A stretch of DNA of 64,000 bases, taken from positions 1,893,528-1,957,527 of the forward strand of contig LT599018.1 of NCBI GenBank assembly GCA_900079685.1. Reading direction: 5' to 3'. The stretch comes from an uncultured delta proteobacterium. Its GTDB lineage: Bacteria > Desulfobacterota > Desulfovibrionia > Desulfovibrionales > Desulfovibrionaceae. Positions 1 to 64,000 of the stretch are shown in pieces (position 1 is the first letter of the stretch; every line of letters starts with the position of its first letter). The notes under the pieces were generated by a model. It was not told where the DNA came from and searched no databases. It worked only from the letters and a program-made list of their open reading frames with translations. A program made the translations under genes and the position numbers.

Positions 1-331
1 ATATATTCCTCCTGGTTTGGCATGCGGCACACCGCAAAACCTCCCGGATGGCGTTCGGCCCGGTAAAACTCAGCCAATCTACCCCATTCCGGCATGGAAG
101 CGCAATTGCTCTCTTGCCGGAAATCCGGAATCGCCGGGGAGACCATCTCCCCGTTCTCTGGCAACGGCTCAGTTTGCGCGTCAGACAAGGAAGGGCTGTT
201 GTGTATCAAGACATACACGAGCTTCGCGCGGGACGGGCCTGACGCAGTATCACGCCAAACTGAGCCGTTGCCCCACTTGCGGTTTGCCGGCAGATACCGT
301 ATCACGCGGGAAAACACTTAGGGAATTAGCA
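1..331. other. Divergent intergenic region at left edge
   Basis: No convincing gene lies here. The minus strand carries a perfect AGGAGG at 8-13, so a leftward gene probably starts within a few bases outside the window. The frame of the rightward M24 gene stays open through this stretch, but the residues it would encode (many Arg, Pro and Cys, no domain) look non-coding. The region therefore probably holds two divergent promoters; I could not pick out convincing -35/-10 pairs. Confidence 0.5.
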
Positions 332-1552
332 ATGTTTACTCCCGGCGAACGTCTGCCTCTTGAGGAGCTCCAGAGCCGTCATGCGCGCTGCCGCGCTCTC
401 CTCGCGGAACATATCCCCTCTGCCGGGGGCATCCTGGTAACGGGAACCCCCAACCTGTATTACATGACCGGCACCGCCGCCAACGGCCTCGCCTGGCTGC
501 CCCGCGAAGGCGATATGGTGCTTGCCGTGCGCAAAGGCCTTGACCGCGCGAAGCTGGAAAGCCCGCTCGCCGCCGTTGTGCCGTTCCGCAGCTATAAAGA
601 ACTTTCCGGCCTGTGCGCGGACATGGGCTCCCCCCTCGCCTCCGTTCTGGCCGTGGATCAGGCCGGCGTAAGCTGGGAACAGGGCCGCATGCTCCTGGAC
701 CGGATGCCGGAGAGGACGTTTATCCCGGCGGATGCCGTCATCGCCCGCACGCGGGCCGTCAAGTCCGCGTGGGAACTGGTAAAAATGCGCGAATCGTGCC
801 GCCTTATCGCGGAAAGTTTTGAAGAGCTCGCGCAGCGCATCCGGCCCGGCATGAGCGAGTATGACGTCGCCCGCGCGCTGTGGGAGATCTACCTTGGCCG
901 GGGGCACACCAGCACCTTCCCCACGGGACTGCACGGCAGCATGGTCTCCCTCGGGCACATCTGCGTCGGGGACAACGGCAATTACCCCAGCGCCTATGAC
1001 GGCCCCCTGGGCGTGAAAGGCGTACACCCGGCGTCGCCCTCCATGGGCAGCGCGGCAACCGTCTGGAAAACCGGCGAGGTTTTGTCCGTGGATTCGGGCT
1101 TCAACTTCGAGGGGTATATTTCGGACAAAACCCTGACCTTTTTCGCGGGCCGCGCGGACGCCATCCCGGCGGAAGTCCGCAAGGCCCAGGACGCGGCCAT
1201 GCTGATCGCCGAAAGAACGGCCGCCGCCCTCCGGCCCGGCGCCATCCCGTCCGAGGTCTACGCCCTGAGCCTGGATATCGCCAAACAGGCCGGGTACGAA
1301 AAAACGTTCATGGGAGCCGGGGACAACCACGTGCGGTTTCTCGGCCACGGTATCGGGCTGACCGTCAGCGAATGGCCCATTTTCGCGCGGGGGTTCAACG
1401 ATCCGCTCCAGCCGGGCATGACCGTGGCCCTTGAGCCGAAAATCGCCCTGCCGGGCATCGCCATGGTCGGCGTGGAAAACACCTATGAGATAACTGAAAC
1501 CGGAGCGCGCAGCCTGACCGGCGAGATACGCGACATCGTTTGCGTGGAATAG
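332..1552 (+). CDS. M24-family metallopeptidase (Xaa-Pro aminopeptidase/creatinase fold)
   Basis: A 406-residue two-domain protein. The N-terminal creatinase-like domain spans about residues 1-160 and the C-terminal pita-bread catalytic domain about 175-400. All five expected metal ligands are visible: D254 (VDSG), D265 (SDKT), H339 (GHGIGL), E368 (ALEPK) and E382 (GVENTY). It should therefore be an active dinuclear-metal hydrolase cleaving Xaa-Pro or a related amide. I chose ATG 332 because homology begins about there; the ribosome-binding site is poor. It converges on the dsbD-like gene with only 18 bp between. The exact substrate cannot be told; creatinase and ectoine-hydrolase-like members share this fold. 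Confidence 0.85.
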   Translation: MFTPGERLPLEELQSRHARCRALLAEHIPSAGGILVTGTPNLYYMTGTAANGLAWLPREGDMVLAVRKGLDRAKLESPLAAVVPFRSYKELSGLCADMGSPLASVLAVDQAGVSWEQGRMLLDRMPERTFIPADAVIARTRAVKSAWELVKMRESCRLIAESFEELAQRIRPGMSEYDVARALWEIYLGRGHTSTFPTGLHGSMVSLGHICVGDNGNYPSAYDGPLGVKGVHPASPSMGSAATVWKTGEVLSVDSGFNFEGYISDKTLTFFAGRADAIPAEVRKAQDAAMLIAERTAAALRPGAIPSEVYALSLDIAKQAGYEKTFMGAGDNHVRFLGHGIGLTVSEWPIFARGFNDPLQPGMTVALEPKIALPGIAMVGVENTYEITETGARSLTGEIRDIVCVE

Positions 1553-1570
1553 CGCGCGGCGCTTCCGCCG

Positions 1571-3568
1571 TTACCTGCCCGCCGTTGCCGCTTCCAACGC
1601 GGCTTCCACCTGCCCGGCCGTCACGATATCGCGCAGCACAAGGGGGGAGAGAGCATCATCCCCCGTGCGGAACACGGCGATAACCGGAATGCTCACACTG
1701 CCCACGGCGCGCAGCAGCGCTTCGCCCTCCGGGTTCTCGCGGGTCATGTCCACGCGGACCAGCTTGAGGGCGTATTTTTTCCCCCAGGCGCGAAGATTGT
1801 TTTCCCGCAGCGCGGTTGCCTCCACCACCTTGCAGGTGGGGCACCAATCCGCCGTGAAATCAACAAGCATGACCCGCTTGCCCAGGTCTTTTTCAAAGGC
1901 CGCGTGCGAATAATCCGTCCACTCGCCGGTGGCGGGCACCGCCATGAAGGGCCAGACGCAGGCCAGGGCGATGCACACGACGCCGAAAAGCCGCGCCGCT
2001 CCCCGCTTTTGCCACAGCCAGCCGCCGAAAGCCGCCAGCACAAGGGCCGCGACCACGCGCGGCACAATGCCCAGCGGCAGAAAACCGACAAGATACGCCA
2101 CCGTGCCGAGGAGCAGGAACCCCAGGATCTGCTCCATGGTTCGCATCCACGCGCCGGGCCGAGGCAAACGACCGGCAAGACCGGGAAACGCGGCCAGCAA
2201 GAAGTAGGGGCACGCCATGCCCAGCCCGACGCATTCCAGCGTCAGGGCGAGCACGCCGAGCGGCTGCATGAGCGCCCAGCTGAGTACCCCGCCGAGCAAG
2301 GGCCCGCCGCAGGGGGTGGCGAGGAGCGTTGCGCCGAACCCTTCGGCAAAGGCCCGGAGGTCCGGATTTTTGGCGTTGCCCGCCCGCAGATCGATGAGGG
2401 GCAAGGAAAACACGCCGAAAAGATCGAGCGCGAGCAGGAGGAGCATGACAGCCAGCGCGAAGACCACAACGGGCGACTGGAAAATCTGCCCCCAGGCCAG
2501 ATCCAGAAAGTGGAACAGCCCGGCCATGACCGTGAACCAGACCAGGATGCCGAGCGCGAAAAACAACTGATGCCGCCGGAACCGCCGCACCCGCTCGACC
2601 GTGCCGCCGCCGGGCGCGAGCAGCGCCGCGAGCTTGATGCCGAGCACAGGCAACACGCATGGCATGAGGTTGAGGATGATCCCGGCCAGGAACCCGAGAA
2701 GGACCGCCTTGCCCATGGACGCCACCTCAAGTTCCGGCGTGAAGGGGACAGGCGTAATTTTTCCGATGAACGCGCCGGGCTGCGGGGCCAGGGAGATTGC
2801 CGCGCCGCCGGTTCCCCCGGTCCCGCCGCCGGATCCCGAAGACAGGGAAACCGCCCCGAGGCGAGGTACCCCGGAGGGGCCGGGAATGGGGGAGCCCGGA
2901 GCCGGGGAAGCCGGAACGGGCATATCCCCCAGGGGTTCGGCAACACCGGCAACAAGCGCGCCCCACCAGGGGGAAGCCGCCGCGTCCGGTAACGCGACGC
3001 GGGCCTGGGCATCCGGCACGGGTATTTTTTGGGTAAGGACGAGGGGCGTGCAGTTCACGGCGGAGCAGGCAAGGCCGGTCAGACGCAGGTCCAGGATTTT
3101 CCCGGCCAGTGCCGCGTCCGGCAGGGGAATGAGCGCCGTAAACGCGCCCGCGAACATGCGGGTTACTTCGCCGGGCACGAGCGGATCGGGTTTTTCCATC
3201 CCTGTGGGGAAAACGGCGCGGGCCTGAATGGGAAGACCGCCCGCCGCCACGGCTATTTCCGTCACCTTGCCACGGGCCTGGCTTTTACTGGCGTACAGGG
3301 AGACGCCCGGTTCCAGCGGGGTTACCGTGATTGCGAGATACAGGGAGGCGGACTCCCCGGCGCCGCCCGGCAGACGGCGGCCATCGTCGTGACGCGCGCG
3401 GAAAAAGGCGGCCTCCATGGCGTACGGCAAACGGATTGCCGCACCGGCGGGCCGGACCAGCTGATTCGTCATCACCTGACCCGTTAGCTGGCCGGGCGAC
3501 GGCAAAAACAGGCTGAGCAGCAGGCCCGCCAGCAGAATTGCCGTACATTTTTTCGCCGTTTTAGCCAT
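1571..3568 (-). CDS. dsbD: DsbD-like thiol:disulfide interchange protein
   Basis: About 665 residues with the three-part DsbD plan. A signal peptide (residues ~8-30) leads into a periplasmic alpha domain with a GLACSAVNC cysteine motif. An eight-helix CcdA-like membrane core follows from about 285 to 530 with the paired cysteines in MPCVLPV and TPCGGP. The C-terminal thioredoxin-like gamma domain has WCPTC (C576 and C579). Such proteins pass electrons from cytoplasmic thioredoxin to periplasmic thiol proteins, including the cytochrome c and DsbC pathways. A long Gly/Ser/Pro-rich linker separates the alpha and membrane domains. The start is uncertain: ATG 3568 fits the signal peptide best, and an upstream ATG at 3604 is possible. 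Confidence 0.88.
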   Translation of the reverse strand: MAKTAKKCTAILLAGLLLSLFLPSPGQLTGQVMTNQLVRPAGAAIRLPYAMEAAFFRARHDDGRRLPGGAGESASLYLAITVTPLEPGVSLYASKSQARGKVTEIAVAAGGLPIQARAVFPTGMEKPDPLVPGEVTRMFAGAFTALIPLPDAALAGKILDLRLTGLACSAVNCTPLVLTQKIPVPDAQARVALPDAAASPWWGALVAGVAEPLGDMPVPASPAPGSPIPGPSGVPRLGAVSLSSGSGGGTGGTGGAAISLAPQPGAFIGKITPVPFTPELEVASMGKAVLLGFLAGIILNLMPCVLPVLGIKLAALLAPGGGTVERVRRFRRHQLFFALGILVWFTVMAGLFHFLDLAWGQIFQSPVVVFALAVMLLLLALDLFGVFSLPLIDLRAGNAKNPDLRAFAEGFGATLLATPCGGPLLGGVLSWALMQPLGVLALTLECVGLGMACPYFLLAAFPGLAGRLPRPGAWMRTMEQILGFLLLGTVAYLVGFLPLGIVPRVVAALVLAAFGGWLWQKRGAARLFGVVCIALACVWPFMAVPATGEWTDYSHAAFEKDLGKRVMLVDFTADWCPTCKVVEATALRENNLRAWGKKYALKLVRVDMTRENPEGEALLRAVGSVSIPVIAVFRTGDDALSPLVLRDIVTAGQVEAALEAATAGR

Positions 3569-3622
3569 TTTCCACTTGACCTTTACCCTGTATCGCCATA
3601 TCAAAAACGTCGCTGCACAAAC

Positions 3623-3698
<76 letters not shown>

Positions 3699-3706
3699 GA
3701 AAATAC

Positions 3707-3738
3707 AGGCACCTGCCCTCACCGGCAAGTGCCTTTTT
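3707..3738 (+). terminator. Rho-independent terminator of tRNA-Lys
   Basis: AGGCACCTGCC (3707-3717) pairs with GGCAAGTGCCT (3724-3734) with one mismatch, followed by T5. The 18-base string beginning AAAATACAGG at 3700, which includes the left arm, recurs exactly at 33106-33123, again as a terminator-like hairpin. Confidence 0.9.
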
Positions 3739-3804
3739 CGTTTATAGGCAGCGGTTAAATCTATGTTTCAGTAACGTTCTCGGAATCAGGGAACTCCCCG
3801 CCGC

Positions 3805-5277
3805 TCAGCCTGGTTTGTTCACTGCCACCGTTCGCAAATCCGCAATGCGGATATTGAATTTTCCCAGCTTGGCGTAAAGGGTCGCGCGATGAATACTCAA
3901 AGCCTTGGCCGCCTTGCTGCAATTGAAATTATTCTCGCGCAGAACCGCCAGTATGATGCTGCTTTCCTGCTCGGACGAGAGGTGCCGGAGTTCGCGCCCC
4001 TTGAGCTGCTGCATCTCCGTGTTCAGGAGGTGCTGCGGCAAATTCTCCACCTGGATGACCCTACCCTCGCAGGTGATAAAGGCCCGTCCGATAACGTTTT
4101 TCAACTCACGAATATTGCCTGGCCAAGTATAACGCTGCAGCCACGCGAGGGCTTCCGGGGAAATTGTCCGCCTCGGCTCGTATTTGTCGTTCAGTTCGCC
4201 AAGGAAGGCATACGCCAACGCGGGAATATCCTCTTTGCGCTCCCGCAGGGGCGGAATGACTATAGGCAGAACGTTCAGGCGGTAATACAAATCTTCGCGA
4301 AAGGTTTTATCTTCTATTTTCTCTTCCAGGTTCTGGTTCGTGGCGGCCAGGATACGCACTTCCGCGAAGGTTTTTTTCTCGCCGCCGACCTTTTCAATAT
4401 ACCCGTCTTGCAACACCCGTAGCAGCTTGACCTGCATGGCGAGAGGCATATCGCCCACTTCGTCGAGGAGCAGAGTCCCCCCGTGCGCCAGTTCGAATTT
4501 CCCCCGCTTTCCCCCACGCCGTCCGCCGGTGAACGCGCCGTCCTCATACCCGAAGAGTTCCGACTCCAACAGTTCCGCTGGAATCGAACTACAGTTTATA
4601 GAGATGAAAGGGCCGTCACTCCGGGCGCTGGCCGCGTGGATCGCTTTGGCGAAGACTTCTTTGCCCACCCCGGTTTCTCCCCGCAGCAGCACAGGCAAAT
4701 CACTTTTGGCAAAGCGTTCGGCCAGCTTCTTGACCTTGCGGTAGGCCGCGTTGGAAGTGGGAATGTTCTCAAAGCCGGATCCCTTATCCGCATGCCGGCT
4801 CAATTCGCTGCGGTAGTATTCAACCTCTCCTTCCAGTTCGTGAATGGACTGCAGGAGTTTGTAGGCATATCCGGAAAACTTGGTCAGGGCCGCGCAGGCG
4901 ATCACTTCGCCGGTGTCCAACTTGATGGGGATGCGCGTGCTTACGGCCTTGCGCTCGCCCGAAACGGTCAATCCTTCCGGAAATTCATGGAGAACGTCGA
5001 TTTCCAACAGGTCGTTTTCCATGGAGTATATCAGCCGGGTGTTGGGGATCAGCTTTTCGATCGGCATGCCCAACGCGTCTTCGCGCTTTACACCGAACTG
5101 CTGGCAGTAGGCCTGGTTTATGTAGTCAATGGCACCGTCCTTGCCAATAACAATGTACCCCTCGGCAATCATGTCCACGGCGGCTTCAAAACACATGGCC
5201 TTTCTGGCGAGCGCGGAGTTTTCCGCTTCCAACCTGCGAATCTCTTCCTGTAGCCGCTCAATTTCATGAGGGGTCAT
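3805..5277 (-). CDS. PAS-domain sigma-54-dependent transcriptional activator
   Basis: A 490-residue enhancer-binding protein. A short N-terminal coiled coil (1-30) is followed by a PAS sensor domain (~31-140), the AAA+ domain (~165-400) with Walker A GETGVGKE (200-207) and Walker B LDEVGD (271-276), and a C-terminal Fis-type helix-turn-helix (~450-485). The sigma-54 contact loop reads GAFTGG (247-252) instead of GAFTGA. There is no receiver domain, so the PAS domain probably senses a small molecule directly. It is divergent from the tartronate-semialdehyde-reductase/TRAP operon, whose upstream region has a -24/-12 promoter and inverted repeats. That operon is the obvious target. Confidence 0.93.
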   Translation of the reverse strand: MTPHEIERLQEEIRRLEAENSALARKAMCFEAAVDMIAEGYIVIGKDGAIDYINQAYCQQFGVKREDALGMPIEKLIPNTRLIYSMENDLLEIDVLHEFPEGLTVSGERKAVSTRIPIKLDTGEVIACAALTKFSGYAYKLLQSIHELEGEVEYYRSELSRHADKGSGFENIPTSNAAYRKVKKLAERFAKSDLPVLLRGETGVGKEVFAKAIHAASARSDGPFISINCSSIPAELLESELFGYEDGAFTGGRRGGKRGKFELAHGGTLLLDEVGDMPLAMQVKLLRVLQDGYIEKVGGEKKTFAEVRILAATNQNLEEKIEDKTFREDLYYRLNVLPIVIPPLRERKEDIPALAYAFLGELNDKYEPRRTISPEALAWLQRYTWPGNIRELKNVIGRAFITCEGRVIQVENLPQHLLNTEMQQLKGRELRHLSSEQESSIILAVLRENNFNCSKAAKALSIHRATLYAKLGKFNIRIADLRTVAVNKPG

Positions 5278-5380
5278 TAATGCCTACCCGTCGGTTTGAA
5301 AAATGAAGAACCGGATGGCCCGCCTGAACCGGATGGGCCAGCGCAGGATGAAGAGTGGCGCCGCGCATTGGTAATACCAT

Positions 5381-5397
5381 ATGTCGTATAATGACAC
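5381..5397. promoter_or_regulatory. Candidate activator-binding inverted repeat 1
   Basis: ATGTCGTATAATGACAC contains TGTC (5382-5385), a 7-nt spacer and GACA (5393-5396). It has the same architecture as the site at 5579. It lies nearer the regulator gene and may serve autoregulation or as a second enhancer site. Confidence 0.5.
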
Positions 5398-5578
5398 AAT
5401 CCGACAGGGCCGCGACACTTTTCGGTGAATCTGTCTCCTAGCGCAACATGTCGCTAAAAAATTCAAGAAAACGATATCTCAAAGCAGGTACATCTTCCTA
5501 TCTCTTTGATTTTTTTTTCCCTGAGGGAGCGGCCGGATGATGCAATCCATCTTTAACTATTCAAAGGCTGATAAGAAA

Positions 5579-5595
5579 GTGTCTCTTCACGACAC
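5579..5595. promoter_or_regulatory. Candidate upstream activating sequence
   Basis: GTGTCTCTTCACGACAC is a GTGTC-N7-GACAC inverted repeat centred about 156 bp upstream of the predicted start near 5743. That is a usual distance for a sigma-54 enhancer. It shares the TGTC-N7-GACA core with the site at 5381-5397. Confidence 0.6.
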
Positions 5596-5715
5596 AATAC
5601 CCCTGCCAAAACGACATGTCGGCGACGTATCCACGGCAGAAAATACCGTTATTTTACGTCAGATAAAATAACTTGTTAATTCAATATATTATTAAAAATG
5701 AGGGCGTTATTTTTT

Positions 5716-5732
5716 TTGGCCCGTTTGTTGCT
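5716..5732 (+). promoter_or_regulatory. Sigma-54 (-24/-12) promoter
   Basis: TTGGCCCGTTTGTTGCT has the invariant GG and GC separated by exactly 10 nt and matches the TGGCACG-N4-TTGC consensus at most positions. Transcription should begin near 5743, about 80 nt ahead of the reductase start codon. The divergent neighbour encodes a sigma-54 activator. Confidence 0.8.
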
Positions 5733-5822
5733 TTTCCCGAAGCACCGGTGTTGTTTTTTGTGATAACATTTGAGGATAACAAGAATTTTTTACGCGCGAC
5801 GCGGATTACGAAAGGAGAAAAG

Positions 5823-6716
5823 ATGAAAACTATCGGTTTTATCGGCCTCGGCATCATGGGAAGACCCATGTGCAAGAATCTTCTGAAAGCCGGGTATGAA
5901 GTTGTGTGTTTTGACATGGTAAAGAACGCCCTGGACGATGTGGCGGCAGCCGGGGCCAAACCCGCGGCCTCCGTGGCCGAAGTGGCGAGCCAATGCAAGC
6001 GGATCGTCACCATGCTCCCGAACTCGCCGCACGTAACGGCCGTAGCCCTGGAAGCGGGCGGCATTGCCGAAAGCGCCGTTCCCGGAACCCTTCTCATTGA
6101 CATGAGCTCCATTGCTCCACTAGCCAGCCGGGCTATCCACGACGGCCTTAAAGCCAAGGGAATCCGCATGGTGGATGCCCCGGTGAGCGGCGGCGAACCC
6201 AAAGCCATTGACGGCACCCTCTCGGTCATGGTCGGCGGCGCCCAGGCGGATTTTGACGAAGCCCTGCCCATCATCAAGACGATGGCCGGTTCCGTGGTCC
6301 GGGTAGGGGAAGTCGGCGCGGGCAACACCGCCAAACTCGCCAACCAGATCATCGTGGCCGTGAACATTGCCGCTCTGGCCGAAGCCATGGCCCTTGCGGC
6401 CAAGGCAGGGGTTGACCCCGAACTTGTCTACAATGCCATACGGGGTGGGCTTGCCGGGTCTACGGCCATGGAGGCCAAGATGCCGATGTTCCTCGGCCGC
6501 AACATCAACCCGGGCTTCAAGATCAATTTGCACATCAAAGATCTTGGCAACGTCATGGACACGGGCCACGGGGTAGGCGTGCCGCTGCCGCTGACGTCCA
6601 CGGTCATGGAAATGATGCAGGCCCTGAAAGTGGACGGCATGGACGACGCCGACCACTCGGCCCTGATCCGCTACTACGAAAAACTGTCCAACTTTGAAGT
6701 GAAACGGATGTCATAG
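5823..6716 (+). CDS. garR: Tartronate semialdehyde (2-hydroxy-3-oxopropionate) reductase family
   Basis: A 297-residue beta-hydroxyacid dehydrogenase. The N-terminal Rossmann motif GFIGLGIMGRPM spans 5-16, the substrate motif DAPVSGG 118-124, and the catalytic lysine is K171 in GNTAKLANQ. These enzymes reduce tartronate semialdehyde to D-glycerate with NAD(P)H. ATG 5823 is preceded by AAAGGAGA. It is the first gene after the sigma-54 promoter and is followed by a TRAP transporter, which suggests uptake and reduction/oxidation of a hydroxy-acid. A related 3-hydroxyisobutyrate- or 4-hydroxybutyrate-type substrate cannot be excluded. Glyoxylate carboligase, which makes tartronate semialdehyde, is also in this window at 43.6-45.4 kb. 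Confidence 0.85.
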   Translation: MKTIGFIGLGIMGRPMCKNLLKAGYEVVCFDMVKNALDDVAAAGAKPAASVAEVASQCKRIVTMLPNSPHVTAVALEAGGIAESAVPGTLLIDMSSIAPLASRAIHDGLKAKGIRMVDAPVSGGEPKAIDGTLSVMVGGAQADFDEALPIIKTMAGSVVRVGEVGAGNTAKLANQIIVAVNIAALAEAMALAAKAGVDPELVYNAIRGGLAGSTAMEAKMPMFLGRNINPGFKINLHIKDLGNVMDTGHGVGVPLPLTSTVMEMMQALKVDGMDDADHSALIRYYEKLSNFEVKRMS

Positions 6717-6775
6717 ACCGCATTAGGCCGGTAAACGTTTTTTCGACGAAATCCGCTTGAAGGCAGACGCCGTGC

Positions 6776-6826
6776 GCGGCCAGGGAGGTGCGGCAACCCC
6801 GGGTTCCACCCGGGCCCCCTGGCCGC
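6776..6826 (+). terminator. Large intercistronic hairpin between reductase and dctP
   Basis: GCGGCCAGGG (6776-6785) pairs perfectly with CCCTGGCCGC (6817-6826). An inner stem CCCGGGT/ACCCGGG (6798-6814) is nested inside. No U-run follows, so it more likely protects or differentially stabilises parts of the operon mRNA than terminates it. Confidence 0.55.
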
Positions 6827-6873
6827 GGGGATACAGTGAGTTTTTTGACCGTCAACCCGACAGGAGAAAAAGC

Positions 6874-7860
6874 ATGAGAATTCACCACCGCATCATAAAA
6901 GCTTTCGCGTTTGCAGCCGCTGTGCTGTTGCTCGCAGGAACCACGGAAGCGACCGCCGCTATCCGTGCGAACCTGGCCCACGTCGGCGCGCCCGACCACA
7001 TTTTCGAAGTGGGCGCGAAAAAATTTGCCGAACTGGTGGAACAGAAAACAAACGGACAGATCATCATCAAGACATATCCCGGCGCAGCGCTCGGTGGCGA
7101 CCGCGATACCTTCGAAGGCCTGAAAATGGGCACCATCAACTTCAACATTCAGGGCCCGGTGGACTCTTTCCTGCCCATCACCTCGATAACGACCCTGCCC
7201 TATATGTTCGATAACAGTGGACAAATATACAAATTCCTGGACAGCGACATCGCCGAAGAAGTGTACAAGGGCCTTGAAGGCATGGGCATAGTCTGTCTCG
7301 CCCACATGCAGAACGGCTGGCGGCTGATAACCTCCAACAAGCCCATCAACGCCATGGCTGACCTCAAAGGCATGAAAATCCGTACTCCGGAAAGCCCCAC
7401 CTGGCGCGCCACCTTCCAGGCTTTCGGCGCCAACCCGGTGCCCATAGCCTTCAACGAACTGTATAGCGCATTGCAGCAGGGCGTTTGCGACGGGCAGGAA
7501 AACCCCACCGCGCACATCGTGACCCAGCGTTTCTATGAAGTGCAGAATTCCCTCGCCGTCACCCGCCACATGTACCTGGACGCTCCGCTCCTCGTCAGCA
7601 AGAAGTTCTGGGACAAACTGACCCCCGACCAGCAGACGGCCGTGCGCGAGGCCGCGAAAGAAGCCACCAAGCATCAGCGCGAAGTTTCCGAAGCGCGTGA
7701 ACGCGCGGATATCGAATTCCTAGGCAAAGAAGGCAAGATGACCGTCACCTACCCGGACATCAAGGAGTTCAAGGCCGCCACCGAGCCGGTGCGAAAGGAA
7801 TGGGCGGCAAAATACGGTCAGGATCTGTACGACCGCATCGTCAAGCTCGTCAGCGAATAA
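6874..7860 (+). CDS. dctP: TRAP transporter substrate-binding protein (DctP family)
   Basis: A 328-residue periplasmic protein. A signal peptide covers residues ~1-28 (Arg/His/Lys n-region, then AFAAAVLLLAG and TEATAA), and the mature chain has the DctP fold. The KIRTPESPTWRATFQAFGA segment holds the usual substrate-binding Arg, and AFNELYSALQQGVCDGQENP is the second signature. It should capture a carboxylate and deliver it to the DctQM permease encoded next. The start at 6874 follows CAGGAGAAAAAGC. Operon position behind a semialdehyde reductase suggests a hydroxy- or sugar-acid substrate. Confidence 0.93.
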   Translation: MRIHHRIIKAFAFAAAVLLLAGTTEATAAIRANLAHVGAPDHIFEVGAKKFAELVEQKTNGQIIIKTYPGAALGGDRDTFEGLKMGTINFNIQGPVDSFLPITSITTLPYMFDNSGQIYKFLDSDIAEEVYKGLEGMGIVCLAHMQNGWRLITSNKPINAMADLKGMKIRTPESPTWRATFQAFGANPVPIAFNELYSALQQGVCDGQENPTAHIVTQRFYEVQNSLAVTRHMYLDAPLLVSKKFWDKLTPDQQTAVREAAKEATKHQREVSEARERADIEFLGKEGKMTVTYPDIKEFKAATEPVRKEWAAKYGQDLYDRIVKLVSE

Positions 7861-7883
7861 CCCGCACGGTAAGGAGGCGTTTT

Positions 7884-8366
7884 ATGCTGAAACGGATGAT
7901 AAGCCTCTTGGAAGGCGTCAGCGTGGCATTTTTTTGCATAATGACTCTGCTGGTGCTGTATCAAATCGTCATGCGCAAGGTGTTCAACGCCTCCCCGCCG
8001 TGGACCGAGGAGCTTGCCCGGTATGCCATGATTTGGAGCACGCTCCTCGCGTGCGCGGTTTTGCTGCGCGAACAGGGGCACATTATGCTGGATTATTTCA
8101 TCGAGTTCCTGCCTCCGGGATTGAAGAAAGCCGTGCTTATGTTTGTCGGCCTCTTGATAATCATCCTGACCGCCACCTTCGGGTACGGCGGACTGGGGAT
8201 GATCCAGACCAGTATAGCGGTAACCCAGCTTTCCCCGGGAACGGGCATCCCGATGTGGGCGGTATACATCATAATGCCCCTGTCCGGTATTTTGATGGTG
8301 GCCTGCCAGCTTATGGCGATGGCGGATATCCTGCGCCGCAATGCATCAGCGGACAAGGAAGGGTGA
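7884..8366 (+). CDS. dctQ: TRAP transporter small permease (DctQ family)
   Basis: A 160-residue integral membrane protein with about four transmembrane segments, at ~15-35, ~50-65, ~90-110 and ~125-150. The PPWTEELARYAMIW motif is typical of DctQ. It pairs with the DctM subunit to form the Na+-coupled permease. ATG 7884 has a strong AAGGAGG 8 nt upstream. The gene sits 23 bp behind dctP and 41 bp ahead of dctM. Confidence 0.93.
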   Translation: MLKRMISLLEGVSVAFFCIMTLLVLYQIVMRKVFNASPPWTEELARYAMIWSTLLACAVLLREQGHIMLDYFIEFLPPGLKKAVLMFVGLLIIILTATFGYGGLGMIQTSIAVTQLSPGTGIPMWAVYIIMPLSGILMVACQLMAMADILRRNASADKEG

Positions 8367-8407
8367 TCGTCATGTTCCGTAGTCATAACCTGAGTTAAGG
8401 AGGGAAC

Positions 8408-9688
8408 ATGTCGATCACACTCATGTTATTGTTGTTTGTCGTGCTGTTGTTCTTAGGCCTGCCCGTAGGGTTCACCATTGGCATTACGTCTCTTCTGGCC
8501 ATCGTGATAATGGATTTCGACGTTTCCCTTATTACCCAGCGCGTATTCGTGGGGCTGGACAGCTTCCCGATGATGGCGTTGCCGATGTTCATCCTGGCCG
8601 GCAACCTGATGAGCGGCGGCGGCATCACGGACCGGCTGTGGATCTTCGCCAAAAGCGCGCTGGGCTTCATTCGCGGAGCTTCGGGCTATGTGAGCGTTGT
8701 TACCAGCATGCTGTTCGCGGCCATGAGCGGCTCGGCGCTTGCCACAGTCGGCGGGCTGGGCAAACTCCAGATCGACGGGATGGTGGAAGACGGGTTCAAA
8801 ACGGAGGAAGCCTCCGCCATTACGGCGGCCGCCTCCACCATCGGTCCCATCATTCCGCCCAGCATTGTCTTTGTGCTCTACGGGGTGTTGGCCGGTGTTT
8901 CCATCGGACGCTTGTTCATGGCCGGCATGGTGCCCGGCATTCTGATGGGACTTGCCATTATGGGCTACATCGCCGTTCGGGTGAACCGCAACAAGGTCAA
9001 GTACGTCAAGCGGCCCATGTGTAATTCCCGGGAATTGGCAAGCGCGTTTATCACGGCCATCCCGCCTCTCATGACCCCGGTCATCATTCTCGGCGGCATT
9101 TTGGCGGGCCTTTTCACGCCCACTGAAGCTGCAGCGGTTTCCAGCGCTTACGCCTTGGGGCTGGGCATCATCTACCGCGAGTTCACGCTCAAATCCCTGT
9201 ACGCGATCATTCTGGGAACGGCCAAAACCTCGGCGGCCATTATGCTGATTATCGGTTTCGCCAACGGGTTCTCCTGGCTTTTGACCGTTCTCGGTGCTTC
9301 GGAGGTCTTCTACGACTTTATTACCGGCTACGGCGATTCGAAGATTATGATTCTTTTGTTGGTCAACTTGGCTTTGCTTGTTGTCGGCTGCTTCATCGAA
9401 ACAAACTCCGCCGTCATCCTGTTAACACCCGTCCTTGCACCGGCGCTGGTCGCCATCGGGCTGGATGCGGTGCATATCGGCATCATCCTGTCGATCAATT
9501 TGCTGATCGGCATTCTTACCCCGCCCATGGGCATGGCGCTCTATATCGTCCAGCGCATAGGCGGCGCGCCGTTCAACAAAATCGTTGGGGCCGTCATGCC
9601 GCTGATCTTCTGCCTCCTGCTGGTTCAGTTGGTGGTAACCTTCATCCCGGCGCTATCCTTGGCGCTGCCGAAATTGATTATGGGGTAG
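8408..9688 (+). CDS. dctM: TRAP transporter large permease (DctM family)
   Basis: A 426-residue protein with about 12 transmembrane segments. Recognisable DctM features are LGLPVGFTIG near the N-terminus, SGSALATVGGLGK, the PPSIVFVLYG loop, FTPTEAAAVSSAYAL, and PPMGMALYIVQRIG near the C-terminus. It carries the transport path of the Na+-driven TRAP system. The start follows AAGGAGGGAAC. A 15-bp perfect hairpin begins on the last base of its stop codon. Confidence 0.95.
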   Translation: MSITLMLLLFVVLLFLGLPVGFTIGITSLLAIVIMDFDVSLITQRVFVGLDSFPMMALPMFILAGNLMSGGGITDRLWIFAKSALGFIRGASGYVSVVTSMLFAAMSGSALATVGGLGKLQIDGMVEDGFKTEEASAITAAASTIGPIIPPSIVFVLYGVLAGVSIGRLFMAGMVPGILMGLAIMGYIAVRVNRNKVKYVKRPMCNSRELASAFITAIPPLMTPVIILGGILAGLFTPTEAAAVSSAYALGLGIIYREFTLKSLYAIILGTAKTSAAIMLIIGFANGFSWLLTVLGASEVFYDFITGYGDSKIMILLLVNLALLVVGCFIETNSAVILLTPVLAPALVAIGLDAVHIGIILSINLLIGILTPPMGMALYIVQRIGGAPFNKIVGAVMPLIFCLLLVQLVVTFIPALSLALPKLIMG

Positions 9689-9726
9689 TTTGTGGCGTCC
9701 GGCAGACCAAGCCGGACGCCACAAAC
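9688..9726 (+). terminator. Perfect 15-bp hairpin at the dctM stop codon
   Basis: GTTTGTGGCGTCCGG (9688-9702) pairs with CCGGACGCCACAAAC (9712-9726) around a 9-nt loop. It starts on the last base of the TAG stop. There is no T-run, so it is probably a weak terminator or mRNA-stability element ahead of the PPC gene. Confidence 0.6.
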
Positions 9727-9799
9727 CGGAAAACGAACGTCGCTCCCGCGGCACGCAACAAAAAGGAACAGGTGACTGTTTCTGCAAAAGGAGAAAGGT

Positions 9800-10258
9800 A
9801 TGGACATCAGAGTAAGTTACGCTAAGGCTTCGAACGGCACAGTTCTCGGACGAGTGCATCCCGGTTCGGATGTCATCAAGGGCATCGAAAAAATCTGCGC
9901 GGAATGCGGCATCAAAAATGGCTGGGTGGACTGCATCGGCAGCCTGCGGGAAACCAAATACTTCATTCTGACCAAGCAGCCCCAAACCAAAGCCGGCGCG
10001 GGCTACGGCGCCCCCATCGCGGTGGCGGGCCCCGTGGAACTGATCGCGGCCCAAGGGCTGCTGGTCAACGGTTCCGTCCATCTGCACGGGATCATGTGTG
10101 ACGACCAAGGCCGCACCTTCGGCGGCCACATCATCGCGGAAGGCAGCCCCGTGCTGGTAACCTGCGAAGTGTCCATCGCCGATTCCCCGGGCCTCTCCTG
10201 CGCCCGCGGCGACGATGGTGAAGTGGACGGCATGCAGTTTTTCCCCAAAGGCCTGTAA
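9800..10258 (+). CDS. PPC/DUF296-domain protein
   Basis: A 152-residue single-domain protein of the plants-and-prokaryotes-conserved (PPC, DUF296) family. The HLHGIMCDDQGRTFGGHI segment and the following EGSPVLVTCEV strand are characteristic; the family's histidine cluster is present. Plant versions sit beside AT-hooks in DNA-binding proteins, while bacterial stand-alone versions are of unknown function and form trimers. ATG 9800 follows AAAGGAGAAAGGT. It is the last gene of the reductase-TRAP operon, so a role tied to the imported acid (sensor or enzyme) is more likely than gene regulation. It is closed by a strong terminator. Confidence 0.8.
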   Translation: MDIRVSYAKASNGTVLGRVHPGSDVIKGIEKICAECGIKNGWVDCIGSLRETKYFILTKQPQTKAGAGYGAPIAVAGPVELIAAQGLLVNGSVHLHGIMCDDQGRTFGGHIIAEGSPVLVTCEVSIADSPGLSCARGDDGEVDGMQFFPKGL

Positions 10259-10274
10259 TTGCCCGTCCAATGAA

Positions 10275-10310
10275 GCAACGCGCCCGCATTCACTGCTGCG
10301 GGCGCGTTGC
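10275..10310 (+). terminator. Terminator of the garR-dctPQM-PPC operon
   Basis: A perfect 14-bp stem, GCAACGCGCCCGCA (10275-10288) with TGCGGGCGCGTTGC (10297-10310), 8-nt loop, followed by CGTTT. It lies 16 bp after the PPC stop codon. Confidence 0.8.
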
Positions 10311-10371
10311 CGTTTAGGCAGCCTCTTTAGCTCCGGCAGCTGTTGGGGACCACGTCTTTTGAATCGGCTGA

Positions 10372-10409
10372 TACGGAACGGGCACGCCTTCCGGCGCGCC
10401 TGTTCCGTA
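10372..10409 (-). terminator. Hairpin downstream of the truncated thiolase
   Basis: TACGGAACGGGCACGCC (10372-10388) pairs with GGCGCGCCTGTTCCGTA (10393-10409) apart from two positions that can wobble. It lies about 32 bp beyond the thiolase stop and probably ends leftward transcripts. Confidence 0.6.
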
Positions 10410-10440
10410 TTTAGGAGAAAAGGAATTACAAAACAGCATG

Positions 10441-11424
10441 TTACGTCAGCTCAAACGCCATGGCCATGCCAAGCCCGCCGGCGATGCAGATGGCGGCAAG
10501 ACCGTAGCGGACGTTGCGCTTTTTCATCTCGTGCACCAACGTCGTGGCAATGCGCGCGCCCGAACAGCCGAGCGGGTGGCCCAGCGCGATGGCGCCGCCG
10601 TTGACATTGACCCGGGCGGGATCGAGTCCCAGTTCCTTGACACAGGCCACCGATTGGGCCGCAAAGGCCTCGTTGATTTCGATCAAGCCGAAATCGTCAA
10701 GCGACAGGCCCGAAGGGGCGAGAATGCCCATCAGCTTTTTTGTGGCGGCCACAGGGCTGATACCCATGATACGGGGATCCACGCCGGCGGAACAGCCCGC
10801 CAGAATGCGCGCCATCGGCTTCAGCCCCAGGGCGGCGGCCTTTTCGGCGCTCATCAAAACGAGGGCGCTTGCACCGTCGTTGCGGCCGGAGGCGTTGCCG
10901 GCCGTCGTCACGCCATCGGGGAAGATGGGCTTTAGTTTGGCCAGTTTTTCAGCGTCGGTGTCGCGCTTGGGGTATTCGTCGGTGTCAAACACAATCGGAT
11001 CGCCCTTGCGCCGCGGCATGACGACGGGGACGATTTCGTCGCGAAAGCGTCCCTCGTCGATGGCCAAAACGGCCCTGCGCTGGCTTTCGAGCGCAAAGCG
11101 GTCGCAATCTTCGCGCGAGACGGCAAACTGCTTGGCGACGGTGTCGGCCGTCTGAATCATGGTAAAGGTGCCGTAGATGTCAGCCGGCTGGCTTTTGGGC
11201 TGGCTTTCGATGTTGGGATCCAAAAAGGCGGTGTTCCCGTTGCCCACGCCGAAGCGGGCGCCGCGGATATAAAAGGGGGCGGTGCTCATGCTTTCAACGC
11301 CGCCGCACAGCACGGCATCGGAATAGCCGCACACAATCTGCTGCATGCCCGAAAGCATGGCCTGCATGCCCGAGGCGCACTGGCGGTGAACGGTGTAAGA
11401 CGGCACCGCGTTCATCGGTAAACC
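10441..11424 (-). pseudogene. Thiolase (acetyl-CoA acyltransferase family), N-terminus missing
   Basis: From Met 11415 this encodes 324 residues, where intact thiolases have about 390. The nucleophile Cys is present in HRQCASG only 13 residues in, and the C-terminal NEAFA, GHPLGCSG and GGGLGMA-type motifs are intact. Homology runs back a few codons past the Met (GLP at 11416-11424), then stops; an in-frame TGA lies at 11455-11457. About 70-80 N-terminal residues, including part of the CoA- and dimer-forming core, are therefore missing. The break is about 80 bp from the left end of an insertion sequence, and no N-terminal piece is seen beyond the element. I regard it as a gene remnant; expression of a shortened protein is possible but unlikely to be active. 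Confidence 0.75.
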
Positions 11425-11472
11425 CCTTCCTTCTATCCAATACCGTATTATTTTTCACTATAAAGCAATCAT

Positions 11473-11504
11473 GCGGAGACCGGCACATTTGTGCCGGTCT
11501 CCGC
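11473..11504. repeat. 32-bp palindrome, copy A (REP-like)
   Basis: GCGGAGACCGGCACA (11473-11487) and TGTGCCGGTCTCCGC (11490-11504) are perfectly complementary. A copy with one base changed lies at 12990-13021, on the other side of the insertion sequence. It is probably a dispersed palindromic repeat used as the insertion target. Confidence 0.8.
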
Positions 11505-11528
11505 GAGGTTGTTGACAAAGTTGATGGG

Positions 11529-11539
11529 ATGGCCCCGCC
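11529..11539 (+). repeat. IS left subterminal inverted repeat
   Basis: ATGGCCCCGCC, exact reverse complement of 12863-12873, and 55 bp upstream of the transposase start codon. Confidence 0.75.
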
Positions 11540-11594
11540 CGAAAAAATCGGGCATGCATAGGTATACCCAAACACCTTGCAAGGAGGCCACCCC

Positions 11595-12629
11595 ATGAAG
11601 ACGATTAGCACTATCGGTCTTGATCTGGCAAAGAACATTTTTCGCGTATACGGCGTCAACGCCAATGGCAGATGCGTTGTAAGTAAAAATATCCATCGCG
11701 ATTCGCTGGCTGAGTTTTTCGCCAAACTTCCCGCTTGCGTGGTTGCCATGGAGGCGTGTGGCACATCCCATTATTGGGGGAGATGTATCGCTTCCTATGG
11801 GCACACCGTTAAAATTATACACCCGCGCTATGTGGCTCCGTTCCGTATTGGTGGGAAAAACGACGCCAATGACGCTGCCGCGATCTGTGAAGCGGCACAG
11901 CGACCTCATATGCGCTTTGTGGCCCTTAAATCGCAACGCGAAGCTGATATTCAATCAATTCACCGCGTACGCCAGGGCTTGGTGAAAGAGCGTACAGCCA
12001 CGGCCAACCGGATCCGCGCCTTGCTTTTGGATAATGGCATTGCCGTGAAGCAGGGAATACGCAATATTTGCTCGGCGTTGCCTGCTGTCCTCGGCGATGA
12101 AGAAAATGCCCTCTCCGGCTTGATGCGAAACCTTTTGGGAATGCAATACGAGCACTTCATACATCTGGAAAAACAGATCAAACAATCCGAAGATTCTCTA
12201 AAAAAATTGGCCGCCGACAATAATCTGTGCCAACGCTTGCGTGCCGTTCCTGGCATAGGCTTGCTGACGGCCACCTCTCTGCTTGCCTTGGAAGGGGTAG
12301 CGCGGGATTTCAAGAAAAGTCGCAGCTTTGCCGCTTTTCTTGGCCTGACGCCACGCCAGCATTCAAGTGGCGGCAAAAGCAGACTTCTGGGCATCCATAA
12401 GCGTGGTGACTGTTATCTGCGAACGCTGTTGATCCATTGCAGTCGTTCAGTGCTCCGCTCTTTCCTCGCAGGTAATCCGATTGTGAGACAGGGTAAACTT
12501 GCCGCCTGGCTTGCGGACATCGTTTCACGGCGTGGGGTGCACAAGGCGACTGTGGCTCTTGCCAACAAACTTGCCCGCATAGCTTGGTGCATGCTGACCA
12601 GAAACTCGCGATTTGAGTTTTCCCAATAA
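11595..12629 (+). CDS. IS110-family (IS1111-group) DEDD transposase
   Basis: A 344-residue recombinase that looks intact. The N-terminal RuvC-like DEDD domain shows D10 (GLDLAK), E53 (AMEACG), D90 and D93 (KNDANDAA). A coiled coil follows at about 185-210. The C-terminal Tnp_20 domain carries PGIGLLTATSL and PRQHSSGGKSRLLGI, with the presumed catalytic serine at 257 or 258. IS110-type enzymes join a RuvC-like site and a serine site and are directed to target by an RNA made from the element. ATG 11595 was chosen because AAGGAGG precedes it by 7 nt. All catalytic residues being present suggests recent activity. Confidence 0.92.
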   Translation: MKTISTIGLDLAKNIFRVYGVNANGRCVVSKNIHRDSLAEFFAKLPACVVAMEACGTSHYWGRCIASYGHTVKIIHPRYVAPFRIGGKNDANDAAAICEAAQRPHMRFVALKSQREADIQSIHRVRQGLVKERTATANRIRALLLDNGIAVKQGIRNICSALPAVLGDEENALSGLMRNLLGMQYEHFIHLEKQIKQSEDSLKKLAADNNLCQRLRAVPGIGLLTATSLLALEGVARDFKKSRSFAAFLGLTPRQHSSGGKSRLLGIHKRGDCYLRTLLIHCSRSVLRSFLAGNPIVRQGKLAAWLADIVSRRGVHKATVALANKLARIAWCMLTRNSRFEFSQ

Positions 12630-12862
12630 AGAAAAACTATTTTTCTTGGGTATGTGAATTTCCCCAGAGGGTGCACGAGCAGTAATTATGGAAAAAACGG
12701 TCGGACCTGCTTTCGGAGAACCTGACCAAAGAGTAGGCACAACGATGCCGCAAAGTCGATAAGGACCGAAAGCGCGGATTCCCATAAAGGCGCTTACGAC
12801 GCCGGATATACGTTTGCATCCGAACTCGTTGAATTCCGATAAAGAAAGCTCTTGACCTCAAG
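12630..12862 (+). ncRNA. Presumed guide RNA (seekRNA/bridge RNA) region of the IS
   Basis: About 230 bp lie between the transposase stop and the right inverted repeat, with no credible ORF. In the IS1111 group the guide RNA is encoded downstream of the transposase in this position; in the IS110 group proper it lies upstream. Assignment rests on that family knowledge and on the gap being unusually long for so compact an element. I have not folded the RNA or defined its ends. Confidence 0.45.
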
Positions 12863-12873
12863 GCGGGGCCATA
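12863..12873 (-). repeat. IS right subterminal inverted repeat
   Basis: GGCGGGGCCAT, exact reverse complement of 11529-11539. Confidence 0.75.
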
Positions 12874-12954
12874 TACCTCTTTGACAACAACCCGCCACGG
12901 AGGCGTAGGCGGCATTCATTGCCGCCGTTAAGCGCCGGAGTGGGCGTGCCTTCA

Positions 12955-13021
12955 CAAACCTCGGCTTTGCGGGGTTTGTCATCAGTCTGGCGGAGACCGG
13001 CACATTTGTGCCGGCCTCCGC
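12955..13021. repeat. Palindromic repeat B with adjacent hairpin, end of oad operon
   Basis: The 32-bp element at 12990-13021 matches copy A at 11473 except for one base in the right arm. Just before it, ACAAACCTCG (~12955) can pair with CGGGGTTTGT to form a second hairpin. It lies 26 bp beyond the oadB stop on the minus strand and may also act as its terminator, although no T-run follows on that strand. Confidence 0.65.
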
Positions 13022-13046
13022 GTCCTCTTCTTCTGACAAACAGTGA

Positions 13047-14183
13047 TTATTTCAGAAACGCCAGCAGCACCCCGGCGGCCACGGCGCTGCCGATGACGCC
13101 GGAGACGTTGGGCCCCATGGCGTGCATGAGCAGGTAGTTGTTGGAATCCGATTCCTGCCCGACCTTGTTCACCACCCGTGCGGCCATGGGCACGGCGGAA
13201 ACCCCGGCCGCGCCGATGAGCGGGTTGATCTTTTCCTTCATGAACAGGTTCATGCCCTTGGCCAGCAGTACGCCCGAAGCCGTGCCGATGGAAAACGCCA
13301 CCGCGCCGAGCGCGAGGATGCCCAAAGTTTTGGGTTGCAGGAACTGCTCGGCCCCCAGTTTGGACCCTACGGCCAGGCCCAGCAGGATGGTCACGATGTT
13401 GATGAACTCGTTCTGGGCCGTCTTGGACAGCCGCTCCACCACCCCGCTCTCCCGGAGCAGGTTGCCGAAGCCGAAGGCCCCCATGAGCGGGGTCGCGTCC
13501 GGCAGCAGGAAGGCGCAGAGCAGCACGATCAGCAGCGGGAAAATGATCTTTTCCCGGCGGCTCACGGGCCTGAGCTGCCGCATCACGATTTTGCGCTCCG
13601 CCTCTGTGGTCAAAAGGCGCATGATCGGCGGCTGGATGATGGGCACCAGCGCCATGTAGGAATAGGCCGCCACCGCGATGGCCCCGAGCAGGTCCGGCGA
13701 GAGCCTGCTGGTCAGAAAGATGGCCGTGGGGCCGTCCGCCCCGCCGATGATCCCGATGCTGGCCGCGTCCCGGATGGAGAAATCCAGGCCGAGGTTCGCC
13801 AGCGCCAGCGCGCCGAGCAGGGTCGTGAAAATGCCCATCTGCGCGGCCCCGCCGAGGAGCGCGGTTTTGGGGTTGGCGATCAGCGGGCCGAAGTCCGTCA
13901 TAGCCCCCACCCCGATGAAGATGAACAGCGGGAACAGCCCGGACCCGATGCCGAAGGTGTAGATGTGGTGCAGAAAGCCGCCCGGCGCCGCCATGCCCGC
14001 CATGGGAATGTTGGCGAGCAGCCCGCCGAAGGCGATGGGGATGAGCAGGAGCGGCTCGAACTGCTTGGCTATCCCCAGCCAGAGCAGGAGGAGACAGACG
14101 GCCATCATGAAAATCTGTTGCGGCTCCACGCCGTAGATGCCCGTGCTTTGGAGCAGCGTTGCCAGCTTGAAGGTGGTTTCCAT
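13047..14183 (-). CDS. oadB: Na+-translocating decarboxylase beta subunit
   Basis: A 378-residue membrane protein of the OadB/GcdB/MmdB family. It couples decarboxylation of carboxybiotin to export of Na+. The characteristic [15 protein letters not shown] segment, whose Asp is needed for Na+ and proton transfer, lies near residues 145-160. The ISVN-like C-terminal part has [16 protein letters not shown] and [20 protein letters not shown]. About ten membrane segments are evident. It is the last gene of the oadG-oadA-oadB operon, 9 bp behind oadA. Acceptor specificity is set by the alpha subunit. Confidence 0.95.
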
Positions 14184-14192
14184 GGCCCGCCC

Positions 14193-16004
14193 CTATCGGA
14201 TTTCCGCAAGCAGGTCGCCCGTCTGGATCTGGTCGCCCTGTCTGGCTTTGAGGTGAATGACGCCCGAGGCCGGGGCCTTAAGCTCCGTTTCCATCTTCAT
14301 GGACTCCAAAACAAGAATGGACTGGTCCTTGGCAACCCTGTCGCCGTCCTTCACGCTGCAGCGCAGCAGCATGCCCGGCAGGGGCGCCGTGAGGGACGCG
14401 GTATCGGTGTTCGCGCGCGCGACCGCGAGCGCCGCCTCGGTAGATGCCTGGATATCAAAATCATAGGTATGCCCGTTGACGGTCACCCTGCGGTCATCCA
14501 GGGAAACCGTGTACGCGCGGCCGTCCAGTGTGATGGTGCAGGGCGCTCCGGCAGCGGGAGCCGCCTTGCTTTCTTCCCGGCCTTCCCCCTGCTGCGGGAC
14601 TATTTTGCGCACGTTGGCCTTGCCCTTGCCGTCCAGGAATAGGATGCCCTTGTCCCCGCAGGTCGCGGCGATGAACACGTTCTCGTCGGTAAGGGGGAGG
14701 CCCGCCGCCCGCAGTTTTTCTTCCGCCGCTTTCCGGCCCTTTTTGGGGTTGGCGTCGTTCAGCACGCGGACTTTTCCCGTGGTGGGCGGCAGCCCCAGCT
14801 TTTCCGCAGCCAGCTTCACCACGTCCGGGTCCGGCGGCACGGGGGTTTTGCCGAAGTACCCCAGCACCATCTTGCCGTAGCCGTCCGCGAACTTCTCCCA
14901 CGGGCCGAAAAGCGTGTTGTTGAAGGCCTGCTGGAAATAGAACTGCGAGACCGGCGTGACGGACGTGCCGTACCCGCCCTTGCGCACGCACTCGCCCATG
15001 TTGGTGAAAACGTCCTCGTACTTGTCCAGAATGCCCGCGTCGCGCATCATCTGGGTGTTGGCGGTCAGGGCTCCGCCGGGCATGGGCGCGAAGGGGATGC
15101 GCGAATCCGTCGCCAACGCTTCGGGCGGCAGGAAATAGTCCTTCATGCAGTCTTTGAAGATCTTGGCGGCCTGGAGCATTTTGGTCACGTCGATATCCAG
15201 GGTATAGCCGCTGCCGCGCAGGGCGTGCCACATGGTAATCACGTCCGGCTGGCAGGTGCCGCCGGAAACCGGGGCGAGTGAAAGATCGATGCGGTTGGCT
15301 CCGGCCCGGATGGCCGCGAGGTAACAGGCCACGGAAGCGCCCGCCGTCTCATGGGTGTGGAACCCGATGCGCACGTCCTCGCCGACGATTTTCCGGGCCA
15401 TGGCGATGGTTTCGCCCACGACCGCCGGGGGCGTCGTGCCCGAAGCGTCCTTGAAACACAGGGAATCGAATTCGATGCCCGCGTCCAGGATGTTCCGTAA
15501 GATACGCGTGTAAAATTCCGGGGTGTGCACATGCCCTTCGTTGGGCCAGCCCGGGGCCATGCCCATCATGGTGACCACGACCTCATGCTTCAGGCCCGCG
15601 TCTTTTATGCACTTGCCGCTGTAAACCAGGTTGTCGACGTCGTTCAGGGCGTCAAAGTTGCGGATGGTCGTCATCCCGTGTTTTTTGAACATGTCGGCAT
15701 GCAGCTTGATGATGTCGCTGCTCTGGCTTTCGAGCCCCACCACGTTGACGCCCCGGGCCAGGGTCTGGAGATTGGCCTCCGGCCCCACGGTTTCCCGGAA
15801 CAGGTCCATATTCTCGAACGCATTCTCGTTGGCGTAAAAAAACGCGCTCTGGAACATCGCGCCGCCGCCCGCCTCAAAGTGGGTTACCCCGGCCTCTTTT
15901 GCCGCCTGTACCGCGGGCATGAAGTCCCCGGCATGCACCCGGCAGCCGTAAACGGACTGAAACCCGTCCCTGAAGGCAGTCAGCATGAACTCTACCTTTT
16001 GCAT
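14193..16004 (-). CDS. oadA: Oxaloacetate decarboxylase-type alpha subunit (carboxyltransferase plus biotin carrier)
   Basis: A 603-residue biotin protein. The carboxyltransferase TIM barrel covers ~1-290 (TAFRDGFQSV, CFKDASGTTPP, FHTHETAGAS with metal-binding histidines). A conserved PYC_OADA middle domain extends to ~460. A low-complexity linker (~475-500) leads to the biotinyl domain with ESMKMET, in which K570 is the biotinylation site. It transfers CO2 from oxaloacetate (or a related acid) to biotin for decarboxylation by OadB. The barrel lacks a biotin carboxylase domain, as expected for the decarboxylase or for a PycB-like role. It lies between oadG and oadB on the same strand. Confidence 0.92.
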   Translation of the reverse strand: MQKVEFMLTAFRDGFQSVYGCRVHAGDFMPAVQAAKEAGVTHFEAGGGAMFQSAFFYANENAFENMDLFRETVGPEANLQTLARGVNVVGLESQSSDIIKLHADMFKKHGMTTIRNFDALNDVDNLVYSGKCIKDAGLKHEVVVTMMGMAPGWPNEGHVHTPEFYTRILRNILDAGIEFDSLCFKDASGTTPPAVVGETIAMARKIVGEDVRIGFHTHETAGASVACYLAAIRAGANRIDLSLAPVSGGTCQPDVITMWHALRGSGYTLDIDVTKMLQAAKIFKDCMKDYFLPPEALATDSRIPFAPMPGGALTANTQMMRDAGILDKYEDVFTNMGECVRKGGYGTSVTPVSQFYFQQAFNNTLFGPWEKFADGYGKMVLGYFGKTPVPPDPDVVKLAAEKLGLPPTTGKVRVLNDANPKKGRKAAEEKLRAAGLPLTDENVFIAATCGDKGILFLDGKGKANVRKIVPQQGEGREESKAAPAAGAPCTITLDGRAYTVSLDDRRVTVNGHTYDFDIQASTEAALAVARANTDTASLTAPLPGMLLRCSVKDGDRVAKDQSILVLESMKMETELKAPASGVIHLKARQGDQIQTGDLLAEIR

Positions 16005-16026
16005 AACCCACTCCTCACACGTTGTG

Positions 16027-16245
16027 TTACCGGCCGCGCCGCGCCGCGATCAGAACGGCCGCCGCCACCATCGGCAATTCCGCCGCCTCCCTTTCCTCCG
16101 GCCGCTTTTGGCCCGGCTCGGGAGATACCTTTGACACCATGTCCACGAACGTCTTCAAATTGCTCATCAGCAGCGTCATTATCAGCAAAAAGGCGAACAC
16201 CGTTCCCATGCCGATGGCCGTTAACAGCAAACCCTGTAGCATCAT
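16027..16245 (-). CDS. oadG: Na+-pump decarboxylase gamma subunit
   Basis: A 72-residue small subunit with a single N-terminal membrane helix (LLLTAIGMGTVFAFLLIMTLL), then a charged stretch and a short Ala-rich tail (AAVLIAARRGR) like that of OadG. It anchors the alpha and beta subunits and helps assembly. The ATG at 16245 (or the next at 16242) follows GGAGGAGA. A longer frame upstream runs across a regulatory site at 16270-16283 and is not used. First gene of the oad operon. Confidence 0.85.
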   Translation of the reverse strand: MMLQGLLLTAIGMGTVFAFLLIMTLLMSNLKTFVDMVSKVSPEPGQKRPEEREAAELPMVAAAVLIAARRGR

Positions 16246-16269
16246 CGCATCTCTCCTCCCCGGGTTATT

Positions 16270-16283
16270 GTGATTTTTTTCAC
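16270..16283. promoter_or_regulatory. Crp/Fnr-type site 1 upstream of oadG
   Basis: GTGATTTTTTTCAC is GTGA-N6-TCAC. It lies about 25 bp ahead of the oadG start, in the leader. Confidence 0.55.
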
Positions 16284-16390
16284 TTTTAAACACACGCCAC
16301 GCCGCTACGCGCCGGAAAAATCCGCATTATGTGTTTTTTCCTGGTTACACATCATGCTCCCCTTTTTCAGGTGAATATTCCGGCTTGATT

Positions 16391-16404
16391 GTGAAAAATT
16401 TCAC
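16391..16404. promoter_or_regulatory. Crp/Fnr-type site 2 upstream of oadG
   Basis: GTGAAAAATTTCAC is GTGA-N6-TCAC, preceded by TT and followed by TA. Confidence 0.6.
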
Positions 16405-16453
16405 TAAAAACGCCGCACAAATTCCCGCCCAGCGATTTCCCCGGGCTGCGCTT

Positions 16454-16471
16454 TTGTGAATTTATTCACAA
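16454..16471. promoter_or_regulatory. Crp/Fnr-type site 3, overlapping the start of transcription
   Basis: TTGTGAATTTATTCACAA is an 18-bp inverted repeat with GTGA (16456-16459) and TCAC (16466-16469). It sits over or just downstream of the start point predicted from the -10 box at 16479-16484, a position suited to repression. Confidence 0.7.
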
Positions 16472-16478
16472 CGAGAAA

Positions 16479-16507
16479 AATATACCCCTATCGTTTTCCC
16501 TTGGCAA
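16479..16507 (-). promoter_or_regulatory. Sigma-70 promoter of oadGAB
   Basis: On the minus strand TTGCCA (16502-16507) and TATATT (16479-16484) are 17 bp apart. The predicted start is near 16472. Crp/Fnr-type sites lie on both sides. Confidence 0.65.
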
Positions 16508-16514
16508 GTCTTTT

Positions 16515-16528
16515 GTGAATATTTTCAC
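16515..16528. promoter_or_regulatory. Crp/Fnr-type site 4, upstream of the oad -35
   Basis: GTGAATATTTTCAC is GTGA-N6-TCAC, centred about 50 bp upstream of the predicted start. Four such sites in 260 bp argue for a dedicated Crp/Fnr-family regulator. Confidence 0.6.
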
Positions 16529-16596
16529 TAAAATTTATATGGGAATTTTTCTTCTTTTTTGAAAAAACCATTCTGTAAGAATTGAAAAAATATAGA

Positions 16597-16626
16597 AGCA
16601 TAGCGGGAAAAAAGTCCCGTTATGCT
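16597..16626. terminator. 12-bp hairpin in the oad-tct intergenic region
   Basis: AGCATAGCGGGA (16597-16608) pairs with TCCCGTTATGCT (16615-16626) with one wobble. The rest of the gap (16627-16742) has no gene; a sequence ending in CCACCA at 16733 looks tRNA-like but does not fold as one. Confidence 0.4.
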
Positions 16627-16742
16627 AACCGGCGAGATTGACCCCACGCCCCGACGTAATCCGCCCTATACCGTTTTGCTCTGCTCAAACGGAAGGCGAT
16701 GACGATTGCCTCTTCGAATCATCCATAGCCACCAAAAAAGGC

Positions 16743-16774
16743 AGGCCGTTCAAGGGGGTACCCTTGAACGGCCT
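16743..16774 (-). terminator. Terminator of the tct operon
   Basis: AGGCCGTTCAAGGG (16743-16756) pairs perfectly with CCCTTGAACGGCCT (16761-16774). On the minus strand the hairpin is followed by a T6 tract (16734-16739), so it ends leftward transcription from the tct genes. Confidence 0.85.
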
Positions 16775-16849
16775 GTTGCACAACGGATTAAAATGAGCCG
16801 GCACCGGTCATGTGGTACGCGCGTTTGCGCACCACCTGCGCCGTAATTT

Positions 16850-18122
16850 TTACGCTTCCACCATGGGGGCGGCTTTTTTTTGCGCGCGCCTGCTCTGCAA
16901 GAGGTGCTTGATTACCGGGTAAAACAGAGCCGCGACCGAAATCAGGATAAACGTCAGGGAAATGGGTCTGGAAACAAATATCCACCAGCTCCCCTCGGAC
17001 ATGGCCAACCCCCGCCGCATGCTGCTTTCCGCGATAGGCCCGAGAATCATGGCGATCACCATGGGGGTCACGGGAAAATCCAGTTCAACCAGGATATAGC
17101 CCACCACCGCGAAGCCGAGCATGAGTATCACGTCAAAGATGGTGTTGTTGCAGGCAAAGGCGCCGGTAATGCACAAGATGACCAGCAGAGGAAGAAGAAG
17201 GGCGGTGGGAATGCGGGTCACATTGGCGAATATCTTGATGAACACCCGGCCCTGGAAGAACATAAAAATGTTAATCACCGCCATGATGGCCACGATCGAA
17301 TAGATGAAGACGCCTTGGGTCTGGAACAGCGTCGGGCCGGGGTACATGCCGTGCATGACCAGCGCGCCGAGCAGGATGGCCGTCACCGTGTCGCCGGGAA
17401 TGCCGAGGGTGAGCAGCGGTATCAGGGCCGCTCCGGTGACCGCGTTGTTGGCGGACTCCGCCGCCGCGACCCCGTCCAGCTCTCCCGTGCCGAAGGTTTC
17501 GGGGTGCGGGGAACTGCGCCTGGCCTCATTGTAGGCCAGGAACGCCGAGGTTGTGGACCCAGTTCCCGGCACCGCGCCGATGAACGTGCCGATCATGCTC
17601 GATTTGAAAAGGGTCCGGGCATACTTCGTCAGCTGTCTGAAGGAAAGCATCTCTTTGGAAAAAGTCGCGATCTCATCGGCGGGCGCGAAAACTTTTTTGC
17701 TTTTCTGGAGAATTTCAGTAATGGCGAAAAGCCCGACCATGGCAGGAATAATGCTGATACCCTGCAAAAGATCCGTAACGCCGAAGGTCAGCCGGTCCGT
17801 GGCGCTGATGGGGTCCATGCCGATGCACGAAACAAGCAGGCCCAGCATGCCGGAGAGCAGGCCCTTGGCCAGGTTGCCGCTGCTGATGCTGGAGATCATG
17901 GTCAGGCCGAACAGCGCCAGAGCGAAGTACTCGACCGGGGAGAACCCGAGCGCGAAACTGGCCAGTTGGGGAGCAACCAAAAGGAGCATCAGCGTGCTGA
18001 TAAGGCCGCCGATGCAGGAGGCTTTCAGCGCCATATCCAGGGCAAGGTTGGCCTTGCCCTGCTGCGCCAGAGGGTAGCCGTCCAGCAAGGTCGCGCCGGA
18101 AGCGGGAGTGCCCGGAGTCGCG
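16850..18122 (-). pseudogene. tctA: TctA-family permease, 5' part deleted
   Basis: From Met 18088 the frame gives 412 residues of a TctA large permease; full-length members have about 500. Reading the same frame further back gives TPGTPASGATLLDGYPLAQQ, the conserved TctA motif normally found about 100 residues in. Then, at about 18115-18123, the sequence changes abruptly to that of a tctC gene in another frame. The membrane part downstream (e.g. GAVPGTGSTTSAFLAYNEA, ALIPLLTLGIPGDTVTAILLGAL) is undamaged. The start codon, first helices and any tctB are gone, so it is almost surely non-functional. A strong terminator lies beyond the stop. Confidence 0.85.
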
Positions 18123-18542
18123 GTTGTACGGGGCGTCGTATTTTACGACGACGCACTGGGGTTCCTGGTTCAGGCCGCAGAGAATGCGGTAGTCGTTAAG
18201 GGAATACTTAACATCCCGCATGAACGGCTGCACGGTGAACAACGCGTTGGCCGTCAGCAGCACACTGTAGCCGTCCTTTTTGGCGTGCATGAACTCGGCC
18301 GTTGCCGTAAGGCCGCCGACCCCGGCGCGAAAAACCAGGTTCAGGGGCTGCCCGAGATAATCCGGGGCTATTTCGGCTATCTTGTTGCCCATAAGGCCGG
18401 AAGAGCCGCCCGGGGGGAAGGGCACCACAAAGGTAATGGGCCGGGTCGGAAAATCTTTGGGTTTCGCCGCCGCAAAGGCCGACCCGGCGAACAGGGCCGT
18501 GAACAGGCTTAGCACTGCCAGCGTCATCACAACTCGCTTCAT
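18117..18542 (-). pseudogene. tctC: TctC-family solute-binding protein, 3' part deleted
   Basis: ATG 18542, behind AAGGAG, opens a signal peptide and about 140 residues of a TTT-family (Bug/TctC) binding protein: RPITFVVPFPPGGSSG, YLGQPLNLVFRAGVGG, VKYDAPYN. After PYN (codon at 18123-18125) the reading passes into tctA sequence out of frame. The product would end in unrelated residues and lack the second lobe. It is clearly a paralogue of the intact tctC immediately upstream in the operon (18647-19630), with near-identical stretches. The likely cause is a deletion removing the end of tctC2, tctB and the start of tctA. Confidence 0.88.
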
Positions 18543-18606
18543 ACACACTCCTTGCTGCTACGGGTTACGGTCTGTTTCCAGATACGGGAATGCCTGCTCC
18601 GCCCGC

Positions 18607-18642
18607 TTCGCGCGGGCAGGGGCGTGCCCCTGCCCGCGCGAA
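18607..18642. terminator. 36-bp perfect palindrome after tctC
   Basis: TTCGCGCGGGCAGGGGC (18607-18623) and GCCCCTGCCCGCGCGAA (18626-18642) are perfectly complementary. It lies 4 bp past the tctC stop. With no T-run it may be an mRNA 3' stabiliser separating the binding-protein message from the rest of the operon, a common way of raising binding-protein levels. Confidence 0.7.
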
Positions 18643-18646
18643 GGAG

Positions 18647-19630
18647 CTACTTTTTCGCCACGCCGAGTTCTTTCAGAATCTTGTGCGTTTCCTCGATTTC
18701 CGGAACGATGCGGGCGGTGATGTCCTTGCCGGTCGCATCGAACATCACGTTGTAATTCTTTTCGCTGAACTCTATCCAGCGCTTGTCCCTGAGAATTTTG
18801 ATGAACGCGTCTTCCAGGAAGGCCGCCCGGTCTTCCGGGGTCCCCGCGGGCACGCAGAGGAATTTGTATATCATCAGCGGATCGCCGTACCCCAGTTCCT
18901 TGAACGTCGGGACATCCTTGTACAGGTCGCTGGTGTCGCGTTCCTCGGCGAGGAGGCCCAGGGGCTTCATCTGCTTTTCCCGGATATAGTTGAACACCTC
19001 GGGCGTGCCGCCGGTGGCTATGTCGATATGGCCGCCGAGCACGTTAATCAGCGGTTCCGCGCCGCCGCTGAACGGCACGCTCTGCGCCTCGATCCCCGCC
19101 CGCTTGTACAGGAGGACCTGGTTGTTGTAGTTCATGCCGCCGGTTCCGGAACTGCCGAACTTGAGGGGACGGCCGGCTTTTTTGAAGTATTCGGCCATCT
19201 CTTTGATGGTGTTATACGGGGCGTCATAGCGCACCACGATCAACTGGGGGTCCTTGTGGACGCCGCACAGGATGCGGTAGTCGTTGATGCTGTATTTGAC
19301 GTCCCGCATGAACGGCTGCACCGTGAACACGGCGTTGGGAGCCAGGAGCACGGTGTACCCGTCCTTTTTGGCGTGGGCGAACTCGGCCGTTGCCGTAAGG
19401 CCGCCCACCCCGGGCCGGTAGACGATATTCAGGGGCTGGCCGAGATACTCTTCGGCATACTCGCCGATTTTGTTCGCCATCAGCCCCGAGGAACCGCCGG
19501 GGTTAAAAGGCACGATGAACGTAATGGGCCGGGTAGGGAAATCCTTGGGTTTTTCCGCGGCGGACGCCGCTCCGGCGAACATACCCGCAACCATGTATAC
19601 AACAGCCAGCAGAACCAGTCCTTTTCTCAT
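18647..19630 (-). CDS. tctC: TTT-family (Bug/TctC) solute-binding protein
   Basis: A 327-residue periplasmic binding protein. The signal peptide covers ~1-24 (LVLLAVVYMVAGMFAGAASA). Bug/TctC features follow in order: FPTRPITFIVPFNPGGSSG, LGQPLNIVYRPGVGGLTATA, and KPLKFGSSGTGGMNYN near residue 165. It captures a carboxylate for a TctAB permease. The only TctA here is broken, so transport must use another permease or has been lost. ATG 19630 follows AGGAGA. It lies 39 bp behind the ATC-hydrolase fusion gene on the same strand, which suggests a substrate related to that enzyme. Confidence 0.92.
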   Translation of the reverse strand: MRKGLVLLAVVYMVAGMFAGAASAAEKPKDFPTRPITFIVPFNPGGSSGLMANKIGEYAEEYLGQPLNIVYRPGVGGLTATAEFAHAKKDGYTVLLAPNAVFTVQPFMRDVKYSINDYRILCGVHKDPQLIVVRYDAPYNTIKEMAEYFKKAGRPLKFGSSGTGGMNYNNQVLLYKRAGIEAQSVPFSGGAEPLINVLGGHIDIATGGTPEVFNYIREKQMKPLGLLAEERDTSDLYKDVPTFKELGYGDPLMIYKFLCVPAGTPEDRAAFLEDAFIKILRDKRWIEFSEKNYNVMFDATGKDITARIVPEIEETHKILKELGVAKK

Positions 19631-19669
19631 TTTCAGGTCTCCTGTCGGGTTATGGATCGTGCTAAAAAA

Positions 19670-21487
19670 CTATGATGCCGGGAAAGCCTTTTCCGCGGCG
19701 GTCAGGTAGTCGCTGCCGAAGCGTTTGATAAACTCGAAGGTGGCCGCGTCGTACGCGTCCTGCCCTTTCTCGCCCAGTTGCGCGATTATTTCTCCGCCCA
19801 CGGTCCGTAAAACATGACCCGTGTGGAACGTGAAATCCTTGGTGAATGTGGTGCCGAATGCCGCGCGTTTTCTGTCGAATTCCGCGCGCATGGGTTCCGT
19901 CATTTCGAACCCCCAGTCAAAGGTGCACTGTTCATGGCCGAGCGGGATAAGCGTTGGGACCTCCACCACAAAGTCCTCGTTAAAGGCCCGGTACAGGTTC
20001 TTGTCCATGTTTTCGCAAAAATAGAGGCCGTACTCCAGCAAGCCGTGCTTTTTCCAGGCTTCCACCCATTCGCAGCGCGTGATGGAGGTGACGTAGCTGG
20101 GCGAATACTGGGTGGGGCCGGGGACCATTTTGCCGGGGCCCTGGTCGGGCCATTCCCTGTAGAGCCGGTAATTGTTCCGCGCAAGTTCGTCCCCGTTGTC
20201 CAGGGCGTTTTGGCGCATCCTTTTGCCGCGTTCCGTGGCGTGCTTGACCGTGCCGTCGACCAGCGCCTTTTTTCCGGCCTCGCCGCACCGCCGGATGGCT
20301 TCTCTCGCCAGCAGCCCGTAGAGCACCCCATGGTGCTCCATGGTGCAGGTCACCTCTTTGGGCGGGTCGGACAAGTGGTGCCGGGTATGGTCGATAACCT
20401 CACGGAGCATATTCCGTGTTTCCCGCTGCAGCGCGTCGTACCAATCCTGACCGGGGAGTTCTTCGTCTATCTTGCTGAAACAGGGCGTGACGAGCGGTTC
20501 GATGCGGCGGAAGAACTCAATGCAGGCCCGTTCCAGGATGCCCCCCCGGGTGGCGTGCTTGCGCGTCTGCCATTCAAGTTGTTCGCGTGGTTCCAGCTGG
20601 GCGGTGTGGAGTTTGATGTCGATGTTGATGTTCTCCAACGTATCCGCCAGTTCCGCGCTCAGGCCATGGTCGCGGAGTTCCGCTTTCATGCCTTCGGCGT
20701 AAACGGCCAACGCCTTGGAAAGCACATCATATATACGCGGCGGCACGGCGGCCTTGTCGCAAGGAGTGCTCGGAACCGGCGGGGTGTAGCGGACGCGGTG
20801 CGATGCGCGCATGGCCTCGGCTATCTTGTTATGGGATATTTTCCTGCCCAGCGCGTCGGAAACCGCGAACACGAAATCGTTCAGGATCTGGGTGCTGGAA
20901 GAGGAGGAGATCGCCACGGCGAGTTGCTCGGGAGCGAAGCGGATTATCCTGCCGAGCGGCGCGAGAAAACGTTTTACCCGCTCTTCGCGGTCCGCAGGCC
21001 AGGGCTGTTCCTCGGGGAGAGTCAGACGGGAATACCCCTCCCCGGCGATGTCCAGGTCGCCGATTTTCGTGTTCATGTTGGGCAGGATATTGGCCACGTA
21101 AACATCCTTGCCCAGGAGATTCAGGTACCATGTGCCGAGAGGCTTGGGCGGGAAGGCGTAAATGTCCGGCAAGGGCGCGCCCTTGGACCGCAGCTCGTCA
21201 TAATAGGGTTTGAGGTCTTCCTCGGCGATGGCCGGGGCCACGTGCGGCGGGGGCGCGAAAAGAATGATGTCGGGCTTCAGGCGGCGCAGGGCCTCGCCGT
21301 TATCGCCGAGCTGGATGGGAAACCCGAATTTTTTCCGTTTTCGTTCCAGGTCGCGGGAATCGGCTGTGACGGCAAGGAGATTGGCGCCGCAGTTTTCCTG
21401 AAGAAAAGCCTGATAACAAGGGGCTATGTATTCCATGAGGTAGCCCATGCCGATGATGACTATTTTCGAATCCTTGTCGGCTTTCAC
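19670..21487 (-). CDS. Fusion: NAD(P)-binding (P5CR/ProC-like) domain + ATC-hydrolase-like domain
   Basis: A 605-residue protein with two unrelated halves. The N-terminal Rossmann domain (about residues 4-110; KIVIIGMGYLMEYIAP, PDIILFAPPPHV) and following helices resemble pyrroline-5-carboxylate-reductase-type oxidoreductases. The C-terminal part (about 385-600) is an L-2-amino-thiazoline-4-carboxylate hydrolase-like domain: TMEHHGVLYGLLAREAIRRC, TRCEWVEAWKKHGLLEYG, HEQCTFDWGFEM. It resembles the separate protein encoded next to it. I chose GTG 21487 because CGGAGGG stands 5 nt ahead, between the previous stop (21502) and this start; the ATG at 21535 would overlap the previous gene without a ribosome-binding site. 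Its reaction is unknown; context suggests hydrolysis of a heterocyclic or imine amino-acid derivative linked to reduction. Confidence 0.75.
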   Translation of the reverse strand: MKADKDSKIVIIGMGYLMEYIAPCYQAFLQENCGANLLAVTADSRDLERKRKKFGFPIQLGDNGEALRRLKPDIILFAPPPHVAPAIAEEDLKPYYDELRSKGAPLPDIYAFPPKPLGTWYLNLLGKDVYVANILPNMNTKIGDLDIAGEGYSRLTLPEEQPWPADREERVKRFLAPLGRIIRFAPEQLAVAISSSSSTQILNDFVFAVSDALGRKISHNKIAEAMRASHRVRYTPPVPSTPCDKAAVPPRIYDVLSKALAVYAEGMKAELRDHGLSAELADTLENINIDIKLHTAQLEPREQLEWQTRKHATRGGILERACIEFFRRIEPLVTPCFSKIDEELPGQDWYDALQRETRNMLREVIDHTRHHLSDPPKEVTCTMEHHGVLYGLLAREAIRRCGEAGKKALVDGTVKHATERGKRMRQNALDNGDELARNNYRLYREWPDQGPGKMVPGPTQYSPSYVTSITRCEWVEAWKKHGLLEYGLYFCENMDKNLYRAFNEDFVVEVPTLIPLGHEQCTFDWGFEMTEPMRAEFDRKRAAFGTTFTKDFTFHTGHVLRTVGGEIIAQLGEKGQDAYDAATFEFIKRFGSDYLTAAEKAFPAS

Positions 21488-21501
21488 AATACCCTCCGGG
21501 A

Positions 21502-22200
21502 TTAAGGAAATGCTCTTTGGATCGCATCCACGCACTGTTTGCCGAATTTTTCCTCAAAAGCCTTGAGGGCAGCGGCGCGGATGGCCGCGCCCGTTGCCGC
21601 CCCAAGCTGTTCCGCGAATTCGCTGCTCAAGGCGTGCAGCACGTGGCCGGTGTGGTAGTCAAAGTCTTTGACGTACTTGGTGCCCAACGCGGCGCTTTTC
21701 TCGGCCAGTTCCTTTTCCAGCTCCGGCGTCAGGGCGTATCCCCAGTCAAAGGTGCACCGGTCGTCCCCTTCCGAAAGCAGGGTGGTGATGTTCACCTCAT
21801 AATCCTCGGACCAGCCGCGGCAGAGATACCGGTCGACATAGCGGCAATACATTTTGCCGAACTCCGCGAGTTCGTGCCGCTTCCAGCTTTCCGCCCATTC
21901 ACAGCGGAGCTGCTGGGTTATGAAGGAGGGCGTTTTCTGGACGACCGGCCCGGGAACCATCAGCCCTTGGCGCGGCGGCTGCCATTCCTTGTACAAACGG
22001 TACGCGGGCCTTGTGAGGGGCTCGTTGTCGGCGATGGCCTTTTGCGCCATGCGCGCGCCCCGTTCCCGGCCGTAACGGGCCGTGGCGTCCCGGGCGGCTT
22101 TGTCGCCCGCGGCACCGTGTTTGAGCGCTTCGCGTATCAGGAGAGCGTAAAGAACCGCATGCTGTTCAATGCCGCACAGGGCGGTCGTTCCCGTCGTCAT
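21502..22200 (-). CDS. L-2-amino-thiazoline-4-carboxylate (ATC) hydrolase family protein
   Basis: A 232-residue stand-alone member of the ATC-hydrolase family. Shared motifs with the fused copy downstream are IEQHAVLYALLIREALKHG near the N-terminus, LRCEWAESWKRHELAEFGKMYC in the middle, DRCTFDWGYAL, and a YHTGHVLHAL segment near the C-terminus. In Pseudomonas the founding enzyme opens L-ATC to N-carbamoyl-L-cysteine, which an amidohydrolase then converts to cysteine. Here an M20 amidohydrolase is encoded immediately upstream (stop and start 14 bp apart), so a similar two-step route is plausible. The true substrate is not known. ATG 22200 follows AAAAGGGAGT. Confidence 0.8.
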   Translation of the reverse strand: MTTGTTALCGIEQHAVLYALLIREALKHGAAGDKAARDATARYGRERGARMAQKAIADNEPLTRPAYRLYKEWQPPRQGLMVPGPVVQKTPSFITQQLRCEWAESWKRHELAEFGKMYCRYVDRYLCRGWSEDYEVNITTLLSEGDDRCTFDWGYALTPELEKELAEKSAALGTKYVKDFDYHTGHVLHALSSEFAEQLGAATGAAIRAAALKAFEEKFGKQCVDAIQRAFP

Positions 22201-22214
22201 TCCGTACTCCCTTT

Positions 22215-23552
22215 TCAAGAGGTTGTTTCGGCGGTCAAGGGCACAAATCCTTTTGCAGTCCGTGAAAATTCTTCCTTGACCCTTGCCAGCAGGGCCGGGT
22301 CCTCCAGCAGGGCAAGGCCGGCCTGGGCCATGACTTTGGCCGCGTAGCACATGCCTTTCCAGCCGATGCCGGAGTCGGAGCAGGCCGCGAACTGCCAGCT
22401 GTGCAAGGGGAAGCCTTTCGGTGCGCAGACCGATTTCATATAGCCCGTGGGAGCGACCTGGCTGACGTCGGAAACGTCCGTCGATCCGGCCATGAAGCTG
22501 ACCATGCCGGTCAGCGGCGGCAGGACGGTTTCAATGGACCCGTCGGCTGCCGGATTGTCCACATGCTTGGCGAGTTTCGCGGCAAAGTCCAATTCATCCC
22601 CGGTATACGCGGGCAGAGGGGTCTGTTTCATGACAGTGTCGTACAGCCCGCACAAGGTGTGGTTGACCAGCGTTTCATAGCCTCTGGTCTTGAATTCCCA
22701 CGAAGCCCGCGTGCCGGTCATCAAGGCGGCCCCTTTGGCGATGTCCAGGATGCGGGAAGTCACGTCGTCGACGGTTGTGCGCTTGCGCGCGCGGATAAAG
22801 TACCAGAGCCCGGCGTTGGCCGGAACGACGTTGGGTTTTCCGGGGCCGTCCATGTAGGCGTAATGGATACGCACATCGTCCGGGACATGCTCGCGCAGGT
22901 AGTTGGCGCCCACGTTCATCAGCTCGGCCGCGTCCAGGGCGCTGCGCCCCATTTCCGGCGACCCCGCCGCATGGGACGCTTTGCCCTGAAAGAAAAAATG
23001 CACGGAATCCATGGCCAGGTAGCTGGTTTCCCCGAGGCCGTAAACGATGCCGGGATGCCAGCTCAACGCGGCGTCCAGTTCCCGGAAGCAGCCGTTGTTG
23101 GCCATGATGATCTTGCCCTTGAGAATTTCCTCCGAAGGGCAGCCGTAATAGACGACGGTGCCGGGAATGCCTTTGGCTTCCATGGCGTAGCGCAGGGCAA
23201 CGGCGGCAGCCGCGGAACCCGCGCCCAGCAGGTTGTGCCCGCAGCCATGGCCGTTCCTTCCGGCGTCGCCGTCGCGATAGGGAACCGGTTTCTGGTCCAG
23301 CCCCGGCAGGGCGTCGTATTCCCCCAGGAAGCCGACGGTGGGCGAACCCTTGCCCCATACGGCCCTGAACGCCGTGGGCAGCCCGCCGGAATTGCTCTCC
23401 AGGGAAAATCCGTGACGCTTCAGATAGTCGGCGATCCGGCGGGTAGATTGGTTTTCTTCGTCGGCGACTTCCGCGTAGGTAAAGATGTCGTGGGCCAAGG
23501 ATTCAATTTCTCCAGAGTGGTCCTCAACCCATTGCTGCACGCTTTGATCCAT
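22215..23552 (-). CDS. M20-family amidohydrolase (AbgB/IAA-amino-acid hydrolase-like)
   Basis: A 445-residue metallo-amidohydrolase. The catalytic domain shows FLGEYDALPGL, GHGCGHNLLGAGSA (metal-binding Cys/His), the PSEE acid pair and SWHPG. A lid domain is inserted at about 180-300 (GKASHAAGSPEMGRSALDAAELM). A C-terminal metal ligand segment with SFMAGSTDVSDVS and HSWQFAACSD follows. It should cleave an N-acyl or N-carbamoyl amino acid. ATG 23552 follows AAGGAG. First gene of the leftward operon with two ATC-hydrolase-like proteins and tctC. A promoter lies about 160 bp upstream. Confidence 0.88.
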   Translation of the reverse strand: MDQSVQQWVEDHSGEIESLAHDIFTYAEVADEENQSTRRIADYLKRHGFSLESNSGGLPTAFRAVWGKGSPTVGFLGEYDALPGLDQKPVPYRDGDAGRNGHGCGHNLLGAGSAAAAVALRYAMEAKGIPGTVVYYGCPSEEILKGKIIMANNGCFRELDAALSWHPGIVYGLGETSYLAMDSVHFFFQGKASHAAGSPEMGRSALDAAELMNVGANYLREHVPDDVRIHYAYMDGPGKPNVVPANAGLWYFIRARKRTTVDDVTSRILDIAKGAALMTGTRASWEFKTRGYETLVNHTLCGLYDTVMKQTPLPAYTGDELDFAAKLAKHVDNPAADGSIETVLPPLTGMVSFMAGSTDVSDVSQVAPTGYMKSVCAPKGFPLHSWQFAACSDSGIGWKGMCYAAKVMAQAGLALLEDPALLARVKEEFSRTAKGFVPLTAETTS

Positions 23553-23709
23553 GCCTTGTCTCCTTGACGGCGGTAGAGGAGGATTCCATGCTTGCGCTCC
23601 CACCCGGAAAGTGCCCCGGCAAACGCCGCGGCCGCCGCGTACCGGGCTGCCCCCCTGGGCCAAGAGCATGTGCGCTCCACAGAGGTTTCGCCTATATGTC
23701 AAGAATTAC

Positions 23710-23738
23710 AGCATAAAGTGTACCAAATTTTATAACAA
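23710..23738 (-). promoter_or_regulatory. Sigma-70 promoter of the amidohydrolase/ATC-hydrolase operon
   Basis: Minus-strand TTGTTA (23733-23738) and TATGCT (23710-23715) are 17 bp apart in AT-rich DNA. The leader to ATG 23552 would be about 150 nt. Confidence 0.5.
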
Positions 23739-23783
23739 CGGAATATGGTGATATACTTATGGATATAAAAAGGAGAACGGCGA

Positions 23784-23831
23784 TTTCTCATATTTTTTTA
23801 TAATTCTCATAAGACTTCTTATAAATGAGAA
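23784..23831. promoter_or_regulatory. TTCTCAT/ATGAGAA inverted-repeat cluster
   Basis: TTCTCAT occurs at 23785-23791 and 23804-23810, and its complement ATGAGAA at 23825-23831. The last two form an inverted repeat with a 14-nt spacer. It stands upstream of the promoter at 23710-23738 and may bind a regulator. Nothing else is seen between 23832 and 23985. Confidence 0.4.
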
Positions 23832-23985
23832 ACGCTTGGCATCATCCCGTGGATCCCGCTGTCCGATGCGGCAGCAGGCCAAACGGTGCGAAAGGAAAGA
23901 GAAAGGTGCCATGGCGAACCACAACACCTATAAAAATTAGGGCTAATAGATGTGCAAACGGCTCTGCCGCCGTCCCAAAAACCGA

Positions 23986-24717
23986 TTAGAGTGTAAAGAA
24001 CATATACCGCCCTACTCCCTCGCCGAGAACGAGCAGAACAACCCCGGCGGCGGCAACCCCCGGAAGGGACGCACCGCCGAAAAGCACGCGGAAGCCCGCC
24101 ACCAGGCCGAGGGCCGCCAGAAGAAACCGGGCCACGGCAATGGGCTCGCGGACGCCCCCGCCGAAAAATCCGGCGTTCAGGATGAACAGAACCGCCCCGA
24201 GCCCGAACAGCACCCGGAGGATGCGCAGGTCGGACGGGTCATCGTGCCGCCAACAGCCGACCAGAAAGGGACCGGTAAGCAGGGCCGCGGCGAAAAAATC
24301 CGCATAGGGGCAACTGCTCGTCCATTTGGGCACGACCGTTCCCGCGTAAACCCGCGCGGAGACGAACACCAGCAATATCCCGGCGATCGCGGCCAGGGGC
24401 AGCAGAATCGCCGTCATGTTCCCTTTCCGGGCGAACAGAGCTGCCAGAACCGTGAGCGACGCGAACGCCACCACGAGCAGGGCTTCCCGGCTCAACCAGG
24501 AAGAGGAAACGTGCAATAGCGCCCGGTACGCGCCGGCCATGTCGCCGAGGTGCGTCAGGGAAAAGACCGACCCGGCCACGGCGATGACGGCGAAGAGGCC
24601 CAGTTCGCGAGAACCGGCCCTGCCGCTCCCCAGGCGGTCGACAAGAGCCAGAGCCACAACCCCGCCGACAGCCACTTGCAGCGCCAGGGTAAAAATAAGG
24701 AGTGACCATTCATTCAT
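23986..24717 (-). CDS. dmsC: DMSO-reductase-type membrane anchor subunit
   Basis: A 243-residue protein with about eight membrane helices and almost no loops. It matches the DmsC family (opening MNEWSLLIFTLALQVAVGG, then FSLTHLGDMAGAYRALLHVSSSWLSRE near residues 53-77). It should oxidise menaquinol and pass electrons to DmsB. The order dmsA-dmsB-dmsC on the minus strand is the normal operon order. It ends just short of an approximately 280-bp gap. Confidence 0.88.
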   Translation of the reverse strand: MNEWSLLIFTLALQVAVGGVVALALVDRLGSGRAGSRELGLFAVIAVAGSVFSLTHLGDMAGAYRALLHVSSSWLSREALLVVAFASLTVLAALFARKGNMTAILLPLAAIAGILLVFVSARVYAGTVVPKWTSSCPYADFFAAALLTGPFLVGCWRHDDPSDLRILRVLFGLGAVLFILNAGFFGGGVREPIAVARFLLAALGLVAGFRVLFGGASLPGVAAAGVVLLVLGEGVGRYMFFTL

Positions 24718-24744
24718 GACGTATGCCCTGCCTTTACCCGGAAT

Positions 24745-25326
24745 TCAGGATTTTTCCGCGTTCTTGTGCGGTTTGATGACCAGGTTGGGGCGGGTCGTGG
24801 CCGATGCGGGCAGCCCTTTGATATCCGCCAACGTTCCATATTGCGCGCGCAATTCCTCTATGGGGCCGAACTTGATCAATTCCAGCGGACAGGCGCCGAC
24901 GCAGGCCGGTTCCTGCCCTTTGGCGATGAGATCAAGGCACAGGTCGCACTTGCTCATCTTGCCCTTGCTCGCGGCAAACTTCGGCGCGCCGTAGGGGCAA
25001 TTCCAGACGCAATACCGGCACCCCACGCAGAGGTTTTGATCCACGGCCACGATGCCGTCCTCCGGCCGCTTGTGCATGGCGGTCGTGGGGCACCCGGAAA
25101 CGCATTTCGGCTCGGAACAGTGGTTGCAGGCCATGGAAACCCAATAAGCCCAGACGCTGTTCGTATACGCCTTGCCGCTGGGCGCGAAGGCGCCGCCGCG
25201 ATGCGGCGTGACCGTTCTGAAAAACCGTTCGTCATCCAGATTGTTTTTATCCTTGCAGGCCATGGCGCAGGCATTGCAGCCGCTGCACCTGCTCTCGTCG
25301 ATGTAAAAACCGTACTGTTTTGTCAT
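24745..25326 (-). CDS. dmsB: DMSO-reductase-type iron-sulfur subunit
   Basis: A 193-residue ferredoxin-like subunit with 16 cysteines arranged for four [4Fe-4S] clusters. CSGCNACAMAC is near residue 14, CNHCSEPKCVSGCP near 67, CVGCRYCVWNCPYGAP near 100 and CDLCLDLIAKGQEPACVGAC near 126. It carries electrons from DmsC to the catalytic subunit. It lies 16 bp behind dmsA. All cluster ligands appear intact here, unlike the FS0 site in DmsA. Confidence 0.93.
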   Translation of the reverse strand: MTKQYGFYIDESRCSGCNACAMACKDKNNLDDERFFRTVTPHRGGAFAPSGKAYTNSVWAYWVSMACNHCSEPKCVSGCPTTAMHKRPEDGIVAVDQNLCVGCRYCVWNCPYGAPKFAASKGKMSKCDLCLDLIAKGQEPACVGACPLELIKFGPIEELRAQYGTLADIKGLPASATTRPNLVIKPHKNAEKS

Positions 25327-25342
25327 GGTGGTCGTCCTTCAC

Positions 25343-27700
25343 CTAGGCCTTTTTGATATCCACAAGACAGCTATGGTGCGCGTTACCGTGCGCCAAGGGT
25401 GTTTTGCGCATGGTCGTCAGCACGTTGAGACAGCCGCTTTTGTCCACGCCGTCCGGGCCGGGATTGTACCAGCCGCCGGACGGTACCGCCAGAACGCCGG
25501 GGATGATCCGCTCGGTCACCTCGGCGGTGATCACAATGGCGCCCCGGTCGTTAAACACGCGGACAACGTCGCCGTGCCGTATGCCTTTCTTGTCCGCATC
25601 CAGCGGGTTGATCCACATCACCTGCCGCGCCACCTGGGTCAGCCACGGGTGAGTGAAGAACGACGAGTTGTCGCGCTGCTTGTTTTTCCAGCCGATAACC
25701 TGGAAGGGATACTTTTCCGCCAGCGGGTCCGCCGGTCCTTCCCAGGCGGGAACGTACTTGGCCACGGCCGGAACCTGCGGGTCGTTGCGGTCATACAGCC
25801 GCTTGGAGAACAGTTCGATTTTCCCCGAAGGCGTGGGGAACGGGTTGGCCTCAAGGTCGTCTATCTGCTTTTTGAAGGTGACCATGGTAGGGTATTTGAA
25901 ATAGTAAATGCCCTGTTTTTTCATGGCTTCCCACTCGGGAACGTCCGGGTATTTCTTACGCGTTTCGTCCAGCATGAACCGGACCCATTCCTCCTGGGTG
26001 CGCCCTTCCGTGAACTCCTTTTCCACCCCGAGCTTTTTGGCAACGTCCGTCAGCCAGTCGTAGGGATGGCGCGCCTCAAACATGGGCTGCACCACTTTTT
26101 GCGAAAGAATGAAATACGCGCCGCTGTTCCAGGTTGAGGCAAGATCCCACCCCTCGAAGAAGGTCGTGGAGGGCAGGACGATGTCCGCGTAGTTGCAGGT
26201 CTGGGTCATGAGCAGGTCGCTGGCGAGGAAGAACTCCACCTTGCTTTCGTCTTCCAGCAGCTTCCTGGTGGCGTTCAGGTCCGGGTTCTGGCCCATGACA
26301 TAGTTGCCCGCGATGGAAACGAGCATTTTTATGGGCACGTTCAGCTTTTCGCCGTCCACCAGCCCCTCGGCCTGGCTGACCCTGGTGTAATCCTCAATGG
26401 CGTCCGTCCACTGCATGATGTTGATTTTGTGCTTGATCGGGTTTTTCCCGCTGGGCATCGTGGTCTGGAAGGGGCGCGAAACCCCGCCGTACCCCCCGGC
26501 CCAGCCGCCGAGTTTGCCGACGTTCCCCGTGATGCAACACAGCATGGCTGAGCCCCTGGACGTGCGCTCGCCGCTGGAATGGCGTTGCGGCCCCCAGCCG
26601 GAAAGGATGGCGGCGGGTTTTGCCGAGGCGTATTCCCGGGCCAGCTGGCGGATGGTGTTGGCTTTCACCTTGCAGATGCCTTCCGCCCATTCCGGGGTTT
26701 TCTTTACCCCGTCTTTCACGCCCATAAGGTACGTCAGGTAGGATTCCCCTTCGGGAACGCCCTCCGGCATGTGATCCTCGTCAAAGCCCAGACAGTATTT
26801 GTCCAGGAATTCCTTGTCGTGCAGGTTTTCGGTCACGATGACGTAAGCCATGGCATCCATGAGCGCGGAATCCGTATTGGGCAGCAGGGGAATCCACTCG
26901 TCCGCGTAGGATATGGCCGAGTCAGAATAGCGGGGGTCGACCGCGATGATCTTGCAGCCCCGCTCCTTGGCGAGATTCAAATAGTAGTTGCTGTGGCCGA
27001 AAATGGTTTCCGTCGGGTTGTGTCCCCAAAGAATGATGAGCTTTGAGTGCAGGACGGAATCCATGCTGTTGCCGGTGTTGGAAACCCCGTAGGTGAACAT
27101 CGTGGCCGCGGCCGTGTTGCCCATGCTCACGGAATGGTAGTAGTCCAGAAAACCGCCGTGGCAGTTGAACAGCCGTTTGGCCAGGTTGGCGTACACCGTG
27201 GCCCCGCCCGTGGTGCCGGTGCCAACGGTGACGAAGCGGGAATCCGGCCCGTACTTTTCCGTAATTTCCTGGGTCTTTCGGGCTATGATCTCGATGGCCT
27301 CGTCCCAGGAGATGCGGGCCCACTTGCCTTCGCCCCGTTTGCCGACCCGTTTCATGGGGTATTTCAGGCGGTCCGGGTGGTACTGGTATTTTCTGTAGCC
27401 CCGGCCGCGTACGCAGCCTTTCATGACCGGCATGTCCGGGTTGAGTTCCGAGGTTGTCCTCGTGCTGATGCGGGTTATGACCCCGTCCACGAGGTGGACC
27501 TTGTTAAGACACCGCCCGCCGCAATCCAGCGTACTGGCCGTGGGGATGACCAATTCCCCGGCGGCCCCGCCCTGGGCGAACGCCAGCTCCAAGAACGGGT
27601 TGCTGTACAGCATGAAGGGCACCGCCGCCGCGCCGGCGGCCGACCACTTCAAAAACGTCCGGCGCGACATGCCGGGAGTTTCTTTGTCATTCGAGCTCAT
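25343..27700 (-). CDS. dmsA: DmsA-like molybdopterin oxidoreductase, catalytic subunit
   Basis: A 785-residue exported molybdoenzyme. A twin-arginine signal SRRTFLKW (R13, R14) and hydrophobic stretch precede the mature chain. The FS0 [4Fe-4S] site reads S56-x3-C60-x3-C64-x31-C96: the first of the usual four cysteines is serine. A CLRG-like CVRGRGYRKYQYHPDRLKYPMKRVG follows, as in DMSO reductases. The bis-MGD-binding domains span the rest, and a serine at 190-192 lies where the Mo ligand is expected. The C-terminal beta-barrel ends in ANRxHSC-like AHHSCLVD. It probably reduces an S- or N-oxide, using electrons from DmsBC. Its start overlaps the torD stop by 14 bp. Confidence 0.92.
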   Translation of the reverse strand: MSSNDKETPGMSRRTFLKWSAAGAAAVPFMLYSNPFLELAFAQGGAAGELVIPTASTLDCGGRCLNKVHLVDGVITRISTRTTSELNPDMPVMKGCVRGRGYRKYQYHPDRLKYPMKRVGKRGEGKWARISWDEAIEIIARKTQEITEKYGPDSRFVTVGTGTTGGATVYANLAKRLFNCHGGFLDYYHSVSMGNTAAATMFTYGVSNTGNSMDSVLHSKLIILWGHNPTETIFGHSNYYLNLAKERGCKIIAVDPRYSDSAISYADEWIPLLPNTDSALMDAMAYVIVTENLHDKEFLDKYCLGFDEDHMPEGVPEGESYLTYLMGVKDGVKKTPEWAEGICKVKANTIRQLAREYASAKPAAILSGWGPQRHSSGERTSRGSAMLCCITGNVGKLGGWAGGYGGVSRPFQTTMPSGKNPIKHKINIMQWTDAIEDYTRVSQAEGLVDGEKLNVPIKMLVSIAGNYVMGQNPDLNATRKLLEDESKVEFFLASDLLMTQTCNYADIVLPSTTFFEGWDLASTWNSGAYFILSQKVVQPMFEARHPYDWLTDVAKKLGVEKEFTEGRTQEEWVRFMLDETRKKYPDVPEWEAMKKQGIYYFKYPTMVTFKKQIDDLEANPFPTPSGKIELFSKRLYDRNDPQVPAVAKYVPAWEGPADPLAEKYPFQVIGWKNKQRDNSSFFTHPWLTQVARQVMWINPLDADKKGIRHGDVVRVFNDRGAIVITAEVTERIIPGVLAVPSGGWYNPGPDGVDKSGCLNVLTTMRKTPLAHGNAHHSCLVDIKKA

Positions 27701-28373
27701 GAGAAATATCTCCTAAAAGTTCGGTGAGAAAAGAAGCGTCAGTAGGAAGAAATTCCGCGATCAGGCGCGCCAGCCCCGCGTACAGCCCGGTTTGGGCGTG
27801 GGGGAACTGGAGGGTGAACGATTGGGGAGCCCACTCAAGGAGGTGGCTTTTCAGAAAATCCAACTGGTCCGAGCATAGGGAAACAAAACGGGGCAAGGCG
27901 GATTCCGTGTCCTCCCCATCCAGCGCTTGCACGCTTAACGATGTGAGGTGCCACATGAATTCGAGTTCCGGCGCGATATGGTCATCGGGTTCCGTTCCCT
28001 GCCGGGAAAATCCCAGGCCGTACCGGCCGTAAAACCGGCGGACCGCCAGCGTGGCCTCGCCGAAAAGGACGTGCTCCGGGTCGCGGTACACGGACTCCCA
28101 CAAGGGCGAAGGCAGGGCTTGCGGCCCCACGTAGAGGCGCGCATACTCCTCTTCCGCCTCTTTCATGGCGGCGGGGTTGCGCAGACAGGCCGCAGCGCTT
28201 TCCGCAATCCGGGCAACCGGCTCCAGTTCCCTGGCCAGAAGCGGCAGGGCCGGGTCCGCGTTGATGCGGGACAACAGCGCAAACGTGGGCGCATTGCCCG
28301 TCAGCGCTTGTCCCAGGCTGTAAACCCGCCCGCGTAAAATCGCGGGGGAACGGAGTTCGGCGATCGGTCGCAC
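27687..28373 (-). CDS. TorD/DmsD-family molybdoenzyme chaperone
   Basis: A 228-residue all-helical chaperone. The diagnostic EPDDHIAPELEFMWHL segment lies near 127-142, and a second LYVGP motif near 80-84. Such proteins bind the twin-arginine signal of the catalytic subunit and hold it until the molybdenum cofactor is inserted. It is first in the torD-dmsABC operon and overlaps dmsA by 14 bp, suggesting coupled translation. The start is taken at ATG 28373; no strong ribosome-binding site is visible. Confidence 0.88.
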   Translation of the reverse strand: MRPIAELRSPAILRGRVYSLGQALTGNAPTFALLSRINADPALPLLARELEPVARIAESAAACLRNPAAMKEAEEEYARLYVGPQALPSPLWESVYRDPEHVLFGEATLAVRRFYGRYGLGFSRQGTEPDDHIAPELEFMWHLTSLSVQALDGEDTESALPRFVSLCSDQLDFLKSHLLEWAPQSFTLQFPHAQTGLYAGLARLIAEFLPTDASFLTELLGDISHELE

Positions 28374-28721
28374 GTAACCATCTCCATGCCACCCGCCCTG
28401 CCCGGCAAAAGACGCGGGACCAGAATGCGGATGACGCTGCTGTCGTTCTTACGAAGGAAATACAAATGACCATGAACCGCGTAACGCGGCCATGCGGGCC
28501 GGGAGGCCTCATTGAAAGGGTACCTTGAACGCTCCTTTGATCCTGCGGTCACGTAGCCGCGACGGTAAACGCCCGGCGGCAGGCCAAAAAGTACATACCC
28601 TGAGGGAGAAACAAACACGGCATACATGCGTGCATTGCGGCGCGCATGATTTTGGCATACGAAGTTTCCTTCAAAATAGCAACTTTTTTATATAAGAAAA
28701 CTGTAAAAAGGATCTCCAGGG
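28374..28721. other. Intergenic region upstream of torD, with a possible toxin-gene remnant
   Basis: This 348-bp gap separates torD from the FmdE/MPT-binding gene. No riboswitch or clear promoter was recognised. On the minus strand, 28397-28510 encodes a stretch (RPAWPRYAVHGHLYFLRK, then VIRILVPRLLP) resembling the C-terminal half of ParE-type toxins. It lacks the N-terminal half and has no antitoxin partner, so it would be a relic. Confidence 0.3.
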
Positions 28722-30413
28722 CTACTTGAGAAAGCCGCACTTCGGCCAGGTGCAGGCTTTGCAGTTTTTGCAAAAGCCCCCTTCGCCGAAAGAGGCCATG
28801 TCTATCCGCGTGAGCGTTCTGCCCGCCAGGACGCGCGGCAGCAAGGCATCGAAAAACGTGGTTTTGTGGTACAACGCACACGCGGGCACCCCCATCACCT
28901 GCATCGCCCCCGCCGGCGGGCCGGCATGCCCGTCTTCCCGGCGCGGCCCGGCGGAATCGGGCGCGGGCAAATACCCCACCAGGCTCATGGCGCCCGGCAG
29001 AACCGGCGCGCCGTAGAGCATATCCTCCACGCCCTCTTCCGTCAGGGCCGCGCGGGTCAGATCGCCGGGGTCGACGGACATGCCGCCGGTGGTGATAAGC
29101 AGATCCGCCCCGGCCGCGCGGATATCCGCAATACCTTGCCGCAGCAGGGCCGTGTCGTCCGGCGCGATGACGGTCTTGACCACGGAACAGCCGTAGGCCT
29201 GCACTTTCGCGCTGATGACCGGAATGAATTTATCCTCGATCAGCCCCTGGAATATCTCCGTTCCGGTGACGAGAATGCCGACCTTTGCCCGGCGCATGGG
29301 CGCGACGGAAAGCAGCGGGCCGTCCAGCGCGCCGAGGGCTTCGGCGAACCGCTCCTCGCTGATGTACAGCGGAATGACCCGCGTGCCCGCGACCTCGTTG
29401 CCCGCCGCGACCACGCTCCCGTCCTGCCGGGTCGCGGCCATCACGTCCGGAACCAGGTTAAAGGCAAGGAGCCGCGCCTTATTGAGCGTGAACAGCCCCG
29501 ACGCCGTGGCCCTGAAAGTGATTTTTCCTTCCTTCGGGGGAAGGCTGTACTCGATATTTTTCCCGGCCATGCGCCCGGCGAAGGCCTCGGCCCCCCGGTT
29601 CTCATGCACGAAACCCGATGGGGCGCCTTCTTGCACCGCAACGGTGAACCGCCCCATCTGCTGCAACCGGCAAACGTCCCCGGCGCTGATGATCTGCCCC
29701 GCTGAAAACGCCGCCCCCTTGGATCGGCCGGGAATGATTTCCGTCATGTCGTGCAGCGCGGTTTTCCCCACGGCCTCTTCCACGGGAACCACGGCAACGG
29801 CCGGGACGGACGGCGCGGGGGAAGGAATCCTGTCCCGTTCCGGCAGCAAACTGGTGTAAGGGGTCTCCCCCTGGCAGCCCCGGCAGATGAGCCCGTCGGA
29901 AGAGGGGAACGCCTCGTTGCAGCGCGGGCAGACCGCAATGCCGCTGGAATGGCCGTGGCCGAGAAAACGCGGGCTTATCCGCACGGGCATGATGGAGCAG
30001 ACCGAGTCGCCTGCGGTTTCTATTTCCCGCAGCAGGATGTCCGTATCCTGATCCTTTTTGGGCTTCAGTTTCAAAAACCAGGCGCGAAGTTCCGGGTATG
30101 CCCGGATTTTTTCCGGGTCGACATGCACCCTGAACCCTACGCCCGTATATTTGTCATAGAGGGAAAGCGCGTACCGGCCGAGGTTAAGCACCTTCATCCA
30201 GTTGTTGCCCGTGCTGCAGAGCGTCAGGAGCTGCACCGCGTCGGGGAGGCATTTTCTGGATTCAACGAGCGCTTCGAACAGCGTCCCTTCCGGAAGGTCC
30301 TTTCTGGCCATTTCGACCATATAGCCGCCGAGCAGCAGGCCGGGAGCGGGATACCCGTGAAAGTCGGCGGCCTTTTGCTTGAATTCCGCAAAGGTATACT
30401 GTCCTATGTTCAT
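28722..30413 (-). CDS. FmdE-domain / molybdopterin-binding (MoeA/MogA-like) fusion protein
   Basis: A 563-residue fusion. The N-terminal FmdE-like domain (~1-150; DFHGYPAPGLLLGGYMVEMA) is followed by a zinc-ribbon-like CPRC...CRGC (~168-190). A MoeA-like/MoCF-biosynthesis domain follows (~220-520; VGILVTGTEIF, ITTGGMSVDPGDLTR). A short C-terminal cysteine motif, CKNCKACTWPKC, ends the chain. The central part should bind molybdopterin and the FmdE part may bind a metal. It probably handles cofactor maturation or metal insertion for the neighbouring DMSO-reductase-like enzyme. ATG 30413 follows AGAAGGGA. No overlap with neighbours; tatA lies 100 bp upstream on the same strand. Confidence 0.8.
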   Translation of the reverse strand: MNIGQYTFAEFKQKAADFHGYPAPGLLLGGYMVEMARKDLPEGTLFEALVESRKCLPDAVQLLTLCSTGNNWMKVLNLGRYALSLYDKYTGVGFRVHVDPEKIRAYPELRAWFLKLKPKKDQDTDILLREIETAGDSVCSIMPVRISPRFLGHGHSSGIAVCPRCNEAFPSSDGLICRGCQGETPYTSLLPERDRIPSPAPSVPAVAVVPVEEAVGKTALHDMTEIIPGRSKGAAFSAGQIISAGDVCRLQQMGRFTVAVQEGAPSGFVHENRGAEAFAGRMAGKNIEYSLPPKEGKITFRATASGLFTLNKARLLAFNLVPDVMAATRQDGSVVAAGNEVAGTRVIPLYISEERFAEALGALDGPLLSVAPMRRAKVGILVTGTEIFQGLIEDKFIPVISAKVQAYGCSVVKTVIAPDDTALLRQGIADIRAAGADLLITTGGMSVDPGDLTRAALTEEGVEDMLYGAPVLPGAMSLVGYLPAPDSAGPRREDGHAGPPAGAMQVMGVPACALYHKTTFFDALLPRVLAGRTLTRIDMASFGEGGFCKNCKACTWPKCGFLK

Positions 30414-30512
30414 GCATCGTCCCTTCTGTCCCGGCGGCATAGCGAAGAGTAGAAGACATGCGGTCCGCCGCCGGGCGGGCCGCATTGGGCCTGAAACACA
30501 AAGAGACGGGCG

Positions 30513-30719
30513 TCATTGCCCGGATTTCCCGGATTCGTCTTTTTTTTCTTCCGCTTTCGGGGTTATGTCGATCTCGTCCTCGCCGCCGACGGATTTTCTG
30601 AATTCCCGCAGCGCCTTGCCGAGCCCTTTGCCGAGCTCCGGCAGTTTCCGGTAGCCGAAAAAGATCACAAACACCGCGAAAATAATAAGTATCTGCCCGA
30701 TGCCGATTTTCCCGAACAT
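30513..30719 (-). CDS. tatA: Twin-arginine translocase subunit TatA/TatE
   Basis: A 68-residue protein with a single N-terminal membrane helix (IGQILIIFAVFVIFFG). The FGYRKLPELGKGLGKALREF hinge and amphipathic helix follow, then an acidic and lysine-rich tail. This is the standard TatA plan; it forms the pore that exports folded Tat substrates such as the DmsA here. The ATG at 30719 has GGAGGGG 2 nt before it. tatB and tatC are not in the window. Confidence 0.93.
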   Translation of the reverse strand: MFGKIGIGQILIIFAVFVIFFGYRKLPELGKGLGKALREFRKSVGGEDEIDITPKAEEKKDESGKSGQ

Positions 30720-30861
30720 AACCCCTCCGCCTTTTCGCCGGAAACATACCGGCGCATGCATGCCCACTGTCATACATTCAGGCCGCGCGCAATGCAATCC
30801 GGATCGCGCCGCATTACCGGCGCGCTGGACATTTGACTCCGTGAACGATAGCGTCCGTCCC

Positions 30862-31449
30862 ATGGAGCATCACGAACTTCCGACCGGAACCGTTCTCGCG
30901 GGCGGCAAAAGCTCCCGCCTCGGGCGGGACAAATGCGCGCTCGTCCTCGGCGGCGCGGACATGCTGACGCGCACGGTCCACCTGCTTCGGAAGATCGTGC
31001 CCGAGGTCGCGGTCATCGGGCGGGAGCATCCCGGCGCCATTACGGTCTTTGACGAGGTTCCCGGCGCGGGGCCGGTCGGCGCGATCACCACGGCGCTGCG
31101 CCATGCGCGCGGCCCCTGCCTCGTTCTGCCATGCGACCTGCCTTTCATGCGGCACCAAACCCTCGCCCTTCTCCTGGAGGCCTGGAAAAAAAAGAGGCCG
31201 GACACGCTTGTCACGGCCTTCCGGCACTCCGGCACGGGGAAAAAAGAAAATCTGGTCGCTGTTTACGAACCCGGAGCGTTGGCGTTCCTGGAGCCGAAGC
31301 TGCAACAGAACCTGCTGAAAATCGCGCTCATCGTTCCGGAAGAGTGCTGCACCTTCGTGCCGGTCCCTCCCGAGGCCGAAGAAGATTTTTTCAATATCAA
31401 CCGCCCCGAAGACCTGCGCGAGACGGAACGCAGGCTCTCCATGCCGTGA
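30862..31449 (+). CDS. mobA: Molybdenum cofactor guanylyltransferase
   Basis: A 195-residue nucleotidyltransferase. LAGGKSSRLGRDK (residues ~12-24) is the GTP-binding loop, and the LPCDLPFM motif near residue 90 holds the metal-binding Asp. MobA adds GMP to Mo-molybdopterin to make the MGD form required by DMSO-reductase-family enzymes. It is divergent from tatA and completes a molybdoenzyme supply cluster. ATG 30862 gives the normal N-terminus; a GTG at 30841 in frame is an alternative. Neither has a clear Shine-Dalgarno. Confidence 0.9.
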   Translation: MEHHELPTGTVLAGGKSSRLGRDKCALVLGGADMLTRTVHLLRKIVPEVAVIGREHPGAITVFDEVPGAGPVGAITTALRHARGPCLVLPCDLPFMRHQTLALLLEAWKKKRPDTLVTAFRHSGTGKKENLVAVYEPGALAFLEPKLQQNLLKIALIVPEECCTFVPVPPEAEEDFFNINRPEDLRETERRLSMP

Positions 31450-31593
31450 CTCGCGGCTGGTTCCACCCGGGAAAACACCCAAACCTTATCCAACGGCTCC
31501 CGAGGCGGCAACGGGTCGCGGCTGCGTGAAAGGCATGCCGTTTATTCACGGCGCTCTTTGCCGCGTTGCGGGCCTAGCCGCGCAACGGCCCGC

Positions 31594-32151
31594 TCAGTCA
31601 TCCGCCAGCAGGCAGGCGAACCCGAGGCCGAGGGCCAGGGCCGCTCCGGCCACCAGAAGGACCGGCGCCGAGGCCATCCCCGCCGCGCCCAGTCCGGCGG
31701 CGCCGAGCTTGGCCGTGGTTCCCGCGCCCACGGCCGTGGCGGTTGCCGTACCTCCCAGCACGGCGTTGCCGGCCGCGCCCGCAAAAACCCTTCTCGCGGC
31801 GAACATCCCGGCTCCGGCCATGGCCGCCGTCGCCCTCTGTACCTGCCCGCTGTGTTCCAGACCGCACGCGCACCAGGTGGCGAAATGCTCGCAGTTTTGA
31901 AAAACAAGGCTGTAGCCGCTTTCGCCCATCCGGGAATAGGCGCGACGCACGATCTCGTCCGGGCTGAAGGTGTCCAGGATCAGATAGGTGACCGCGACCG
32001 TGGGCATGCCGCCGGCAAATTCCTCCAGCGAGCATTCGCAAATGCCCCTGTCGTCCAGGTAGTGCAGCACCTTGCCGTCGCCGGCGTAAATACCGTGGTG
32101 CGCGTACCCGACGCGCATCGCCTTGAGGTGGTCGCCTTTTGTGAATCGCAT
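31594..32151 (-). CDS. LRAT-like (NlpC/P60 superfamily) protein with hydrophobic tail
   Basis: A 185-residue protein. The N-terminal ~110 residues are a lecithin-retinol-acyltransferase-like domain: GDHLKAMRVGYAHHGIYAGDG holds the histidines and QNCEHFATWCACG the catalytic cysteine. The C-terminal 70 residues are Ala/Gly-rich and hydrophobic, forming probable membrane helices. Such enzymes are thiol acyltransferases or lipases. ATG 32151 follows AAAGGGGGG. The neighbour is an XRE-type regulator on the same strand. Function in bacteria is unsettled; membrane-lipid modification, possibly in defence or stress, is a reasonable guess only. Confidence 0.75.
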   Translation of the reverse strand: MRFTKGDHLKAMRVGYAHHGIYAGDGKVLHYLDDRGICECSLEEFAGGMPTVAVTYLILDTFSPDEIVRRAYSRMGESGYSLVFQNCEHFATWCACGLEHSGQVQRATAAMAGAGMFAARRVFAGAAGNAVLGGTATATAVGAGTTAKLGAAGLGAAGMASAPVLLVAGAALALGLGFACLLADD

Positions 32152-32313
32152 ACGCCCCCCTTTGCGAAGAAGAAGATACCCCGCACAATAGTACCGAAAG
32201 CCACGGCGGCTGGTCAAGGATTCCACCGGCGCGGCAGGTAAAACCTCACTTTTTGACGGAGGCGGAACAAACATTGCCGCCCGCGCCTGATGAGGCAAGG
32301 GCGGCTCGGCTAC

Positions 32314-32565
32314 CTAACCATCATCCACCATAAATTCCAGCATCTTAGTAAATAACTCGCATGGATGCACGCCAAGGGCGGTTGCAACCCAAAGAATCGT
32401 CTCCACCTTTGGAGAAGATCTGGCTTCTTCAACACGCTTCACTTCGCTTGCCTGCCGTCCTGCGGCCTTGGCCAACGTGTACTGTTTCCACCCTTTTTGC
32501 TCGCGGTAAAAAGCCACAGCCCTGCCGAAAGGATGGGGAGTACGGTCTTGCTTGTCCTTGTCCAT
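32314..32565 (-). CDS. XRE-family helix-turn-helix regulator
   Basis: An 83-residue DNA-binding protein. The HTH_3 domain (~12-68) reads FYREQKGWKQYTLAKAAGRQ, then SEVKRVEEARSSPKVETILWVATALGV, as in phage repressor-like regulators. No other domain is present. It lies 160 bp upstream of the LRAT-like gene and next to an AT-rich divergent region with a 14-bp palindrome, a likely autoregulatory site. Confidence 0.85.
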   Translation of the reverse strand: MDKDKQDRTPHPFGRAVAFYREQKGWKQYTLAKAAGRQASEVKRVEEARSSPKVETILWVATALGVHPCELFTKMLEFMVDDG

Positions 32566-32621
32566 TTGTCCAGATTAAACAAATACTTCTCTTAATATAA
32601 TTCCCTATAAGTAAATACCTA

Positions 32622-32635
32622 TAGATACGTATCTA
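32622..32635. promoter_or_regulatory. 14-bp palindrome in the AT-rich XRE divergent region
   Basis: TAGATACGTATCTA is a perfect palindrome 57 bp upstream of the XRE start. A second inverted repeat, AATAATT/AATTATT (32652-32658 and 32669-32675), lies beside it. The whole of 32566-32740 is far more AT-rich than its surroundings, as expected for divergent promoters or acquired DNA. Confidence 0.5.
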
Positions 32636-32750
32636 AAAACAATCCCTTGCAAATAATTACTTGAAAACAATTATTCTAAATACTATTACACTATCTGAGT
32701 ATATACTTTTGTTCATAACAAAGATACCTTAAACATCATTTGGAGCCTCG

Positions 32751-33014
32751 TTGCCCAAGCCCATCCCTGAGCGTATTTGCGCCATCATGACGGTTCTTGA
32801 ACGGCTTGCCGCCGATATCGAAATTATCCGGAAAGGCGCTGATGCCCTGGCGTTGGCTTTGCCTCAGGACTACGAGCCGCACCGTCATCTTCTCGCCGCG
32901 CAGGCGGCGGCTCTTGAGCGTATTGCCACCGGAATCGGGATGGTCCGGGAAACGGTGGCAAGCCTTGAAGAAATCAGAGGGCTCGCGAAAGCGTCCGTGC
33001 GGAAAAGGAACTGA
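32751..33014 (+). CDS. Small coiled-coil protein of unknown function
   Basis: An 87-residue soluble protein starting with TTG 32751, 5 nt behind GGAG. It is rich in Ala, Glu, Leu and Arg and predicted to be two helices (ERICAIMTVLERLAADIEII and RHLLAAQAAALERIATGIGM). I recognise no family. It is divergent from the XRE gene and followed by a terminator whose sequence duplicates that of the tRNA-Lys gene. Confidence that it is a gene rests on codon use and the flanking signals. Confidence 0.55.
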   Translation: MPKPIPERICAIMTVLERLAADIEIIRKGADALALALPQDYEPHRHLLAAQAAALERIATGIGMVRETVASLEEIRGLAKASVRKRN

Positions 33015-33112
33015 CACGGAAACTGTTCGAGGTGTGCGGCGTCCCACGAGAAGGCGCAAGGCATATCACGGCGCGAAGGGCGGCAGGAGCTTGCGGCTCC
33101 CCAAAAAAATAC

Positions 33113-33138
33113 AGGCACCTGCCTGACGGCAAGTGCCT
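33113..33138 (+). terminator. Second copy of the tRNA-Lys-type terminator
   Basis: AGGCACCTGCC (33113-33123) pairs with GGCAAGTGCCT (33128-33138). Both arms are identical to those at 3707-3734, and the preceding AAAATAC is shared too; only the loop differs. Confidence 0.75.
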
Positions 33139-33185
33139 TTCCCCGTAACGATCGGCGTCCGAAAAACAGCCGATCCCTATACTCT

Positions 33186-33878
33186 CTAAAGCGTTTCGAG
33201 CAGTTCGGCGGCCGGGTCCGCAACGTCGGCAAGCTCTATCCCGGCAACAAGGTTCGCGTCTTCAGCGGTTTCATCGGTCCCGTCGGAAACGGCAAGCCCG
33301 CCCTTTTCACTGTCATCGCCATCAACGATACCCGCGAGCTCGTCGCCGGAATCCCCGGCATCGCCCGTCATATCGCCGGGGGACGGGTCCTCGCCTTCCG
33401 TGGGATCTGGCACCGGGATGACCGGATCGACCGGGATTACGGAGTCAGCGGGAACGGCGGGATCTTCCGCGACGGGCGCGGGCCGGATTCCGTATTTCGC
33501 GTTAAAGATCTCGCGCACGGCGGTAAGATCGCCGCCCTCGCTTTCCCTGAACGCCTTGCGGTAGTGGCCCAGCCCCCAGCCGCCCAACGGGGTGCCGCTT
33601 TCATCGGAAAGCTGCCGCAGGGCCGCTTTCAGGGCGTGTGTTTCATTTTTATACACCGTGCCGGTCGTGGCCGTGGCAGCAGCTTCGCCGTCTTCCCCTG
33701 TAACGGCAGCCGCATGCTTGCTCCTGGCGGATGCGGAAATGGAAACACTGTCCCGCGTGTCCGCAAAACCATTTTTCTGATGCCCGACAGCCTTGCCTTT
33801 TGCCGTGGATGCACCCCTTACGTTCTGCAACGCTGCATCCGTTTCCGTGACATACGACGTATCTTCTATCACGCTCAT
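33186..33878 (-). CDS. Acidic low-complexity protein of unknown function
   Basis: About 230 residues without signal peptide or membrane helix. The middle (residues ~75-130; HALKAALRQLSDESGTPLGG, REIFNAKYGIRPAPV) looks folded. The C-terminal half is Asp/Glu/Pro/Val-rich with repeated (D/V)P-V-I-P-type units and is probably disordered. AAAGGAGG stands 8 nt ahead of ATG 33878; a GTG directly before it would be too close to be preferred. I do not recognise the family. It is convergent with the small coiled-coil gene. Confidence 0.55.
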   Translation of the reverse strand: MSVIEDTSYVTETDAALQNVRGASTAKGKAVGHQKNGFADTRDSVSISASARSKHAAAVTGEDGEAAATATTGTVYKNETHALKAALRQLSDESGTPLGGWGLGHYRKAFRESEGGDLTAVREIFNAKYGIRPAPVAEDPAVPADSVIPVDPVIPVPDPTEGEDPSPGDMTGDAGDSGDELAGIVDGDDSEKGGLAVSDGTDETAEDANLVAGIELADVADPAAELLETL

Positions 33879-34148
33879 CACAAAAACCTCCTTTCATATT
33901 TCCGGCACAGGGAGAACGCTGCCGGAGAGGAAGAACTTTCCCGCCCAAAGAGGGATATTTCATGATAAGCAAGTTACGCGCCACGTTTAGCCGGTCGTTC
34001 CGCAAAAATCACGGCGGCGCAAGGAGATGTTCCCAACAACTCCGGTTTGTGCTAGAAAATTAGGCACCTACAATTACGATACAACCTGTGCGTTTTCCGA
34101 AGATTCCGTAACAACGGGTCGCGGCGTACAGCCAACGGAGAACCGGCC

Positions 34149-34712
34149 ATGAAAAAACTTCTGCTCCCCCTCATGATCGCGGCACTTCTTTCCGGATGCG
34201 CCTTCAAAAACGAAGTCGCCTCCAACGAACCGCCGACCGGGGAATACGCCTATGTCGTGGGCACGCACCCGGAATTCCGCGACCGGTTTTCCTTCATCCG
34301 CTGCGACTATTTCAACCTGTATTCCATGGCCATACCGGACGACATGGCCTTCGCCGTGATGATGGGGGACGACTACACGGTCTTCAAAGTGCAGCCGGGC
34401 CGGTATTGCATTGAAAAAAGCCCGACCGTCAACGACGAAAAGGTCACGTTCAACAACCCGGCGGGTTTCGTGGTTCTTGAAGCCGGAAAACTGACCTATA
34501 TCGGGGACATCGACATGGACCTCAAGTACCTTTCCTCCCCGTCCGGCGGTTCCCAAGGCTCGTCCCTCCCGCCCCGCACGGCGGCGTACCAGGTTTCTCC
34601 CATCCTGAACGTGAAAAACAGGAGCGAGGCCGCGAAGCAGGCCATCAGGAAAAACTACCCGGCGCTTGCCGGGAAGCTTGACGCCATCTTTGTATACAGA
34701 CCCGTTCAATGA
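34149..34712 (+). CDS. Lipoprotein of unknown function
   Basis: A 187-residue exported protein. MKKLLLPLMIAALLSGC is a signal with lipobox LSGC, so Cys17 would be lipidated. The next residue is Ala, which favours outer-membrane sorting in the usual scheme. The body shows a beta-rich pattern, PGRYCIEKSPTVNDEKVTF and GKLTYIGDIDMDLKYL, like DUF2846-type surface lipoproteins, but I cannot name a family with confidence. It stands alone between short intergenic stretches. Confidence 0.72.
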   Translation: MKKLLLPLMIAALLSGCAFKNEVASNEPPTGEYAYVVGTHPEFRDRFSFIRCDYFNLYSMAIPDDMAFAVMMGDDYTVFKVQPGRYCIEKSPTVNDEKVTFNNPAGFVVLEAGKLTYIGDIDMDLKYLSSPSGGSQGSSLPPRTAAYQVSPILNVKNRSEAAKQAIRKNYPALAGKLDAIFVYRPVQ

Positions 34713-34860
34713 CGGACGTTTCGGCGCGCGCCACGGCTGAAGCCCGCCGGACTCTCTAACTTATTTTCACACTAGTTGCCCTCTCATGCGGAATGGCTTT
34801 CCGTGCTGTTCCGGTTTGCCGTCGCGGCACAGCCGGAATTCTTTTTGAGAGGCAGACACC

Positions 34861-35128
34861 ATGAAAAGACAGTACGCGAGAATCCTGAGCTCGTTCATCA
34901 TCATAAGCGGTTTCGGGTTTTCGGCCCTGGCGGGAACGGCATTTGCCGCGGATGCGCCGGACGGCGGCAGTATCCGGGCCGAAAAGAGCCAGGGGGACCA
35001 GGAGCCTCGATTTCGAGCAGGTTGAGGCCCCCACGCGGGAAAAACACAAGGACTGGGACAAGGAGCTGCGGCGCGCGAAGGAAAAACTTGAAAAGTGGAA
35101 GAAAAAGAACCGTTCCCTGCGGTTCTGA
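34861..35128 (+). pseudogene. Small secreted charged protein, frameshifted
   Basis: ATG 34861 opens a clear signal peptide (SFIIISGFGFSALAGTAFAA) and about 20 mature residues, then runs to a TGA at ~35022. The coding sequence evidently continues in the +1 frame to the TGA at 35126-35128 with SLDFEQVEAPTREKHKDWDK and a lysine-rich helix, KEKLEKWKKKNRSLRF. A one-base change around 34985-35010, where a G5 run occurs, joins the two into a protein of about 88 residues. It may be a true frameshift mutation or a sequence error. A terminator follows at 35153. Confidence 0.6.
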
Positions 35129-35152
35129 GCAGTGTCCCCGAACCATCAAAGT

Positions 35153-35182
35153 AACGCCGGGCAGGAACTCCTGTCCGGCGTT
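35153..35182 (+). terminator. Terminator after the small secreted protein
   Basis: AACGCCGGGCAGGA and TCCTGTCCGGCGTT form a near-perfect hairpin (35153-35182, one wobble) ending in TTT. It may also serve the convergent aldA gene. Confidence 0.7.
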
Positions 35183-35203
35183 TCATGTTGCGGGGCCGCG
35201 TAC

Positions 35204-36637
35204 TCAATACTGCACGTAGGCCACCTGGGTCTGGAGGTATTCCATGAGGCCGTGCTTGCCGTCCGCGCCGCCGATGCCGGATTTGCGCCACCCGGCATGG
35301 AAGCCCTGCATGGCCTCGAAGTTTTCCCGGTTTACGTAAGTCTCGCCGAACTTGAGCTTGCGCATGGCCCACATGGCCGTGCTGAGGTTCGTCGTGTAAA
35401 TGGACGAGGTCAGCCCGTATTCACAATCGTTGGCAAGGGCGATCGCTTCCTCGAAATCGCCGAACGAAAGCACGGGCAGCACCGGGCCGAAGATCTCCTT
35501 GCGCACCACTTCCATTGTCTGGGTGCAATCGCCGAGGACCGTGGGCTCGTAAAAGTAGCCGCTTTTGGTCTTGGGGATGGAGCCGCCGCACAGCACCGTG
35601 GCCCCTTCCTTTTTGGCCCGCTCGACCATGCCCGCAATCTTTTTCTGCTGGGCCCCGTCCACCTGGCAGGCCATGTCCGGGACGTTTTTGGCCATGGGGT
35701 CGCCGTATTTCACGGCCTTCATGGCCTTGACCAGCATGTCGGTGAATTTCTTCTCGATCTTCTTGTCCACGTACACGCGCTCGCAGCAGTTGCAGACCTG
35801 CCCGCTGAAAATGACCCGCGAGGCCACCACGCTTTTGACCGCCAGCTCAAGGTCCGCGTCGGCGCAGACAATGGCCGGGGCCTTGCCGCCGAGCTCGAGC
35901 GAGGTTTTGACGATGTTGGCCGCCGCGCCCGCGATAACCTGCTGCCCGGCCTCCACGCTGCCGGTCAGGCTGACCATGCCGGTAATGTCGCTGCGGACCA
36001 GCGCTTCCCCAAGCGTTGCGCCGGGTCCGGTGATAATGTTGAGCACGCCCTTGGGCAGGCCGGTCTTGGCCGCGATTTCGGCAAAGGCCATGATGGTGGC
36101 CGGGGCGACGGAGCTGGGTTTGATGACCGCCGTGTTGCCCGTGAGGAGCGAAGGGGCCACCTTGCGGGCCATGACGAAGAAGGGGAAATTCCAGGGGCAG
36201 ATGCCCACGATGACGCCGATGGGTTTGCGGAACAGGAAAATGCTCTCGTTGACCCGGTCGCTCTGGATGATCTCGCCTTCGTAGATGCGCGCCCAGCCCG
36301 CGTAGTAGTCGAAATAGTCGGCGGTGAAGTCGATTTCCACCTGCGCGAGCGGGAGGACCTTGGCCTGCTCCTCCACCAGGATTTTCGCCAGCGCGGTCCG
36401 GTTTTTGCGGATGCCCTCGGCCATGAGCTTCAGGTATCCGGCCCGGTCCGCCGCGCTCCTGGCCTCCCAGGCGGGCTGGGCTTCCTTGGCGGCCTCCAGC
36501 GCTGCCCTGGCATCCGCCACACCGCCCTTGGGCACGGTAGCCACGATTTTCTGGGTAAAGGGGTTTTCGACCTCGATGACGTCTTTGGAACGGGAAGCCT
36601 TTAAGGATCCATTGATGAACTGTTTGTACTCACGCAT
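35204..36637 (-). CDS. aldA: Lactaldehyde/glycolaldehyde-type aldehyde dehydrogenase
   Basis: A 477-residue NAD-dependent aldehyde dehydrogenase with the length and sequence pattern of AldA. The catalytic Cys lies in GQVCNCCERVYV near residue 285, and the general-base Glu in SLELGGKAP near 250. The NAD-binding WNFPFF segment lies near 150. It should oxidise lactaldehyde or glycolaldehyde to lactate or glycolate. ATG 36637 follows AAAGGAGG. It is transcribed away from glpFK and may serve glycol or diol metabolism with it. Confidence 0.9.
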   Translation of the reverse strand: MREYKQFINGSLKASRSKDVIEVENPFTQKIVATVPKGGVADARAALEAAKEAQPAWEARSAADRAGYLKLMAEGIRKNRTALAKILVEEQAKVLPLAQVEIDFTADYFDYYAGWARIYEGEIIQSDRVNESIFLFRKPIGVIVGICPWNFPFFVMARKVAPSLLTGNTAVIKPSSVAPATIMAFAEIAAKTGLPKGVLNIITGPGATLGEALVRSDITGMVSLTGSVEAGQQVIAGAAANIVKTSLELGGKAPAIVCADADLELAVKSVVASRVIFSGQVCNCCERVYVDKKIEKKFTDMLVKAMKAVKYGDPMAKNVPDMACQVDGAQQKKIAGMVERAKKEGATVLCGGSIPKTKSGYFYEPTVLGDCTQTMEVVRKEIFGPVLPVLSFGDFEEAIALANDCEYGLTSSIYTTNLSTAMWAMRKLKFGETYVNRENFEAMQGFHAGWRKSGIGGADGKHGLMEYLQTQVAYVQY

Positions 36638-36800
36638 GGAAGCCTCCTTTTGCCAACCTATACCATATTTTTGATAGGAGACAATTAGAGACGGCGGCGG
36701 CCTCATGCGCAGGCATCGTCTGCCCTCTATTATAAAGACGATAAAAAAACGCGGGGCACGCCTTGCTTCAATTCATACTATTCTTATATGTTTTCTTGCC

Positions 36801-36980
36801 ATGAAAAACGAACCTATCACCACACTTGAAGAGCGTATTATGCTGGCGGCCGAACAGTTGCAGCAGGCCAAAACGGATGACGCCATCGCCCGCTGGCTGG
36901 AAAAAGTCTATGAACTGGAATTGGAACTGGACGCGCGGGACGACCGTTGCGGCTGTCAGGCCTGCCCCGGCGATGACTGA
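36801..36980 (+). CDS. Small cysteine-ended protein of unknown function
   Basis: A 59-residue ORF with an amphipathic helical body (EERIMLAAEQLQQAKTDDAI) and a C-terminal CGCQAC motif that could bind a metal. It lacks a clear Shine-Dalgarno sequence, so its status is uncertain. It lies between aldA (divergent) and glpF (same direction, 117 bp away). Confidence 0.4.
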   Translation: MKNEPITTLEERIMLAAEQLQQAKTDDAIARWLEKVYELELELDARDDRCGCQACPGDD

Positions 36981-37097
36981 CCACGCCGCCCGCCCCGCCC
37001 TCCTTTATCAACCGCCGCGTAAATAATGGAACAGGCCCGACAAACTGTATATTCCTCTGAAAGAGTCCACAAATACACCGGCTTTTCAGGAGGGGTT

Positions 37098-39444
<2,347 letters not shown>

Positions 39445-39596
39445 CCCAAACGGCCCAAACGTTGCGCGGGACCGTGGCGAACGCCACGGTCCCGTTCTGT
39501 TTCCGGGGGTTTGAAAAAAAAGGGAAAATAGAAGAGTATGGCGCGGCGACCACCGTGCGCCGCGCGCGCCGATACTGTTTGTCCAAAGGAAAAACC

Positions 39597-40748
39597 ATGG
39601 CGTACCAAAGCTTTCCCTGGCAGCAGGGCGATTCCCGGAGCTTCGAAAAACTCGTCAGGCTGTATTTGCCCGTGCTGCAAGGCAAAACCCTCCTCGACGT
39701 GGGGTGCAACACCGGCTACTTCTGCGGCTGGGCGGCTTTTCAGGGCGCGGCAAGGGTCAGGGGCATCGACGCGAACCCCGCCTTTGTCAGCCAGGCGGCC
39801 GCGCTGTTCCCGGAGTGCTCGTTCGCCTGCATGTCCTGGGATGACCTCGGCCCGGAAACATTCGACGTCATCCTGTGTATTTCCGCCATTCACTACGCCA
39901 AGGATCAGCAGGAACTTATCGGTAAGCTTATGGATCGTCTGAACCCGGACGGCGTGCTCGTTCTGGAGATCGGCGTCGCGCCCGGGGATGCGGATGCGTT
40001 CATTGAGGTCGAACGCTCCATTGATACGCGCTTGTTCCCCACGCGGGCGAAAGTGGCTTCCATGCTGGCGCGCTATGCGTTCAAGGAACTGGGGCAAAGC
40101 GTGCGGCAGGGCGGCGACCCCGTGCCGCGCTATATTTACCATGTGGCCCACGCCCGGCCCTATGCCGTCACCTTCCTCGACGGCCACTACGCGGGCAAAA
40201 CCAGCGCGATAGCCGCGCTCCTCCGCCCGGAGATCCGCCGCATTTCCGGCGACGCGACGTACCGCGACATCGCGCAAGGCAACCTTGCCGTCAGCGCCCC
40301 CTTGCGGGAAACCGTCACCTGCGTACCCGGCACGGACCATATCGACAGCGCCCTCGTGACCGGGAATATCTGCGACAAAGGCCTGCTCCCGGCCCTGATC
40401 GCGGTGTTCCGGCACTTGGCCGGCGGAAAGGACTTCATCCTGGATCATTTCATCCCCCCGCGCCACAGGCCGGGCGTCCATGCCATGCTCCACGCCAACG
40501 GGTACTTTGTGGTGGACGCCGCCCTGTTTGAAGCCGCGTACCCGCCCTGGCCCCGCAAACGCCCGCCGTTCCGGCAGTACGAAGCCTACACCCGCTACCT
40601 GGAAAAGCGCTACGCCATCAACGAGGAAGAGTACCTGGCCGCCAACCCGGACGTGGCAGAAGCCGTGGCCGAGGGCAAACTGCCGAGCGGGCAGTACCAC
40701 TACATGCATTTCGGGAAAAAAGAAAAACGCAAGCTGCGCCCGGAGTAA
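39597..40748 (+). CDS. SAM-dependent methyltransferase with extra C-terminal domains
   Basis: A 383-residue three-part protein. Residues ~1-160 are a class I methyltransferase with motif I LLDVGCNTG (32-40) and a following acidic GIDAN (56-60). Residues ~190-330 contain a P-loop-like DGHYAGKTS (195-203) and no clear family. The C-terminal ~45 residues, with YLAANPDVAEAVAEGKLPSG and HYMHFGKKEKRK, match a short NPDV/HY motif often found at the ends of glycan-related proteins. ATG 39597 follows AAAGGAAAA. Substrate unknown; a surface-glycan role is only a guess. Confidence 0.7.
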   Translation: MAYQSFPWQQGDSRSFEKLVRLYLPVLQGKTLLDVGCNTGYFCGWAAFQGAARVRGIDANPAFVSQAAALFPECSFACMSWDDLGPETFDVILCISAIHYAKDQQELIGKLMDRLNPDGVLVLEIGVAPGDADAFIEVERSIDTRLFPTRAKVASMLARYAFKELGQSVRQGGDPVPRYIYHVAHARPYAVTFLDGHYAGKTSAIAALLRPEIRRISGDATYRDIAQGNLAVSAPLRETVTCVPGTDHIDSALVTGNICDKGLLPALIAVFRHLAGGKDFILDHFIPPRHRPGVHAMLHANGYFVVDAALFEAAYPPWPRKRPPFRQYEAYTRYLEKRYAINEEEYLAANPDVAEAVAEGKLPSGQYHYMHFGKKEKRKLRPE

Positions 40749-40766
40749 CGCGCCGGGAAAACAGCA

Positions 40767-40809
40767 CAACAGCCTGAACGGCAAAGTATCTTTACCGTTC
40801 AGGCTGTTG
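40767..40809. terminator. Bidirectional terminator, methyltransferase/panE
   Basis: CAACAGCCTGAACGG (40767-40781) pairs perfectly with CCGTTCAGGCTGTTG (40795-40809), loop 13 nt. It lies between two convergent genes. Confidence 0.8.
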
Positions 40810-40843
40810 CCGTTCCCGCATATCCCCTGCCGGGACGCGCTTT

Positions 40844-41779
40844 TTACACGGGACGCGCGATTTGGCGCAGCCGCACGAGGGAAGCCAGCGTGGCGTTGAC
40901 CGGCGCGGGTACGCCCAGCGCCTTGCCGCGCCGCTCGATTTCCCCGTTCATGACCTCAATCTCCGTCATGCGGCCCGCGCGCAGATCTTGCAGCATGGAG
41001 GTCTCGTTGGCCGCGACCTTTTCCGCCACAAGGCGCATATGTGCGACAGGGTCGTCCGTTTCCAGCCGGATGCCGGAAGCTTCGGCCACGGCGGCAGCCT
41101 CGCGCACGGCAGCCGCCGCGATGGAGAAGGCCTCCGGGTCCGTGGCGATCCGCCCGTTCCGGAACCCCGTCAGAGCGCTGACCGGGTTAAGCCCCACGTT
41201 GACCATGAGCTTCGTCCAGAGAGCGCCGGATATATTTTCGGAAACACGGGTGGGAAAGCGCGCCTTCATGAGCAGGACGCACAGCTCTTCAAGCCGCGCG
41301 GAAGGCCCGCCCCGCATCTCCCCAAGCACGGTCTGCGCCGTGCCGCCAAGCCGGATATGCCCGGTGCCGAGATTTATGGCGCCGTTCCCCGTGATGCCCG
41401 CCGCCACCTGGGCCGGCGGCAGGTGGTTGCACAGGACTTCCACGTTGCCGAGGCCGTTTTGCAGGGTCACGACCAGGGTATTGGCGGTCAGGTGCGGGGC
41501 CAGGGATTTGGCCGCGATTTCCGTTGCCGAGGCTTTCACCAGCACCAGCACGGCCGACGCGCCGGCGGCGGCGGCGTAGTCCGCTGTGGCCGCAATGCCC
41601 GTCACGGTCCGGGTGTTCCCGTCCGGGCTATCCAGACGGATCCCGTTTTCCCGGATCACGGCGGCGGATTCCTCTGTCCGCACGATCAGGGTCACGTCGC
41701 AGCCGGCTTCAAAAAGGCCCGCGCCGAACAGGCAGCCCATGGCGCCCCCGCCGAGTATCGCGATATGCGGTTTTGCCAT
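40844..41779 (-). CDS. panE: Ketopantoate reductase family protein (PanE/ApbA)
   Basis: A 311-residue oxidoreductase. GGGAMGCLFGAGL (9-21) is the NADP-binding loop. The helical C-terminal domain carries the active-site lysine in LWTKLMVNVGLNP. The family reduces 2-dehydropantoate to pantoate for CoA synthesis, but many members act on other 2-oxo acids. Its place at the end of a glyoxylate-carboligase operon suggests a keto-acid reductase for that pathway. ATG 41779 follows CGGAGGG. Confidence 0.85.
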   Translation of the reverse strand: MAKPHIAILGGGAMGCLFGAGLFEAGCDVTLIVRTEESAAVIRENGIRLDSPDGNTRTVTGIAATADYAAAAGASAVLVLVKASATEIAAKSLAPHLTANTLVVTLQNGLGNVEVLCNHLPPAQVAAGITGNGAINLGTGHIRLGGTAQTVLGEMRGGPSARLEELCVLLMKARFPTRVSENISGALWTKLMVNVGLNPVSALTGFRNGRIATDPEAFSIAAAAVREAAAVAEASGIRLETDDPVAHMRLVAEKVAANETSMLQDLRAGRMTEIEVMNGEIERRGKALGVPAPVNATLASLVRLRQIARPV

Positions 41780-41796
41780 ATTCCCTCCGTAAGCTG

Positions 41797-41824
41797 GAAA
41801 AGGGGAGAATGCTCTCCCCTTTTC
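41797..41824 (-). terminator. Attenuator-like hairpin between DHDPS-like gene and panE
   Basis: GAAAAGGGGAGA (41797-41808) pairs perfectly with TCTCCCCTTTTC (41813-41824), loop ATGC. On the minus strand the A-rich arm ends the stem, so termination would be partial. Confidence 0.6.
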
Positions 41825-41837
41825 GTTGATGAACAAA

Positions 41838-42752
41838 TTACACGTACTTGTAGCCCAGGCTCTTCAATTCCGCCATCACGCCGTCCACCTTGTCCGGCGC
41901 GCAGGGCATCAGCGGCGGACGGGGCATGGCCCATTCCGGGTCGTTCAGTTCGCGGGCGATGACGGCCTTCATGGAGGCGATCATCGGGAGCTTGGCGAAA
42001 GCCTTGCGCGTGGCCGTTATCGCGGCCTGCTTGGCGTCCGCCTCGGGCGTTTTCCAGCTGTTGTACATGTCCATGATGGCCGGCGCGTTGGTGTTGGCCG
42101 TCGCGGTGATGCAGCCGGCCCCGCCCCCGCGCATGTTCTGCAAGAGGAAAACCTCGCTGCCGCAGAACACGTCGAAGCTCTCGGACTGGAAGTTTTTGAG
42201 CAGCATTTCCGTATTACTCCAGTCGCCGGAGCTGTCCTTGATGCCCGCGACGGTGCCGGGGTAGGCCTTCAGGAGCCGCTCGATCAGTTCCGCGCTGATG
42301 GGCACCACGGCAATGGGCGGAATGTGGTAGAGATACAGGCGCAAATTGGCATTGCCCACCCGCTGGATAATCTCGGAATACGACCGGAACAGCCCGTCCA
42401 CCGAGACTTCCTTGTAATAGAACGGCGGCAGCATGAGCACGCCCCCGCAGCCCCTGGCCACGGCGGCTCTTGTCAGGGTGACGGAATCGGTCAGGGCGCA
42501 GCAGCCCGTGCCGGGCATCAACCGTTCCGCCGGGATGCCGCTCGCGAGGAGGTATTCCAGGAGGTCCAGTTTTTCCTGCACGGAAAGGGAGTTGGCCTCC
42601 GAGTTGGTGCCGAAAATCGCCAGCCCCACGCCCGCGTCCACCAGCCTTTTGCAGTGGGCGAGGAACCGCTCGGGAGAAGGATCGAGGTTGGCCTTGAAGG
42701 GGGTCAGAACAGGGGACAACACGCCGCGAAGACGCGGGATGGCTGTGGACAT
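41838..42752 (-). CDS. Dihydrodipicolinate synthase/N-acetylneuraminate lyase family aldolase
   Basis: A 304-residue class I aldolase. The Schiff-base lysine lies in VAGIKDSSGDW and the proton-relay tyrosine in LYLYHIPP. The GTTGE motif of DapA is replaced by GTNSEANSL, so it is not a standard DHDPS. It probably cleaves or condenses a 2-oxo acid with an aldehyde. ATG 42752 follows AGGAGAAA. It sits between iclR and panE in the gcl operon, so an aldol step that yields or uses glyoxylate or pyruvate is likely. Confidence 0.82.
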   Translation of the reverse strand: MSTAIPRLRGVLSPVLTPFKANLDPSPERFLAHCKRLVDAGVGLAIFGTNSEANSLSVQEKLDLLEYLLASGIPAERLMPGTGCCALTDSVTLTRAAVARGCGGVLMLPPFYYKEVSVDGLFRSYSEIIQRVGNANLRLYLYHIPPIAVVPISAELIERLLKAYPGTVAGIKDSSGDWSNTEMLLKNFQSESFDVFCGSEVFLLQNMRGGGAGCITATANTNAPAIMDMYNSWKTPEADAKQAAITATRKAFAKLPMIASMKAVIARELNDPEWAMPRPPLMPCAPDKVDGVMAELKSLGYKYV

Positions 42753-42775
42753 GGTATTTCTCCTCAAGAAAAAGG

Positions 42776-43561
42776 TTAACCCCGGTACCCCATGGCCCGG
42801 GAAATGGCGGCACAGGCAGCGCGCAAAGGCTCTTGCAGCGTATGCAGCCGTTCCAGCCCGCCGCGCACGACCGGCCAGGAAATGCTCACCGCGCCCACGG
42901 GCTTGCCCGAATAGTCAAACACAGCCGCGCCCACGCAGAGGATGCCCATTTCGTTCTCCTCCACGTCCACGGCATACCCTTTGGCGCGGACTTCGGAAAT
43001 CTGGGCCAGGAAAACCTCCCGGCTGGTGATGCTGGCCGGGGTTTTGGGTGTGAAGGTGAACCGCTCCTGCAAATAGGCTTTTTCGTGATCCGGCAGGTTC
43101 GCGAAAACCGCCTTGCCCACGGCCGTGTTCACCCAGTCCGCCCTGCCGCCGATCTTCGAATGCATGCGTAAGGACTTGGTGCCTTCGTATTTGTCGATAT
43201 AGATAAGGTCGCCAATATGGTAGGCGGCCAGGTTGATGACCTCGTTGGTGGCGTCTTCCAATTCTTCCAGGATGGGCCGCGCGGCCGCCCGGATATCCAG
43301 GGACTCGATCAGCCTGGTGCCCAGCTCAATGAGCTTGAAACCCAGGAAATACCGGCGGGTGGCGTCGTCTTTCCGGACAAATCCCTGGGCCGCGAGGGTG
43401 GACAGCATCTTGGACACGCTGGCCGTGTTCACGCCGGAGGCGGCTGCAAGATCCTTGACCCTGGCGCCGTTGCGCTCTTTGCCGACCAACTCCAGGAGCT
43501 GCAAGGCCGAGCGGAGCGATTTGACCGTGCTCCCGGCTCCGGGGGTATTTTCCATATCCAT
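42776..43561 (-). CDS. IclR-family transcriptional regulator
   Basis: A 261-residue regulator. The N-terminal winged helix-turn-helix (~8-70; VKDLAAASGVNTASVSKML) is followed by a GAF-like effector domain (~85-255; WVNTAVGKAVFANLP, YAVDVEENEMGILCVGAAVFD). ATG 43561 follows AAAGGTGG. It lies within the gcl operon, so it probably controls its own operon. The TTTCTTA-N-TAAGAAA repeats over the gcl promoter are its most likely operators. The effector may be glyoxylate or a related acid, as for AllR. Confidence 0.88.
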   Translation of the reverse strand: MDMENTPGAGSTVKSLRSALQLLELVGKERNGARVKDLAAASGVNTASVSKMLSTLAAQGFVRKDDATRRYFLGFKLIELGTRLIESLDIRAAARPILEELEDATNEVINLAAYHIGDLIYIDKYEGTKSLRMHSKIGGRADWVNTAVGKAVFANLPDHEKAYLQERFTFTPKTPASITSREVFLAQISEVRAKGYAVDVEENEMGILCVGAAVFDYSGKPVGAVSISWPVVRGGLERLHTLQEPLRAACAAISRAMGYRG

Positions 43562-43629
43562 GCCGCCACCTTTGAAGTTGAGGATGAACGGGTTCCCGTG
43601 CCATGGCGGAAACCCGCGCGTCTCGCTGT

Positions 43630-45399
43630 TCAGCCGCAAACGGATGTCGGCGCATCCGCGAGGCATGTAGCAACTTCCTCAAACTCGTTGACGTTGTCAA
43701 GCTCCGTGCCCATGGCGATATTCGTCACGCGCTCCAGGATGATCTCCACCACCACCGGCACCTTGTACTGGTCGCGGAGTTTCGCGGCCTCGGCAAAGGC
43801 CGGGGCCATGTCTTCCGGCTTGAACACACGGATGGCTTTGCAGCCGAGGCCCTCCGCCACTTTCACGTGGTCCACGCCGTATTCGCCGATTTCCGGCGCA
43901 TTGACGTTTTCAAAGGACAGCTGCACGCAGTAGTCCATATTGAACCCGCGCTGCGACTGCCGGATAAGCCCCAGGTAACTGTTGTTCACCACCACATGGA
44001 TATAGGGCAACTTGAACTGCGCGCCCACGGCCAACTCTTCTATCAGGAATTGGAAGTCGAAATCGCCGGAAAGCGCCACAACGGTACGGGAGGGGTCGGC
44101 CTTGACCACGCCCAGCGCCGCGGGCAGCGTCCAGCCCAAGGGCCCGGCCTGGGCGGAGTTGATCCAGTGGCGGGGCTTATACACGTGCAGCATCTGGTTG
44201 GCCGCGATCTGAGAAAGGCCGATGGTGGTGACATAGGTCACGTCTTTCCCGAAGGCCTTGTTCATTTCCTCATACACGCGCTGGGGCTTCACGGGCACGG
44301 TGTCGAAGTGGGTTTTGCGCTGCATGGCCGCGTCGTTCTTGCGGTCCCGGCAGGTCTTGGCCCAGCCGGAAAAATCCGGGAGCGCGGCCTTTTTTTCCTT
44401 GGCGAGGTCCACCAGCCCGGCGAGCGCGGCTTTGGCGCAGGAGGCGATGCCCAGATCCGGGTTGAACACGCGGCCGATCTGGGTGGGTTCCACGTCGATA
44501 TGCACGAATTTCCGGCCCGCGGTGTACTTTTCAATGGAGCCGGTGTGCCGGTTGGCCCAGCGGTTGCCGATGCCGAGCACGAAATCCGATTCCAGGAACG
44601 AAATATTGGCGTAGCGGTGGGAACTCTGGATGCCGATCCGCCCGATCATCAGCGGGTGGTCGTCCGGGATGGCACCCCAGCCCATGAGCGTGGGGATGAC
44701 CGGGACGCCGGTCAGTTCGGCGAATTGCACCAGCAGATCGGCGGCATCCGCGTTGATAACGCCGCCGCCCGCGACGATGACCGGTTTTTGGGCCGCCATC
44801 AGCATGGCGAGAACTTTTTCGAGCTGCTTTTTGCTGGCCCCGGGTTTGTAGACGGGCAGCGGCTCGTAGGTGTCGATGTCGAACTCGATCTCCGCCACCT
44901 GCACGTCAAAGGGCAGATCGATGAGCACCGGGCCGGGCCGTCCGGACCGCATGACGTGGAACGCCTGCTGGAACGCGCGCGGGACCTGCCCCGGCTCCAG
45001 CACGGTCATGGCCATTTTGGTGACGGGCTTGGCAATGGAGGCGATATCCACGCACTGGAAATCCTCCTTGTGGAGTTTGGCTTTCGGCGCCTGGCCGGTG
45101 ATGCACAAAATGGGGATGGAATCGGCGGAAGCCGAGTACATGGCGGTTATCATATCCGTGCCCGCCGGGCCGGACGTGCCGATGCACACGCCGATGTTGC
45201 CGGGGTTGGCGCGGGTATACCCTTCCGCCATATGGGACGCGCCCTCCACGTGCCGGGCGAGGATATGGTCAATGCCGCCGGCCTTGTTCATGGCCGAGTA
45301 AAAGGGGTTTATCGCCGCGCCCGGCACGCCGAAGGCCGCCCGGACGCCTTCCTTGAGCAACACCTGCACGGCGGCGTCAACAGCTCGCATTTTGGCCAT
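43630..45399 (-). CDS. gcl: Glyoxylate carboligase
   Basis: A 589-residue thiamine-diphosphate enzyme. Its identity is supported by [11 protein letters not shown], in which the usual catalytic glutamate of ThDP enzymes is valine (V51), a peculiarity of glyoxylate carboligase. The ThDP/Mg motif GDFDFQF...NNSYLG and FAD-type middle domain are present. It condenses two glyoxylates to tartronate semialdehyde plus CO2. A reductase for that product is encoded at 5.8 kb. It is first in the gcl-iclR-aldolase-panE operon, driven by a promoter at 45486-45514 with operators over it. Confidence 0.94.
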
Positions 45400-45452
45400 A
45401 GGTCACTCCTTGTGTGTATGCCCCGGCGGCAGCGCCGTCGTGGGCTGTTATT

Positions 45453-45469
45453 ATTTCTTAATAAGAAAT
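45453..45469. promoter_or_regulatory. gcl operator 1
   Basis: ATTTCTTAATAAGAAAT is two perfect 8-bp arms about a central A. It lies just downstream of the predicted gcl transcription start. Confidence 0.7.
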
Positions 45470-45473
45470 TTAA

Positions 45474-45488
45474 TTCGTTATTAAGAAA
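45474..45488. promoter_or_regulatory. gcl operator 2
   Basis: TTCGTTATTAAGAAA has the same TTTCTTA-N-TAAGAAA pattern with two changes in the left arm. It overlaps the -10 box and start of the gcl promoter; binding would block it. Confidence 0.6.
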
Positions 45489-45514
45489 ATACTCGCCGGA
45501 TTTTTTTCTGTCAA
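45486..45514 (-). promoter_or_regulatory. Sigma-70 promoter of the gcl operon
   Basis: Minus-strand consensus TTGACA (45509-45514) and TATTTT (45486-45491) are 17 bp apart. The predicted start is near 45479. Confidence 0.75.
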
Positions 45515-45589
45515 GCTGCCGCGCGCTACACCCTTTCTTTCTCTGACCAAAGGCGAAACCGTGCATAGTGTAACATTCCCGCCCGGCAG

Positions 45590-45634
45590 AAAAAATAAAT
45601 ATTGTTTCTTAATAAGAAACAATATTTATTTTTT
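45590..45634. promoter_or_regulatory. Perfect 45-bp palindrome between gcl and nitroreductase
   Basis: Arms of 22 bp (45590-45611 and 45613-45634) are exactly complementary around a central A. Its core is TTTCTTAATAAGAAA, the same as in gcl operator 1. A TTGTTT/TTTATT pair 17 bp apart lies within it on the plus strand and may be the nitroreductase promoter. It can serve as an operator and could also extrude or form a long hairpin. Confidence 0.85.
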
Positions 45635-45714
45635 GAGAAACACCTTCCATGAAATGGCGTCCTTCCGGCTCCTGGCGTACAGTGCGTGCATACTACCCCC
45701 AAACGGAGGCGATG

Positions 45715-46341
45715 ATGAACGTTTACGAAGCGATCGCGGCCCGCAGAACCATCCGGGACTTTGAAGACAGGCCGGTTGCGATGCCCCTCATTGAACGGAT
45801 TATTGAAGCCGGATTGAAGGCCCCGACCAACAACCACCTGCGTCAGTGGGAATTTGTCATTGTGGAAGGGAAGGAAGAACGGGCGAAGCTTCTCCGGGTC
45901 AGGAACATGACCGACAAGGACGAATGCGAGGCCATGCTCGACGGGTTCGGCATGACGGACCAGGTGCAGCGCAATATGTACCGTGAGGCCATGCCGCGCC
46001 AGTTTTCCATGCTCTACAGCGCCGGTTGCCTGATCCTTCCCTTTTTCAAGGTCAGGGAACCGTTGCTGCGGCCGAGCTCATTGAGTTCGCTCAACGATTT
46101 CGCCTCCATGTGGTGCTGTATCGAAAACATGCTGCTGGCCGCGGCATCCGAGGGTATTCTGGGTGTTACCCGCATCCCGATGCAGGAAGAATCCGACCAT
46201 ATCAAATCCGTGCTCGGCCACCCGGACGCCTATGTTATGCCCTGTTATCTCGCCCTGGGGTATCCGGCGAAAAACGCCGCCATACCTGCCCAGAAAGTCA
46301 TCCGCGCGAAAGACAAGATCCATATCAATTCGTGGGAGTGA
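45715..46341 (+). CDS. Nitroreductase-family flavoprotein
   Basis: A 208-residue FMN-dependent oxidoreductase. ARRTIRDFEDRPV (~9-21) binds FMN phosphate. The helix MWCCIENMLLAAASEGILG and CYLALGYPAKN near the C-terminus are typical. Substrates of the family range from nitro compounds to quinones and iodotyrosine. ATG 45715 follows GGAGG by 5 nt. It is divergent from gcl and shares its operator motif, so it may work in the same pathway, for example as an enoate or flavin reductase. A terminator follows. Confidence 0.85.
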   Translation: MNVYEAIAARRTIRDFEDRPVAMPLIERIIEAGLKAPTNNHLRQWEFVIVEGKEERAKLLRVRNMTDKDECEAMLDGFGMTDQVQRNMYREAMPRQFSMLYSAGCLILPFFKVREPLLRPSSLSSLNDFASMWCCIENMLLAAASEGILGVTRIPMQEESDHIKSVLGHPDAYVMPCYLALGYPAKNAAIPAQKVIRAKDKIHINSWE

Positions 46342-46410
46342 AGAGGATGAAAGGCCCGGAGAGCCGGGCCGTTGCGATGGCGCCCCCCTGACGAAAAACG
46401 CCTCCGGCAA

Positions 46411-46442
46411 AAACCCCGGCAATCTGACGATCGCCGGGGTTT
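46411..46442 (+). terminator. Terminator between nitroreductase and DUF2848 gene
   Basis: AAACCCCGGC (46411-46420) pairs with GCCGGGGTTT (46433-46442), followed by CGTTTT. It ends two convergent genes. Confidence 0.8.
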
Positions 46443-46482
46443 CGTTTTACAGTGAGCGCACCGCACGGACGGTCAGCCTGCG

Positions 46483-47172
46483 CTATTCGATGCCCTTGGG
46501 CAGGACCTGGACCGTGTAGCTGTGGGAGATGGTGCGGTTCAGGACGGGGTCGTGGATTTCCACTTCAAAAAAGTCGCCGAAAACGAGGGTGTTGTTGACC
46601 GTGTTGATGGTGCCGGAAATGAAGATGTTGTTGTCTTTGTTCACGCCGATTTTTTCAAACTTTTCCGCCCAGGCGTCGGGCAGCAGCATGGCCTTGCAGG
46701 GAGCGTCCTGGTATAGTTCGCGCTTGCCGTTTTTGGTAACCCAGCACTTCAGTTGCAACTCGCCGAAATGGTCTTTCACGTCGTCCCAGGCCCATACTTC
46801 CGGCGCGAACACGTCCGGGCAAGCCTGTTTGGATTTGGGCACGCTGAAGCTTTCCAGGTTGCGGTCCGTATGGTCGCAGGCGACGGTCACATATTTTTTG
46901 CCGCCGTGCCAGATGACGGCGTATTCCACTTCGCCCGAGGTTTCGCCGTGCTGCACCTGGAGGGTGTCGCTGGTGGTGGCGAGGTAGTTGGACAGGGGGT
47001 ACAGGGTGGGCGTGGTCGTGGGCGCGGGCACGCCGAGTTTGGCGAGTTCCTCGATATGTTCGCGGACCAGGTGCTGGTTGGTGCCCGCGTAGCCGCCGTT
47101 GAAAATGATGTTGACGGGAACCTGCAGTTTCTGGCCCGTACCCTGAACGGTGAATTCCACTACGTTTTTCAT
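46483..47172 (-). CDS. DUF2848-family protein
   Basis: A 229-residue soluble protein that I match to DUF2848, a family with an FAH-like (fumarylacetoacetate hydrolase) flavour: EVEYAVIWHGGKKYVTVACDHTDR and the C-terminal VFGDFFEVEIHDPVLNRTISHSY. Conserved acids and His in CDHTDR and GDFFEVE could bind a metal. ATG 47172 follows GAAGGAG. It is the last gene of gntR-nitrilase-DUF2848, so it probably acts on the product of the amidase. Confidence 0.75.
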   Translation of the reverse strand: MKNVVEFTVQGTGQKLQVPVNIIFNGGYAGTNQHLVREHIEELAKLGVPAPTTTPTLYPLSNYLATTSDTLQVQHGETSGEVEYAVIWHGGKKYVTVACDHTDRNLESFSVPKSKQACPDVFAPEVWAWDDVKDHFGELQLKCWVTKNGKRELYQDAPCKAMLLPDAWAEKFEKIGVNKDNNIFISGTINTVNNTLVFGDFFEVEIHDPVLNRTISHSYTVQVLPKGIE

Positions 47173-47256
47173 GAACTGAGCTCCTTCGTTGGATCGTTGG
47201 CGGCGGCAACGGGGCCGCTGCCGCCGTGAAGATAACGCCCGGCGCAACGGTTGCGC

Positions 47257-48051
47257 TTATTTCGGTTTTTGCACGTCGTACAGTTCCGGCCGGCGGTCGC
47301 GGAACACGTTGATGCGTTCCCGGATATCCGCGATGACGGCAAGATCGAGCTTGCCGACCAGGAGCTGCTCCTCGCCCCCGGCCTCGGCGATGATTTCGCC
47401 CCAGGGATCGACCATGATGGAATGCCCGCAGAAGGTAAGGTTGTTCACCGGCCCGACCGTGTTCACGGCCACGACGAACATCTGGTTTTCCACGGCTCTG
47501 GCCTGGGCCAGCAGCCGCCAGTGGTTCAGGCGCGGGTGCGGCCAGGCTGCCGGGGCGAACAGGATTTTGATGCCCTTGAGGGCCAGGGTTCTGACCAGCT
47601 CGCCGAACCGGATATCGTAGCAGATGATCTGCCCGACGGGCACGCCGTCCAGCTCGTACACGGCGAGTTTGTCGCCCGCTTCAAAATTTTCGTGTTCCTT
47701 GGAGGGGGAGAAAAGGTGGATTTTGTCGTACTGCGAGACGAGCGCGCCGCCCCGGTCGAACACGTAGGACCGGTTCCGGATCTTGCCGTCCTTTTTGTGG
47801 ATGATGGACCCGCCCACGAGGTTTATCTTGTATTTGGCCGCCTGCTTCGCGAGAAAGGCCTTTGCCTGTTCCCCTTCCGGGTCGCCCAGCTCCAGAGCGT
47901 TGACCGGGTAGAACCCCATGTCCCAGAGCTCCGGCAGCACCGCCACGTCGATCCCGTGCCCGGCGGCCAGGGCCAGCTGTTCCTCCACCTTGCGCATGTT
48001 GGCGGCGCGGTCGCCGACCGCGGCCGCTATCTGCACGGCACATACCTTCAT
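47257..48051 (-). CDS. Carbon-nitrogen hydrolase (nitrilase superfamily, omega-amidase-like)
   Basis: A 264-residue hydrolase with the full Glu-Lys-Cys triad: E in AVLPELWDMGF (E41), K in YDKIHLFSP and C in IICYDIRFGEL. The AWPHPRLNHWRLLAQARAVENQ segment completes the signature. Closest in type to Nit2/omega-amidases and related acid amidases. It hydrolyses an amide or nitrile to a carboxylate and ammonia. Its start overlaps the gntR stop by 4 bp (ATGA type), so translation is coupled. Confidence 0.88.
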   Translation of the reverse strand: MKVCAVQIAAAVGDRAANMRKVEEQLALAAGHGIDVAVLPELWDMGFYPVNALELGDPEGEQAKAFLAKQAAKYKINLVGGSIIHKKDGKIRNRSYVFDRGGALVSQYDKIHLFSPSKEHENFEAGDKLAVYELDGVPVGQIICYDIRFGELVRTLALKGIKILFAPAAWPHPRLNHWRLLAQARAVENQMFVVAVNTVGPVNNLTFCGHSIMVDPWGEIIAEAGGEEQLLVGKLDLAVIADIRERINVFRDRRPELYDVQKPK

Positions 48052-48731
48052 AACGCGTCTCCTTGGTTTTGCGGGGTCTTTTTGACCCGGCTTGAAATAG
48101 CCTCATGGGTGTGGACTATATGGTAGAGCATGGCCTGTTTCGCGGCCATGGCGTTGCCTTCCTTCAACGCGTCGACAACGGCCCTGTGTTCCTTAAGCGT
48201 GGCCTCGAAGCGATTAAGGTTGCCGACCGTTTCCACCCCCAGCCGCAAATGGATGTCCCGCAGCTGGGTCATGAACGAGAGCAGGCGCGCGTTCCCGCTT
48301 TTCTCCGCGAGATACAGGTGGAACTCCTGGTCTATCGCGATGAACTGCCCGCCCTGGTCCGGGCTTGCTATCCTGGCCTGCCGCCGCAGGAGTTCGTCCA
48401 GGCTGTACAGTTCCGCGCGGCTTATCCTGCCGACGAGCATCTCCACCACCACGGGCTCCAGAACCAGCCGCAGCTGGAAGACTTCGTCAACTTCCTCGGG
48501 CGTCACGGGCCGGACCACCACGCCCCGCCAGGGCAGCACCGTAACCCAGCGCTCGGCCTCCAGCATTTGCAGCGCTTCGCGGACCGGGGTCCGGCTGATG
48601 CCCAAAGTCTGCGCAAGGCGGCGCTCGTTGACCATGTCGCCGGGAGCGATGCTTTTGTCGATAATAGCCTGTTTCAATTGGTTGTAGGCTTCTTCCCTGC
48701 GGGAGGACGTTCTTTTTTCCACGGAGTCCAT
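48048..48731 (-). CDS. GntR-family regulator (FadR/FCD subfamily)
   Basis: A 227-residue regulator. The winged helix at ~12-75 reads AYNQLKQAIIDKSIAPGDMV, then RRLAQTLGISRTPVREALQML. The FCD all-helical effector domain follows at ~90-215 with metal-binding His residues (FHLYLAEKSGN, LKEHRAVVDAL, MLYHIVHTHE). It probably represses its own operon, which includes the nitrilase and DUF2848 genes, until a carboxylate ligand binds. Confidence 0.9.
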   Translation of the reverse strand: MDSVEKRTSSRREEAYNQLKQAIIDKSIAPGDMVNERRLAQTLGISRTPVREALQMLEAERWVTVLPWRGVVVRPVTPEEVDEVFQLRLVLEPVVVEMLVGRISRAELYSLDELLRRQARIASPDQGGQFIAIDQEFHLYLAEKSGNARLLSFMTQLRDIHLRLGVETVGNLNRFEATLKEHRAVVDALKEGNAMAAKQAMLYHIVHTHEAISSRVKKTPQNQGDAL

Positions 48732-49105
48732 AGAAAGCCCTTATGCGGCGCATGCCGCCTGTGCATGGTGGGTAGCATGCCCGTACACGGAACATACCAC
48801 TGCCCGGGGCTTTGCTGTCAACACAGCCTCCGGTATTTCTTTTTCCTGAACCAGTTTTCGGCGGTTTCGTACGTTGCCCGTGCCGATACGCCGCAGGATT
48901 CCGGCGGGAGGCGAAAACGTTTTCCCTTTCGCGCATGCCGTCCGGGCGTTTTTTCCACGGCCGGCATACGGGAAGGCGGGGCCGGCATGTTCCGCACTCC
49001 GGAAATGTAAACCAACTGGTATTTATTTCAATACCGATTCCGGCACGCACGGCGCACCGGAAAAACCATTCTCCCGGAAAGATTGGAAGTAATCATCATA
49101 AAAAA
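48732..49105. other. Region upstream of gntR
   Basis: This 374-bp stretch has no gene. A leftward promoter candidate lies at 48791-48821, with a TTGACA and a TATGTT box 19 bp apart. GGTAGCATG and CATACC around 48771-48797 could be part of a GntR operator. Nothing else is seen before the terminator at 49106. Confidence 0.4.
48791..48821 (-). promoter_or_regulatory. Possible promoter of gntR operon
   Basis: Minus-strand TTGACA (48816-48821) and TATGTT (48791-48796), spacing 19 bp, longer than ideal. Confidence 0.35.
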
Positions 49106-49136
49106 ATCCCCGGCGGGAAATTTTCCCGCCGGGGAT
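49106..49136 (-). terminator. Terminator after the small acidic ORF
   Basis: ATCCCCGGCGGGAAA (49106-49120) pairs perfectly with TTTCCCGCCGGGGAT (49122-49136). On the minus strand a T-run follows (49101-49106), so it serves the leftward small gene. Confidence 0.85.
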
Positions 49137-49164
49137 TGTGCCGGGCAGTCCCCTGGGCAGAGGA

Positions 49165-49362
49165 TCAGCTTTTCCCGGCGCCGCGCCCGTCGTCGCAGGG
49201 TTCGCCGGAATCGGCTCTCGCGGATTCCGGGTGCGGCGGCGTGATGCATTCTCCGCCAAGGCCCACATTGGCGTCGTGGGACTGCACGTCAGGGTCCGGC
49301 GCCACGCCCTTGCCGGGTTTTACGTCTTTTTTCTGGCGTTCTTTGATATCATGCGTGTTCAT
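49165..49362 (-). CDS. Small hydrophilic protein of unknown function
   Basis: A 65-residue ORF, hydrophilic, rich in Asp, Gly, Pro and Lys, with no signal or helix predicted by eye. Support comes from signals: GGAGG lies 8 nt ahead of ATG 49362 and a strong terminator starts 29 bp after the stop. I recognise no family. It is monocistronic. Confidence 0.55.
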   Translation of the reverse strand: MNTHDIKERQKKDVKPGKGVAPDPDVQSHDANVGLGGECITPPHPESARADSGEPCDDGRGAGKS

Positions 49363-49559
49363 GGCTTATCCTCCATGTTGCCTGTTACTTCTCTATTCCA
49401 CAATACCACATTACGGCCGAATCTCAATGATAAAGCGAAAAGAAAAACAAGCCACGCCAAAAAAGGCCGGGATGCATACGCATACCGGCCCTTTTGTCGT
49501 CTGTTGCAGGGATCACCCGCCGGTCGCAAGCTGGAATTTGAGCAGCAGTTCGGCTCCAT

Positions 49560-49575
49560 CGTTGGTATACCAACG
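49560..49575. promoter_or_regulatory. 16-bp palindrome, candidate DctD enhancer site
   Basis: CGTTGGTATACCAACG is perfect and lies about 190 bp upstream of the predicted sigma-54 start. It is a candidate binding site for the DctD-type activator encoded at 53.1-54.5 kb. Confidence 0.5.
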
Positions 49576-49730
49576 GACGTGCCGTCGAAAATTTATTTAT
49601 CTTATATACAATAATATGTGGGCAAAATTTCGCCGACACCACCCCGGCAATGAGTGGATTTTCGCTCACGGCCGGGACGCCCAAAATAACAAACCCTATC
49701 AGTTCAAGGGGATTTTATTCTCCGGCCGGA

Positions 49731-49746
49731 TGGCATCGCTTTTGCT
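49731..49746 (+). promoter_or_regulatory. Sigma-54 (-24/-12) promoter of TAXI-TRAP operon
   Basis: TGGCATCGCTTTTGCT has GG (49732-49733) and GC (49744-49745) exactly 10 nt apart. The predicted start is near 49757, giving a leader of about 138 nt. Confidence 0.75.
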
Positions 49747-49894
49747 ATTTTATCACGCGGCCCTCTATGCCTGCCTGGAAACGGAAATCGTTTTCATTAA
49801 GAACAGGGCCTGCAACGTCGCGGGAATCACTATCCCCGGCCGGCCCGGGGTGCCGTGTATTTGGACCATGAACCTATTTCTGGAGGAGTTCCAT

Positions 49895-50881
49895 ATGAAA
49901 AAACGGTTATTGTCTGTTGTTCTCACCCTTGCCCTCTCGGTTGTGTTCTGTTCCGCGGCCTTTGCCGCGCAGGTTAAACGCGGCGATTACTTCATCACCG
50001 TTTTGACCGGCCCCTCCAGCGGCATCTACTTCCCCATCGGCGGGGCCTTCTCCACCTTTATCGGCTCGCTGGGGTATAAAACCTCCGCGACAGCCACCGG
50101 CGCCACCGCCGAAAACATCAACGCCCTCAATACCGGCCAGGGCGAAATGGCGATCGCCATGGCCGACGCGGTCATCCAGGCGGTGCAGGCCTTCGGCGCG
50201 TATGAAGGCAAAAAGCCCGCCACCAACCTGCGCGCCATGATGGGCCTGTGGCCCAACTACTGCCAGCTCGTCACCACGGCCGATTCCGGCATCAAGAAAT
50301 TTGAAGACCTCAAGGGCAAGCGCGTGGGCGTGGGCGCGCCGAACTCCGGCGTGGAAGTCAACGCGCGCATGATGTTCGAAGCCCACGGCATGACCTACAA
50401 AGATTGCCGGGTTGACTACCTCTCCTACGGCGAAGCCATTGACCAGATGAAGAACGGTCTGTGCGACGCGGCGTTCGTCACCTCCGGCCTCGGCAACGCC
50501 ACCATCCGCGAATTGGGCGTGACCAAGAAAATCGCCTTTGTGCCCATTGAAGGCGACGCCCGCAAAAAGCTGATCGAAAAGTATCCTTTCTACATCGAGG
50601 CTGTCATTCCCGCCGCCACCTACGGCACCGACAAGGATACCCAGACCGCCGCGGTCATGAACATCATGCTGGTGGACAACAAGCTCCCCAACGACGTTGT
50701 GTATGACCTGCTTGAAAACATTTACTCCGCCAAGGGCCTTGAAGCGATAGGCGCGTCCCATTCCGCCGCGAAGGCCAACATCAAGCCGGATACCGCGACC
50801 CGCGGCATCGTCGGCACCGCCGTGCCGTTCCACCCCGGCGCTGAAAAGTACTACAAGGACAAGGGCATGTTGAAGAAGTAG
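49895..50881 (+). CDS. TAXI-family TRAP transporter solute-binding protein
   Basis: A 328-residue periplasmic protein with a signal peptide (residues ~1-24; LLSVVLTLALSVVFCSAAFA). The TAXI signature is clear: FITVLTGPSSGIYFPIGGAF, then ATATGATAENINALNTGQGEMAIAMAD. The GKRVGVGAPNSGVEVNARMM segment forms the second lobe contact. It captures a small organic acid and delivers it to the fused permease encoded 97 bp downstream. ATG 49895 follows GGAGGAG. Expression is probably sigma-54 dependent. Confidence 0.93.
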   Translation: MKKRLLSVVLTLALSVVFCSAAFAAQVKRGDYFITVLTGPSSGIYFPIGGAFSTFIGSLGYKTSATATGATAENINALNTGQGEMAIAMADAVIQAVQAFGAYEGKKPATNLRAMMGLWPNYCQLVTTADSGIKKFEDLKGKRVGVGAPNSGVEVNARMMFEAHGMTYKDCRVDYLSYGEAIDQMKNGLCDAAFVTSGLGNATIRELGVTKKIAFVPIEGDARKKLIEKYPFYIEAVIPAATYGTDKDTQTAAVMNIMLVDNKLPNDVVYDLLENIYSAKGLEAIGASHSAAKANIKPDTATRGIVGTAVPFHPGAEKYYKDKGMLKK

Positions 50882-50977
50882 CCCTCCAGCTACCCTTGCG
50901 GGAGGGCGGGGCGTTCCCCCGTCCTCCCGGACGTCACCCGCACAGTCCTGGCGCCGATTTGTTCAGAGGAGGTAACA

Positions 50978-53020
50978 ATGGCCGACACGATGCATGAAGA
51001 TATGAAAAAAAACCGGACGGAAATGGAGCAGGAAGTTTCCGACGACGCCATCGCAAAAGCGATGGGCGGGGAACTGACAGAGGCGCAGCAAAAGCTCATA
51101 GAGGAACTGGACAAGGAATCCTCTGTCCGCAAGCTGGCGAACTCCTCTCTTGCAAGGGCCTTCTATCTGGTGTGCATCGCGGTGACGCTGTACCATTTCA
51201 TCACGTCGTTCATCGGGACTCCCGTCATCCTCAAGCACCGCTCGCTGCACGTCGCCATGATGCTGGCGCTGACGTTCATCCTCTACCCTTTCAGCAAGAA
51301 AAGCAGCTTCAAGACCGTGGCCTGGTATGACTGGGTTCTGGTTCTCCTGTCTCTCGCCGCGCCGCTCTATATCTGGTCCGACTACATGGGCGTGGTTGAG
51401 CGGGCGGGCATGCCCGACTCCATGGACGTCGTCATGGCGACCCTCCTGGTGGTCCTGGTGCTGGAAGCCTCGCGCCGGGTTTCGGGCTGGGCGCTGGTCG
51501 TCCTTAGCCTGGTGTTTATCGCTTACGGCCTGTTCGGCCGCGACATGCCGGGCATTTTCGGCCACCGCGGCTATAACTGGGTCCAGATCTCCAACCACTT
51601 TTTCGCCAACACCGAGGGCATTTACGGCACCTCCGTAAGCGTGGCGGCAAGCTACATCTTCCTGTTCATCCTGTTCGGCACGGTCATGGGCAAATCCGGC
51701 ATGGGGGCCTTTTTCAACGATTTCGCCATGGCGCTGGCCGGCCACACCAAAGGCGGCCCGGCGAAGGTGGCGGTTCTGTCTTCCGGGCTCCTCGGCTCCA
51801 TCAACGGCTCGGCCGTGGCCAACGTGGTCACCACCGGCGCCTTCACCATACCGCTGATGAAAAAAACCGGCTATTCCAAGGAATTCGCCGGGGCGGTCGA
51901 AGCCTCGGCCTCCGTGGGCGGGCAGTTGCTGCCCCCGGTCATGGGCGCGGCGGCCTTCATCATGGCTGAAATTTTAAGCGTGCCCTATTCCGTCATCATC
52001 GTGCACGCGGCCATCCCGGCGCTGCTCTATTACCTCGGCATCATCATTCAGGTGCAGCTGCGCGCCGGGAAAACGGGCCTCTACGGCCTGCCCAAGGACA
52101 GGCTCCCCAAAGTCAAGGCCGTCATGCAGGACAAGGGGCATCTGCTCATCCCCATCTTTCTCCTGCTGTACCTTCTGCTCTTCTCCGGCGTCACGGTCGT
52201 GTTCGCGGCGGTCATTACTATCGTGACGACGATCATCGTGTCCATGTGCAAAAAATCCACCCGCATGAGCTTCAAGGACATCTGCGACGCCTTCGCGGAC
52301 GGCGCCAAGCAGACCGTGCCCGTGGCCATCGCCTGCGCGTGCGTCGGCATCATCATCGGCGTGACCTCCAAGACGGGTTTCGGCCTGACCATGGCCAACG
52401 CCATCATCACGCTGGGCAGCCAGACGCTGATCTTCACTCTGGTCTTCACCATGATTACCTGTATGATCCTGGGCATGGGCGTGCCGTCCATCCCCGCGTA
52501 CATCATCACGGCGACCATCGCGGCCCCGGCGCTGGCCAAGCTCGGCATTCCCGCCGTGGCGGCCCACCTTTTCGCCTTTTACTACGCCATGTTCGCCAAC
52601 CTCACCCCCCCGGTGGCGCTGGCGGCCTTCGCCGCCGCGGGCATCTCCGGCGGCGACGCCATGAAAACCGGCGTCGCGGCGGTAAAACTGGCCATTGCCG
52701 GATTTATCGTGCCCTTCATGTTCGTGTACTCGCCGCAGCTTCTGCTCATCAACACCACCTTCCTTGAAGGGCTGCGCGTCACCATCGGCGCGTGCATCGG
52801 CGTGTTCATGATCGGCGTTGCCGTGGAAGGCTATCTCTTCACCAAGGTCAATATACTTGTGCGGATCATCGCGTTCGGCTGCGCGGTCTGCCTCATCGAC
52901 GGCGGGTTGATTACCGACGGCATCGGCCTGACCGGCCTGGTTCTGCTGTTCGCGGTCCAGACGTTCCTTGCAAGGCGGTTGCCGCCTCAGGCTCCGGCCA
53001 GGGAAGAACAAGCGGCGTAA
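50978..53020 (+). CDS. TRAP transporter fused permease (DctQM fusion, TAXI type)
   Basis: A 680-residue membrane protein with about 16-18 helices. A soluble acidic N-terminus of ~55 residues is followed by the Q-like helices (to ~190) and the M domain (HTKGGPAKVAVLSSGLLGSI; SASVGGQLLPPVMGAAAFIM; LGMGVPSIPAYIITATIAAPAL; FYYAMFANLTPPVALAAFAA). This is the standard permease for TAXI binding proteins. It is Na+-driven by analogy. ATG 50978 follows GAGGAGG. A terminator ends the operon. Confidence 0.94.
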   Translation: MADTMHEDMKKNRTEMEQEVSDDAIAKAMGGELTEAQQKLIEELDKESSVRKLANSSLARAFYLVCIAVTLYHFITSFIGTPVILKHRSLHVAMMLALTFILYPFSKKSSFKTVAWYDWVLVLLSLAAPLYIWSDYMGVVERAGMPDSMDVVMATLLVVLVLEASRRVSGWALVVLSLVFIAYGLFGRDMPGIFGHRGYNWVQISNHFFANTEGIYGTSVSVAASYIFLFILFGTVMGKSGMGAFFNDFAMALAGHTKGGPAKVAVLSSGLLGSINGSAVANVVTTGAFTIPLMKKTGYSKEFAGAVEASASVGGQLLPPVMGAAAFIMAEILSVPYSVIIVHAAIPALLYYLGIIIQVQLRAGKTGLYGLPKDRLPKVKAVMQDKGHLLIPIFLLLYLLLFSGVTVVFAAVITIVTTIIVSMCKKSTRMSFKDICDAFADGAKQTVPVAIACACVGIIIGVTSKTGFGLTMANAIITLGSQTLIFTLVFTMITCMILGMGVPSIPAYIITATIAAPALAKLGIPAVAAHLFAFYYAMFANLTPPVALAAFAAAGISGGDAMKTGVAAVKLAIAGFIVPFMFVYSPQLLLINTTFLEGLRVTIGACIGVFMIGVAVEGYLFTKVNILVRIIAFGCAVCLIDGGLITDGIGLTGLVLLFAVQTFLARRLPPQAPAREEQAA

Positions 53021-53039
53021 CGTTTCCCTTCTTTCAACA

Positions 53040-53070
53040 CAACAGCCCCCTTTCCGTCAGGGGGCTGTTG
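53040..53070. terminator. Bidirectional terminator, TRAP permease/dctD
   Basis: CAACAGCCCCC (53040-53050) pairs perfectly with GGGGGCTGTTG (53060-53070), loop 9 nt, with T-rich flanks between convergent genes. Confidence 0.85.
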
Positions 53071-53102
53071 CGTTTCCGGGCAGGTTCGGGCTGTCGCGGC
53101 GG

Positions 53103-54479
53103 CTACTCGAGATCCTGCATCACGGATGATCTGGAAATGCCGAGTTTGGTCATTTTTTCGTTCAATGTGCGGCGCGGCAGACCCAGGTCTTCCATGACGG
53201 CGCGCATGTCGCCCTTGTGGCGCCGCATGGCATCAAGGATGAACTGCCGCTCGAAATGGTTCACATGGTCCGTGAGGGAACCGCCCTTGCCCGCGGACGC
53301 CTGCGCGGCTGCCGTGCCGGACGGCGCCAGCGCGTCAAGGGCGCTGGCGCCCGAAAAAAGATAGCGGTCCGCCATGTTGCGCAGTTCCCGGACGTTTCCG
53401 GGCCAGGCATGGGCCATGAGCCTTGCGATAACCGCGTTGTCCGGGCGGAGGACCTCCCGCCCGTAAGTTGCGGCCGCATGCTCGAGGAACAGGCCGAACA
53501 GCAGGGGGATATCTTCCTTGTGCTGCCTGAGCGGCGGCAGATTCAGCTCAATGGTGGCCAGCCGGTAATACAGGTCTTCCCGGAACCGTTTTTCCTCGAT
53601 GCCCCGCCGCAAATCCTCGTTGGTGGAGGAGATGACGCGAAAATCGACCGGTTTCGGCACGTGCGCGCCCACGGGCGTTACGGCCTTTTCCTGCAGGGCG
53701 CGGAGCAGCTTGCCCTGCACTTCCAAGGGCAGGCTGTTGATTTCATCAAGGAACAGCGTGCCGCCGTCCGCGGCTTCAAGCTTGCCCATGTGGTCCCTGT
53801 CGGCCCCGGTGAACGCGCCCTTCACATAGCCGAACAGCTCGCTTTCCGCGATGGAAAGCGGGATGGAGGCGCAGTCCACCACCACGAAAGGCTTGTCTTT
53901 GCGCGGGCTGCAGTCGTGCAGACAGCGGGCCACGACCTCTTTGCCGGTGCCGGTCTCCCCGCACAGCAGCACGGCGGCGGCCGTGGGCGCGATGTCCATG
54001 ATCCGCCGCTTGATCTCCCGCATGCCCGGGTGCGCGCCCACAAAACGCGAATCAAGCCCCTGGGCGGCCGCAAGGTCGGTTTTGACGCGGCGCAGGTCCA
54101 GCACGAGGCGCCGTTTTTCCAGGGCGCGGCGCAGCACGTCGACGAGTGTGTTCTCGTCAAAGGGTTTCTCGATAAAATCGTAAGCCCCGTCCTGCATGGC
54201 TTCCACGGCGGTGGCCACATCCCCGTGCGCGGTGATGAGGATGACGGGCAGATCTTTGTCGATATCCCGCACGCGCCGCAAGAGCGTGAGCCCGTCCATT
54301 CCCGGCATGCGCACGTCCGAGAGGATGACGCCTTCGAACAGGGGCGTCGTTTTCTCCAGAACGTTTTCGGCCTGATCGAAGTCGTGGACGGTAAAGTCCA
54401 TCAACTCAAGGCACTGGCGCACGGAAAGGCGCAGGCTGCTGTCGTCGTCGACCACGTATACGAGAGACTGTACTGTCAT
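53103..54479 (-). CDS. dctD: DctD-type sigma-54 response regulator
   Basis: A 458-residue NtrC-family regulator. The receiver domain (~5-120) has phospho-acceptor D55. The AAA+ domain (~145-375) has Walker A GETGTGKE (174-181) and an intact GAFTGA loop (221-226). A Fis-type helix-turn-helix ends the protein (~410-455; GDMRAVMEDLGLPRRTLNEKM). Phosphorylation by the DctB kinase encoded just upstream should let it open the sigma-54 promoter at 49731. Start codon overlaps the kinase stop (ATGA). Confidence 0.94.
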   Translation of the reverse strand: MTVQSLVYVVDDDSSLRLSVRQCLELMDFTVHDFDQAENVLEKTTPLFEGVILSDVRMPGMDGLTLLRRVRDIDKDLPVILITAHGDVATAVEAMQDGAYDFIEKPFDENTLVDVLRRALEKRRLVLDLRRVKTDLAAAQGLDSRFVGAHPGMREIKRRIMDIAPTAAAVLLCGETGTGKEVVARCLHDCSPRKDKPFVVVDCASIPLSIAESELFGYVKGAFTGADRDHMGKLEAADGGTLFLDEINSLPLEVQGKLLRALQEKAVTPVGAHVPKPVDFRVISSTNEDLRRGIEEKRFREDLYYRLATIELNLPPLRQHKEDIPLLFGLFLEHAAATYGREVLRPDNAVIARLMAHAWPGNVRELRNMADRYLFSGASALDALAPSGTAAAQASAGKGGSLTDHVNHFERQFILDAMRRHKGDMRAVMEDLGLPRRTLNEKMTKLGISRSSVMQDLE

Positions 54480-56308
54480 TGCGTGTTCCCGTCATGTTCC
54501 GCGAGGCGCAGCCGCAAGGCAAACCGCGTGCCGCGCGGCAGGTTGTCCGCGACGCGGATTTCCCCGCGCATCGAACGGACAATGTTGTCCACGATGGCAA
54601 GACCGAGGCCGATGCCCTCGCCGGATTTTTTGGTGGAAAAAAAGGGGGTGAAAATATGGTCCCTGTCCGCCGGGCCTATGCCCGGCCCGTTGTCCGTGAC
54701 GGAAACCGTCACCATGTCCGTGTCCACGGCAGCCTCTATGCTCACCGTCCTCTCTTCCGATTTTTCCAGGGCGCCCACCGCGTCAAGGGCGTTATGGATG
54801 AGGTTGATTAACACCTGCTCCAACTGCATCGCGTCCGCCAGCACGGCGGTATTGTCCGGGCAGACGACGCTCACCGCGCAAGCCGCTTCCTCCTGCTTGA
54901 ACTGGAGCACGGTCAGCGCGTTGGCGATTGCCGCCTTGAGCGGCACCATGCCGGTATGCCCCGGCGCCTTGCGTGAAAAATGCCGCAGCTGGTCGATGAG
55001 AACCTTGATGCGGTCCACCAGGCCCGTCATGTGGCCGATGGTCTGCACGACCTTGTCCTGGCGGCCTTCCTCGGCCAGGCGCCGGCAGGAGGCGGCAAAC
55101 ATGCCCATGGCCGTCACGGGCTGGCTGAGCTCGTGCACCACGGAGGCCGCCACCTGGCCGAGGGCGGCCATGCGGGAGGCGTGGAGCAAATCGTCCTGCG
55201 CGGCCAGCAGTTCTTTTTCCGTTTCCTTGCGGATGCGTATCTCCTGCGCCAGACGCCGGTTCACGGCCTGGATGCGCTTGGCTTCCATGGCTCCCCGTCT
55301 GGCCCGGCTCCAGGCGAGGACCGTGCGCGCCAGAAGGAGGAGCAGGAGCAGAATGCAGACCGCGCTGCCGCCGATAAGCCACAAAACCTGCGTTTCCTGT
55401 TCCAGGGCCGTGACCGGGGTGAGGAACCAGAACGTCCAGCCGTACTCCACGAACCGGCGGGTGGTGTACATCCAGGTCTCGCCGCCGATGTCCATGAGGT
55501 CGAGGCTCCCCCGTTTGTACGCGGCAACCTCAATGGGGTCGGGCAACGTATTGCCGTATTGCCGCTGGTACAAAAGAGCGTCCCCGGCCTCGTCGCTCAG
55601 GGGTTTGGTGGCCCGGTATCGCCATTCGTCCCGGCTGGAGAGAAAAATGATGCCGTGCTCGTCGGTGATGAAGACGGTCTCGCCGCTGTCGCTCCATTCC
55701 CGTTGCAGCATGGCCAGATTGACCTTGGTGACGGCCACCCCCGCCGGGGTATGCGGCCCGCCGTCTTCCGCCTTGTCCGGGTCCGGGATGGGCTTGGTGA
55801 AGAAAAACCCGGGTTTGCCGGTGGTCGCGCCCACGCCGAAAAACTGGCCGTGCCCGACGTTCATGGCGTTCTGGAAATAGGGGCGGTAATGGTAGTCGTG
55901 GCCGACGAAACTCTCGGAATTGTTCCAGTTGCTGGCCGCGATGGTGATGCCTTCCCGGTTGATGATGAACAATTCCATCGACTTGGCTGTTTTGTTCAGT
56001 TCTTCGAGGTAGCGGTTCATGGCGTCGATATTGTCGCCGCGCGTGACGGACCGCTGCACCTCCGGATGGCTCGCCAGGACGAAGGAAAGATAGCTGAACC
56101 GGTTCAGCGCGGAATCGAGCGTGCCGGAATAGATGACCAGCCGCTCGCGCGCCCTGCGCGCCATGGACTCGGCAAACCGCTGTTCCGCTATATGCGTGAA
56201 AAACCAGACCGCGCAAAGGCACAGGGGAAACCCCAGCAGGAGAGAGACGGCAAAACTTTTGCCGCCGAGATGGTAGCGCCATCGTTGAGCCGGTCGCGGT
56301 GAGGCCAT
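54476..56308 (-). CDS. dctB: DctB-type sensor histidine kinase
   Basis: A 610-residue membrane kinase. TM1 (~18-38) and TM2 (~307-330) flank a periplasmic double-Cache domain (~40-300) with HDYHYRPYFQNAMN, a dicarboxylate-sensing motif of the DctB type. A coiled coil leads to the HisKA domain with H392 (ASVVHELSQP). The HATPase domain follows (NLIHNALDAV, DNGPGIG, GIGLGLAIVDNI). It is expected to sense an external organic acid, probably the substrate of the TAXI transporter, and phosphorylate DctD. The 4-bp overlap with dctD implies coupled translation. Confidence 0.93.
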   Translation of the reverse strand: MASPRPAQRWRYHLGGKSFAVSLLLGFPLCLCAVWFFTHIAEQRFAESMARRARERLVIYSGTLDSALNRFSYLSFVLASHPEVQRSVTRGDNIDAMNRYLEELNKTAKSMELFIINREGITIAASNWNNSESFVGHDYHYRPYFQNAMNVGHGQFFGVGATTGKPGFFFTKPIPDPDKAEDGGPHTPAGVAVTKVNLAMLQREWSDSGETVFITDEHGIIFLSSRDEWRYRATKPLSDEAGDALLYQRQYGNTLPDPIEVAAYKRGSLDLMDIGGETWMYTTRRFVEYGWTFWFLTPVTALEQETQVLWLIGGSAVCILLLLLLLARTVLAWSRARRGAMEAKRIQAVNRRLAQEIRIRKETEKELLAAQDDLLHASRMAALGQVAASVVHELSQPVTAMGMFAASCRRLAEEGRQDKVVQTIGHMTGLVDRIKVLIDQLRHFSRKAPGHTGMVPLKAAIANALTVLQFKQEEAACAVSVVCPDNTAVLADAMQLEQVLINLIHNALDAVGALEKSEERTVSIEAAVDTDMVTVSVTDNGPGIGPADRDHIFTPFFSTKKSGEGIGLGLAIVDNIVRSMRGEIRVADNLPRGTRFALRLRLAEHDGNTQ

Positions 56309-56554
56309 GCCGGGTACGTCCTTGCGATATCGCCGCTTGCGCGGGCCGGGTGAAGACCCGGCATACCGGCACTATATACAAATATTCCTCCTCTTTCCAG
56401 CGCCCACGCGGCGACTGCGCGGAAAAGGAGTACCCATGGGAACAAATCCGGCACGCATCTGCAATGCCGTTCTTCTTTGCGCGGAAGGTAAAATGCATTG
56501 AATTTTTTGATGTAATATCCTAATAGTACTTATGTTGCAGAGAAGGGAGAAACA

Positions 56555-57499
56555 ATGCCCAAACCGCTACCGCATCTTTTTGCAGTGATTGTGCTTTCCG
56601 TCTGTCTGCCGCTTTCCGCCGGGGCCGCCCGGGATCCCGCGCAAAACGCCGCGGAGACCGGCCGCGTTCCCGGCCCCATGGTCCTGCCGCAGGCCTGGCC
56701 CGGCGGCGAAACGTTCCCCGCCGGGTTCGCCGCGCTGATGAACCACGTCAGCCTTTCCTCCGCAAAACTCTACAAGGGCTCGTCCCGCTACGACTACACT
56801 ACCCCCATGGGGACCAAAGTCGGGCCCAGGCGCAACGACCAGTTCGTCAACGTGTTCAAGATCCGCTACGGTATCACGGACCGGCTGGAAGTGCGCACCG
56901 CGACCCCCTACATCAGCGCGAACATCAAAAACCACTCGGACAGCGGCGACTGGAAAGGCGGCCTCGGCGACACGACCCTGATGTTCCGCTACGGCCTGAA
57001 AAAACGCAGCGAGGATTCCCCTTTTTCCGTGGCCGCCGACATCGGCGTAACCCTGCCCACCGGCGAGGTGGGAGATCAGGAAAAATACCTCGCCACCAAC
57101 GCGTTCAGCGTGATTATGGGCGGCGGGTTCAGCTGGGTGGACCACGACCAGCGCGTGGATCTGGACGGGCGGTACGCCGCCTACACCGAAGGCGCGCACG
57201 GCATCAAGCCGGGCGACTTCGCCCTGTTCCACGCCCATTACGCCTATGCCCTGACCCGGAACTTCGACATCGGGGCCGAGGCGTATTACCGGTTTGAACA
57301 GCAGAGCGAAGTGAACGGGAAGGACCGGCACGACGCTTTTTCCGAGGCGTACATGGGGCCGAAAATTCAGATAAAAGTGCCGGAGTGGGCGTACATGATG
57401 GTGGGCGCGGCCGTGCTTTTCCCGGTGTACCGCGGCTATGACAGCCCGCGCTTTTCCACGGACGCGCGCTATGAATTCTCCCTGCTGTTCGCGTTTTAA
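56555..57499 (+). CDS. Outer-membrane beta-barrel protein (Phenol_MetA_deg/transporter family)
   Basis: A 314-residue protein with a signal peptide (~1-24). Alternating hydrophobic strands end in the C-terminal aromatic signature YEFSLLFAF, typical of outer-membrane barrels. The RYGITDRLEVRTATPYI and GLGDTTLMFRYGLKK segments match the Phenol_MetA_deg (PF13557-like) family, thought to let hydrophobic or organic substrates through. ATG 56555 follows AGAAGGGAG. A LuxR-type regulator follows in the same direction 60 bp later, and may regulate it. Confidence 0.8.
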   Translation: MPKPLPHLFAVIVLSVCLPLSAGAARDPAQNAAETGRVPGPMVLPQAWPGGETFPAGFAALMNHVSLSSAKLYKGSSRYDYTTPMGTKVGPRRNDQFVNVFKIRYGITDRLEVRTATPYISANIKNHSDSGDWKGGLGDTTLMFRYGLKKRSEDSPFSVAADIGVTLPTGEVGDQEKYLATNAFSVIMGGGFSWVDHDQRVDLDGRYAAYTEGAHGIKPGDFALFHAHYAYALTRNFDIGAEAYYRFEQQSEVNGKDRHDAFSEAYMGPKIQIKVPEWAYMMVGAAVLFPVYRGYDSPRFSTDARYEFSLLFAF

Positions 57500-57559
57500 G
57501 GCCTTTTCCTGACCGGAACGGCGATGCGCCGTTGCCGGCACCCTCCAACCGAGGATTCC

Positions 57560-60082
57560 ATGCATATGCACCGTTCCGCCGTCAACACCGCCGCCCTGTT
57601 CTTTTCAGACAGGCTTACCGCCAGTCTCGCGGCGGTCTCCTCCCGCTCCCTGACGCTGGTGGAAGCGCCCATGGGGTACGGCAAAACGGTTGCCGTGCGG
57701 GAAACCCTGCGCAAAAAAGGCGCCAGGGTGATCTGGGTTTCCGTGCTGGGCAGGGGGGAAACGGCCTTCTGGCGGGATTTCTGCCGCGCTCTCGCCCGCG
57801 TGTTCCCCGGCCAGACGGATGTGGTGGAATCCCTCGCCCGCCTGGGGTATCCCGGCGATTCCGTGCGTGTCGACGCGGCCCGCGAGCTTCTGCTCCAGTT
57901 GTACCTGGACCGGGAAACCGTGATGGTGCTTGACGACATCCACTTTTTGCCCGCATCGGTCTCCGGCGGCGGCATGGGCAGGCTCTGCACGCTGCTGGCC
58001 CGGCAGGGCGTGACCAACCTGCGCGTGGTGCTCATCTCCCGCGATACCTGGGGCGGCGAGCGCGAGTTACTGTCCCTCAAGGGCGAACTCGCGGTCATCG
58101 GCCGCGAGAGCTTTGCCCTGACCCCGGAGGAAATCCGGGGGTATTACGCCGCCTGCGGCGTCATCCTGAAAAAAAAGGACGCCGCCGCCCTGCACAAGGC
58201 CACGGACGGCTGGATCAGCGCCCTGTACCTGTATCTTCTGCGCTACAGCGCGGACGGTTTTTTTTCCCGGCCCCCGGCCGTGAGCGCGCTGCTGGAGAAA
58301 GAAATCTTCGCCCGGCTGTCCCCCGGGGCGCGGGAACTGCTTCTCGCCCTTTCCCCGCTTGAGCGGTTCACCAAAGCCCAGGCGGAATTCCTGCTCGGCG
58401 GAGCGGAAGGGGATGCCTCCGCCGTGCTGGCCGGGCTTCAGGAGAAAAACTCCTTCATCTCCCACGACGAACTGAGCGGCACCTACGCCCTGCACAGCCT
58501 GTTCCGCCAGTATCTGCAAGAGCGCTTCGCGGCGCTTGACGCGCAAAAGCAGAGGGATATCCACCGCCGGTGCGCGGCATGGTTCACCTTGCGGCAAGAT
58601 GCCTTTTCGGCCATAGAGGCCTACCATGCGGCGGGGGATTACGAAGACGCCCTGGCCGTGCTGGAAAGCGACATGAGCCGCAACTTCGTCACGGAACGCT
58701 CCCTCTTTTTCGTGGACTTTTTCAAATCCTGCCCCGAGGACGTGCTGGCCCGCCACATGGGCGCGGCCTTCAAGTACGCCATAGCCGCCTTCACCACCGG
58801 GGATTTTCGCGCCTTCGGGGAGCAGATCGGCTGGCTGGGCAAAAAATGCGCGGAACGGGCCGCCGCGCACGGCGAAGACGACCCCGAAACCAAAGCCTGG
58901 CGCGGGGAGCTGGAGCTTTTACTCTCTTTTGCCGCGTACAACGACATCGCGGCCATGTCGCGCCACCACCGCCGGGCCAACGAACTTCTGGGCAGACCCA
59001 CGAAGCTGTTCGGGCCGGAATCGCCCTGGACGCTCGGCTCCCCCTCGGTGCTGTTCATGTTCCACCGGGAAAGCGGCAAACTGGACGAAGAACTCGCCCT
59101 CATGGACGAATGCCTGCCGCACTACTACACCCTGGCCGCCATGCACGGCGCGGGCGGCGAGCACCAGATGCGGGCCGAGGCCCTGTATTACAGGGGGAAG
59201 TTCCAGGAGGCGGCCATCGCCTGCCACCAGGCCGAGGCCATGGCCCGGGCCAACGGCCAGCTCAGCGTGGCGCTCTGTGCCATGTTCCTGCGCGCGCGCC
59301 TGGCCCTGGCGAACGGCGATTACCCGGCCGCCGAATCCCTCATCCGCGGCATGCGCGACGCCATCCGGGAAAAGCGGGACTTTTTCCTGCTGCATACCGT
59401 GGATTTGTGCTCGGGGTTCCTTAACGCGGCCCTGGGCAGGCTTGAGGATATCCCGGACTGGCTGCTGTTCAGCGCGGGCGAGGAAAACCGGCTGTATACC
59501 TTCGCGGGCGGGTATTATTACATCGCGCACGGCCGGGCGCTGCTCCTCGAGGGGGAATACGCCGCCCTGGTCGGGCTCTTCGCCTGGCTGTTGCAGACCG
59601 GCGCCTTTGCCGGCAACGCGCTGTTCACACTGTACGCGCATATATACACGGCCGCCGCGCGCACTGCCATGGGAAGGCAGGCGGAGGCGGAAGCTTCGCT
59701 GCGCGCCGCCCTGGCCCTGGCCCTGCCGGACGGGCTGTACCTGCCGCTCGCTGTGAACGCGGCCTTTCTGCCGCAACTCAAAAAGCTGGGGCAAGAGAGC
59801 GCGTTACACGAAGGGGTGGCGCGCATACTGGGGATGGCCGCCGGGCTGGGCAAGGCCCGCAAGGCTATTTTCGCGGAATGTTTCGGGGAAAACGGCGTGC
59901 CTTCCCTGACCAAGCGGGAGGCCGAACTGGTCCGCCTGGGGCTTTCCGGCATGCCGTATAGAGAGATCGCGGCGGCGACGGGGCTTGCGCCCAGCTCGGT
60001 CAAGCGGTACTTCGCCACGCTGTATAAGAAGCTCGGCGTCAACAACCGGGCGGAGTTGATTGCGCGGATGGGCGCGAAATAG
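57560..60082 (+). CDS. MalT-like LuxR-family ATP-dependent regulator
   Basis: An 840-residue STAND/LAL-type regulator. The N-terminal NTPase has Walker A APMGYGKT (36-43) and a Walker B-like VMVLDDIHFL near residue 128. A TPR-like helical repeat array occupies about 330-750. The C-terminal LuxR helix-turn-helix reads LTKREAELVRLGLSGMPYRE and SVKRYFATLYKKLGV. MalT-type proteins oligomerise on inducer and ATP binding to activate transcription. ATG 57560 follows CGAGGA. The inducer is unknown; neighbour genes suggest an outer-membrane substrate. Confidence 0.88.
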   Translation: MHMHRSAVNTAALFFSDRLTASLAAVSSRSLTLVEAPMGYGKTVAVRETLRKKGARVIWVSVLGRGETAFWRDFCRALARVFPGQTDVVESLARLGYPGDSVRVDAARELLLQLYLDRETVMVLDDIHFLPASVSGGGMGRLCTLLARQGVTNLRVVLISRDTWGGERELLSLKGELAVIGRESFALTPEEIRGYYAACGVILKKKDAAALHKATDGWISALYLYLLRYSADGFFSRPPAVSALLEKEIFARLSPGARELLLALSPLERFTKAQAEFLLGGAEGDASAVLAGLQEKNSFISHDELSGTYALHSLFRQYLQERFAALDAQKQRDIHRRCAAWFTLRQDAFSAIEAYHAAGDYEDALAVLESDMSRNFVTERSLFFVDFFKSCPEDVLARHMGAAFKYAIAAFTTGDFRAFGEQIGWLGKKCAERAAAHGEDDPETKAWRGELELLLSFAAYNDIAAMSRHHRRANELLGRPTKLFGPESPWTLGSPSVLFMFHRESGKLDEELALMDECLPHYYTLAAMHGAGGEHQMRAEALYYRGKFQEAAIACHQAEAMARANGQLSVALCAMFLRARLALANGDYPAAESLIRGMRDAIREKRDFFLLHTVDLCSGFLNAALGRLEDIPDWLLFSAGEENRLYTFAGGYYYIAHGRALLLEGEYAALVGLFAWLLQTGAFAGNALFTLYAHIYTAAARTAMGRQAEAEASLRAALALALPDGLYLPLAVNAAFLPQLKKLGQESALHEGVARILGMAAGLGKARKAIFAECFGENGVPSLTKREAELVRLGLSGMPYREIAAATGLAPSSVKRYFATLYKKLGVNNRAELIARMGAK

Positions 60083-60458
60083 CTCCGGGCCGGAGGTTTC
60101 CGCATGGTTGCCACGGCATGAAAAGACTTCCCCCTTCTTCCCCTGCCCCGGCATTTCCAGCAATCCTACCGTAACACAGCGATATGTCTTGCTATAATAT
60201 TTATTATCGCAATCACTTTAAATCATTACCATTATCTCTGCACTATCACCCTGGGTGATATTGCAAAAAAATCAATGCATTGTATACATTGCACTGGAGT
60301 CTCCCGTATTCCACATATCCGCTCCTCCATGGCCGCGCGCGGAGGGTTGGCATGGAGAGGCAAGTGTGACGGGGAACCAGCAACACTCCGGTATAGCTTA
60401 ATTTTTGTCGTCAGAGCGACCGTTCCACACAGGACCACGGGCGGACGCCGTACAATTT
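60083..60458. other. Intergenic region between LuxR gene and candidate RNA
   Basis: No gene is seen. The part 60175-60300 is AT-rich. The -10-like TACAAT at 60451-60456, with a weak -35-like CACAGG 17 bp upstream, lies just before the structured RNA at 60459. Confidence 0.5.
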
Positions 60459-60534
60459 GGGCATAGCGCGGCTGCCGCGCGAGTTCGCAAGAATTCGTTG
60501 CCGCCTGGGGGGGTAGAAGCGGCCGCATATGCCC
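60459..60534 (+). ncRNA. Candidate structured small RNA
   Basis: GGGCATA (60459-60465) pairs perfectly with TATGCCC (60528-60534), closing a 76-nt region. Inside, GCGCG/CGCGC forms a hairpin around 60466-60480, and GAGTTC-GCAA-GAATTC (60481-60496) forms a stem closed by a GNRA tetraloop. A GCCGC (~60500-60504) and GCGGC (~60519-60523) can pair around a G7 tract. A terminator follows after one base. It is not tRNA, SRP RNA, tmRNA or 6S RNA by eye, and I do not recognise it as a known riboswitch. Confidence 0.5.
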
Positions 60535-60535
60535 G

Positions 60536-60567
60536 ACCGGCCCGGTTTCCCGGGCCGGTTTCTTTTT
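60536..60567 (+). terminator. Rho-independent terminator after the candidate RNA
   Basis: ACCGGCCCGG (60536-60545) pairs with CCGGGCCGGT (60550-60559), loop TTTC, followed by TTCTTTTTC. The T-run is on the plus strand, so it ends a rightward transcript. Confidence 0.88.
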
Positions 60568-61670
60568 CAGGTATTTTGCCCCGGATTCACCGGTTCGCCC
60601 GCTTCCGGCAGGGCGGGAAGCGCCGGGAACCGCGCGCAGACCTCAAGGCCCGGGTTCGCGTTGCGGGCTTCCAGCACGCCGCCGCACAGCGTCGCGGCTT
60701 CGCGGGCGAGAGCCAGCCCCAGCCCGGCCCCGCCGGTCGCTCTGGTACGGGAATCGTCCGCACGGTAAAAGATCCGGAAAATATTCTCCAGGTCCGCCTC
60801 GGCCACGCCGGTGCCGAAATCCCGGATATGGATGCGAACCTCCCCGTCCCCGCGGGCGAGGTAAACGTAAACGGGTCTTCCCGGCGGGGTGTAAAACAGC
60901 GCGTTCATGCCTACGTTCATCAGCATCGTGCGGAACAAGGGCGCATACCCCATGACCAGCACGCCGGAAGGCACAACGCTGGTGACGGTTTTACCCTCGG
61001 GCTGCCCGTTAAAGGCGATATCCGTGACAACGTCTTGCAGCAACGCGCTCAGGTCCACCGCCTCCTCTTCCGCGTTCAGGGCCAGCAGACGCTCCCGGCT
61101 TTGAGCCAGCAGCATCTCCACCAGCTCGTTCATGTGGCGGACATCTTTTTCCAGCCGCCGGATGAGCCGTTCCCGCTCCGCGCCGTCCTCTTTCAGAGGC
61201 AGAAGCTCCAGGGCGATGTGCATACGGGCCAAAGGCGAGCGCAACTCGTGCGAGATATCCGTCAGCAGCCGGCGCTCGTCCGCAATAAGGCTTTCCAGGG
61301 ATTGAGCCATGTCGTTAAAGCTTCCGGCCAGACGGTCGAACACGTCGCGGGAGCCGGGGCAAACCTCCAGCCGGGCGGCAAAGTTCCCCCTGGACATCCG
61401 CGCCGCCGCCGAAGCCATGGCGTTTATTTTCCGCGCCAGGGCGTTGGCGAAAAAGTAGCTGCAGGCAAGCGCGGGGATGATGACACTCGCCACCCACAAA
61501 AGCACGTCATGCCAGCGCCGCACCTCCCCGGAAAAGGACAGCAGCATATCTTCCGCGAGCGGTTCGGCAACCCCTTCCACCAGTGCCACGAGAGCGAGCA
61601 TGGATATGAGGAGATACAGGAAGGTTTTCCAGAAAAAACTCAGTTGCCGCCACCAGGAGCGGATCTTCAT
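60567..61670 (-). CDS. CpxA-like sensor histidine kinase
   Basis: A 367-residue two-pass membrane kinase. TM1 (~14-32) and TM2 (~57-77) enclose a periplasmic loop of only ~25 residues, much shorter than in CpxA. A HAMP linker precedes the HisKA domain with H141 (LLTDISHELRSPLARM). The HATPase domain has a partial N box (NVGMNALFYTPPG), DFGTGV and GAGLGLALA. A small periplasmic part suggests sensing within the membrane. Its ATG overlaps the regulator stop (ATGA, 61667-61670). Confidence 0.88.
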   Translation of the reverse strand: MKIRSWWRQLSFFWKTFLYLLISMLALVALVEGVAEPLAEDMLLSFSGEVRRWHDVLLWVASVIIPALACSYFFANALARKINAMASAAARMSRGNFAARLEVCPGSRDVFDRLAGSFNDMAQSLESLIADERRLLTDISHELRSPLARMHIALELLPLKEDGAERERLIRRLEKDVRHMNELVEMLLAQSRERLLALNAEEEAVDLSALLQDVVTDIAFNGQPEGKTVTSVVPSGVLVMGYAPLFRTMLMNVGMNALFYTPPGRPVYVYLARGDGEVRIHIRDFGTGVAEADLENIFRIFYRADDSRTRATGGAGLGLALAREAATLCGGVLEARNANPGLEVCARFPALPALPEAGEPVNPGQNT

Positions 61671-62383
61671 TGCGCCTCCCCGGCGGCCAGGTAGACGTAG
61701 CCTTCGCCCCGGACGGCCTTTATCCGGTCCCCGCCGTCCCGCCGGGGGCCGAGCCGTTTGCGCAGCCGGCTCACCAGCATATCCAGGCTGCGGTCGTACG
61801 GATAGGCCGGATGCCCGAAAATCGCGTTGCACAACAGGTTTCTGTCCACCGGTTTGCCCGGCTCCATGACGAGCATTTCCAGGAGCCGCATTTCGGGAAC
61901 GGTGAGTTCCACGAGCTTGCCGTCAACCGTCACGCTGAGCCCGGTTTTGCTGATAACGAGCCCGCCCGCCGTCTCCCGCGTCCGGCCGGTCTCCCCGGCC
62001 GCCCCGGCGATCGGGGCCGAACGCCGGATAAGGGCGCGGACCCGCGCCGTGAGTTCCCTGGCGCTGAACGGTTTCGCAAGGTAATCATCCGCCCCCATTT
62101 CCAGGCCCACGACGCGGTCCACCTCGTTGCCCTTGGCGGTCAGCATGAGCACGGGCAGCATGCGCCCGGTTTCGCTCGCGCGGATGCGTTGCAGCAAGGC
62201 GAGCCCGTTCATGCCGGGCAGCATGATATCCAGAATGACCGCGTCCCACGCCTCTTCCTCAATGCGCCGCAGGCCCGTCGCCGCGTCTTCCGCGCGCGCG
62301 CAGGTAAACCCCTGCTCCCCGAGGTATTCGGCAAGAAGGTCCTGCAACTCCCGGTCATCGTCGATAATCAGCAACTTGGACAT
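61667..62383 (-). CDS. CpxR/OmpR-type response regulator
   Basis: A 238-residue regulator. The receiver domain (~1-118) has an acidic pocket DDD (8-10), phospho-acceptor D52 and the K of LAKPFS. A winged-helix Trans_reg_C domain follows at ~140-235 (LTVPEMRLLEMLVMEPGKPV, RSLDMLVSRLRKRL). The pattern in the first half is close to CpxR. ATG 62383 follows GGAGAGGA. Two-component partner is the CpxA-like kinase downstream. Confidence 0.9.
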   Translation of the reverse strand: MSKLLIIDDDRELQDLLAEYLGEQGFTCARAEDAATGLRRIEEEAWDAVILDIMLPGMNGLALLQRIRASETGRMLPVLMLTAKGNEVDRVVGLEMGADDYLAKPFSARELTARVRALIRRSAPIAGAAGETGRTRETAGGLVISKTGLSVTVDGKLVELTVPEMRLLEMLVMEPGKPVDRNLLCNAIFGHPAYPYDRSLDMLVSRLRKRLGPRRDGGDRIKAVRGEGYVYLAAGEAQ

Positions 62384-62554
62384 GCGTCCTCTCCGGCGGT
62401 CTCTGCCGCGAATGGTATTGTTCCGCAATCTTGTTACATCTTCCATTTCAAGGGCACAGCGCGAAACCGGGGAAAAACCGCAACGAGAACCTGCCGTAAA
62501 CACGGCCGGCCTCCGGCGGGGCGTTCCGGTTCAGATCCGCGCGGGCCAAAACCG

Positions 62555-64000
62555 TTACGGGCCCGGAGGGGAACGCTTTGCCATCCGCGCCAGCACGGCG
62601 TGCAGTTCTTCCATATCAATGGGTTTGGACAAGTACATGTCCATGCCCATGTCCAGGAAAAGCTCCTTGTCGCCGGTCATGGCGTGAGCCGTGAGCGCGG
62701 TTACCTGCAAGTCCCGCGGGACGGCGGCAAGGCGTTCCGGATCCACGTCCGGCCCCACGCCCGGGATGACGGCGGCCACGGCGGCCACGGCCGCCGGTCC
62801 CGGCGTTACGTCGGCGGACGCGCCCTGGCGGATGCGCCGCACCAGTTCCAGCCCGTCCATGAACGGCATCTGGATATCCGTGAACAGGCAGTCAAAAGGA
62901 TGCAGGCGCAACGCTTCCAGCGCCTGCATCCCGTCGGTCACGCACACGACGCGGTGCTTTGTGCGCCGTAAAAACGACTGGACGGCAAAGCGGCTGACCG
63001 GATCATCCTCCGCCACAAGGATATCCAGGCTCTCGTCGGAGTGCCCTGCCGGACCCCGGCGCCGCGCCTGCAGATCCCCCGCCCGCTCAAACGGCAGAAC
63101 GCAGTGAACGGCCGTGCCTTCGCCGACTTCACTGTCCAGCGCCAGGGTGCCGCCCATCATCCGGACCAGGCGTTTGACAATGCCGAGCCCGAGACCGGTA
63201 CCCGGATACTTGCGGGTTCTGGACGTGTCCAACTGCGTGAAGGCGTCAAAAACAGCGCCGTGCGCATGTGCCGGGATGCCGATTCCCGTATCCCGCACGG
63301 CAAAATAAACCCAGGCCTTGCCCTTCGCCGTATGGCCGAGGAGCGAACACTCAAGGGCGATGCCGCCCGCCTCCGTGAACTTTAACGCATTACCCACCAG
63401 GTTGAAGACGATTTGCCGCACCCGGGCGTCATCGCCCAGCAACGCCCGCGGCAGATTGTCGTCAAGGCGGACGGCCACATCCAGGCCCTTGCGGTCCGCT
63501 TCAGCGGCAAACAGCGCCATGGTGGAAAGCAGCGTCGCGCGCAGGTCAAACGGGGCGGCGGCCAGGTCCATCTTGCCCGATTCCATGCGCGAATAGTCCA
63601 AGATATCGGAAATAATACGCAACAGAGTCTCGCCGGAAAGGCCGGCTGCCTGCGCATACCCCCGCTGCTCCTCGGACAGCGGCGATAACTGCAAAAGCTG
63701 CAGCATGCCGAGCATGCCGTTGAGCGGGGTGCGCAGCTCGTGACTGACGTTGGCCAAAAACTGGCTTTTGACCCGGCTGGCCTCTTCCGCGGCTTCCTTC
63801 GCGGTTTTCAGGTCATGCACGGAACGGGTGCGCCGCAGCACCAGCCATACGCCGTTGATGAACAACTGCATCTGGCGCAGGTCGGCCTCGTCGTAATCCT
63901 TGTCTTTATTGCAGACGGAAGCGATGCAGACCACGCGGTTATCTTCGAAAACAGGCAGGAGGATATAGCGTTTGACGGTTAATACGCCGAAAACCTCATG
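62555..64000 (-). CDS. Hybrid sensor histidine kinase (5' end outside the window)
   Basis: The gene is open to the right edge, so its start is not seen; at least 481 residues are present. A GAF-like piece (KRYILLPVFEDNRVVCIASV) comes first. A HisKA domain follows with His in FLANVSHELRTPLNGML. The HATPase shows NLVGNALKFT, DTGIGIP and TGLGLGIVKRL. A C-terminal receiver has phospho-acceptor Asp (codon 62876-62878) in LFTDIQMPFMDG. The receiver holds an unusual insertion of roughly 35 residues, Ala/Val/Pro-rich, just before the ALTAHAM strand. No transmitter output domain follows; partner unknown. It does not overlap the OmpR-type regulator, which starts at 62383. Confidence 0.88.
   Translation of the reverse strand, partial: HEVFGVLTVKRYILLPVFEDNRVVCIASVCNKDKDYDEADLRQMQLFINGVWLVLRRTRSVHDLKTAKEAAEEASRVKSQFLANVSHELRTPLNGMLGMLQLLQLSPLSEEQRGYAQAAGLSGETLLRIISDILDYSRMESGKMDLAAAPFDLRATLLSTMALFAAEADRKGLDVAVRLDDNLPRALLGDDARVRQIVFNLVGNALKFTEAGGIALECSLLGHTAKGKAWVYFAVRDTGIGIPAHAHGAVFDAFTQLDTSRTRKYPGTGLGLGIVKRLVRMMGGTLALDSEVGEGTAVHCVLPFERAGDLQARRRGPAGHSDESLDILVAEDDPVSRFAVQSFLRRTKHRVVCVTDGMQALEALRLHPFDCLFTDIQMPFMDGLELVRRIRQGASADVTPGPAAVAAVAAVIPGVGPDVDPERLAAVPRDLQVTALTAHAMTGDKELFLDMGMDMYLSKPIDMEELHAVLARMAKRSPPGP

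Follow-up and report, generated by a model that had tools for sequence, protein, structure and literature searches.

The window analysed here, a stretch of 64,000 nucleotides from an uncultured delta proteobacterium with sulfate-reducing relatives, carries a leftward gene run in which an M20 amidohydrolase is accompanied by two proteins of the ATC_hydrolase family, one of them fused to a second, oxidoreductase-like domain. The known counterpart, the Pseudomonas L-2-aminothiazoline-4-carboxylate (L-ATC) pathway, consists of ATC racemase, L-ATC hydrolase and N-carbamoyl-L-cysteine amidohydrolase. The locus raises the question of which substrate such proteins would process in company with a ProC-type partner, and whether the same genes are found together in other bacteria.

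Organization of the gene run

The four adjacent leftward genes listed by the first-pass annotation, i.e. those of the amidohydrolase, the ATC-hydrolase-family protein, the fusion and TctC, are all present (Table 1). The range that it quoted, 19670-23552, holds the core genes but misses the TctC gene and the damaged tctC'-'tctA pair down to 16850, which belong to the same gene run. The run spans 16742-23552, with M20D, ATC1, the fusion, TctC, tctC'-'tctA and a hairpin in this order. The start codon of the fusion is preceded by a GGAGG site, and the spacing, strand and ribosome-binding sites suggest that the whole run would be carried on a single transcript. The GC content of the operon is 60.8%, compared with 60.6% for the window.

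The proposed link to uptake is weakened. TctC is intact and 11 other TctA-like genes are encoded in the genome, the open frames of the other TctA genes being 503-548 aa long, but tctB is absent from the operon and its tctA is truncated, so that TctC is the sole intact member of what would be a TctCBA set. The tctC' remnant is joined out of frame to tctA, with a frame change near 18112 (junction approximate, placed by eye).

Table 1. Features of the gene run, in coordinates of the window
Feature	Coordinates	Strand	Remarks
M20D amidohydrolase, proposed N-formyl/N-acyl-cysteine amidohydrolase	22215..23552	-	445 aa; start ATG
ATC1, stand-alone ATC_hydrolase-family protein with predicted V4R/TRAPP-like fold	21502..22200	-	232 aa; PF14196
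Fusion ORF, ProC-like::ATC_hydrolase	19670..21487	-	605 aa; start GTG at 21487
Fusion N-domain, residues 1-376, ProC-superfamily oxidoreductase-like, without Pfam family	20360..21487	-	hhalign to ProC
Fusion C-domain, residues ~379-605, second ATC_hydrolase domain	19670..20359 (stop codon included)	-	PF14196
TctC-type substrate-binding protein, intact	18647..19630	-	327 aa; PF03401, 126.8 bits
tctC' remnant, initial portion of another TctC	18112..18548	-	PF03401 profile positions 5-115 of 274 only
'tctA, N-terminal part missing	16850..18088	-	PF01970 from profile position 75 of 423
Terminator-like hairpin closing the gene run	16742..16775	-	15-pair stem, then CCTTTTTTGG; strongest in the scan

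The two ATC_hydrolase domains

Both window copies match PF14196 well above its gathering score of 28.1, with 59.3 bits for ATC1 and 69.1 bits for the fusion. They are 44-45% identical to each other, and phylogenetic analysis with 55 relatives places them as sisters (97/82). An alignment of 32 ATC relatives, both window copies included, contains 13 invariant columns, among them C472, C491, C521, D495 and W474/W478 (fusion numbering), and H555, nearly invariant in the same sequences, is present in the window fusion. The invariant residues of ATC1 include C100, C119, D123 and C149. As to whether both domains retain their catalytic residues, a point that the first-pass annotation had raised, every family-invariant residue is kept in both copies.

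The AlphaFold2 models of these domains are of high confidence, with a pLDDT of 95.9 for ATC1 and above 95 for the ATC domain of the full fusion. The best structure matches of the ATC1 model are TRAPP subunits, the sensor domains of PoxR, MopR and DmpR, and V4R, with Z values up to 7.3; these values are middling, yet a single fold class occupies the list. The matches agree with a published analysis (PMC5847659) that relates ATC_hydrolase by sequence to the V4R and heme-NO-binding domains; there, the thiazoline C-S bond is given as the cleavage site of ATC hydrolase and three conserved cysteines are described in both V4R and ATC_hydrolase. The likeness to the V4R, PoxR/MopR and TRAPP proteins lies in the predicted fold, whereas the ATC domain differs from them by an extra C-terminal helical part with a conserved KDF..H..H motif.

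The N-terminal domain of the fusion

The label "ProC-like" given to this domain finds no support in Pfam or NCBIfam, where residues 1-376 have no match; TIGR00112 and PF14748 are absent both in the fusion and in its stand-alone relatives, one of which matches PF03807 at E 0.0025. The label is, however, supported by profile-profile comparison. A profile of six N-domain members aligned to the ProC profile in hhalign with 94.2% probability (E 1.1e-7); for the controls, 23 other families from the gene neighbourhoods, the probability never exceeded 0.8%. With eight members the probability was 90.9% and the alignment was collinear up to residue 346, pairing HATRGGILERA with TSPGGTTIEGC. Against the PDB, the sole match of the N-domain profile was P5C reductase, a weak hit (E 0.26) in three collinear segments.

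The expected cofactor and substrate residues are retained in part. The Rossmann GxG loop reads GMGYLM in the window, with both glycines invariant in the N-domain family, and further motifs are PNM and ATRGGILE. However, the two substrate threonines of ProC are gone: Thr235 and Thr236 of the E. coli enzyme, which bind the substrate carboxylate (PMC12899673), are replaced by I317 and L318 in the window fusion, and the relatives also carry residues other than threonine. The fused N-domain may therefore take another compound or may not catalyse at all. In summary of the comparison with ProC (TIGR00112), the two are alike in profile along most of their length, in the GxG loop and in the GG motif of the dimerisation domain, while the N-domain is about 110 residues longer and is fused to PF14196. 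Judging from these profiles, it is a member of the ProC superfamily but not a ProC.

Structure prediction was less informative for this part of the protein. The AlphaFold2 model, built from a single sequence, is poor (pLDDT ~50), and a VIA-align structure search with the fusion model returned mostly generic Rossmann folds, Rex among them, for this low-confidence domain. Adding true ProC rows to the N-domain alignment left its C-terminal half misaligned.

The M20D amidohydrolase

M20D amidohydrolases accept a wide range of N-acyl amino acids. The window protein scores 217.7 bits against TIGR01891 (cut-off 153.75) and also matches PF01546 and PF07687; its metal ligands C104, H106, E141/E142, H166 and H384 are invariant among 16 sequences. 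It falls below the carbamoyl-amidohydrolase models of the allantoate/ErtE type, with 14.8 against 520 for NF058540 and 17.6 against 424 for the allantoate model NF006772.

Related gene sets in other bacteria

We compared 49 loci with ATC relatives. The clade that holds the window ATC copies comprises 18 rows (97/92), and an M20 gene follows the ATC gene in most of its loci. The ATC clade that is sister to the window copies, from gut Lachnospiraceae, sits in ATC-M20-ProC operons. Where enough sequence was available, a ProC gene lies within 2.2 kb of the ATC gene in 10 of 13 loci, which are related and thus do not count as independent events. Further lineages are represented by Clostridium puniceum (L029) and, outside the clade, by Zoogloeaceae (L057). 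The association of the operon genes is more than chance. The first-pass annotation had coupled an ATC hydrolase and an M20 amidohydrolase with a ProC-type oxidoreductase, and this link is real; since it is conserved in other phyla, the lack of a conserved gene neighbourhood, which had been named as an argument against it, does not apply.

The operon ProC is a dedicated additional paralog. The operon genomes that were checked carry 2-3 ProC genes, and the genomes of L025 and L031, in which the operon ProC is absent, carry one each. With 272 bits against a cut-off of 196.75, the operon ProCs of Lachnospiraceae reach the equivalog level for proC. The M20 partner varies as well: in L028 it forms one 659-aa ORF with ATC (ATC::M20 fusion), and in L018, L022 and L023 no M20 gene stands beside ATC-ProC. 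Transporter types also differ among the loci, being Tct, Liv-type or polar amino-acid ABC systems.

Two sister loci, L025 and L031, contain genes for LysR, an FrdA-like flavoprotein, a 2Fe-2S protein, TctCBA, ATC and CyuA (cysteine desulfidase), with M20 in L025 only. It is possible that the FAD and 2Fe-2S pair provides an alternative dehydrogenase in place of ProC, as with proline dehydrogenase. CyuA adjoins the gene set clearly in these two loci, and a split copy is found in L052. A search with the L025 protein hit L-cysteine desulfidases of solved structure (E 5e-24). Both CyuA proteins share with the M. maripaludis enzyme its reported C25-x-E27 pair and the three cysteines of its cluster.

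Distribution and origin of the fusion

The fusion architecture recurs outside the window genome, which had been suggested as a check. A second ProC-like::PF14196 fusion occurs in [Clostridium] asparagiforme DSM 15981 (L069), 36% identical over residues 7-598, where it sits in a run with an M20 gene, a two-component pair and a LivJHMGF amino-acid ABC transporter; the M20 of this operon groups with that of the window (100/99). The N-domain also has stand-alone homologues of about 380 aa, which were found in Synergistota (L120, L121) and in a small number of Lachnospiraceae (L101-L104). In L121, as judged from the sequence by eye, an ATC gene lies close to the N-domain gene but is separated from it by one gene or more.

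Other searches returned few or no further cases. In a first draw of 59 relatives the fusion occurred in no other genome and a distant ATC copy in one; the fusion had no match in the plasmid collection; and phmmer with the N-domain alone against the ORFs of the neighbouring loci gave the self-match only. New N-domains were found neither in 398 genomes of the phylum of [Clostridium] asparagiforme nor in 350 genomes of the class of Zoogloeaceae, a draw made without a positive control. Within Desulfovibrionales the N-domain is confined to the window genome, one of 348. Because of this rarity, we consider that the window lineage probably gained it horizontally.

The N-domain of the window fusion is sister to that of the [Clostridium] asparagiforme fusion (100/100). 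Grouping of the two ATC halves as one clade, however, was rejected by the AU test (p 0.011; 0.027 with ATC1 added), and we therefore discarded the idea that both fusions simply descend from one event. There may have been two separate fusion events, or else the window lineage exchanged its ATC half, perhaps for ATC1 through gene conversion; this interpretation is tentative because the branches are long.

Proposed function

Formaldehyde and cysteine combine to an adduct, thioproline (thiazolidine-4-carboxylate). Rat tissue converts thioproline via thiazoline-4-carboxylate and N-formylcysteine to cysteine and formate (PMC2645137). Bacteria also form N-formylcysteine from thioproline, although the enzyme for its turnover was still called hypothetical in a 2020 paper (PMC9814826). 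E. coli ProC oxidises thioproline in vitro, measurably at pH 10, and while the physiological direction is uncertain, the authors suggest that cysteine may be recovered through this oxidation, formate being set free (PMC12899673). The three steps of thioproline oxidation as known, by E. coli ProC or PutA or by mitochondrial proline oxidase followed by hydrolysis of N-formylcysteine, match the three protein types of the operon. In those systems, however, proline enzymes oxidise thioproline as a side activity, whereas a dedicated gene set is proposed here.

The oxidised ring corresponds to ATC without its 2-amino group, and hence such a route would call for three activities: a dehydrogenase of the ProC-like type, an ATC_hydrolase and an amidohydrolase. 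In the proposed sequence, the ProC-like domain would oxidise the ring with NAD(P)+, in the manner of E. coli ProC acting on L-thioproline, to give thiazoline-4-carboxylate. The ATC_hydrolase domain would then hydrolyse the thiazoline ring to N-formylcysteine, the counterpart of the conversion of L-ATC to N-carbamoylcysteine, and M20D would strip the formyl group to yield cysteine and formate. Where relatives also carry CyuA, this enzyme may finally split cysteine into pyruvate, ammonia and H2S. The genes, domains, conserved residues, recurrent sets and two kinds of fusion were observed here, the three-step chemistry and the thioproline activity of ProC are taken from the papers cited, and it is from their combination that we infer the substrate and the step taken by each protein.

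We lean slightly towards cysteine, released from a thiazoline or thiazolidine, as the product. That the operon acts as a catabolic module, releasing cysteine in the three steps above from an amino acid with a five-membered sulfur ring, is our tentative conclusion, held at somewhat less than an even chance, and thioproline as the main substrate is possible, with more doubt than conviction on our part. Rather doubtful is the full proposal of a dedicated bacterial thioproline module, with ring oxidation and thiazoline hydrolysis both carried out by a single bifunctional protein; it would supply genes for the thiazoline-4-carboxylate hydrolase and the N-formylcysteine amidohydrolase, activities known since 1957. 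The missing ProC threonines of the fused domain, the three loci devoid of M20 and the small number of CyuA cases speak against assigning the three steps to these proteins.

Of the thiazolines, hydantoin-like compounds and imino acids first suggested as substrates, cysteine-yielding ones are favored over hydantoins since CyuA adjoins the set in two sister loci, and the chemistry itself remains conditional. The same CyuA genes bear on an unlikely alternative, namely a substrate without sulfur, either a cyclic imino acid or a compound resembling a lactam, of the pyrroline, imidazoline or hydantoin type. Its ring would be opened or formed by the ATC domain, ProC would reduce the imine and M20 would cut the amide, giving proline or another amino acid. 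The equivalog-level scores of the Lachnospiraceae operon ProCs, the broad acceptance of N-acyl amino acids by M20D enzymes and the differing transporters are consistent with such a substrate, but CyuA indicates cysteine, and no proline or hydroxyproline gene such as hypD was found among the subset of operon neighbours examined by profile.

Classical ATC salvage is quite improbable. Here L-ATC, formed from cyanide and cystine, would be opened to N-carbamoylcysteine by the ATC domain and converted by M20 to cysteine, CO2 and ammonia, the ProC-like domain being accessory, e.g. for a reduced or dihydro ring. PF14196 is named after this reaction, M20 could perform the N-carbamoylcysteine step and CyuA is present in sister loci; nevertheless, no redox step is needed although the ProC or ProC-like domain is the most regular partner, and M20 is far from the carbamoyl-amidohydrolase models. 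A very improbable role for the fusion is that of a sensor or scaffold, in which a V4R-type ligand-binding domain coupled to a Rossmann-type NAD(P) sensor would regulate ATC1 and M20 or bring them together. Although the relatives of the ATC domain fold include sensors and scaffolds, the low-confidence N-domain model resembles Rex among others and the ProC threonines are absent, the fusion has no DNA-binding or output domain, all invariant residues are kept in both ATC copies, and stand-alone ProC genes fill the same place in Lachnospiraceae.

Significance

Compared with the Pseudomonas L-ATC pathway, the operon likewise pairs a PF14196 protein with an amidohydrolase and would follow the same logic, ring opening and then amide cleavage to cysteine. 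It differs in adding a ProC-type oxidoreductase, fused or adjacent, in its two ATC copies, in its anaerobic gut-type hosts and in an M20 that belongs to the TIGR01891 group, outside the carbamoyl-amidohydrolase models. We regard the operon as a new variation on the ATC-hydrolase/amidohydrolase theme. No description of an ATC-M20-ProC module was found in the literature searched, and the text of a survey of proC neighbourhoods in 42 phyla by the authors of PMC12899673 contains neither ATC hydrolases nor thioproline operons.

If the thioproline reading is true, genes would be assigned to a long-known route for which we found no dedicated genes described, and a toxic formaldehyde-cysteine adduct would be turned into cysteine and formate, and into hydrogen sulfide where CyuA follows, in common gut bacteria. 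Even with another substrate, the recurrence of the ATC-M20-ProC set, together with the ProC-like::ATC fusion, shows that many proteins annotated as "ATC hydrolase" or "extra ProC" share one pathway, which can be assayed directly.

Discussion

The transporter genes that accompany the operon appear to be damaged: the second tctC is interrupted, the N-terminal part of tctA is absent, and no tctB is found among these genes. The pattern suggests that a deletion, or else a mistake in the assembly, has put the TctCBA transporter belonging to the operon out of action. Elsewhere in the genome there are 11 TctA-like genes. Upstream of the operon lies a group of genes which also includes one for a 587-aa protein combining FmdE, treble-clef zinc finger and MoCF_biosynth domains. 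The window additionally encodes an LRAT-domain protein.

Features and their coordinates (window positions unless a locus is named)
Feature	Position	Description
tctC'-'tctA stretch	16850-18548	second tctC broken off at ~130 codons, fused out of frame to tctA
Genes upstream of the operon	23986-30485	same strand as operon; DmsC, DmsB-like ferredoxin, TAT-signal molybdopterin oxidoreductase, Nitrate_red_del/TorD-type chaperone
LRAT-domain ORF	31594-32298	234 aa; lecithin retinol acyltransferase domain, E 9e-22
ATC_hydrolase/M20 ORF	L028:7986-9962	Mordavella massiliensis An582; one 659-aa ORF

The single reading frame spanning ATC_hydrolase and M20 in Mordavella could be a true fusion or the result of a lost stop codon. 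In another ATC clade, represented by loci L036, L039 and L043, components of an amino-acid ABC transporter come first, followed by M20 (486-503 aa), then ATC, then a 596-aa protein resembling flavodiiron proteins; in this clade, the ATC family is accompanied by a different set of partners.

Fumarate-reductase-like flavoproteins are encoded near ATC_hydrolase genes at several unrelated loci (L004, L007, L025, L031 and L065), the assignment at L025 being the one covered by a Pfam check. Because of this recurrence, association with a redox partner may be a general trait of the ATC_hydrolase family.
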